Source: Candidatus Daviesbacteria bacterium (lineage in GTDB: Bacteria > Patescibacteriota > Microgenomatia > Daviesbacterales > UBA10151). Taken from it: a DNA stretch of 36,764 nucleotides. Positions 1 to 36,764 of this stretch are shown piece after piece. Location of the stretch: the NCBI GenBank assembly GCA_030646805.1, contig JAUSKZ010000001.1, forward strand, positions 1-36,764. The letters are read 5' to 3'. Each line of letters opens with the position of its first letter. Position 1 is the stretch's first letter. The notes below the pieces were generated by a model. That model made no database searches. It saw only the letters and a list, made by a program, of their open reading frames with translations, and was not told the DNA's origin. The position numbers and the translations under genes were made by a program.

Positions 1-288
1 GGATTTACTGATAGCCTTATTTATGATGAGTTAAAAAACTTCTTTGAAACTCCCATTGATTTCGAAAAGATTAAATCTAAAGCTAATCATTTTATTGCAA
101 TTCATTCTGATAATGATCCTTATGTTCCGCTTAAACATGGGGACATTTTTAAAGAAAAGCTTGGAGCCAAACTAATTGTAAAACATAACCTGGGCCACTT
201 CTCTGGTCCGGTTGGTGACACTAAAAGTATTACTTCCCTATCTGAAGTTTCAGCAGCAATTTTAGAAATGGAGAAATCAAATGTCTGA
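1..288 (+). CDS. C-terminal fragment of an RBBP9/YdeN-like alpha/beta (serine) hydrolase
   Basis: Frame 1 is open from base 1 to TGA at 286-288. The translation contains HSDNDPYVPLKHGDIFKEKLGAKLIVKHNLGHFSG, typical of the YdeN/RBBP9 C-terminus with its catalytic D and H. Confidence 0.75.
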   Translation, partial: GFTDSLIYDELKNFFETPIDFEKIKSKANHFIAIHSDNDPYVPLKHGDIFKEKLGAKLIVKHNLGHFSGPVGDTKSITSLSEVSAAILEMEKSNV

Positions 289-427
289 TTTAGTTAAAAT
301 CGTTACACAAATATTAAAAAATCCCTAGGTGTGAAGCTATTTAACCCCCCAGGTGAGATATGGGTTTACACAATTTTTTAGGGTTGGTCTCAGTGTACTA
401 CACTGGAACTTCTGGTAAAATTAGTCA

Positions 428-667
428 ATGTCTCAACAGAAACATTCGAAGAAGATTATTTTAACTGCTGTTGAAATTTCGGATATTAGTATAAGTCTAA
501 GAGAAAATGTGAGAAGGGGCAAAGCAAGTTTAAGAAAAGCGAAGCAAGAGGACATTGAAGGAATTAAAGAATACCTAGAAAAAACAGCAAAGCTTCAAAA
601 AAGATTTCAGCACTTAGCAGTTCAAGTTGAGAATGAAGTTTTGAAGGAAATTAAGGATTCAGCATAA
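428..667 (+). CDS. Hypothetical small helical protein
   Basis: 79-aa ORF rich in K/E/L; no family recognised. Confidence 0.5.
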   Translation: MSQQKHSKKIILTAVEISDISISLRENVRRGKASLRKAKQEDIEGIKEYLEKTAKLQKRFQHLAVQVENEVLKEIKDSA

Positions 668-706
668 AAAATTCCCACATAGCTAGCTCTTTTTGCTGAC
701 TATTAA

Positions 707-1012
707 GTGTCCACAAACAACTATTACCAAACTCAGGATTATAGGCTTGTATTATCGACAAAAATGCTATACACTGCGCACCTTATGTTAGAAACATTAA
801 CTCGGCCAATTAAGATTGAAGTATACACTGGGGGTAATTCCACGGTTATGTCTTCAGAGATAGAATATGCACTATTTGACGATATAATCGCAAAATCTCA
901 AACAAGCTTTTCTGACTTGGACTTTGCCTATCATCCACAAGCCTTTTTAGAAAATTTTACCCCAACTAGCCGAGTACCCCACGGCCTGGAAGTTTTTGTC
1001 CCAGTTCATTAA
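707..1012 (+). CDS. Hypothetical protein (GTG start)
   Basis: 101-aa ORF with plausible codon usage; no family recognised. Confidence 0.45.
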   Translation: MSTNNYYQTQDYRLVLSTKMLYTAHLMLETLTRPIKIEVYTGGNSTVMSSEIEYALFDDIIAKSQTSFSDLDFAYHPQAFLENFTPTSRVPHGLEVFVPVH

Positions 1013-1052
1013 TGAAGTCGTTTTTTATATTAGACTGAAAGTCGGGGTAAAT

Positions 1053-1418
1053 TTAGTAACGTCTTTTACCTTTATTACCTTGTCCGCCAAATCTACTATC
1101 ACCACCACGGCTATTATCTCTTCTTTGAGAGTATCCACCGCTTGAGCCGCCAAAGCTATTTTCTCTTGGAGCTTGGGGCCTGGCCTCATTAACTACAATG
1201 TCACGACCATCTATATTTCGGCCATTAAGTTTTTGAACCGCTTCTTGGGCTTCTGAATCAGAAGACATCTCAACGAATCCAAACCCTTTAGACTTGCCTG
1301 TAAATTTATCAGAAATAATATTTGCTGATAAAACATTGCCGGCTTCCGCAAATAAATCACGTAATTGGTCAGAAGTTAAATCCCACGATAAGTTAGCAAC
1401 AAACAATTTGTTTGCCAT
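1053..1418 (-). CDS. RRM-domain RNA-binding protein with Gly/Arg-rich tail
   Basis: KLFVANLSWDLTSDQLRDLF (RNP2) and KSKGFGFVEM (RNP1), followed by a GGSSGGYSQRRDNSRGG tail. Confidence 0.95.
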   Translation of the reverse strand: MANKLFVANLSWDLTSDQLRDLFAEAGNVLSANIISDKFTGKSKGFGFVEMSSDSEAQEAVQKLNGRNIDGRDIVVNEARPQAPRENSFGGSSGGYSQRRDNSRGGDSRFGGQGNKGKRRY

Positions 1419-1460
1419 ATTTTATTATTATACCAACAACATCCTCAAATAGCCATATTT

Positions 1461-2420
1461 TCACCCAGAGTTTGAATTTTGTAAATCTAAAAACAAAAGC
1501 TTTAAACCCGCCGAAAGCTCGACTTTAGGTTCCCAATTTAGTAATTTTTTGGCTTTTTCAATATCGGGCCTTCTTTTTAAGGGATCATCTTTGGGAAGGG
1601 GTTCTTTGAATAAAATTTCCGAATTTGACCCAGTGACTTCTTTAATCTTTTGAGCCAGCTCCAAAATAGTAAACTCATTAGGGTTGCCTAGATTAATTAC
1701 CTCACCTGATAAATCTGGAGTTTCCATTACCTTAATAATTCCTTCAATTAAATCAGAGACAAAACAAAATGATCTGGTTTGTAATCCGTCCCCAAAGATT
1801 GGGATTGGCTGATTACTTATTGCCGCTTTCATAAACTCAATAACTGCCCTACCGTCGTCCAAACTCATTCTCGGTCCATATGTATTAAAAATTCTAATTA
1901 TTCTGCCATCTAAACCTTTACTTCGAACATAGGCAGCTACGATCGTTTCTCCAAATCTTTTTGATTCGTCATAGACTGATCTTGGGCCAGTTGTTGAAAC
2001 ATTGCCCCGATACTCTTCAGTCTGAGGATGGATCAAAGGATCACCATAACTTTCAGAGGTTGAAGCAAACAACAATCTGGCTTGGCTTTTGCGCGCTATT
2101 TCAGCTAAGTTCCAGGTTCCTGTAGTATTAGCGTGCATAGTTTCAAACGGTAGAGAGTGATAACTTTTAAGGCTATGTGTATTTGGAGAAGCCGGTGAGG
2201 CTAAATGATAAATCCTGTCAGCGGCTAAGTCTTCTGGTAAGTCCTTACAGATATCGAGCTTTAAAAAACTAAAGTTCTGATGATTTTTAAATGACTTAAG
2301 ATTATTCTCATCTCCGGTTATCAGGTTATCGATACAAACAACCTCATCGCCAAGATTCAACAACTTTTCACAAAGATGAGATCCTAAAAACCCGGCGCCA
2401 CCAGCAACAATAATTTTCAT
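1461..2420 (-). CDS. NAD-dependent epimerase/dehydratase (UDP-glucuronate decarboxylase-like SDR)
   Basis: GGAGFLGSHLCEKL Rossmann motif, YDESKRFGE catalytic motif, RIFNTYGPRM. Confidence 0.93.
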   Translation of the reverse strand: MKIIVAGGAGFLGSHLCEKLLNLGDEVVCIDNLITGDENNLKSFKNHQNFSFLKLDICKDLPEDLAADRIYHLASPASPNTHSLKSYHSLPFETMHANTTGTWNLAEIARKSQARLLFASTSESYGDPLIHPQTEEYRGNVSTTGPRSVYDESKRFGETIVAAYVRSKGLDGRIIRIFNTYGPRMSLDDGRAVIEFMKAAISNQPIPIFGDGLQTRSFCFVSDLIEGIIKVMETPDLSGEVINLGNPNEFTILELAQKIKEVTGSNSEILFKEPLPKDDPLKRRPDIEKAKKLLNWEPKVELSAGLKLLFLDLQNSNSG

Positions 2421-2534
2421 TTTTAGAGCTACTTTGAGTTTACCACAGTAGCCAAATCTATCGAAAGAGGGTCTCTTGCTCTTTCTTTACAATTATCTAC
2501 TCACTTTCTTAACTTTAATGAGTAATATGAGCAC

Positions 2535-2795
2535 ATGAACATTATTACTTGGATTATCTTTGGAACTGTGACAGGAATTATTGCAAATTTTCTAGATCCT
2601 TCACCGGACCAAGGTGGAGCAATCGGATCAATTATTCTGGGGATATTAGGCGGAGTCTTGGGCGGTTTCTTAGCTTCACTGATTTTTGGAATTGGAATCT
2701 CTGGTTTTAATATCTCCTCTTTTATTATCGCCATTACTGGATCGTTAATGTTGCTTTATGCTAGCCGGGTGTTTAAAAGTACACCTCGCTACTGA
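2535..2795 (+). CDS. GlsB/YeaQ/YmgE family membrane protein (transglycosylase-associated)
   Basis: MNIITWIIFGTVTGIIANFLDP...GGAIGSIILGILGGVLGG, typical of the family. Confidence 0.88.
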   Translation: MNIITWIIFGTVTGIIANFLDPSPDQGGAIGSIILGILGGVLGGFLASLIFGIGISGFNISSFIIAITGSLMLLYASRVFKSTPRY

Positions 2796-2825
2796 AACTG
2801 CATACTTTTTAAAGAGTGTGCTCAG

Positions 2826-2935
2826 GTTTGGGGGTAGGTATTTCGCTTTAGCGAATTGCTGGGAAGAATACTTGGGACCAACTTTTAACTAGTTTAATCT
2901 AAATGTCCAAAGTTTTCTCGGCCCTACCCCACAAC
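2826..2935. ncRNA. Candidate structured non-coding RNA (strand unresolved)
   Basis: Nested complementary arms: GTTTGGGGGTAGG (2826-2838) with CCTACCCCACAAC (2923-2935); GCTGGGAA (2858-2865) with TTCTCGGC (2915-2922) including G-U pairs; ACTTGGGAC (2870-2878) with GTCCAAAGT (2905-2913); side hairpin TTCGC-TTTA-GCGAA (2842-2855). Confidence 0.5.
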
Positions 2936-3092
2936 TGATAATTCTAAGGATACAAATAGACATGAGTAGACAAATTAAAAAAATTTATCGCAAATACCTT
3001 AGGTCTTCGTTTTTTGCTGACTTTGTCTATTTCTTAACTGCTCCAGTTGAATGACATCTTGTAAAATTTCCATTAACTTGTAAGATTGCTTT

Positions 3093-3743
3093 ATGTTTAC
3101 TCTCCCGGAATTACCTTTTAGCTACAACTCACTCGAACCGTCAATTGATGAGACAACGATGAAGGTCCACCACGATAAACACCACGCCACATATGTTACA
3201 AATCTTAATCAAGCGCTAGAAGGACACGAAGATTTATTAAATATGGAAATTGGGGAGCTGATTTCTAATTTATCTCAAGTACCGGTTGAGATCCGCACCA
3301 AGGTTAGGAATAATGGGGGTGGGCACTATAATCACTCTTTATTCTGGACACTTTTATCACCAAAAGGGGGAGAACCCTCTCCGAGCCTCTTGGAAAAAAT
3401 AAACCAATCTTTTGAAAGTTTGAGTAGTTTTAAGGAACAATTTAAAAAAGCGGCTTTAGGCCGATTTGGTAGCGGATGGACTTGGGTGATAGTTAATCCA
3501 GACGGGACTCTTGGAATCGTTGATACTCCCAACCAAGATTCTCCAGTTATGGAAGACCTGCCTGCCGGCCCGCTTCGCCGAAGCTACAGCAAGGCGAGCA
3601 GGCAGGGCAAACAAGTGATCTTAGGACTGGATGTTTGGGAACATAGTTACTATCTAAAGTACCAAAATCGACGAGCTGAATATATCGATGCATTTTGGAA
3701 TATCGTTAATTGGGATACAGTCGAGAAGCTGCTTAAATCTTAA
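3093..3743 (+). CDS. sodA: Superoxide dismutase (Fe/Mn), carrying an in-frame palindromic insertion
   Basis: [45 protein letters not shown] and [31 protein letters not shown] are Fe/Mn-SOD signatures. Confidence 0.95.
3556..3606. repeat. 51-bp palindromic element inserted in frame in sodA
   Basis: CCTGCCTGC (3557-3565) and GCAGGCAGG (3598-3606) are perfect inverted arms around GCTTCGCCGAAGC. Removing 51 bp restores ...[16 protein letters not shown], the expected SOD sequence. Confidence 0.8.
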
Positions 3744-3836
3744 TCTAATTAAAGATTCGTTCTGAGTCTTTTTAAATCTGCTCCACAATTTATTGACTAA
3801 TTATCCGTGGAGCACAACTCACAACTCTGAATAAAC

Positions 3837-4034
3837 TTACCCTTTCTTAAGAACCGGTAAACCAGTCCTCGAATTCTCAACGATCATATACCCTTCAGGT
3901 AAATCATCCATAGCTCCGCTCTCTTTCTTAGAAAAGAAATAGATTCGTTGAATCTTACCACTCCCTCGAAGAGTTACTTCGGTTGAATGAAGGTAATAAT
4001 CAGTACCTTTATTATTTGTATGCTTGTAAGCCAT
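3837..4034 (-). CDS. Small conserved-looking hypothetical protein
   Basis: 65 aa, MAYKHTNNKGTDYYLHSTEVTLRGSGKIQRIYFFSKKE..., with AAGGAGGTGAC Shine-Dalgarno just upstream of the ATG. Confidence 0.75.
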   Translation of the reverse strand: MAYKHTNNKGTDYYLHSTEVTLRGSGKIQRIYFFSKKESGAMDDLPEGYMIVENSRTGLPVLKKG

Positions 4035-4231
4035 ATGTCACCTCCTTTTCAGATACACACATAAGCTACTTTATATCACTTTACCTAAATAAAACAGTAG
4101 CTTGAAACCTTACGATTATAATATATTGTTTTTGCATTAATTAGTAGTGAGATGCTTGTAAGTAAACGGTAAGGGATACCTGGACCTAAAAAGTTAAAAA
4201 GTAACAGATTTGTAAGAAAGAGGTTTTTCGC

Positions 4232-4260
4232 TTGAGTTTGTAAGAATAGACTGTTAAAAT
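4232..4260 (+). promoter_or_regulatory. Predicted promoter of the OmpR-type response regulator
   Basis: TTGAGT-17 nt-TAAAAT, with the ATG at 4271. Direct repeat TTTGTAAGAA at 4209 and 4237 flanks the -35 region. Confidence 0.55.
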
Positions 4261-4270
4261 CCTTAAAGTT

Positions 4271-4942
4271 ATGGCTAAAACAATTTTAATTGTCGAAGAC
4301 GATACTGGGGTTCAAAAATATCTTAAAGAGTTACTTTTGGATAATGGTTTTTCGGTTCAAACTGCCTCTGATGGGGTCCAAGCTCTAAACTCTATTCAAA
4401 AGCTGGCTCCAGATTTAGTTCTGTTAGATTTAGGTTTACCAAATATGACCGGTGAAGCAGTTTGTGCGGAAATCAGGAAAAAGTACCCAGATTTAAGGGT
4501 AGTTATTTTAACGGCTAAGGATGGGGTCTTGGACATTGTCCAAGGACTTAACCTTGGAGCAGATGATTATATTACTAAACCATTTGTTGCAGATGAGCTA
4601 TTGGCAAGAATTAAAGCCCGACTCCGCTATCAAGACGGAAGTGATACCAAGCTTGAAGTTGGGGATTTAGAGCTTGATAACCGGAGCCTGACAGTCGCCA
4701 GGGGAGATAAACCGATCCAATTGACCCCACAAGAATTTAAACTTTTACAATATTTAATGAGTAATAAAGGCCGGATCTTAACCCGGGATATGATCTTAAA
4801 TCGGGTTTGGCTTTACTCCCAAGATATTGAGACAAGGGTAGTTGATGTCTACATGGGCTATCTAAGAAAAAAGGTTGATAACGGTTCAGATCATAAATTA
4901 CTTCACTCAGTCCGGGGATTTGGATATATGATTAAAGAGTAA
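4271..4942 (+). CDS. OmpR/PhoB-family response regulator
   Basis: ILIVEDD..., DLVLLDLGLPNMTG, LTAKD..., K-P at GADDYITKPF; C-terminal winged helix RVVDVYMGYLRKKVD...VRGFGYMI. Confidence 0.96.
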   Translation: MAKTILIVEDDTGVQKYLKELLLDNGFSVQTASDGVQALNSIQKLAPDLVLLDLGLPNMTGEAVCAEIRKKYPDLRVVILTAKDGVLDIVQGLNLGADDYITKPFVADELLARIKARLRYQDGSDTKLEVGDLELDNRSLTVARGDKPIQLTPQEFKLLQYLMSNKGRILTRDMILNRVWLYSQDIETRVVDVYMGYLRKKVDNGSDHKLLHSVRGFGYMIKE

Positions 4943-6152
4943 GTAATCTATCTGGTGGCCAGATCGTCAACTCTTCCAGTCGATTAATTAAATAAGGCTC
5001 TTGAGTTTTTTGTGCTACCTCTACTAATTTTGTTAGTGCTCTCTGCTCAGCAAACCATTCCCTGTCCTCCACCCTTAAGACAGTTTTGGGCAACTGTTCT
5101 GGGGTTAAAACTATACCTCTATAAGGATCATCCTCTCCATAAAAGATCTTTTGCCAACCATAGTAATACTGTATTAAGAACTCGTCCCAAACCATTCTAG
5201 ATTCAGGATCAGACATTAGCTTCCTCCACAAATCCGGCTTAGCTACAGATAGGACTCTTTGCGCTTCTCCAAGGTCTAAGTCCGTTCTTTGCAAAAAACC
5301 CTTCCTTATCATAACATCAGCATTTATTGTGATATCTCTATATTGTTGAAGTAATGTAAGGAGGTTACCACAATCAATATAAGATTGCTTAACTAAGCTG
5401 GCCTCTCTGTTATCAACTATTCCCCTGTCTAAAAGATAGTTATTCACTTCTTCATTAGGGATCTTCGGCACTGCTTCTCTTAGATCCATAGCCTCAATAT
5501 TTACATACTCTGGAGCATTGACTGAAACTTTATACACAAGCGCTCTATTGGCTACTAATCTTTTTAAATCTCTAACATTTCCTCTTGAAGATCCATATGA
5601 TTTGCCATCTATGTACAACTCTGTTTCAGCACAGTTATCTTCTATTAACAGTAGCGGTTCATGTGGGCTTACATAGCCTGGAAGATATCTTAGGATTAGT
5701 TCTCTTACCTCACCGCTTATCCTTCTTCCTCTCTCATACTCCTCACCGCTAATAAAACCTTGCGGTGATTGAATGTCTCCTCTTCGTCTACTTATCTTTA
5801 TATCATCAATGAGATTGTGATAAACCATATTAGGTGTGCGTCCTAACAAAGTCTGACATCTTTCTCTAACAAACTTAGTTGCCGCTAATATCCCTAAAGA
5901 TGTGCCATCTCCAGAAGCTCCTCCCCAAGTCCAAATAATATTCCTGTTACGAACCGTGTCCTCATCAACACTTATTGAACCATCAATATTTCTTCCATAC
6001 ATCTCACTCATTAATTTTGCAGCATGTCTTTTAAATACTTTTGGCTGAACCCGCTCATACTCATTTAAGATGGCTAAAGGGTTGGGACTAATAGTTTGAA
6101 TCTGAACAACTTCTTGGTCCATAAAAAAACCATAATTTTGTCCTTCTTTCAT
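4932..6152 (-). CDS. Hypothetical 406-aa protein, apparently co-transcribed with a histidine kinase
   Basis: Long ORF; start overlaps the histidine kinase stop by 4 nt. No family recognised. Confidence 0.8.
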   Translation of the reverse strand: MKEGQNYGFFMDQEVVQIQTISPNPLAILNEYERVQPKVFKRHAAKLMSEMYGRNIDGSISVDEDTVRNRNIIWTWGGASGDGTSLGILAATKFVRERCQTLLGRTPNMVYHNLIDDIKISRRRGDIQSPQGFISGEEYERGRRISGEVRELILRYLPGYVSPHEPLLLIEDNCAETELYIDGKSYGSSRGNVRDLKRLVANRALVYKVSVNAPEYVNIEAMDLREAVPKIPNEEVNNYLLDRGIVDNREASLVKQSYIDCGNLLTLLQQYRDITINADVMIRKGFLQRTDLDLGEAQRVLSVAKPDLWRKLMSDPESRMVWDEFLIQYYYGWQKIFYGEDDPYRGIVLTPEQLPKTVLRVEDREWFAEQRALTKLVEVAQKTQEPYLINRLEELTIWPPDRLLTL

Positions 6153-7309
6153 ATTTTAGCCTCTGGTAACTTGATGGTTACGGTCGTACCTTTTGTAGAT
6201 TTGGATTTGATTGAAATTGTTATATGATGTCTTTGAAGAATGTTTTTAGTTAGATACAACCCAATACCCATCCCCTCAACGATATGCCCCTTTGCTCTAT
6301 AATAGTTTTCAAAAATTAAGGGAAGATCCTTTTTATCTATCCCAATCCCTTTATCCTCAACTTGAATAATAAAACATTTATTTTGTTTACTTAAAGAAAC
6401 AGATACTGGTGCCCCGTTAGGAGAAAATTTTGCCGCGTTATCTAAGATATTGTCTAGCGCTTGCAGTAACTTATCAAAATCCCCAATAATAATATCCTTC
6501 CCAGTTTTAGTAGAGTTGTGGAAATCAATCTCCCTGCTGGGGTGAAGAAAATGAAAGTTACTTAAAGATCTAGATAAAAGCTCGTTCAAAGAACACTCTT
6601 TAAGTGTATAATTGAGTTCGCCAATCGATGTTTTATTGACAGCTAGTAGTTCATTAATAAGTTGGGCCAAACGATATGACTCCCAGTTTAACTCCCTTGT
6701 CCATCTTTTTTCTGGTCCATCACTATCTTTAAACTTACTTTCTAGCATCTGAGCATACCCTCTGATTGTTGTCAGAGGAGTTTTAAGTTCATGCCCTGCC
6801 ATAGCTATAAAGGTATCCCGAGTTTCCAGAGCTTTTTTTGTCTCCTCATAAAGTTGAGTTTTTCGAATTGCCAAGCTAGCCAAAGACCCATAAAGCTGTA
6901 ATATACTTAACTCTTTTTCTGTAAACTCAATATTTTCATAAGAGTTAATAACTAATACTCCTATCGATTTGCCTTTATAGGCAACAGGGATAAAGATACT
7001 GGAAAGTAGCCCTAAACCCCAAAGTGGCCTACTATTTGTAAAATCTTTTGATTTTTTTACTATAGCTTTTTGTTCTCTAAAGCAAGTATAAGTAAACCCA
7101 TTTTTTCTAGGTTTTAATTGAGAAGCAATGGGTAATGTTGTATACACCCTAGATAATTCACTATCTCTTTCTAACAATAAAGAACCATATTGTGCAGAGA
7201 CTAATTTCACCGCTTCTTGAACGATCGTTTGATAGATATCCAGTGGGTCAAGAGGCACTAAAAACCTTAGAGCAGACTTGTGTATTTTCTCTAAAATATT
7301 ATTATCCAT
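6149..7309 (-). CDS. GAF-domain sensor histidine kinase
   Basis: GAF-like N-terminus; H-box MAGHELKTPLTTIRGYAQML; N-box DNILDNAAKFSPNG; G-boxes DKGIGIDKKDLPLIFENYYR and GMGIGLYLTK. Confidence 0.95.
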   Translation of the reverse strand: MDNNILEKIHKSALRFLVPLDPLDIYQTIVQEAVKLVSAQYGSLLLERDSELSRVYTTLPIASQLKPRKNGFTYTCFREQKAIVKKSKDFTNSRPLWGLGLLSSIFIPVAYKGKSIGVLVINSYENIEFTEKELSILQLYGSLASLAIRKTQLYEETKKALETRDTFIAMAGHELKTPLTTIRGYAQMLESKFKDSDGPEKRWTRELNWESYRLAQLINELLAVNKTSIGELNYTLKECSLNELLSRSLSNFHFLHPSREIDFHNSTKTGKDIIIGDFDKLLQALDNILDNAAKFSPNGAPVSVSLSKQNKCFIIQVEDKGIGIDKKDLPLIFENYYRAKGHIVEGMGIGLYLTKNILQRHHITISIKSKSTKGTTVTIKLPEAKI

Positions 7310-7500
7310 ATAGGATTATCATTATACCAAAATTACGAGGTTTATGTAAGACTATAAGACAGTGTTCTTATGCCGCCTTACCCCTAGCCTCTTATTTACC
7401 ATAAACTGGATACATTCTCTAGTATGATAGTTTTAAGTCTTTTGATTGGAGTTGTTAGTAAAAAAGAAAGATTCAAATCACTCAGTAGATAAAGGAAGTA

Positions 7501-8760
7501 TTACTCCTCCACAATTTGGGCACCTAAAGAAGAAAGTTTCCCGACCACATCTTCATAACCTCTCTCTATCAACTCAGCTTTATTAATAGTACTTTTACCC
7601 ACCGCTACTAAAGAAGCCAAAACTAAAGCCATCCCGGCTCTGATATCAGGGGTCTCCTGAACTCTCCCATATAACGGGGTAACACCTGAGACCAAGACCC
7701 GGTGTGGATCAGCAATGGTAATATTTGCTCCCATAGAAATTAATTTATCGGTGAAAAACATTCTTGACTCAAACATCCAATCATGAAGCAGAGAGATCCC
7801 CTTACACTGAGTAGCTAAAACTACAGCTACACTCATCAAATCACTAGGGAAGCCTGGCCAAATATTAGTATGAAGCTTATTACCTGGGGCAGTGAGTTCA
7901 GTAAATCCTACCTTAATACTTTTACCTAAGTTCTCAAAGGTCAAACCAAATCTCTCAAGGTGCTTAATCACAGGTAGAAGGTTTGTAAACTCAATATTTT
8001 CAATTTCAACCTCACCACCAGTAATCGCTGCGGCGATGGCATAAGTCCCAAACTCAATAAAATCAGACCCAATTACAAAGCTCGCACCAGTCAACTTCTC
8101 CACCCCTATAATCCGCAAAGTAGATTGGCCCACTCCTTCAATCCGAGCCCCCATCTTAATTAGCAAATTACATAAATCCGCTACATGTGGCTCTGTAGCA
8201 CAGTTTTTTAGAATAACAGCTGAGTTGCCCAAGACTGTAGTCAAAATCATATTTTCGGTTGCGGTGACTGAAGCTTCGGCTAGAAAAATCTCCTTGTTTT
8301 GAGTTCTTTCTTCAAATTTGACCCCTTTATATTGCCTGTCACTGATCTCAAAAACATATCCTAACTCCCGAAACGCTTCAAGGTGGGTATCGATACTCCT
8401 TTTTCCAATCACATCTCCTCCTGGGTGAGAAAACTCAACTTGTCCTAAACGGGCTAAAAGTGGACCAACGAGTAGAATCGAGGCTCTAATTTTTGTCATC
8501 TTATCCTCAGGCAAAAGCGCAACTTTTATATCCTTACACTGGATCGTTAACTGATCTGATTTTCTCTCAACTGAAGCACCTAAACCTTTTAAGATATCGC
8601 AAAAAACCTCAACATCTGAGATATTTGGTATATTTTTTAAAATTACTTCCTCCTCGGTCAAAAGGGTTGCTGCCAAACAGGGAAGCACTGAATTCTTGTT
8701 TCCGGAAATTTTAACTTTGCCCGATAACTTATTACCGCCTTCAATAATATATTTTGCCAT
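7501..8760 (-). CDS. murA: UDP-N-acetylglucosamine 1-carboxyvinyltransferase
   Basis: MAKYIIEGGNKLSGKVKISGNKNSVLPCLAATLLTEEEV; EPSP-synthase fold signature including GYEDVVGKLSSLGA. Confidence 0.95.
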   Translation of the reverse strand: MAKYIIEGGNKLSGKVKISGNKNSVLPCLAATLLTEEEVILKNIPNISDVEVFCDILKGLGASVERKSDQLTIQCKDIKVALLPEDKMTKIRASILLVGPLLARLGQVEFSHPGGDVIGKRSIDTHLEAFRELGYVFEISDRQYKGVKFEERTQNKEIFLAEASVTATENMILTTVLGNSAVILKNCATEPHVADLCNLLIKMGARIEGVGQSTLRIIGVEKLTGASFVIGSDFIEFGTYAIAAAITGGEVEIENIEFTNLLPVIKHLERFGLTFENLGKSIKVGFTELTAPGNKLHTNIWPGFPSDLMSVAVVLATQCKGISLLHDWMFESRMFFTDKLISMGANITIADPHRVLVSGVTPLYGRVQETPDIRAGMALVLASLVAVGKSTINKAELIERGYEDVVGKLSSLGAQIVEE

Positions 8761-8765
8761 AAAGT

Positions 8766-10220
8766 TTAACTAAAATTAGGGTAGCTTGTGGCCACCTTCT
8801 TTATCCTCTCCAAGCTACTATTATATCCTATAATATTCATAGAATCAAATAGAGGTGGGGTGACTAGCTGTCCTGAAAAGGCTATTCTTATCAATTGAAA
8901 CATATCTTGACTGCGGATTCCAAGATCCTCGGATAACTTCCTAAAACTCTGCTCAAACTTTTCGGCGTTCCAAGATTCTTTCATCCCCACAAGTACTTCT
9001 ACTACTTTTCCCAAAACCTCCTTGATATTTTCAACCTTTAGTTTCTTAAAAACCTCTATCTCATACTCGGGATCATCAAATAAAAAGTGGGTTAAAGGTA
9101 TGAAATCTGATAGTTTTTTGATCCGCTCTTTAATAAGTGGCACAATCGGTGCAATCTTCCCCTTAGCTGGGTGATCTATCAGAAATTCCTGTAACCTTTG
9201 AGTTAGCTCAGAGTCAGACATCTTCCTAATATACTCTCCGTTCATCCACTCCAGCTTAGCCAAATCAAATTTGGCACCGGTTGATTTAACACTTACTTTA
9301 AAAGGCTCTAACTCAAAGGCTTTTTCAAACTCTCGAGCGTCAAAGATCTCTTTTCCTTCCGGGTGATTCCAAACCACATTGGCTAAATAATTAACAACCG
9401 CCTCAGGTAAAAATCCTTCTTTCCGGTAGTAATCAACTGAAGCATGACCTTGACGTTTAGACAACTTTCCTCCCCCTTCACTATTTAAAAGTAACGGAAG
9501 GTGGGCAAACTTGGGCATACTCTCTTGCCAACCTAAATACTCCCAGAGCAGTATGTGTTTCGGGGTAGAGGGAAGCCACTCTGTACCTCGGAAAATATGG
9601 GTTATTTTCATATAATAATCATCAACTACAGCTGCTAAGTGATAAGTTGGATAACCATCTGATTTTAAGATTACTTGATCATCCAATTCGTTACTGTTGA
9701 TCTCAACTTTTCCAGCGATAGCATCATCAACTACAATAATTCTATTATCAGGAATTTTCATTCTGACCACAAAGGAAATATTCTCAGCCAAATTTTGTTT
9801 AACTTCCTCATCAGTTAATTTTAGGCAAGTTCGATCATATTTGGGAGCTTGGTGATTTTGCTCTTTAAGTTTACGCATCTCATCTAAGCGCTCCTTGGTA
9901 CAAAAGCAGTGATAGGCAAAACCTTTTTTAAGTAGTTCGTTAATATGCTTTTGGTAAAGTTCTAACTTTTCTGATTGTCTGTAAGGACCATACTCTCCCC
10001 CTTTTGATATCCCTTCATCAGGCAAAAGATTAGCCCACTTCAGACTTTCAACAATTACCTCTTCTGCACCTTCAACAAACCTACTTCGATCTGTGTCCTC
10101 AATCCTTAAAACAAATTTTCCCTTATATTTATGGGCAAAAACGAAGTCAAATAGTGCTTGATAAACTATTCCTAGGTGAGCATAACCGGTGGGTGATGGA
10201 GCGACTCTGGTTCGAACCAT
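8766..10220 (-). CDS. gltX: Glutamyl-tRNA synthetase
   Basis: MVRTRVAPSPTGYAHLG (HIGH region), VLRIEDTDRSR, KLSKRQG (KMSKS equivalent). Confidence 0.96.
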   Translation of the reverse strand: MVRTRVAPSPTGYAHLGIVYQALFDFVFAHKYKGKFVLRIEDTDRSRFVEGAEEVIVESLKWANLLPDEGISKGGEYGPYRQSEKLELYQKHINELLKKGFAYHCFCTKERLDEMRKLKEQNHQAPKYDRTCLKLTDEEVKQNLAENISFVVRMKIPDNRIIVVDDAIAGKVEINSNELDDQVILKSDGYPTYHLAAVVDDYYMKITHIFRGTEWLPSTPKHILLWEYLGWQESMPKFAHLPLLLNSEGGGKLSKRQGHASVDYYRKEGFLPEAVVNYLANVVWNHPEGKEIFDAREFEKAFELEPFKVSVKSTGAKFDLAKLEWMNGEYIRKMSDSELTQRLQEFLIDHPAKGKIAPIVPLIKERIKKLSDFIPLTHFLFDDPEYEIEVFKKLKVENIKEVLGKVVEVLVGMKESWNAEKFEQSFRKLSEDLGIRSQDMFQLIRIAFSGQLVTPPLFDSMNIIGYNSSLERIKKVATSYPNFS

Positions 10221-10272
10221 AGTGTCTGATATTATATCAGCCTCAAGGAGTATATAATACTATTAATACAAT

Positions 10273-11283
10273 ATGACCCTAACTCAAACTGCCCAACTAA
10301 CCAAACGCTTAATCCTTCTGTCCATCGTAGTTTTATTTTTGGGGATAGGTGGTAGGATCGGTTATAATTTATGGGAAGACTACCGTTTGGCCCAGCTTCC
10401 TCCGACCGTTGAAAAGCCAGAGATGAAGTTTGGACCATTACCTAAAATTACTTTTCCGGACCCCAAGGTTTCCTCAACTAATTTTTCTTACTCCTTGGAT
10501 ACTTCAACCGGCGGATTTCCGGAATCTTTAAATTTAATTCGGGTCTACTTTATTCCCCAGGCCAGCATATCTTTACTATCACCAGAAAAAGCCAAGGTCC
10601 TGGCTGAAAATTTAGGTTTCTTAACCTCACCAGAGGTTATAGATGATAAAACTCACCTCTTCAAAAATAGCGATGGAGGCACTGTTGAAATTAATATCAT
10701 AACCCTAAATTTTAGTTATCAAAAAAGTGAAAACGCTAAAACTTATGAGGAAAACTTCAACCTTCAATCATTTTCTACTAATAAAGCAACTCGGGAATTT
10801 AAAGAATTTTTAGGCAAAATTAATCTTTTGCCTCAAGAGCTTGGGGAGGGTCAAACCAAGGTAACAATCTCTCAAGAAAAGATCGCTTCCCCTTCAGCCT
10901 CAATCTCAATTTGGCCAGCTGATATCAACAAACTTAAAATTATCACTGCAAATCCCGACCGAAGCTTGGTCGGAGGTGAGTTTATTCCCAAAAATTCCCC
11001 TTTGGATTTTTACCAAGTTGATTACACCTTTTGGCCAATCGATAAAACCACCTACTCAACTTACCCTATTAAAACTCCACTGGAAGCCTTTGAAAACTTA
11101 AAAAGTGGAGGGGGTCACATCAGCCTTGAACCCAAAGATCCTCAAGTTTCCATCACCTCGGTTTATTTAGCCTACTATCAGTCTGAAATCTATACTCCAT
11201 TCCTACAACCGGTTTTTGTTTTTGAAGGACCAAATTTTGTGGGGCTCGTACCGGCAATTAAAGAGGTAGAAAAAGCCAACTAA
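10273..11283 (+). CDS. Hypothetical membrane-anchored protein
   Basis: 336-aa ORF; single N-terminal hydrophobic segment (LILLSIVVLFLGIGGRIGYNLW), extracytoplasmic-looking remainder. Confidence 0.75.
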   Translation: MTLTQTAQLTKRLILLSIVVLFLGIGGRIGYNLWEDYRLAQLPPTVEKPEMKFGPLPKITFPDPKVSSTNFSYSLDTSTGGFPESLNLIRVYFIPQASISLLSPEKAKVLAENLGFLTSPEVIDDKTHLFKNSDGGTVEINIITLNFSYQKSENAKTYEENFNLQSFSTNKATREFKEFLGKINLLPQELGEGQTKVTISQEKIASPSASISIWPADINKLKIITANPDRSLVGGEFIPKNSPLDFYQVDYTFWPIDKTTYSTYPIKTPLEAFENLKSGGGHISLEPKDPQVSITSVYLAYYQSEIYTPFLQPVFVFEGPNFVGLVPAIKEVEKAN

Positions 11284-12215
11284 TTCCACGAGAAGTTTTG
11301 CTCTACCCATTTCAGTAACTTTTCTGTTTCTTTAAACCTATTATCACTACCCAAAACTATTGTTAAAATTTTTCTATCTTTAATCTCCACTAAACCAACT
11401 AGGTTTTCTTTAGCCTGAGGAGTGGTTCCAGTTTTAATCCCGATTACCCCGGGTAAATCCAACAGCTTATTTAAATTTGTTAAGTGGTGAGTATATGATT
11501 TATCAACCGATGAAACGGATGTCTCACGGGTTGCAAAGATCCTAACTAAATATGGATCCTCAAGAGCCAAGACCGATATTTTGGCCAAGTCTGAAGCAGA
11601 TGAGTAGTGATTGGGACTATCAAAACCAGCCGGATTATCAAACTTACTACTTAAAAGCCCCATTTGAAATACTTCTTGATTCATGGCAGCGATAAAACTA
11701 GCTCTACCTCCGGGATAGTTATCAGCGATGGTAAAAGCCGCATCATTACCGGAATTTAAGAGCAAACCGTAAAGCAGTCCCCGAAACATAATCTGCTCAC
11801 CCTTTTTGAGTCCCATGGAAGATCCTCCAGCTTCGGATAAATCATACACAGTTAATATTTGGTTAGGTTTAAAATATTTAGTGGCCACCAGGGCAGTCAT
11901 AATTTTAGTAGTTGAGGCGATCGGGACTTTTTTATCTACTTCTTTGGAAAAAAGGACGGTATCTGAATCCAAATCCCAAACGAGGGATGCAACAGCTGAG
12001 ATTTCCGGAGGTGAGAGACCTAGGCTCTTTGGCACTTGGATCAACATTTCCGAGCTAGTATCGGCTTTATCTAAAACTAGACCTTCGGCCGAAATCAAAT
12101 TACTAGGAACTTGGATTATTAACTCTCCTTGTAATTTATTTAAAGCTTGGGGCAGTCCCATGATTAACACTACTGCGGCAATCAAAGCCCCAAGAGACAA
12201 AATTACTGGTTTCAT
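11280..12215 (-). CDS. D-alanyl-D-alanine carboxypeptidase family protein (peptidase S11)
   Basis: VPIASTTKIMTALVA (SxxK), SGNDAA (SxN), IGIKTGTTPQA (KTG), N-terminal signal/TM. Confidence 0.94.
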   Translation of the reverse strand: MKPVILSLGALIAAVVLIMGLPQALNKLQGELIIQVPSNLISAEGLVLDKADTSSEMLIQVPKSLGLSPPEISAVASLVWDLDSDTVLFSKEVDKKVPIASTTKIMTALVATKYFKPNQILTVYDLSEAGGSSMGLKKGEQIMFRGLLYGLLLNSGNDAAFTIADNYPGGRASFIAAMNQEVFQMGLLSSKFDNPAGFDSPNHYSSASDLAKISVLALEDPYLVRIFATRETSVSSVDKSYTHHLTNLNKLLDLPGVIGIKTGTTPQAKENLVGLVEIKDRKILTIVLGSDNRFKETEKLLKWVEQNFSWN

Positions 12216-13543
12216 TTCAAAGAGGAAAGCCTGATATCAACCCTTTCCATATCCCGGGGAAAAAGCGAAGCCTCCCGAACGTTGGACAACCCTAAAATAT
12301 GCATCACAATTCTTTCCGATCCAAATGAAAATCCACCCTCAGGGGGCATACCATATTTAAAGGCTTGCAAATAAAGCTCGCTTTTCTTAATGTCTACTCC
12401 CCGCGCGCTGGCTTTCTCAGTTAAAAGTTTGACGTCATTAATTCTTTGTCCGCCAGTCATCCACTCAGTCCCTCGGCCCAATAAATCAAAGCTTAAAGTA
12501 TAGCCTGGATCAGACTCGTCTTCGAAGGTATAAAAGGGGCGTTTGGAAACTGGATAGTGAGTGATAAAAATTAAGTCTGATTCTTTTTCTTCTAAAGCCC
12601 ATCTACAAATTTCCCGCTCGTCTTCCGGTTCTAAATCCGGCTCTTTCCTATTATCCCTGCCGGTTCTTTTAAAGATTATTTCTTGAGCTTCTCTTAACTT
12701 AATATGGGGAATTGTCTCTGGAACTTTTGGAATAGAGGTATTATATGAAGTTAATATCGGACTTGTCTCTTTCTCCACCCGCTCTAAAATATATTTTATA
12801 GAGTACTCTGCCATCTCCATCACATCTAACCAACTATCGATAAATCCAAACTCGGCGTCCAATGTTGTGGCTTCAGTTAAGTGGCGGGTTGTCACCGAGG
12901 GTTCGGCTCTTAAGGTTTTATTGACCGTAAACACTCTCTCAAAAACCCCCACCATAATCTGTTTGTAAAATTGTGGGCTTTGGGCCAAATATGCTTTATG
13001 TTCAAAGTATTTAATCTCAAAAACCTCTGAACCGCCTTCGGCTGCTTGGGGGATAATTACCGGTGATTGAAACTCAGTAAAATCTTTTTTCTTTAAAGAT
13101 TCCCGGAAAGCATCTATCACCACTTCCTGGACTTTAAAAATCTCCTTAATTTTAGGGTGCCTTAAAGTTAAGCCTCTAAAATCTAAAAGGGTGGGGAGTT
13201 GTAAATCTAACTCTTTCCCTCCCATATCAAAAGGTAACTCTTCAGCCTTTGATACAATTTCTATTTTTTCGGCTTGAAGTTCCACCTTACCGGTGGGTAA
13301 ATTTGGATTAATTAACTTCGGAGGCCTAGAGGCAACCTTGCCTTCTACACAAACTACGTCCTGTGGTCCTAAATCTTTAACCTGTTCACCACTGCAAACA
13401 ACTTGCAAAACTCCGCTTCGATCTAAAATATCCAAGAAAGCGATCTTGCCGTGATCACGTCTAGTTTGAACCCATCCACAAATCTTGACCGACTCGTTTA
13501 CTTTATCATTACAATCTAAAACCAAAGTTCTCTGCATGCCCAA
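12212..13543 (-). CDS. aspS: Aspartyl-tRNA synthetase, archaeal/short (possibly non-discriminating) type
   Basis: OB fold CGWVQTRRDHGKIAFLDILDRSG; class II motifs FTEFQSPVI, RAEPSVTTRHLTEATTLDAEFGF, GGFSFGSERIVMHILGLSNVREASLFPRD. ~440 aa with no bacterial GAD insertion. Confidence 0.9.
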   Translation of the reverse strand: MGMQRTLVLDCNDKVNESVKICGWVQTRRDHGKIAFLDILDRSGVLQVVCSGEQVKDLGPQDVVCVEGKVASRPPKLINPNLPTGKVELQAEKIEIVSKAEELPFDMGGKELDLQLPTLLDFRGLTLRHPKIKEIFKVQEVVIDAFRESLKKKDFTEFQSPVIIPQAAEGGSEVFEIKYFEHKAYLAQSPQFYKQIMVGVFERVFTVNKTLRAEPSVTTRHLTEATTLDAEFGFIDSWLDVMEMAEYSIKYILERVEKETSPILTSYNTSIPKVPETIPHIKLREAQEIIFKRTGRDNRKEPDLEPEDEREICRWALEEKESDLIFITHYPVSKRPFYTFEDESDPGYTLSFDLLGRGTEWMTGGQRINDVKLLTEKASARGVDIKKSELYLQAFKYGMPPEGGFSFGSERIVMHILGLSNVREASLFPRDMERVDIRLSSLK

Positions 13544-13575
13544 ATCATAACAACTAACTTTAGCCTTGACAATAC

Positions 13576-13797
13576 TTATTCACCTTTTCGCTTATTGACT
13601 AAAAGATCGCAGATTTGTCTGGGATCTTGCCTAATTAGATCCAGTAACTCTTGAAAAGATTTTAATATCTGACCTTGGTCGCTCTGGACATGACGATGCG
13701 CTTTACCCATTACGATGTTTGAAGATAATTCTTGAGTTCTTTGTTTAACAACGTCAGGGCCAAGAACTCCTTGTTCAACTCTAGTTTCAACTACCAT
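13576..13797 (-). CDS. Hypothetical small protein downstream of a structured leader
   Basis: ATG at 13797 preceded by AAAGGAGGTGATAATT; trimmed from the 76-aa ORF in the track. No family recognised. Confidence 0.65.
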   Translation of the reverse strand: MVVETRVEQGVLGPDVVKQRTQELSSNIVMGKAHRHVQSDQGQILKSFQELLDLIRQDPRQICDLLVNKRKGE

Positions 13798-13834
13798 AAT
13801 TATCACCTCCTTTCTTTTTATTTAAAAAATCCAC

Positions 13835-13858
13835 AAAAAAACCTCCCGTTAGGGAGGC
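13835..13858 (-). terminator. Intrinsic terminator (attenuator candidate)
   Basis: Minus-strand GCCTCCC-TAAC-GGGAGG followed by TTTTTTT. Confidence 0.85.
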
Positions 13859-13913
13859 ATATTGGTTTTTAAATTGTGTCTATTTTTATTTAGACACTAA
13901 CCAACCGCCTCCC
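13842..13913 (-). promoter_or_regulatory. Candidate antiterminator/terminator RNA leader
   Basis: GGGAGGC (13907-13913) pairs with GCCTCCC (13852-13858), TTGGTT with AACCAA, and GTGTCTA with TAGACAC. The first pairing is incompatible with the terminator stem. Confidence 0.6.
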
Positions 13914-13971
13914 GAGAGAGGTAAACCAAAAGAAATAACAACTTTTGGTAGATTGGCTTAACATTAGAGTG

Positions 13972-14001
13972 ATCTTATCAAAAAGATCTTTTTATTGTCA
14001 A
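13972..14001 (-). promoter_or_regulatory. Predicted promoter for the 13576-13797 leader/ORF
   Basis: Minus-strand TTGACA (13996-14001), 18 nt, TAAGAT (13972-13977). Confidence 0.5.
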
Positions 14002-14246
14002 TAATAAAAAGGCAGATTTAGGTATTCCGGATCTAGAACTCTGTTGGGTCCAATCCACAAACCCTTAACTTTTTCAACCATTGAGCGCCTGTTTCCAACT
14101 ACTAACCTAACTCTTTCTCCGGCTGTATCAAAAATAACGCGCCTGGCTTCCGGATCAATCCGCAGTTCACCTAGAGCTGTAAAGACTTTAATGTTTCTAC
14201 AATCTCTAAATCTTTCAATTTTTCTTCCACTCTTTATTTCTATCAT
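13998..14246 (-). CDS. Hypothetical small protein
   Basis: MIEIKSGRKIERFRDCRNIKVF..., ATG at 14246 preceded by AAAAAGGAGGTAACTAAG; trimmed from the 99-aa ORF in the track. Confidence 0.65.
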   Translation of the reverse strand: MIEIKSGRKIERFRDCRNIKVFTALGELRIDPEARRVIFDTAGERVRLVVGNRRSMVEKVKGLWIGPNRVLDPEYLNLPFYY

Positions 14247-14363
14247 CTTAGTTACCTCCTTTTTAAAGATTCTACTCATCTTTAATCTCCCTGTCAATGA
14301 AGCTCCACGGTTTTACGACCGTAGTTTCTTCTCAGCTTCACAGCTTTAGCTGATAAATTATTC

Positions 14364-14392
14364 TTGACAAGAAAATACTACAACATTATAAT
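14364..14392 (+). promoter_or_regulatory. Consensus sigma-70 promoter
   Basis: TTGACA (14364-14369), exactly 17 nt, TATAAT (14387-14392). Confidence 0.85.
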
Positions 14393-14398
14393 TACTTC

Positions 14399-14546
14399 TT
14401 AATGAACTTGAACTTTACAAAAAGCTTTAATGTCCTAGTTAGCCTTCTGAACGAGGTGCTTCTTAGCGCACCTATCAAAGGAGGCCTTTTTAGGTAAGAC
14501 TACCTAAAAAAGAAGTTGCAGGCCTCCTTAACAGGAGGCTTTTTTT
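14399..14546 (+). ncRNA. Structured leader or small RNA with mutually exclusive terminator
   Basis: Hairpin AGGTGC/GCACCT (14454-14472). Long stem AAGGAGGCC/GGCCTCCTT (14477-14485 with 14520-14528) enclosing TTTTTAGGT/ACCTAAAAA. Terminator GCCTCCT-TAAC-AGGAGGC-T8 shares the GGCCTCCTT arm. Confidence 0.65.
14521..14546 (+). terminator. Intrinsic terminator
   Basis: GCCTCCT TAAC AGGAGGC followed by TTTTTTTT. Confidence 0.88.
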
Positions 14547-14576
14547 TGGGAAAAATGTAATAAATTTAAAACAAAT

Positions 14577-15060
14577 ATGAGCGCAGAAAAAGTTAATGAA
14601 TTAAATTTAGAGTCTCAGGTGGTTGATAAAAATACTCAACTGAAATTTTGCCATCAGGCTGGCAGTGAATATGAAAGACTATTAGTGGAGTGTATGGGTG
14701 ATCCGCGGTCTGTTGCCAACAGGTTTGCCTTCCGCAAGTCCGGATCCAGAGCTGAAAGAGGTTATGTTCCAACCTTTGACTCGAGAGAAGCGTTTGACTG
14801 GAATCCGAAAAGGAGAATGGATGGCTGAAAAATTTCTGGAAAGAAAAATGTTCGGTAACGGCGTAGCCATACCCAAAGAACCAACTCCCCACGGAAACGA
14901 CTGGCAGTATGTCGGTTTTATTGGTGCGGGAAGACTTGAAAATAATTATATCTACACTGGCAACGATCCATTAATTTTATCTATCCCTGAACAACAGTTT
15001 GGGATTCCAAAGAAGGACGAAAAATTAATTGATGTTAATATCCAAAACTTTAAGTTGTAA
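14577..15060 (+). CDS. Hypothetical protein encoded in two overlapping frames (possible frameshift)
   Basis: ORF 14577-14828 and ORF 14698-15060 lie in adjacent frames on the same strand and overlap. The second lacks an obvious start and carries the better-looking protein sequence. Confidence 0.45.
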
Positions 15061-16638
15061 GTTTTCTGAGCCGTTAAATTTATTTATCTCCAAAAAGTAG
15101 GCAATATCTACTACCCCCCGTTCTAAAACTTGTGACTCTAAACTACCTTTGGAGAAAGCGATGGCATCAACTCCTTCAGCTTTGAACTTAAGGTGTTGTC
15201 CATTACTTAAAGTTCGGCAATCACTTATTTTGACTTTTTTTGACCCGAAAATAGGGATGGGGTTTCCTTGACCGAAAGGCTCCAATTTCTCAAGAGTTTT
15301 TACCCAATTTTTATCAACTTTGGATAAATCTAATATCGCCTCAACTTTAAGTCCATTTTCTTTTTCTTCTATTAAAATACCTCCCATCACCTCATCCAAC
15401 TTCTTTTTAAACTCCTCTAATTTCTTTGTCTCTAGAGAAAACCCAGCTGCCTGAGGGTGACCACCTATATCTACCAAAAGATCCGCACAAATTCGCAAAG
15501 TTTCGACAATATTTAATCCATTAACTGACCTGGCTGAACCCTTACTTATAGTTTCACCTTCAGAGATAATAATCGTTGAAACTTTATACTCTTCAGCGAT
15601 CCTACCGGCGACTAATCCAATCACTCCCGGAATCCAATTAGGTGAATGAAGGAGTAAAATCTTCTTGCCAGTTAAATCCCCGCTTTGTAAGACTTGTCCC
15701 TTAGCTTCAGTGATCGCCTCAAGGGTATATTTTTTCTTCAAATCGTTGCTCTCACACAAGTGTCTTGCTAGGCTGATTGCTTTGACCGGATCTTTAGTAC
15801 AAAGCAGTCTTAAGGCCTCGATAGAATCCTCGAGTCTACCGACGGCGTTAATCCGAGGACCTAAAATCCGCCCGACATCTGAAGAGCTAATCTCACCTAA
15901 ATCCAAGGCGCACTCTCTCATTAAAGCTAAAAATCCCAACTTCTCTGTCCGGTTTAAAACCTTAAGCCCCGCTTGTACTAGAGGTCTATTGAGATTGGTT
16001 AAAGAAATTAAATCACAAATTGTTCCTACCGCTACCAAATCCAAAAACTCTTCAGAGTCTTTTTCTCCTAGCAACTCCCGGCTTAAACACCAAGCAACAG
16101 CTGAACCTGACATTTGAGTGGAATGAATTATTGATAACGCTTCAGGTAAAGCCTCCCTCGGCAGATGGTGGTCGGTAATAATTAAATCTATTCCTATTTT
16201 TTTGGCATATTTGGCCTGGTCCAAAGCCACGATTCCGTTATCAACGGTAATTACCAATTTAGCCCCCTTTTCCAAAGCCTTATCTAACCCAAATTCTGAT
16301 AACCCGTATCCTTCTTTTTCCCGGTGGGGGAGATACGGCAAAACCTTAGCCTTGAGTTTAGCCAAAGCTAAATACAGTATGGCGGTTCCACAAACTCCAT
16401 CGGCGTCATAATCACCATAGATAATAATTTGCTCATCCTCGCTTATAGCCTGTTTAATTCTTTCAACCGCCACTTTTATCCCGGCGAGTAATAAATCTTT
16501 TGAATAATTTTCAAGCTTTGGATTTAAAAATTCCTCCCGGTCTTCTTCTTTTATTTCTCGGTTGATAAGCAGCTGGTTTAATAAATCATCAGGGGAAAGA
16601 ATCGCGTTTTTAAAAGAAGGGGAGATTTGCCATTTCAT
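15025..16638 (-). CDS. recJ: Single-stranded-DNA-specific exonuclease RecJ
   Basis: IIIYGDYDADGVCGTAIL (DHH), ITDHHLP, DLVAVGTICDLI, GGHPQAAGFSLE (DHHA1). Confidence 0.95.
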   Translation of the reverse strand: MKWQISPSFKNAILSPDDLLNQLLINREIKEEDREEFLNPKLENYSKDLLLAGIKVAVERIKQAISEDEQIIIYGDYDADGVCGTAILYLALAKLKAKVLPYLPHREKEGYGLSEFGLDKALEKGAKLVITVDNGIVALDQAKYAKKIGIDLIITDHHLPREALPEALSIIHSTQMSGSAVAWCLSRELLGEKDSEEFLDLVAVGTICDLISLTNLNRPLVQAGLKVLNRTEKLGFLALMRECALDLGEISSSDVGRILGPRINAVGRLEDSIEALRLLCTKDPVKAISLARHLCESNDLKKKYTLEAITEAKGQVLQSGDLTGKKILLLHSPNWIPGVIGLVAGRIAEEYKVSTIIISEGETISKGSARSVNGLNIVETLRICADLLVDIGGHPQAAGFSLETKKLEEFKKKLDEVMGGILIEEKENGLKVEAILDLSKVDKNWVKTLEKLEPFGQGNPIPIFGSKKVKISDCRTLSNGQHLKFKAEGVDAIAFSKGSLESQVLERGVVDIAYFLEINKFNGSENLQLKVLDININ

Positions 16639-16701
16639 AACTTTTTATTCTAGCATACTTGAGTTTACACCAAGCTTCCTCAAGAGGTACAATAGCCTCA
16701 T

Positions 16702-18036
16702 ATGAAGTATCCATTACCAGATTATGTCAGTATTATTATGAAAAAGTTTAGTCAAGCCGACTTCCAAATCTATATTGTTGGAGGAGCAGTTCGTGATTTA
16801 CTTTTAGGACGAAGTGTTACAGATTGGGATTTTACAACCGACGCCAAACCTGAGGAGATTTTAAAGATTTTTCCGGAAGGATTTTATGACAATAAATTTG
16901 GGACAGTTGGAATTCCATTTGAGGATCAAATATTTGAAGTGACTACTATGCGAAAGGAGGGGATTTACCAAGATCACCGTCATCCAGCTGACGTTTTCTG
17001 GACAGATAAAATTGAGGAGGATTTGAGCAGACGGGATTTTACAATTAACGCCATGGCCTTATCTTTAAGTGGGGAAGTAATTGATTTATTTGGGGGACAG
17101 GAGGATTTAAAAAATAAACTTATCCGGGCAGTCAAAGACCCCACTACCCGCTTCCAAGAAGATGCCCTAAGAATGATCAAAGTTTTTAGATTAGTCAGTC
17201 AATTGGAATTTGAAATAGAAAAAGAAACTTTTGAATCAATCAAGCAAAACAGGCAACTAATAAGCTCGATTTCCTGGGAGCGAATCCGGGATGAGCTTTT
17301 TAAACTTCTTGTTGGCATGAATCCATACATAGGTATTGTTAAACTTAGGGAGGCGGGGATTTTAGCAATTATTTTACCGGAGTTGGAAGTTTGTTTTGGG
17401 ATAAAACAGGAAGGGCCAAAACATGATCGAGTCTATGACGTTGGCGAGCACTCTCTACTCTCTTTAAAGGAAAGTCCCTCTAAAGATCCTTTAGTTCGAC
17501 TTGCTGTTTTAATTCATGATATCGGCAAAGCTGATACTGTAAGAGTCGAAGAAGACGGCAACGTCACTTTTTATAACCACGATGTAGTTGGAGGTCACTT
17601 AGCTTTAAAAATTGCTGATCGTTTCAAACTTTCAAAAACTCAAAAAGATAAATTATTCCGGTTAGTTAGATGGCATCTTTTTACAGTCGATGAAAACCAA
17701 ACAGATTCAGCCATCAGAAGATTTATTACCAATATTGGGGTAGAAAATATCGATGATATGATGGACCTTCGGATTGCGGACCGGTTAGGTGGGGGAACTC
17801 AAAAAGCGGTTTCTTGGAGGATGGAGGAGTTCCAAAGAAAAATTAAACAAGTTTTAACAAAACCTTTCTCAGTTACTGACTTAAAAGTTAACGGACAGGA
17901 TGTTATGAAAATATTAAATATCCCTCCCAGCCGAAAAGTTGGCGAAGTCTTAGATAAATTATTTGAAGAAGTTGTGGAAGACTCTTCAAAGAATAATCGG
18001 GAATACCTTCTTAATAGAATTAAGCAATTAGAATAA
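16702..18036 (+). CDS. cca: CCA tRNA nucleotidyltransferase / poly(A) polymerase family with HD domain
   Basis: IYIVGGAVRDLLLGRSVTDWDFTTDA, RRDFTINAMA, HDIGK HD motif. Confidence 0.93.
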   Translation: MKYPLPDYVSIIMKKFSQADFQIYIVGGAVRDLLLGRSVTDWDFTTDAKPEEILKIFPEGFYDNKFGTVGIPFEDQIFEVTTMRKEGIYQDHRHPADVFWTDKIEEDLSRRDFTINAMALSLSGEVIDLFGGQEDLKNKLIRAVKDPTTRFQEDALRMIKVFRLVSQLEFEIEKETFESIKQNRQLISSISWERIRDELFKLLVGMNPYIGIVKLREAGILAIILPELEVCFGIKQEGPKHDRVYDVGEHSLLSLKESPSKDPLVRLAVLIHDIGKADTVRVEEDGNVTFYNHDVVGGHLALKIADRFKLSKTQKDKLFRLVRWHLFTVDENQTDSAIRRFITNIGVENIDDMMDLRIADRLGGGTQKAVSWRMEEFQRKIKQVLTKPFSVTDLKVNGQDVMKILNIPPSRKVGEVLDKLFEEVVEDSSKNNREYLLNRIKQLE

Positions 18037-18040
18037 GGAA

Positions 18041-18412
18041 TTAAGCTTTAATATAAATTTTTGAAGCTTTAATTAATCCATTAATTAGTTTATGAACCTC
18101 TAATATCTGTTGTATTAACTCCCTATAAGAAGTTTCATTTACGTAACCCACGTCTTTTGAAACAAGAATTTGATTTTCTAGTTCTGTTGTTGACCCTAGA
18201 GCCATATAATAAAATTGAACTTTTTCTTTATATGATTTTCGGGAAAATCCTTCCGCGATATTACTGGACACAGAAATAGAACAACGCCTCATTTGATCAA
18301 CCAAAGAATATCTTTCTTCAGCAGGAAAAAATTTTGTGCATCTATAAATAGACAAAACTAGTTTATGTGCTCTTTGCCAGGTAATTAAATCCTTAAAAGA
18401 TTGAATCGACAT
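18041..18412 (-). CDS. Four-helix bundle protein (23S rRNA intervening-sequence / S23 family)
   Basis: FKDLITWQRAHKLVLSIYRCTKFFPAEERYSLVDQMRRCSISVSSNIAEGFSR is characteristic. Confidence 0.95.
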   Translation of the reverse strand: MSIQSFKDLITWQRAHKLVLSIYRCTKFFPAEERYSLVDQMRRCSISVSSNIAEGFSRKSYKEKVQFYYMALGSTTELENQILVSKDVGYVNETSYRELIQQILEVHKLINGLIKASKIYIKA

Positions 18413-18451
18413 TTAGATCCTTTATTCTTAATTCTATCCGCTTTATTCTAA

Positions 18452-19339
18452 CTAGTGGCCTAACTTCTCTTCCCACAAAACCAGTAGTGCTGTAGCATTA
18501 AAAATTGAGGAGTAGGTTCCAGAAATAATTCCTACTAGAAGGGCCACCACAAACCATTTAATAGACTCTCCTCCAAAAAGAAGTAAGGCTAAAAGGACGA
18601 AAACTACAGTTAAAGAGGTGCCGAGGGACCGGACCAGAGTTTGGACAATCGAAATATTAGCTACCTCGATAAACCTTTTAGATAAGTGTTTCGGGAGATT
18701 TTCCCGGATCCGATCAAAAACCACAATCGTATCATGAACCGAAAAACCAATAATGGTTAAAAGAGCGCTGACAAATAATATATCAATCTCGACTCCTAAA
18801 TAGTGGCCTAAAATTGAGAAAACTCCCACTACTACTAAAACGTCGTGAAGTAAGGCTAAGACAGCTACAATTCCAAATCTCCACGGAGAGGTGGGTCTCG
18901 GAACCTTCCTAAATGAGAAAGCTAAATATAAAACTATCATTACTGCGGCTAAGATAATGGCTATTACGGCGTTCTTGGTAGTCTCAGAGCCAATCACCGG
19001 TCCAACGCTCTCTACTCTCTCCACAGTTACTTTTCCAAACTTCTCTTCAACCTTTTTTTGTGCCTCAAAAATCTGACCCTCTTCAGAGTGTTTAGCTTTG
19101 ATAATATAGGAATTACTTCCAGACTCCGCAATACTGGAAACACTTAAGCCCGAGTTGGTAATAACTGTTGAAAGTTGATCTTTTTCAATAGTCTTCTCGA
19201 ATTTGTATTCCAATAAAACTCCACCAGAAAAATCAATTCCTAAATTTAAGCCGTATTTAACAAGAGAGATGGTTCCTGGGAGAATAATTAAAAATGAAAT
19301 TATAAAAAATATAAACTTCTTGTTCATCAAAGTATTCAT
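18452..19339 (-). CDS. secF: Protein translocase subunit SecF
   Basis: GLNLGIDFSGGVLLEYKF, IGFSVHDTIVVFDRIREN, multiple TM segments. Confidence 0.95.
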   Translation of the reverse strand: MNTLMNKKFIFFIISFLIILPGTISLVKYGLNLGIDFSGGVLLEYKFEKTIEKDQLSTVITNSGLSVSSIAESGSNSYIIKAKHSEEGQIFEAQKKVEEKFGKVTVERVESVGPVIGSETTKNAVIAIILAAVMIVLYLAFSFRKVPRPTSPWRFGIVAVLALLHDVLVVVGVFSILGHYLGVEIDILFVSALLTIIGFSVHDTIVVFDRIRENLPKHLSKRFIEVANISIVQTLVRSLGTSLTVVFVLLALLLFGGESIKWFVVALLVGIISGTYSSIFNATALLVLWEEKLGH

Positions 19340-19680
19340 TTCAGACTCCCTTTAGCCTCTCTGTGCGCCTCTTCAATATCTTTGTGAAAGTCTTTGATAA
19401 TATCGCTCGCGGCCGTTTTAATCTCTTTTTCAATACCTGAAGATTTGTCATTTAGAAAATTAAGTAGTTCCCGATTTTTAGGATTTTCCTGCATCTTGCG
19501 AATAAAGACACTTTTTTCAGAGTCAGTCAACTTTGATAAAACTAGATTTAAAATCTCGTGGTGAATAATCGAATCTAGTAAAGATGCCAGATGTTTCTTT
19601 TGAGACTCATCAAGGTTAAGTTCATCTAACTTAATAATTACCGATTCTATTTCAATAATATGCGAATAAAAATAACTCAT
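19336..19680 (-). CDS. Hypothetical protein (DUF5663-like)
   Basis: LDELNLDESQKKHLASLLDSIIHHEILNLVLSKL resembles DUF5663; lies within the secD-secF operon. Confidence 0.6.
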   Translation of the reverse strand: MSYFYSHIIEIESVIIKLDELNLDESQKKHLASLLDSIIHHEILNLVLSKLTDSEKSVFIRKMQENPKNRELLNFLNDKSSGIEKEIKTAASDIIKDFHKDIEEAHREAKGSLK

Positions 19681-20546
19681 TTTGGTCCAATTGGTCCAAG
19701 TTGAACAATATCTTCCGGATCATCAATAAAAAAATATAGAACCGGACCCTTTCTTGGTCCAGCCGCTAAACTTAACTCATGCATCACTTCGGGAGAGCCA
19801 CCCAAATGTTTACCCGTCCACTCTCCGGGCCCAGCATCACCAATTACCGTCACCACCCCTTGTCCAGTTTTAGGATTTACTAAAAGCATCTTTCTAAATT
19901 TAGAAAAATCCCGGTATCTTCCAACATTCTCAGCAAACCCTGGAGCTAGAAACGTTTGGACGGCGATATAATACTTTTCTCGAAGTCGATCTTTTTCTCC
20001 AAAGGCCGCCTCAGAAGGGGTAAAGTACCCCCAAGCCCCAAGTCCCGGAGCGATCCCAGCTCCCCCAAACATCGCCCACTCTGTTGCGCTTTCAGCGTGT
20101 TTATTTAAACTGTCTCCCGGATAACGATAAAGATGTTGCTCTCCTCCTATTAAACCATAACTTCTATTTAATCTAATACCTTGGATCTCAGATTCTGTTT
20201 TCAAGTTAAAATTTTCAGATAAAATTTTACTGACATTACCCTCTTCTTCCTGATTTAACTTCCTGACCTCTTTTGGCAATACCCCGTCAAGCTTCTGAGC
20301 AAGCTCAGTGTTAGAATCTGATAGTTTAGTTATGTGGGCGTTATCAACCAAAACTTGATTATGAGTTACCGGCAAGACACTCATCCCGGGGGTTGTTAAA
20401 AGCATTAACCCTCCTAAACCCCCTAGAGTTAGGTGTCTGACCGTATCCCCATGGGTAGTAAGTAACTTCTCAGAAACCGCCCGGTGCTTCCCCAGCCATT
20501 TTTTTCTTAAAAACTCATAGTGAGGGTGTCGACTTTTAAATTTCAT
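19677..20546 (-). CDS. Hypothetical membrane-anchored protein within secD-secF operon
   Basis: Start set at ATG 20546 (MKFKSRHPHYEFLRK). One hydrophobic segment, then an extracytoplasmic-looking domain with GQGVVTVIGDAGPGEWTGKHLGGSPEVMHELSL. Confidence 0.75.
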   Translation of the reverse strand: MKFKSRHPHYEFLRKKWLGKHRAVSEKLLTTHGDTVRHLTLGGLGGLMLLTTPGMSVLPVTHNQVLVDNAHITKLSDSNTELAQKLDGVLPKEVRKLNQEEEGNVSKILSENFNLKTESEIQGIRLNRSYGLIGGEQHLYRYPGDSLNKHAESATEWAMFGGAGIAPGLGAWGYFTPSEAAFGEKDRLREKYYIAVQTFLAPGFAENVGRYRDFSKFRKMLLVNPKTGQGVVTVIGDAGPGEWTGKHLGGSPEVMHELSLAAGPRKGPVLYFFIDDPEDIVQLGPIGPK

Positions 20547-20547
20547 C

Positions 20548-21849
20548 TTAATTTTTAAAACGCGGCAGCATTCTGAGCAAGTTTCGGCTGACAATTATGG
20601 CTGAAAACATCGAGACCAAGATTCCTATCGTTAAAGTTAAAGCAAAACCGCGAACCACACTTGTTCCGAATAAATATAAAATGAAGGCGGTGATAAGAGA
20701 CGAACTGTTAGAATCTCGGATCGAAGTCCAGGCTCTTCTAAACCCTTGTTCCAAAGCGATGCTACCTTTTTTCCCCAAACGCTCCTCCTCTTTAATTCTT
20801 TCAAAAGTTAAAATATTGGCATCAACCGCCATGCCAATCGATAAAATAACCCCGGCGATCCCAGCTAAAGTTAGGGTTACTGGGGGGATAATAAATAATC
20901 CTGTCCGAAATATTGCTAAAACGAGCAGGGTATAGACAACTAGGGCGATATTGGCAATCAACCCGTATATTCCATAATAGGCAACCATAAAAATCATTAT
21001 CGTCAAAAGCCCAATCCCCCCGGCTAAAAAGCTTTTTTGAACTGATTCAGCACCCAGAGTTGCTCCGATCGATCTTTGTTGTAAAATAGTGATTGGCACG
21101 GGGAGAGCTCCAGCGTTTAGCTGAATGCTTAGGTTTTTGGCTTCCTCAAGACTAAAGTTACCTGAGATTACAGCAGAGCCTGCAACTATCTCAGTTTGGA
21201 CAATTGGTGGTGGCCAAAGTAGTGGCTCCTCATCTAAAAACATCGCCAAGGGCTTGCCAATATTTCTTTTGGTCACTTCAGCAAATTTACTTTTCCCAGC
21301 TTCTGAAAACTCAATTAAAACCTGAGGACCACTTCCTGCTCGAGAAGAATCAAAAGTTACCTGGGTCTTTTTTAAATCTGCCCCAGTCAAGCCGGTGGGT
21401 TTGGTAATGCTTAAGTAATTTATTCTCCCCGATTCCGAAGCTTCGGCCGAAGGAGATGAAAGTAGTTCTCGAAAATCCAGTTGGGCAGTTTTACCAACTA
21501 AATCCACCGCAGCTTGTGTATCTTGAATTCCCGGCATCTCAACCAAGATCCTCCTTTCATCCCCAACTTTTGACGTTTGAACTGTTGCCTCGGAAACTCC
21601 ATAAAAATTAACTCTTCTCTCAATCACCCTCTTGGCTGATTCCAAGGCTTCATCGCGGCTTTCTGGTTCTATTTTATTCATCGTGGCTGCAAGAACGAGT
21701 TCTGTTCCACCTTGTAAATCGAGTCCAAGTTTTAAGGGAAATTTTCCAACCCCTATAATTTCCGGAATCTGAGGGAATTTAGGAACATTAACCCAAACTC
21801 CAAAGAGCGTTAGCATCACTATTAATCCTAAGATTAGTCTTGGTTGCAT
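20548..21849 (-). CDS. secD: Protein translocase subunit SecD
   Basis: KLGLDLQGGTELVLAA, ILSIGMAVDANILTFERIKEE, C-terminal TM bundle. Confidence 0.96.
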   Translation of the reverse strand: MQPRLILGLIVMLTLFGVWVNVPKFPQIPEIIGVGKFPLKLGLDLQGGTELVLAATMNKIEPESRDEALESAKRVIERRVNFYGVSEATVQTSKVGDERRILVEMPGIQDTQAAVDLVGKTAQLDFRELLSSPSAEASESGRINYLSITKPTGLTGADLKKTQVTFDSSRAGSGPQVLIEFSEAGKSKFAEVTKRNIGKPLAMFLDEEPLLWPPPIVQTEIVAGSAVISGNFSLEEAKNLSIQLNAGALPVPITILQQRSIGATLGAESVQKSFLAGGIGLLTIMIFMVAYYGIYGLIANIALVVYTLLVLAIFRTGLFIIPPVTLTLAGIAGVILSIGMAVDANILTFERIKEEERLGKKGSIALEQGFRRAWTSIRDSNSSSLITAFILYLFGTSVVRGFALTLTIGILVSMFSAIIVSRNLLRMLPRFKN

Positions 21850-21873
21850 GAAGATTCTTTTAGATTTAAATAT

Positions 21874-22458
21874 TTAGACGACCAATCCCGAAAGTAGATC
21901 TTCTTCGTCACCCATAATCAGCACTTTAGGTTGGGTCAATACTTTTAAAATAAATGGGTCACGACGTTTAACCCTAAAGTTAAATTCCGACTCATCCATA
22001 AATGAATAGTTAATCTCCGCCTCTCTTCTGGCCTGCTCGTCCGAAATAATCGCTTGAAGTTCGGGCGAGACTATTTGTCCAACCACTAGAATATCAACAT
22101 CATCTGGGGCCGAAGGGTGATTCTTAAGATAGCGCAGAGAAATTAAGGCAAACTTTATTTTACCTAATTTATTTTTATTTTTGACGATCTCTCCGCCAAC
22201 CCCGGTTGACTTGGCAACAAATCCTAAAAGTTCCCGATAATAAACATAATCTTTACGAAAATGGTAAAGCCTGCGGTTGGCTCTCCACTCGGAGGTGACC
22301 ATATTAAACTTTTCCATCCTCAAAAGCTCACGCCTAACGGCGTTAATCTCTTCATCGACTCGACGAACGATCTCACGGACATGTAAAAGTGGTTCTGTGG
22401 TGGTTAAAAGCAACTTTAAAAGTTTAACCCGGACTTTTGATATAAATAACTCTTCCAT
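21874..22458 (-). CDS. Winged-helix domain protein with possible nucleotidyltransferase-like domain
   Basis: N-terminal LKLLLTTTEPLLHVREIVRRVDEEINAVRRELLRMEK (HTH); middle PDDVDILVVG resembles a nucleotidyltransferase acidic motif. Confidence 0.65.
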   Translation of the reverse strand: MEELFISKVRVKLLKLLLTTTEPLLHVREIVRRVDEEINAVRRELLRMEKFNMVTSEWRANRRLYHFRKDYVYYRELLGFVAKSTGVGGEIVKNKNKLGKIKFALISLRYLKNHPSAPDDVDILVVGQIVSPELQAIISDEQARREAEINYSFMDESEFNFRVKRRDPFILKVLTQPKVLIMGDEEDLLSGLVV

Positions 22459-22487
22459 TCGCTCTTCCTTTCTGAGCAGAAATTATC

Positions 22488-23669
22488 TTAGTAATTTACT
22501 TTTGATCCTTCCGGGACAGTTTGGATCCAAAGCTGACCTTTATTAAAGATTATCTCTTTACCTTTACTATCAACAAACTTAGTTCTTTTGGTCCGATCCG
22601 CTTTAATCCATTTGCCTTCGGTAACTTTACCATCCATGAAAATTAAGGCACTACCTTCCCCGATAGTTTTATAAATTAGATGAACATTATTTTCGTAACC
22701 GTCGTTGGCTCTTGACTCTCTTTGAAATTGAACAACGATATTTTTAGATGATAGTTGTTGGTTGGTATTTAAATCAGCGTGTGCTACTCCACCGTTATCG
22801 CGTTTATAACAATTGCATCCGCCATCATAATACCAACTGACACTGTAGCTCGTATGACCTTGCCAAAAGTCAACGTCAATTTTGGTCGCTTGAGCCAAGT
22901 TATTATCTTTGGAAGGAGCATCTTCTTTAAATTTCCAAGGTACAAAGGCGTTATTCCAACTTACTCCCTTAAGATCTTTGGCCGTCCAACCCTTTTTTTC
23001 TCCAACCGCCCAAAGTTTTTGGGTAGTTGAATACATAGTATGCTCGGTAGCCACTGCCCGACCTAATCTTTGATAATCTCTCCAATAGGTTGGGAAACCA
23101 ATCCCGAATTGGTTTAAGGATTTAATTCCATACTTAATAATTTGACCGAGTGCATCAGCCGGACCTGAGGTATTAGCACCACCAACGTGGGCGTATAGCG
23201 GATCATACTCCGAGGCCCAGTCTAAAAAGTAAGTCCTAGCTGACCTAACAGGTCCAACTTGAACATCACCTAAATTACAATAATAAACTGCCATAAAGCG
23301 GGTTATGCCACCTTCTGCCACCGCCTCATAAACTATATCTGCTGAAGAAAGACCCGATTGTGGCCGGGATTCTTCGTGATTTTCAATCATCACTGCCAAG
23401 GGGCGTCTTTGAGTCCAGTTTTCCTTGGCCCTTTTGGTGTGGAGCGCCCCATTTAGCGGACACTCTTCGGTTCGAGGTTCTTTGGGATCTTCAGTGATCA
23501 CCGAGGCTGGACCAGGCAGGGCACTAGTTAAGGAGGTAGCACTTTGACCAAGACTGGTGTTTGAGAAAAGGGAATAAGATCCTCCGGCCGAAACCACAAA
23601 GATAACGACTGCCAGAAGTGTTAATACTAGGCTTTTTTGGACGGTAGTTAAATCGTTTAGAAAATTCAT
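22488..23669 (-). CDS. DUF3048 domain-containing (YerB-like) lipoprotein/membrane protein
   Basis: RRPLAVMIENHEESRPQSGLSSADIVYEAVAEGGITRFMAVYY and VGPVRSARTYFLDWA are diagnostic. Confidence 0.94.
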   Translation of the reverse strand: MNFLNDLTTVQKSLVLTLLAVVIFVVSAGGSYSLFSNTSLGQSATSLTSALPGPASVITEDPKEPRTEECPLNGALHTKRAKENWTQRRPLAVMIENHEESRPQSGLSSADIVYEAVAEGGITRFMAVYYCNLGDVQVGPVRSARTYFLDWASEYDPLYAHVGGANTSGPADALGQIIKYGIKSLNQFGIGFPTYWRDYQRLGRAVATEHTMYSTTQKLWAVGEKKGWTAKDLKGVSWNNAFVPWKFKEDAPSKDNNLAQATKIDVDFWQGHTSYSVSWYYDGGCNCYKRDNGGVAHADLNTNQQLSSKNIVVQFQRESRANDGYENNVHLIYKTIGEGSALIFMDGKVTEGKWIKADRTKRTKFVDSKGKEIIFNKGQLWIQTVPEGSKVNY

Positions 23670-23673
23670 TTTA

Positions 23674-24117
23674 TTATTTAGTAGCTTCTACAATAACATC
23701 TTTTTCTTCTTGCGAAAAGTCGATATCTGTATGTTTCCCTTTTTTAACAGATTTTGCAAAAACCCGCGTCCCAGCCCGAGAGTGAAGACTTGTTACAACA
23801 AGACCATCCCCCAAACCATCTAGTAAAGCTAAGCTGAAACTCTGACTACCTCCGGTATCTTGATATGGGTTATAGCGCTTCAGGGCAAACCGTTGCAAGG
23901 CCTTTAGTCTTTGTTCGTCTTGCTTTCTCATTCTTTCAAGTTCCTTTTCCAGCTTAGAAAAGTATCCCGCGAGAGACTGCTCACGACCTTCAGAGCTTGG
24001 AAATAGTCTAGAAATCAGCAGATTATATTTCCAAAACCAAACAGTTAATACTCCAACCCAGACAAAAGTAACAATACCCAAAAACTTCAGAATCGTCCCT
24101 GTCGTATCTGGATACAT
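23674..24117 (-). CDS. DUF4446 family protein
   Basis: FALKRYNPYQDTGGSQSFSLALLDGLGDGLVVTSLHSRAGTRVFAKSVKKG is characteristic. Confidence 0.93.
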   Translation of the reverse strand: MYPDTTGTILKFLGIVTFVWVGVLTVWFWKYNLLISRLFPSSEGREQSLAGYFSKLEKELERMRKQDEQRLKALQRFALKRYNPYQDTGGSQSFSLALLDGLGDGLVVTSLHSRAGTRVFAKSVKKGKHTDIDFSQEEKDVIVEATK

Positions 24118-24262
24118 ATGTTACTCCATTTACTATACCTATCCACTCTAAATTTGTCAATTCAAGAAAACAACCGTCAATATAGCAGGTGAGTTGAGGC
24201 TGGAGTAGTATTGACAGGCACAAATATTAGTGTTAGGCTCAAGAAAGTTCTCTACGTTTAAG

Positions 24263-24508
24263 ATGCCTTACAACATTAAAAAAGATACTAACCAAGACAC
24301 TCGGATCCAAGCCCTTAAACTCCAGCTGTATGGAAAAGACAGCCAGGTGTTTAGATACTCGGCTACATCTAAAGCAAGTTCCGCTAAAATCTCGCTAGAC
24401 AGAGCCTATACGGATTATCCTCAAGTTAAACACGATCTCATAAAAATAATATCTTTGGCCGGAATTATTTTTGTATTACAATTTTTACTGTACTTAAAAG
24501 TTGGGTAA
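24263..24508 (+). CDS. Hypothetical small protein with C-terminal TM
   Basis: MPYNIKKDTNQDTRIQALKLQLYGK...IISLAGIIFVLQFLLYLKVG; trimmed from the 92-aa track ORF. Confidence 0.65.
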   Translation: MPYNIKKDTNQDTRIQALKLQLYGKDSQVFRYSATSKASSAKISLDRAYTDYPQVKHDLIKIISLAGIIFVLQFLLYLKVG

Positions 24509-24537
24509 GGGAAACCTTTGAGAGGAGGTGAGTGATA

Positions 24538-24681
24538 ATGCAAATGTATTGCGTTAAATGCCGCCAAAAAAGAGATGCCAATAACGTTCAGAATGTTACC
24601 ATGAAAAATGGAAAACCAGCAGTTAAAGGTGTTTGTTCAGTTTGTGGTACCGGAATGTACAAGATCGGTGCACAAGCTTAG
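24538..24681 (+). CDS. DUF5679-like small zinc-ribbon protein
   Basis: Not in the ORF track because of its length. AGAGGAGGTGAGTGATA RBS, then MQMYCVKCRQKRDANNVQNVTMKNGKPAVKGVCSVCGTGMYKIGAQA with two CxxC pairs. Confidence 0.85.
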   Translation: MQMYCVKCRQKRDANNVQNVTMKNGKPAVKGVCSVCGTGMYKIGAQA

Positions 24682-24694
24682 TTTCTAAGTTTCT

Positions 24695-24726
24695 AAAAAA
24701 CCCTGGAGATAAATCCAGGGTTTTTT
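24695..24726. terminator. Bidirectional intrinsic terminator
   Basis: AAAAAACCCTGGAGATAAATCCAGGGTTTTTT. Confidence 0.92.
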
Positions 24727-24749
24727 CTTTTTAAAAATCAAATTTAAAG

Positions 24750-25055
24750 TTACAGGGAGCTAATATCTTGATCTATTTGAATAAAATCTTTACTGGGATC
24801 TTCTAAGGTTACTTCATCTAGTTCGGACTCTAAAGAGGTCGGTGGAGGCTCTACTTTTGAAGCCTCCGGAGGTTCTACGTTCTTCTTTTGAGTATAAAAA
24901 TATACTCCAGCAGCAACTATTATACCAACCAATAAAACCCCCAAAAGGACCAACGGGAGGTGTGATTTTGTAGACGCAACCGGAGCAGGAGTTGGTAGTG
25001 GAGGGGTTGGGATTGGAGTAGGTGTTAATAGATTACTGTCCATCTTTTTCTCCAT
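24750..25055 (-). CDS. Hypothetical proline-rich protein with one TM
   Basis: TPTPIPTPPLPTPAP then LPLVLLGVLLVGIIVAAGVYFYTQ. Confidence 0.6.
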   Translation of the reverse strand: MEKKMDSNLLTPTPIPTPPLPTPAPVASTKSHLPLVLLGVLLVGIIVAAGVYFYTQKKNVEPPEASKVEPPPTSLESELDEVTLEDPSKDFIQIDQDISSL

Positions 25056-25722
25056 GCAATAAATTTACTGCTTGTATGGCTCCCCTGACTGCGTCATGCG
25101 CTGCTTTGACTATTTGATGAGTATTTTTTAGATCAGTCCCTAGCTTATCTCTTACAACCTTAACCTCCGCCCGGACTCCACTTTCACTACTAATACTAAC
25201 TGTATAATCTTTATTGCCTTGCTCCAGCGCAGCTACCCGCGCTTGATCGATGGAGATTTTCGCTTGGGCAATTGCCCCCCTAGCCGAAGACCCATCCTTG
25301 CCTGCCGTTTCTGCCTTATCTACCCTCTCTTCGACTCTTGTTAAGATGCTCTCAACTTTTTCTAAATGCTTAAGCATAGCCTCCGTCCGGTTGGTATTTA
25401 CGGTATTTAACATCTCGTCTACTCTTTCGATAATTTGGGCTTTCTTTTGATCCTTATGAGTTTTAAGTCTGGCTGAAAGAGCACTTTTTAGCTTATCTCT
25501 TTGTAGTTTAATAACTCCTTCCCTTGAGGCGACTTTTTCCTTTCTTTCCAAGGTCTTTGCAGAAACAGAAGCACTTTTTAGTTGGCGATCTTTTAGATTA
25601 CTTGATGGAGTAGCGTTTTCAGCCAAAGTTGCAGCTGGAGCTAGTAAAAATAGAACTAGTATTAGACTGGGCAGAGTAACTCTCACAAGTCTTATCAAAC
25701 CATAATTTGAGACTACTGTCAA
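25033..25722 (-). CDS. Hypothetical secreted coiled-coil protein
   Basis: Signal-peptide-like N-terminus (LPSLILVLFLLAPAATLAEN) followed by K/E-rich helical sequence. Confidence 0.7.
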   Translation of the reverse strand: MTVVSNYGLIRLVRVTLPSLILVLFLLAPAATLAENATPSSNLKDRQLKSASVSAKTLERKEKVASREGVIKLQRDKLKSALSARLKTHKDQKKAQIIERVDEMLNTVNTNRTEAMLKHLEKVESILTRVEERVDKAETAGKDGSSARGAIAQAKISIDQARVAALEQGNKDYTVSISSESGVRAEVKVVRDKLGTDLKNTHQIVKAAHDAVRGAIQAVNLLHGEKDGQ

Positions 25723-25723
25723 C

Positions 25724-25984
25724 TTAAAAACCGAGACTTTTTTCTAAATTATTAAAGTCAGGAGTAAAGTCTCGTGGTTTAACTTTTTGAAGCTCCTCAG
25801 ATAAATTAGAGCTTTGGTTAAATTGTGGTAAGTTAGGCGAAGGAGTCGGTAATTCCTTTGGCGTAACTAAGTTTGCAGCTGATGGATCTTTTATCTCGCT
25901 AGGTTTATTTTGGCTCTTAAAAATCAAAAAGCCAATGAGTATAATACTCACAGAAATAATAATAGCTACTCGTTTAAAACTCAT
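25724..25984 (-). CDS. Hypothetical membrane-anchored protein
   Basis: N-terminal VAIIISVSIILIGFLIF segment; overlaps upstream ORF. Confidence 0.6.
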   Translation of the reverse strand: MSFKRVAIIISVSIILIGFLIFKSQNKPSEIKDPSAANLVTPKELPTPSPNLPQFNQSSNLSEELQKVKPRDFTPDFNNLEKSLGF

Positions 25985-26471
25985 TTTTGAGTAACCCTTT
26001 CACAATGCCCTCTGCCTTGAAAACTTTAAGTCGGGCCGAGAAGATTTCCGATTTAAATAAACCGATGGTCGAGGAAGCGTCACTTTTAAAATTTTGTTCG
26101 CCTGTGACTCTTGGAATATAAGTTTTGGCAGCCTGATATGCCACTGCTTCATGGGCAAAGGTTATCCAATACCGGGCATCCTCTATTTGACTTTTATACT
26201 TGCCTTCAGCTCTCACCTCGAATTCATCTAAAATCAGGGCTTGGACCACCATTGCATAATCAAGCTCAGCGGTTAATTTCCTATTTAGGTTCAAAATATC
26301 TTTTTGGAGATTATCCAACTTCATCTTACTCGCATCCGTATAGCTCTCAGTGGATTTTTGATAACTTTCTTTTTGGGCTACTACAATATCCTCCGGAGTA
26401 ACCCTTCCTTCGGCTACCGGGGCAAAACCTAAAAAAATAATTAACCAAATAAGAAATGTAAACTTAATCAT
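25974..26471 (-). CDS. Hypothetical secreted helical protein
   Basis: Signal peptide MIKFTFLIWLIIFLGFAPVAEG; overlaps the comM-like gene end. Confidence 0.65.
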   Translation of the reverse strand: MIKFTFLIWLIIFLGFAPVAEGRVTPEDIVVAQKESYQKSTESYTDASKMKLDNLQKDILNLNRKLTAELDYAMVVQALILDEFEVRAEGKYKSQIEDARYWITFAHEAVAYQAAKTYIPRVTGEQNFKSDASSTIGLFKSEIFSARLKVFKAEGIVKGLLKNEF

Positions 26472-27984
26472 AGGTATCCTGAAAACGATAAGTTAAGCTC
26501 TCGCTTAAATGATCCAGTCCTATCTCCTCACTTCCGCCTAAATCGGCAATGGTTCGGGAAAGTTTTAAAATTCGGTGGTAGCTCCTGGCTGATAACCTCA
26601 TTTTAGTAATCGCCGCCTTAAGTAGCAAGACACCCTCTGGGTCTAAACTGCAAAACTTTTTAATTTGTGAATTACTCATCTCTGAATTGGTAAAAATCTC
26701 TGTTCCTTTAAATCTCTCCTGTTGAATTTTTCGAGCCATTTTAACCCTCGACCTAATAGATTTTGAATCTTCACCTTCAATATTACTGGTTAACTTATCA
26801 ACCTCCACCGCCGGCACCTCAAGGTGTATATCCATCCGGTCCAAAAGTGGCCCGGAGACTCGCTTTTTATAACGTAATATTTGTCCTGGCATACAAATAC
26901 AATTTCTATTTAGAGAGCCCAAAAAACCACAAGGACACGGATTTTGGGCTGCCAGTAATATAAATTGACATGGAAATTTTAAAGTTCCCGAGGCCCTTGA
27001 GATCGAAATTACCCGATCTTCCAAAGGCTGACGAAGTGATTCTAAAACCTCCCGCCCGAACTCTGGAAACTCATCCAAAAATAATACTCCTCGGTGAGCC
27101 AGGGTTACCTCACCAGGCCGAATTGTGTTCCCACCACCAATAATACCAACATACGAAGCGGTATGATGCGGGGAACGAAACGGTCTTCTAGTAATGGCTG
27201 AAAGACCGCCTGATAAAAAACCTGAGAGTGAATATATTTTAGTTACCTCCAATACTTCCTCTTCGGTTAGAGGAGGTAAGATGGAAGGAAAACAGCGGGC
27301 CAACAGAGTTTTTCCGGCTCCTGGAGGACCTTTTAAAATAACATTGTGGCCTCCTGAAGCAGCGATTTCCAAAGCCCGTTTGGCTTGTTCTTGACCTTTG
27401 ATATCTTTAAAATCGTATTCATACTCTACATCATCAACCTCAAGCTCCGTCTGAGGTTCGGGAGTTACAAGCTCAAGTCCCATTAAAAATTTTACAGTTT
27501 GAGCTAAATTACTAAAACCATAGACTTCAATTCCACTAACCATCGCAGCCTCAGTAACATTTTGGATTGGCAGAAAAATTCTTTTTAAAGACAAGTCTCT
27601 TGCTAAGATTGCGTGTATCAGCACCCCTGAAACCGGCCTTAAGGTTCCATCTAAAGATAGCTCTCCGATCACCAGCGTGTCTTCTAAGTTGGCCTCAATT
27701 TGGCCAGTAGCTTTTAAAAGCCCGAGAGCGATGGCAAGATCAAACGAAGAGCTGTCTTTTGGTAAATCAGCCGGCGCTAAATTGACAGTGATCCTTTTGG
27801 AAGGAAAATCTGCCCCTGAGTTTCTAATGGCTGACCTGACCCGTTCTTTGGATTCCTCAACAGCCCGATCTCCCAAGCCCACTAAGGTAAAAGAAGGTAA
27901 ACCTTGAGAGGCGATATCAACCTCAACATCAATCGGGATTGAGTTTAACCCTAAAATCGCCCCCGAGGTCAACTTTGTAAACAT
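26464..27984 (-). CDS. comM: YifB/ComM family Mg-chelatase-like AAA ATPase
   Basis: GLGDRAVEESKERVRSAIRNSG, NLAPADLPKDSSSFDLAIALG, GPPGAGKTLLARCFPSILPPL, FRSPHHTASYVGIIGGG, QNPCPCGFLG. Confidence 0.96.
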   Translation of the reverse strand: MFTKLTSGAILGLNSIPIDVEVDIASQGLPSFTLVGLGDRAVEESKERVRSAIRNSGADFPSKRITVNLAPADLPKDSSSFDLAIALGLLKATGQIEANLEDTLVIGELSLDGTLRPVSGVLIHAILARDLSLKRIFLPIQNVTEAAMVSGIEVYGFSNLAQTVKFLMGLELVTPEPQTELEVDDVEYEYDFKDIKGQEQAKRALEIAASGGHNVILKGPPGAGKTLLARCFPSILPPLTEEEVLEVTKIYSLSGFLSGGLSAITRRPFRSPHHTASYVGIIGGGNTIRPGEVTLAHRGVLFLDEFPEFGREVLESLRQPLEDRVISISRASGTLKFPCQFILLAAQNPCPCGFLGSLNRNCICMPGQILRYKKRVSGPLLDRMDIHLEVPAVEVDKLTSNIEGEDSKSIRSRVKMARKIQQERFKGTEIFTNSEMSNSQIKKFCSLDPEGVLLLKAAITKMRLSARSYHRILKLSRTIADLGGSEEIGLDHLSESLTYRFQDTYD

Positions 27985-28008
27985 TTAATAAAGTATATAA
28001 CAAAAAAA

Positions 28009-28377
28009 CTAAAGAGGACTTGAATATTTATCAACAGTTTTGAGCAGATCGTCCATCTCAAAGGGTTTCGAGAGAAAACCTTGGGCCCCAATCTCAGCAG
28101 CCATTTTTTTTGTTTCATTTAATGCAGATATAATAATGATTGGAATACCTTTTGAGCTATCGCTTTTTTTTAGAACTTTGGTGATCTCTCTTCCGTCAAT
28201 TCCCGGCATCCAGATATCCAAAAGTATTAGATCGGGTTGAAAACTAGCCACCTGTTTTTGAATAGACTTGCCGTTACTTAAAACCTTAACTTGGTAGCTT
28301 TTGGTTTCCAACATTATTTTAATAACCTCGAGGATTCCTTGATCGTCGTCACAAATTAGTATTTTTCGTTTTTTCAT
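28009..28377 (-). CDS. Single-domain response regulator (CheY-like)
   Basis: MKKRKILICDDDQGILEV..., DLILLDIWMPGIDG, FLSKPFEMDDLL; start trimmed to ATG 28377. Confidence 0.93.
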   Translation of the reverse strand: MKKRKILICDDDQGILEVIKIMLETKSYQVKVLSNGKSIQKQVASFQPDLILLDIWMPGIDGREITKVLKKSDSSKGIPIIIISALNETKKMAAEIGAQGFLSKPFEMDDLLKTVDKYSSPL

Positions 28378-28387
28378 TTTAGTTTTT

Positions 28388-29494
28388 TTAAAAAGGGATG
28401 GTAAAGAAAAATTTTGAGCCACGGCCCTTCTCGCTCTCCATCCAGATTTTACCGTTGTGCCTCCTGATAATTTCGGCCGAGATATAAAGACCCAAGCCAA
28501 GCCCAGAGAAACTCTGTCGAATTGTGTTTTGAGCCTGAAAAAATCTTTCAAAGACATTGCTTCGATCTTTTTTTGAAATCCCGATCCCAAAATCCTCAAC
28601 CGTCACCAAAGCATCTTCCCCCCGACCTTTAAGTTGGACAACGATTTTATCTCCTTTTGGCGAGTATTTGATCGCATTTGATAATAAATTAACTAAAACC
28701 TGACCGATTTTATATTTATCAGCCAGAATTTCTTTGACAACCTTGCCTCTGATCATTATTTTGTGTTTCTCGGTCGTGTGCTGCATCTCTCCAACTACTT
28801 CGGTAACCAGTTGATTTAGGTTAAATTTTTTTCGTTCTAGCCTTAACTTACCTGACTCAATCTTTGAGACATCTAGAAGGTCAATCACCAGTTTATTCAA
28901 CCGATTAATTTGATCTTCCATCTTTAAAATATATTCAGAATAAACATCTTTCGAGTCACTCAAGTTTGTTTTTAGTATTTGGGTATAGCCTTTGATAACT
29001 GTGAGGGGAGTTTTTAACTCGTGAGAGGCCATACTAATAAATTCATCTTTTCTTCTTTCCAGCTCTTTCTTGGCAGTTATATCTTGGGTAAAACAACGAG
29101 TATGGACAAATTTACCATCCTCCCAGTAAACGTTAGAGCTTATTTGGACATACTTAATAGCGCCATCTTTAGCCCGAAGCCTTACTTCGTAATTACTTAA
29201 GGTTTTATCACTTTTTAAACGAGTCAGAATCTCTTTGATAACCTCTGGGTCGACATAAAATTCTGCCGTATTGTGGCCAATATATTCATCCCGACTATAT
29301 CCTAAAAGCTTGAGTTCAAATTTATTAGCCCAAATAATTGTCCCCTTAGCATCTACCCAATGAAGACCAATTGGAGCATTTTCAAAAAAATTAATTAACT
29401 CCTCTCCTTGGAAGTTAGGTTCCTTGCGATGTTGAACTTTAGAGGAGCCAAGAAAAAAATTTCTTGTTTCGTAATTTCTATATGTAGCAATCAC
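28388..29494 (-). CDS. PAS-domain sensor histidine kinase
   Basis: PAS/PAC (ENAPIGLHWVDAKGTIIWAN...), H-box SMASHELKTPLTVIKGYTQIL, N-box NLLSNAIKYSPKGD, G-box GLGLGLYISAEI. Confidence 0.95.
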   Translation of the reverse strand: MIATYRNYETRNFFLGSSKVQHRKEPNFQGEELINFFENAPIGLHWVDAKGTIIWANKFELKLLGYSRDEYIGHNTAEFYVDPEVIKEILTRLKSDKTLSNYEVRLRAKDGAIKYVQISSNVYWEDGKFVHTRCFTQDITAKKELERRKDEFISMASHELKTPLTVIKGYTQILKTNLSDSKDVYSEYILKMEDQINRLNKLVIDLLDVSKIESGKLRLERKKFNLNQLVTEVVGEMQHTTEKHKIMIRGKVVKEILADKYKIGQVLVNLLSNAIKYSPKGDKIVVQLKGRGEDALVTVEDFGIGISKKDRSNVFERFFQAQNTIRQSFSGLGLGLYISAEIIRRHNGKIWMESEKGRGSKFFFTIPF

Positions 29495-29568
29495 CTAAAT
29501 TAACGTTAAGTGAGACTCTAAAGATTCAAGTAAGATAATCGCAAGAGAGATGTATGAGTAATATTTTT

Positions 29569-29654
29569 TGCCTAGGAAGCTTATAAGGACTTCGTCATTG
29601 CGACAGTTCCGGTCGATAAGTCGACCGGAATAACTATCTAAAGCCAGATTCTGT
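29569..29654. repeat. rnpB-tail repeat, copy A
   Basis: TGCCTAGGAAGCTTATAAGGACTTCGTCATTGCGACAGTTCCGGTCGATAAGTCGACCGGAATAACTATCTAAAGCCAGATTCTGT. Ends match the 3' end of rnpB; matches copy B at about 73 of 82 aligned positions by hand count. Confidence 0.88.
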
Positions 29655-29707
29655 AGCCACCACAAACCTGGTATGGGTATAATACTTTATCAACATTAGA
29701 GACAATC

Positions 29708-29736
29708 TTGACAGGCATGTATGACTTACGTACAAT
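29708..29736 (+). promoter_or_regulatory. Promoter/operator of toxin-antitoxin operon
   Basis: TTGACA-17 nt-TACAAT. GCATGTAT (29715-29722) and ATACATGC (29741-29748) form a perfect inverted repeat around the -10 and the start codon. Confidence 0.7.
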
Positions 29737-29744
29737 ACTTATAC

Positions 29745-29990
29745 ATGCAAACATTAAATATTTCTCTACCCACAGAGTTGGTTAAAAGAGTCGATCTCCA
29801 AGCTAAGAAAGAATACAAAAACCGTTCTGAGTTGATGAGAGAGGCTTTAAGACTTTATCTAGTAGATCAAGACGAATGGATGGAGATTTTTAAATCAGGA
29901 GAAGAAGCCATGAAGAAGATGGGCATCAGGAGCGAAGGGGACATTAATGATATAGTTTATGAATTTAGGCACGGCAAAAAGGTCCGCTAG
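29745..29990 (+). CDS. Ribbon-helix-helix (CopG-like) antitoxin
   Basis: MQTLNISLPTELVKRVDLQAKKEYKNRSELMREALRLYL; overlaps the downstream PIN ORF. Confidence 0.9.
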   Translation: MQTLNISLPTELVKRVDLQAKKEYKNRSELMREALRLYLVDQDEWMEIFKSGEEAMKKMGIRSEGDINDIVYEFRHGKKVR

Positions 29991-30513
29991 AGTAGTCATT
30001 GACACTAACGTCCTTATTTCCGCTTTAGGGTTTGGAGGCAAACCTCGAGAAATATTAATTCTGGCTACTCTTAGGAAAATCCAAGCGGTCACTTCAGCGG
30101 TACTTCTAGCAGAGCTACAGGAAGTAATTAATAAGAAATTTCCTATATTAGAGCCAAAACTCGACTTAATAGTCAAAAAAATAACCAGGAAGTTTATTCT
30201 CGTCCACCCAAAAACAATTTTAAAGGTGCTGAGAGACGAAGACGATAACAGAGTTTTAGAAGCCTCTTTAACAGGCAAGTGTGACTATATCATCACAGGA
30301 GATGAAGCTCCCGCGGGCTTACGCCCGGGGTATCTTCTCCCCTCAGCTCAATGGGAGCGGAATCCTTCCGAAGCGGAAAACTTTTCGCATTCATCCATGG
30401 GCTTACGCCCAGGGTTTTCTGCGAAGGGGGATAAAGATCTTTTGGATTTAGCCACTTTCAAAGGTATTAAAATCCTTACTCCTAAACAGTTTTTAGAAGA
30501 ATTTTGTGCCTAG
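29959..30513 (+). CDS. PIN-domain toxin family protein, with in-frame insertion
   Basis: RVVIDTNVLISALGFGGKPREIL, EDDNRVLEASLTGKCDYIITGD...KDLLDLATFKGIKILTPKQFLE. Confidence 0.9.
   Translation: MNLGTAKRSARVVIDTNVLISALGFGGKPREILILATLRKIQAVTSAVLLAELQEVINKKFPILEPKLDLIVKKITRKFILVHPKTILKVLRDEDDNRVLEASLTGKCDYIITGDEAPAGLRPGYLLPSAQWERNPSEAENFSHSSMGLRPGFSAKGDKDLLDLATFKGIKILTPKQFLEEFCA
30301..30429. repeat. 129-bp multi-hairpin insertion inside the PIN toxin gene
   Basis: Two copies of GGGCTTACGCCC, hairpin CTCCC...GGGAG, hairpin TTCCG-AAG-CGGAA, and GAAAAC...GTTTTC. Excision of 129 bp (43 codons) restores CDYIITGDKDLLDL. Confidence 0.8.
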
Positions 30514-30592
30514 GAAGCGTGTAAGGACTTCGTCCTTGCGATAGTTCCGATCGATAAATCGATCGTAGTAACTATCTAAAGCCAGATTATTG
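30507..30592. repeat. rnpB-tail repeat, copy B (overlaps toxin stop codon)
   Basis: TGCCTAGGAAGCGTGTAAGGACTTCGTCCTTGCGATAGTTCCGATCGATAAATCGATCGTAGTAACTATCTAAAGCCAGATT..., homologous to copy A and ending like rnpB. Confidence 0.88.
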
Positions 30593-30597
30593 TGGAG

Positions 30598-30997
30598 TGC
30601 CTAGGAAGCGTGTAAGCCAGATTCTGTTACTCTTCCAGATTATCTCCATAAACTGAAAGATTGATGAAATCTATCTTCAATATGATTTTTAAAGTCACAC
30701 TGACCAGGTTTTAACTGGTGCTCCTGATTTGAGTTATTGGCCGAGCAAACCAACTCAATCTAGGATTGCAGCGGGGAGGATTGCCTCCCACTTCGCCCTT
30801 ATGGGCTCCGCGGGACCTACTTTCTTGCGATTTCGGCGTTTCACTCCTTCGATTACTCTCAGGATTCGTCACTGTTACTCTAACTGGGTCTTACGACCTC
30901 CGGCTTACACCGGACACCCTGCTCTATGCTGTCTGGACTTTCCTCCCTGAAGTTAAGCTTGCGCATACTTCAGGGTATCATCCGACTTCCTAGGCAA
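30598..30997 (-). ncRNA. rnpB: RNase P RNA (type A)
   Basis: Minus strand TGCCTAGGAAG...GAGGAAAGTCCAGAC...ACAGTGACGAATC...GTAACAGAATCTGGCTTAC...CTTCCTAGGCA. P1 termini pair perfectly and the P4 strands are recognisable. Confidence 0.95.
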
Positions 30998-31032
30998 GTG
31001 TATTTTACCGCATAGAGTAATCTGAAGCAAAT

Positions 31033-32010
31033 TTAAGCCGGACTAGAAGTTGATCCCTCAAGTAGTCCCTCAGCGATAACTTGGATAACTACCGCAATCG
31101 GGACCGCCAAAAGCGCACCTGGAATACCCAATAACCTTCCACCAATACTGACAGATAAAATAACCAGGATCGGATTTAACCCAACCGCCCTTTTCATCAC
31201 CTGAGGAACAATCACCTGGTTTTCTACTTGTTGGACAACTAAGTAAAATCCGGCAACTAGTGCTGCGAGAAGTGGGGAGACAGACAATCCGAGTAGAACT
31301 GCGGGGACTGAAGCTATAATTGGTCCAATCACCGGAACAATCTCAAACAAGCCAGCCAGAATTGCTAGAGGTAGAGCATACTTAATCCCCAAAAGAGTTA
31401 ACCCCACATAAACTACCACCCCAATTATTAAAGAGAGGAGAAGTTGACCCCGTAACCAAGCTCCCAACTTTTCTTGAATTCTGTCAAATAAATTTTTGAC
31501 TATATCTTGGTGACCCACAAAAAAGGATATCACTACCCCTTCCAGTCTCGCTTTATCCAAAAGAAGATAAAAAGTGATCACGATCAAGGTTGCAAAGGCG
31601 ATGATATTTTGAAAAATTACCAAAGTAATACTGATTGCTTGTTTGGAAAAGTTGGAGAGCTCATTTTGAATTGTGTTTTGGTCAACCAAATTTGCCCGGA
31701 CTAAAGAGTTAACTGTTTGGCCTAACGCCTGAGATAGATTAGTAGTTTGATTTAATATTGGAGTAAAGCTAATCGTTAAAAGTCCAATTATTAAAGCTGC
31801 GACTCCGATTAAAATTGCGGCAGCAGCTAAAGATCTAGGAATTCTCCATCCCACTAAGCGGTTGACTAAAGGATCTAGAGCCGAGACAAAGATGAAAGCT
31901 ACAAAAAGCAAAAGAATAATATCTAGAATTAAATAGACAACCCAAAGAAGAAGTAGGAAGGCAGTAATAAAAAATATTGTTTTATGGGAGACGTCGACTT
32001 TACGGATCAC
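31033..32010 (-). CDS. AI-2E family transporter (YdiK/PerM-like)
   Basis: Polytopic; GLFEIVPVIGPIIASVPAVLLGL and QVENQVIVPQVMKRAVGLNPILVILSV motifs. Confidence 0.95.
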   Translation of the reverse strand: MIRKVDVSHKTIFFITAFLLLLWVVYLILDIILLLFVAFIFVSALDPLVNRLVGWRIPRSLAAAAILIGVAALIIGLLTISFTPILNQTTNLSQALGQTVNSLVRANLVDQNTIQNELSNFSKQAISITLVIFQNIIAFATLIVITFYLLLDKARLEGVVISFFVGHQDIVKNLFDRIQEKLGAWLRGQLLLSLIIGVVVYVGLTLLGIKYALPLAILAGLFEIVPVIGPIIASVPAVLLGLSVSPLLAALVAGFYLVVQQVENQVIVPQVMKRAVGLNPILVILSVSIGGRLLGIPGALLAVPIAVVIQVIAEGLLEGSTSSPA

Positions 32011-32013
32011 CAG

Positions 32014-32961
32014 TTAATGATACCACGAACTGACCATATTTTCTAATTTAATTTGGTAATCTTGGCTTGTGATATCAAACCAAATGATCTCTTGATCCTT
32101 TTTAAACCAGGTCATTTGGCGTTTGGCAAATTGGTGGATTTTAATTTTTAATATATCTACGGCAACTTTCTCAGAAATTTTTTGTGTCACCACATCAATT
32201 AAAACTCCATACTCCAAACCTAAACTCTTCAGCCGATCTTCCGATAACCCATTTTTATATAACCCCTCTACCTCTTTTAATAATCCTACGTTTAATCTAG
32301 CGTCCAAACGATCATCAATTCGGGAGTTTAAAACTGGTCGGGGAACCGTTAGTCCAATCTTTAAAATATCATAGCTTGGAGGCTTGGAATTTGGGCTACT
32401 AGACTTGTCTTTGTATGGATTCATAGTTAATATTTCAAGATGGCGGATAAGCCTTCTTTTATTATGTCTCTCTGAGTTATTTAAGTCCCGCCACTTTTTT
32501 GGATAACTATTTTTTAATTTTTCTTGTAATTTTACTAAGGAGAAGCGCTCATATCTTTTTCTGGCTGATTTATCTATGGGTAAATCAAGATAATCTAACC
32601 CTTCGGTTAAAGCTTTAAAATAAAGACCCGTCCCTCCAACAACGATTGGGAGCTTATCTCGAAGAATTATCTCCTCTATTACTTTTGAGGCCTTATCAAT
32701 ATAATCCTTGACTGAATATTGAATCTTTGGATCGGCCACATCTAACATCCAAATATCTATTCCGTCTATTTCCCACTTTGAATTTTTAATTTTGAACTTT
32801 GAACTTATATTTGGCATCTTACCACTGCCAATATCTAACCCCTTGTAGACTTGTCTTGAGTCACAAGAGACAATCTCGCCGTTATATTTCTGGGCTAAAT
32901 AAATTCCAAAATCAGTTTTTCCAGTCGCAGTTGGGCCCAATATGGCTAGTATTTTTTGCAT
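32014..32961 (-). CDS. miaA: tRNA dimethylallyltransferase
   Basis: ILGPTATGKTDFGIYLAQKYNGEIVSCDSRQVYKGLDIGSGK, VVGGTGLYFKALTEGL, FAKRQMTWFKKD. Confidence 0.97.
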   Translation of the reverse strand: MQKILAILGPTATGKTDFGIYLAQKYNGEIVSCDSRQVYKGLDIGSGKMPNISSKFKIKNSKWEIDGIDIWMLDVADPKIQYSVKDYIDKASKVIEEIILRDKLPIVVGGTGLYFKALTEGLDYLDLPIDKSARKRYERFSLVKLQEKLKNSYPKKWRDLNNSERHNKRRLIRHLEILTMNPYKDKSSSPNSKPPSYDILKIGLTVPRPVLNSRIDDRLDARLNVGLLKEVEGLYKNGLSEDRLKSLGLEYGVLIDVVTQKISEKVAVDILKIKIHQFAKRQMTWFKKDQEIIWFDITSQDYQIKLENMVSSWYH

Positions 32962-32969
32962 CTTCTAGA

Positions 32970-33746
32970 TTACCCTCCGGCGCTTTGGTAATGCTTTAAG
33001 GAATATCCCCAAAATCTCAACGACAGGTAAAACAGTGTCAAAGATAAAAGTATCGATATTAAAATATACTCTGGGGATAAAAGACCCATTAAAACCTTGG
33101 CCGGAAAAGTCATCATTACACCTAAAGGTATAACAAAAGTTAAGATAGCCCGGATAGGTTGAATATATAAATCAACCGGTATCCTTCCAAGTGATACAAG
33201 ATCCCGGTAAACCATAATCATGTGATCAACTGTGGTGCTAATTATCCCCATCCCTAAAACAAAAATATGAAATGAGGCAGCAATTAACAGACTATTGAGG
33301 ATCAGAACTAAGTAAAGCAACCAGTTTAAAAAGGTTGGGTCGGTTTTTAAGCCATACCAAATTGTAGTTGACAGTATGAGGCCCAAGATAAAAAGATCCA
33401 TCAAATCAGATCCACCGAGGAGCGTTCTAATTAAGGGATTAATTGGTTTAATTAAAACAAAATCAAGTCTTCCAGATAAAATAAGTTCTCTGAATCTATA
33501 AACTTCCCGGAATATAGTTTGAGAAAGTGAATCGACTAAATTAAATGATAGATAGAAAAATATTATCTGGTCTTTCGAGTATCCGGCTAAATTATCTGTG
33601 CCTTGAAAAAGAAAGTGGAGGAACAGTAAAAATAGAGAGATCCTGAGTAATTTAGCAATTAAAAAGAGTCCCATTAAAAATTTATTAGTTAAAACTTGTT
33701 GAAATGTATTAGTTGTTAATTTTAACCAAACTCTAAATTCTTTCAC
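32970..33746 (-). CDS. ABC-2 family transporter permease
   Basis: Polytopic; SGRLDFVLIKPINPL and FVIPLGVMMTFPAKVLMGLLSP resemble DUF990-type permeases. Confidence 0.88.
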   Translation of the reverse strand: MKEFRVWLKLTTNTFQQVLTNKFLMGLFLIAKLLRISLFLLFLHFLFQGTDNLAGYSKDQIIFFYLSFNLVDSLSQTIFREVYRFRELILSGRLDFVLIKPINPLIRTLLGGSDLMDLFILGLILSTTIWYGLKTDPTFLNWLLYLVLILNSLLIAASFHIFVLGMGIISTTVDHMIMVYRDLVSLGRIPVDLYIQPIRAILTFVIPLGVMMTFPAKVLMGLLSPEYILISILLSLTLFYLSLRFWGYSLKHYQSAGG

Positions 33747-33747
33747 A

Positions 33748-34545
33748 TCATCTCCCTGCCGAAGTATAAGTTCGTAATCCCTTTTTCCACAAAATTATAT
33801 TTAATAGGTAAATACCAATAACCCAGACAAAAGATTGGAGTAATACCGGTAATATTTGAAATGATTGAACTTTACCCGCAAAGATGGCGATCGGAAAATA
33901 AAGTAAATAGGGAAAAGGGGTAAATTGTAAAATTGTATAAAAAGTATCCGGCAAAATATCTAAAGGAAATAGGCCGCCCCCTAAACTTTCAATCAAAACA
34001 AATAATATAAAGGCCAATCCCCAAGTATCTTCCGGAGCCCAAAAAGCGATAAAGCGAGCGGTAGTACTTAAGAAAAAATAGGTTATCGTTGCAAGAATTG
34101 CGCTAATGAGAAATGCAAGAAAAGATAAAATATTAGGTGGTTGGATATCTGGCTTGAAAATTAAATATAAAACTGTTAGCTCTAAGACCACAAAAGAAAG
34201 GTTTAGGAGTTTACTTGATAAATCCCGGGTAAACCAAAATTTTAAATAACCCACCGGTTTTAATAAGTAATTACTTAGATCTCCACTGCCAATCTCAGAG
34301 CCAATATTATCTGCCGATGGGGCTGACATCACCATTGCCCGAACGAGTAGTGCAATAAAGATATAGGTTAAGATTTGATTTTGGGAATAACCAAAAATTT
34401 GAGTTTGGGTTAAAAATATCCCGGACCATAAAAAATAAACCATTAAAAACCCTAGGATATTGCGGACTCTCCAGAGGATAAAATTTATTCTATAAGTAAA
34501 CTCGTTTTGCCAAGAAAGTGAAAAGATTGTCCAATATTTTTGCAT
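33748..34545 (-). CDS. ABC-2 family transporter permease
   Basis: Polytopic; SGDLSNYLLKPVGYLKFWFTRDL, GGGLFPLDILPDTFYTILQFTPFPYLLYFPI. Confidence 0.88.
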   Translation of the reverse strand: MQKYWTIFSLSWQNEFTYRINFILWRVRNILGFLMVYFLWSGIFLTQTQIFGYSQNQILTYIFIALLVRAMVMSAPSADNIGSEIGSGDLSNYLLKPVGYLKFWFTRDLSSKLLNLSFVVLELTVLYLIFKPDIQPPNILSFLAFLISAILATITYFFLSTTARFIAFWAPEDTWGLAFILFVLIESLGGGLFPLDILPDTFYTILQFTPFPYLLYFPIAIFAGKVQSFQILPVLLQSFVWVIGIYLLNIILWKKGLRTYTSAGR

Positions 34546-34556
34546 TTAAATCCCCT

Positions 34557-34865
34557 TCACTTTTCACTTTTACCAAATACCCAAGGGGTTTTACTTTGAC
34601 CTGAAGATTCTTGGAAACCTACTCTTCCTACCAATTTCGAAACCCTGACTACCGTATCTGTTCCGACTTTAACCTGGCTTGCGATACTTCGGATAGTTAG
34701 TCCGCTTTGGAGGAGTTGTAAAATTCGCCAGCGATTTTTTAACATCCTCATCTCAGAAGGAGTTAAAAGATCTCTAATTACCTCAACTGGCAAACTGATA
34801 GGGCTATCTTCTAAGGGCTTCGACATGTATCCATACATAGTAAAATAAGTGGGGTAGGGTGTCAA
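34557..34865 (-). CDS. TrpR/YerC-like DNA-binding protein
   Basis: DLLTPSEMRMLKNRWRILQLLQSGLTIRSIASQVKVGTDTVVRVSKLV; true start may be internal. Confidence 0.8.
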   Translation of the reverse strand: MTPYPTYFTMYGYMSKPLEDSPISLPVEVIRDLLTPSEMRMLKNRWRILQLLQSGLTIRSIASQVKVGTDTVVRVSKLVGRVGFQESSGQSKTPWVFGKSEK

Positions 34866-35845
34866 GAGCTGTGTGTGCCAAAGACTTCCCGGATAATATC
34901 CTCAATCGCCGGCTCTTCAATAGTTAAATCTGCTACTGGAAAATTAGTTAAAAGCTTAGCTGCTCTTTTGGAGGCTTCGCCTCGAGGAACATAAATCTGG
35001 GCGTGTTGGTCTTTATACTCTTTAACCTCACCAATCGAGCCTAGTTTTTTAACATCAATATCCTTTTCAAAATCTACCTCGATTACTTTATGGGGAGAAA
35101 ACTTCTCCACTATCTTTTGAAGCTCCCCATCGTAGTGAATTACTCCTTTATCAATAATCACTACCCTTTTACAAAGCTCTCTAACATCTCCCATATAATG
35201 AGAAGTCAAAATAATGGTAGCTTTAAACTTTAGGTTATAATCTTTGATAAAATCCCGCATCTTTTTTTGAGCAACCACATCCAAACCTATGGTTGGTTCA
35301 TCTAAAAATAAAACCTTCGGCTGATGAAGCAAAGCTGCTATCAACTCAGCTTTCATTCTTTGTCCCAAAGATAGTTTTCTAACCTGAATCTTTAAAAACT
35401 CCTCTGCCTCAAGCATAGCTGAGAGCTCATTAAGTGTACTTTCAAATTGGGAGTCTGAAACTTCATAGATCTCTTTATTTAAAATAAAACTCTCCATGGC
35501 CGGTAAATCCCCCCATAGTTGATTTTTTTGCCCCATCACTAAAGAGAATTGTTTTTGAAACTCAGTTTGTCTTTTGAATGGCTCAAAACCTAAAACTCTA
35601 ACTTCACCAGAGGTTGGATAAAGTAAACCTGAAAGGGTTTTTAAAGTGGTAGTTTTACCAGCTCCGTTTGGGCCGATAAATCCCACCAGCTCCCCTTCAG
35701 CAATTTCAAAAGAGATATTATCTACAGCCTTAACATCAAAATACTCCCGGTGAAATAAGGCTTTAAGAGAACCACCAAGCCCCGGCTCCTTTTTGTGAAC
35801 TTTATAATACTTTTTTAAGTTTTTAACTGTAATGACTGGATCCAT
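34862..35845 (-). CDS. ABC transporter ATP-binding protein
   Basis: Walker A GPNGAGKTTTLKTL, signature LSLGQRMKAELIAALLH, Walker B VLFLDEPTIGLD. Confidence 0.96.
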   Translation of the reverse strand: MDPVITVKNLKKYYKVHKKEPGLGGSLKALFHREYFDVKAVDNISFEIAEGELVGFIGPNGAGKTTTLKTLSGLLYPTSGEVRVLGFEPFKRQTEFQKQFSLVMGQKNQLWGDLPAMESFILNKEIYEVSDSQFESTLNELSAMLEAEEFLKIQVRKLSLGQRMKAELIAALLHQPKVLFLDEPTIGLDVVAQKKMRDFIKDYNLKFKATIILTSHYMGDVRELCKRVVIIDKGVIHYDGELQKIVEKFSPHKVIEVDFEKDIDVKKLGSIGEVKEYKDQHAQIYVPRGEASKRAAKLLTNFPVADLTIEEPAIEDIIREVFGTHSS

Positions 35846-35860
35846 AAGTTAAATTGTATC

Positions 35861-36649
35861 TTAAGAGCTAGCTGAGGTATAGTGCCTTAAGGCAAACTTC
35901 CAAAACCTAGTTGATAAGTATAAAAATAAAACAGCAAAAATAACTGATATAAACACCGAAGATGCGGAAATTTTGTGCAAAAAAACTTGAAGCGGTACCG
36001 TTAAAACTACTCCCAGCGGAATAATAAAGGTTAATACAAAAGATACTCCTTTGCCTAAAATATCAGTTGGTATGGATAGTGGCTGAACAATAATGTGGTA
36101 AAGATTTGACAAAGCGCTAACCTGAATCAACCAGATTGCAATTGTGGCTAACATAAAATAGATAGAATAAAGAATTATGATTCCCATTAAAAGCCCAATA
36201 AAGAGAAGTAAAAAATCCAAAATGGAAAAGGTCAAATTTAGTTTGCTGAGAGAATAAATTATCAAGAAAATCCCTGCCGGAGCACTTAAAATTTCATACG
36301 GCTTTGATCTTCTAAAACTTAAATAAAACTGGGAGTTTACCGGACTAACTAAGATCAAGTCTAGATATCCTCCCTTAATTAATTCTGGGATATCATAAAT
36401 TCCTCTTTGGCAAAGAAACATAAAAACAGAAGTAATAATCCTAAATAAACCAGTTAAAAGTAGGACTTCATATTTTGTCCATCCACCAATATTAGAAGTA
36501 AAAGAAAATATAATTTCAATAAAATAAATGGAAACAATTAGCGAAAAAATTCCTCCACTTACCCTCATAAAAACATTGGCTCTATTTTCTAAATATCTCT
36601 TAGACGAGATCGATATTAGAGCAATAAATATTTTAAAATATCTTCTCAT
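35861..36649 (-). CDS. ABC-2 family transporter permease
   Basis: Polytopic; GGYLDLILVSPVNSQFYLSFR, FIIPLGVVLTVPLQVFL. Confidence 0.85.
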   Translation of the reverse strand: MRRYFKIFIALISISSKRYLENRANVFMRVSGGIFSLIVSIYFIEIIFSFTSNIGGWTKYEVLLLTGLFRIITSVFMFLCQRGIYDIPELIKGGYLDLILVSPVNSQFYLSFRRSKPYEILSAPAGIFLIIYSLSKLNLTFSILDFLLLFIGLLMGIIILYSIYFMLATIAIWLIQVSALSNLYHIIVQPLSIPTDILGKGVSFVLTFIIPLGVVLTVPLQVFLHKISASSVFISVIFAVLFLYLSTRFWKFALRHYTSASS

Positions 36650-36764
36650 GATCCGTACCCTTGATATCTCTTTATGCCAAAAGAGTATACAATTTTATAT
36701 AATACTACTGTTATCAATACCCAGATTATCTGAATTGTAAACCCTGTTACTAATTCGGAGCCTG
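36646..36764 (-). CDS. C-terminal fragment of a further ABC-2 permease
   Basis: Minus-strand frame reads GSELVTGFTIQIIWVLITVVLYKIVYSFGIKRYQGYGS*, overlapping the next permease start (ATGA). Confidence 0.7.
   Translation of the reverse strand, partial: GSELVTGFTIQIIWVLITVVLYKIVYSFGIKRYQGYGS

What the first reader, a model, noticed from the sequence alone, without database searches (positions are those of the whole stretch)
14364..14546. Second leader of the same design on the plus strand, behind a perfect consensus promoter
TTGACA-17-TATAAT is followed by a ~150-nt RNA with AAGGAGGCC/GGCCTCCTT enclosing TTTTTAGGT/ACCTAAAAA (9 + 9 bp). The GGCCTCCTT arm overlaps the terminator GCCTCCT-TAAC-AGGAGGC-T8. 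Terminator loop and stem match the leader at 13835-13913, so the two look like members of one RNA family. The shared arms are Shine-Dalgarno/anti-SD-like (AGGAGG/CCTCCT), so ribosome or 16S tail sensing is a possible mechanism (speculative).
Basis: partly seen in the sequence, partly recalled or inferred. Interest (0 to 1): 0.76.

Follow-up and report, generated by a model that had tools for sequence, protein, structure and literature searches.

The report
Leucine-sensing attenuators in ultrasmall bacteria
This stretch is a genetic switch in which a ribosome translating a tiny leucine-rich peptide decides whether the genes behind it are transcribed; it belongs to a large, apparently undescribed set of amino-acid-sensing switches in a group of ultrasmall Patescibacteria, and this genome keeps it although it lacks the first enzyme for making leucine.

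Summary
In detail: a perfect TTGACA-17-TATAAT promoter, a 9+10-bp antiterminator, and an overlapping terminator whose hairpin occurs only at the two leaders in this 685-kb genome. Both leaders begin with a nearly leaderless upstream ORF whose stop codon lies inside the antiterminator: MNLNFTKSFNVLVSLLNEVLLSAPIKGGLFR* (plus) and MLSQSTKSCYFFWFTSLGRRLVSV* (minus).

A search for the RNA geometry alone found 103 distinct loci in 142 genomes (reversed-pattern control 0). Their peptides carry Leu, Phe/Tyr/Trp, Ile, Thr or Cys runs that match the downstream gene in 24 of 29 annotated cases (leuA, DAHP synthase, pheS, ileS, thrS and others; permuted mean 7.3). The antiterminator's inner helix, not specified by the search, is kept by compensatory change.

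Best explanation: a classical four-segment, ribosome-mediated transcription attenuator, Leu type here, aromatic type at 13835-14001. Shine-Dalgarno/16S-tail sensing is not supported as the sensor. Unusual: the lineage (no report found for Patescibacteria), the leaderless reading frames, and that this genome lacks leuA and DAHP synthase yet keeps both switches over small proteins of unknown function. Across the family such proteins tend to avoid the sensed amino acid.

The parts
14364..14392 (+). sigma-70-type promoter TTGACA-17-TATAAT
   Evidence: 12 of 12 matches
14402..14497 (+). nearly leaderless uORF MNLNFTKSFNVLVSLLNEVLLSAPIKGGLFR*, Leu type; stop inside the antiterminator
   Evidence: aligned with 30 other Leu-type leaders, most ending in GGLFR or GRSF
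14442..14448 (+). segment 1 (GCCTTCT), can pair with AGGAGGC of segment 2 (anti-antiterminator)
   Evidence: 7-bp helix in the fold of growing prefixes
14478..14486 (+). segment 2 (AAGGAGGCC), 5' antiterminator arm; codes the end of the leader peptide
14487..14510 (+). inner antiterminator helix TTTTTAGGTA / TACCTAAAAA with the uORF stop in it
   Evidence: 10 bp; inner helix conserved by compensatory change in relatives
14521..14529 (+). segment 3 (GGCCTCCTT), shared by antiterminator and terminator
14520..14547 (+). intrinsic terminator (segments 3:4, loop TAAC, T8)
14577..14828 (+). first controlled gene: 83-aa protein of unknown function
   Evidence: no Pfam family; homologues in only 2 other genomes, both behind the same kind of leader
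14824..15060 (+). second controlled gene: 78-aa protein of unknown function, start overlapping the end of the first
13972..14001 (-). promoter of the sister leader, TTGACA-18-TAAGAT
   Evidence: 10 of 12
13890..13964 (-). sister nearly leaderless uORF MLSQSTKSCYFFWFTSLGRRLVSV*, aromatic type
13835..13913 (-). sister antiterminator and terminator
13576..13797 (-). 73-aa protein of unknown function behind the aromatic leader, then aspS (12212-13543)
   Evidence: one aromatic residue in 73; no Pfam family

Best explanation
A ribosome-mediated transcription attenuator of the trp/leu type, specific for leucine. RNA polymerase starts near 14399 and a ribosome starts almost at once on the near-5' AUG of a 31-codon leader peptide. 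If charged tRNA-Leu is plentiful, the ribosome reaches the stop inside the antiterminator; segment 2 is covered, segment 3 pairs with segment 4, and transcription stops at the T run. If leucine is short, the ribosome stalls on the Leu codons (LVSLLNEVLL), segment 1 is masked, segment 2 pairs with segment 3, and polymerase reads on into the two small genes. Without translation, segments 1:2 can pair and the terminator forms. Shown by sequence and comparison: promoter, uORF, the alternative helices, the family and its residue-to-gene match. Inferred: the start site, translation, stalling, direction of the response and leucine specificity here. The role of the controlled small proteins is unknown; I infer they act during leucine scarcity in a cell that cannot make leucine.
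For: Geometry alone found the family: 69 of 142 relative genomes have the pattern, reversed control 0. 88 of 103 loci carry a promoter-anchored uORF ending in the antiterminator; promoter at least 10/12 plus ATG 6-13 nt after the -10 in 55 of 103 against 8 of 2060 shuffles; residue runs of at least 4 in 6 in 68% against 22% and 27% in the other frames and 8% shuffled. Leader residue matches downstream gene in 24 of 29 (permuted mean 7.3, maximum 16 in 100,000; genes). Leu-type relatives of this leader precede leuA (L003) and the same 83-aa family. Inner helix at least 8 bp in 28% against 1% shuffled, 38 distinct left arms with exact complements; outer helix extends by covarying pairs. Run-to-segment-2 distance is mostly 12-20 nt for aromatic, Ile and Thr leaders, which fits a stalled ribosome leaving segment 2 just free (footprint size from general knowledge). 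Segment 1 complement in 64% against 15%. Small ORFs behind leaders avoid the cognate residue (p = 0.005; aromatic p = 0.0002, Leu p = 0.04, Ile and Thr not significant).
Against: The window's own Leu run is weak (best window 3 Leu in 6), so its specificity rests on its relatives. No RNA-seq, start-site or ribosome data. Five of 29 gene matches fail, among them aspS behind aromatic leaders in two genomes. The 103 loci are not independent (several come from one genus). pN/pS of the Leu uORFs is only 0.66-0.73 at saturated distances, weak support for selection on the peptide.
Confidence: 0.85

Rival explanations
1. A general sensor of slow translation (ermC- or whiB7-like): any ribosome slowdown on the uORF, not leucine as such, opens the operon.
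For: The window's Leu run is modest and the controlled proteins have no known link to leucine. It would use the same uORF and helices.
Against: Residue runs across the family match specific amino-acid genes, and close relatives of this leader have dense Leu runs, one directly before leuA.
Confidence: 0.1
2. SD/anti-SD or 16S-tail sensing through the AGGAGG/CCTCCT arms.
For: Arms are SD-like; in 31 of 103 loci the terminator arm is spaced like a ribosome-binding site for the next ORF.
Against: Two further candidate leaders in this genome use other stems; it does not explain the residue-to-gene match.
Confidence: 0.03
3. A ligand- or tRNA-binding RNA (riboswitch or T-box) in which the uORF is incidental.
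For: Long structured leader before amino-acid genes in relatives.
Against: No Rfam family at gathering score; the permissive scan listed no T-box or riboswitch, its best weak hits being Phe_leader for both leaders on the right strand (29.9 and 27.9 bits, cut-off 55). The segment around the uORF varies freely while frame and residue runs persist.
Confidence: 0.02
4. A generic terminator or chance inverted repeats.
For: Terminator-like sites alone are common (12 found, 10.0 expected).
Against: Only two such hairpins in the genome, both with upstream partners and uORFs; reversed-pattern control 0 in 142 genomes.
Confidence: 0.005

Closest known systems
Ribosome-mediated transcription attenuators of amino-acid operons (E. 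coli trp, leu, his, pheA; C. glutamicum ilvBNC, PMC11857589)
   Same: Leader peptide with runs of the regulated amino acid, anti-antiterminator, antiterminator and terminator that share arms, matching downstream genes
   Different: Found here in Patescibacteria; nearly leaderless uORFs; recurrent GGAGG/CCTCC arms; many members control small orphan proteins instead of biosynthesis
Leaderless polycysteine uORF attenuators of mycobacteria (Canestrari et al. 2020, doi 10.1111/mmi.14498; known here by title and citation in PMC13236596 and PMC9094748, paper not held)
   Same: Leaderless short ORF with a run of the sensed amino acid that attenuates an operon
   Different: PMC13236596 describes these as translation attenuation; here there is an intrinsic terminator, and several residue classes
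Actinobacterial leader-peptide attenuators (trp, ilvB, leuS; PMC1262725)
   Same: Leader peptides before biosynthetic and synthetase genes
   Different: Other phylum, other helices; actinobacterial leuA uses a pseudoknot LEU element
Rfam RF01859 Phe_leader
   Same: Best weak hit for both leaders, right strand
   Different: About half the gathering score; not a member by that test

Membership tests
Ribosome-mediated transcription attenuator (amino-acid type) | Leader ORF between promoter and terminator | tested here: met
   uORF 14402-14497, same layout in 88 of 103 loci; translation itself not measured
Ribosome-mediated transcription attenuator (amino-acid type) | Regulatory codons for one amino acid that fits the operon | tested here: met
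   Family level: 24 of 29. Window level: Leu type by relatives; its own operon has no recognised leucine gene
Ribosome-mediated transcription attenuator (amino-acid type) | Mutually exclusive antiterminator and intrinsic terminator | tested here: met
Ribosome-mediated transcription attenuator (amino-acid type) | Segment 1:2 pairing (anti-antiterminator) | tested here: met
   Window 14442-14448 with 14479-14485; 64% of loci against 15% shuffled
Ribosome-mediated transcription attenuator (amino-acid type) | Read-through rises when the amino acid is scarce | not testable with these tools
   Needs an experiment
Rfam Phe_leader RF01859 | Score at or above gathering cut-off (55 bits) | tested here: not met
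   29.9 and 27.9 bits
T-box riboswitch | Match to a T-box covariance model | tested here: not met
   No T-box hit even with E up to 10
Leaderless mRNA | Start codon at or within a few nt of the transcription start | tested here: inconclusive
   ATG 9 nt after the -10 box, so a predicted 5' UTR of about 2-3 nt; start site not mapped

The most novel reading that the evidence does not exclude
In these reduced, host-dependent bacteria, amino-acid attenuators have been uncoupled from biosynthesis. They now drive a set of fast-evolving small proteins, low in the very amino acid that is missing, that carry out a starvation or host-contact programme.
Probability: 0.35. Interest if true: 0.8.

Novelty: new variant of a known kind. 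Interest (0 to 1): 0.62.

Why it matters
Gene regulation in Patescibacteria is almost unknown (PMC11665869). A 2010 survey (PMC2965389) knew leader-peptide attenuation from Proteobacteria and Actinobacteria and added Firmicutes; this adds a deep-branching, mostly uncultured group and gives simple sequence rules (consensus promoter, near-5' AUG, residue run, GGAGG/CCTCC arms) for reading which amino acid a gene answers to. That assigns a condition of expression to otherwise unreadable small genes. That a genome without leuA or DAHP synthase keeps Leu and aromatic switches suggests the switch reports nutrient supply, perhaps from the host, instead of feeding back on synthesis.

Tried and rejected
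Rfam at gathering score: nothing. Homologues of the 73-aa ORF behind the minus leader: no convincing one. Searching by the 83-aa family over 384 class genomes gave only the three known copies, so the small genes cannot be identified by homology. Pfam for ten further long ORFs behind leaders gave no family over its cut-off (one sub-threshold hit). Hits of the pattern outside the class are few and mostly lack clear uORFs or runs (one clear exception, L223, MTNNWQNTFSFFYFSNSVCKGGVL), so I do not claim the family for the whole phylum. pN/pS was too saturated to be decisive. A column-wise structure count on the Leu alignment (A1) was not run because the right arm is misaligned by length changes; arms were compared per sequence instead. 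No structure prediction was run for the small proteins, since without an alignment the model would mean little. Papers on attenuation in Patescibacteria: none held; absence from an open-access library is not proof of absence.

Full report
What is there. On the plus strand a perfect promoter (14364-14392) is followed by a leader of about 150 nt and an intrinsic terminator ending at 14547. The minus-strand leader has the same layout, with MLSQSTKSCYFFWFTSLGRRLVSV. The folds of growing prefixes also show a 1:2 helix (GCCTTCT/AGGAGGC) before the 2:3 antiterminator and 3:4 terminator, the four-segment plan of the trp attenuator.

Not a generic terminator. The hairpin GCCTCCNTAACNGGAGGC occurs in the whole 685-kb genome only at these two leaders.

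Relatives found through the gene. The 83-aa protein behind the leader has homologues in two genomes of the same family. Both are preceded by the same kind of leader: MSKVESLDLKRVEILLSLLILVVLGAITLGGLFR in one and MINSSNILINLLNLDLLLGDLSGRSF in the other. A few hundred bases downstream in the first genome a second Leu-rich leader, MSKTIVYSFRNTENLLGLLLLALLLGAFLGRSF, stands before 2-isopropylmalate synthase. In the other genome three leaders with Phe, Leu and Ile runs lie in tandem next to aspS. A wider profile search over 384 genomes of the class found only these three copies of the 83-aa family. Named relatives place the window in the Microgenomates class, in a family with Candidatus Daviesbacteria.

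Relatives found through RNA geometry. A pattern that asks only for GGAGG, 25-55 nt, CCTCC, a short loop, GGAGG and T5 matched in 69 of 142 relatives and never in reversed form; in a phylum-wide sample it matched in 32 of 384, and the hits outside the class are mostly less convincing. After fetching and removing duplicates there were 103 loci. 88 have a promoter-anchored uORF that ends in the antiterminator; 61 of these start 6-13 nt after the -10 box. Residue runs are far above other frames and shuffles. Classes seen: Leu, aromatic, Ile, Thr, Cys.

The residue predicts the gene. Genes behind the leaders were named by NCBIfam: eight DAHP synthases, prephenate dehydratase, prephenate dehydrogenase and pheS behind aromatic leaders; three ileS and a citramalate synthase behind Ile leaders; two thrS and three aspartokinases behind Thr leaders (two of these Thr/Lys-mixed, read by eye); a cysteine synthase or cystathionine beta-synthase behind CCC; leuA behind Leu; acetolactate synthase and dihydroxy-acid dehydratase behind mixed Ile/Val/Leu leaders (read by eye). 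24 of 29 match; permuted labels give 7.3 on average and never more than 16. The leader classes in that table were assigned by hand and the loci are not phylogenetically independent, but about a dozen different gene families agree. The misses are aspS in two genomes, valS, AlaX and an Asp/Glu racemase.

The helices are kept by compensation. The inner antiterminator helix, not part of the search pattern, is at least 8 bp in 28% of loci against 1% shuffled; among the 44 loci with at least 7 bp there are 38 different left arms, each with an exact complement. Three base pairs beyond the search pattern covary. A complement to segment 2 lies upstream in 64% against 15%. The last run codon mostly lies 12-20 nt before segment 2 for aromatic, Ile and Thr leaders and 17-36 nt for Leu leaders.

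What it controls here. Two small overlapping genes without known family. The genome, about 90% complete, has no leuA-type enzyme and no DAHP synthase, so both switches have outlived, or never served, synthesis of their amino acid. Across the family, small ORFs right behind leaders avoid the cognate residue: aromatic residues 3.8% against 7.2% (p = 0.0002), Leu 6.4% against 8.6% (p = 0.04), overall p = 0.005. This is what one expects of proteins that must be made while that amino acid is scarce. The window's 73-aa protein behind the aromatic leader has one aromatic residue.

The SD-like arms. In 31 of 103 loci the terminator's GGAGG lies at ribosome-binding distance before an ORF, most often 7 nt, so in those members the same hairpin may stop both transcription and translation. 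This may be why the arms are GGAGG/CCTCC. It does not make the arms the sensor.

Comparison with the known. The principle is that of trp/leu attenuation; C. glutamicum ilvBNC (PMC11857589) has the same three-hairpin logic, and mycobacteria have leaderless polycysteine uORFs (cited in PMC13236596). A 2010 survey (PMC2965389) knew such systems in Proteobacteria and Actinobacteria and added Firmicutes; my searches found no paper for Patescibacteria. I therefore file it as a new variant of a known kind: same mechanism, new deep lineage, near-leaderless frames, and control of orphan small proteins in an organism lacking key synthesis genes.

Noticed in passing
window 12212-14001 (-) and L026: aspS, a nondiscriminating type in L026, is preceded by an aromatic leader and a small ORF in two genomes. 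Why an aspartyl-tRNA synthetase should follow an aromatic sensor is unexplained.
   Followed up: partly
L205 (own genome contig C39) 1543-1680 and 2040-2180: Two more leaderless uORFs followed by terminators, MDTNYFNCNWHLKPCRQPAGVSGGSIL and MNTFVLNSFFWHRYFRSNAAVFGALRMK, with other stem sequences and small unknown genes behind them.
   Followed up: partly
small ORFs behind leaders, e.g. L070, L084, L085: Some small proteins behind aromatic leaders contain no Phe, Tyr or Trp at all; most first ORFs behind leaders are unrelated to each other (58 singletons of 83).
   Followed up: partly
L070 and L228: Aromatic leaders precede an AlaX-type tRNA-editing gene (by NCBIfam in L070, by eye in L228) in two genomes, a repeat of one apparent mismatch.
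   Followed up: no
own genome, 32 sites: Many ordinary genes, among them several with antitoxin-like N termini, start 4-12 nt after a consensus -10 box, suggesting leaderless mRNAs are common in this organism.
   Followed up: partly
window 14307-14352: Two inverted repeats (ACGGTTTTACGACCGT and TCAGCT...AGCTGA) lie between the divergent promoters at 14297 (-) and 14364 (+), possibly an operator.
   Followed up: no
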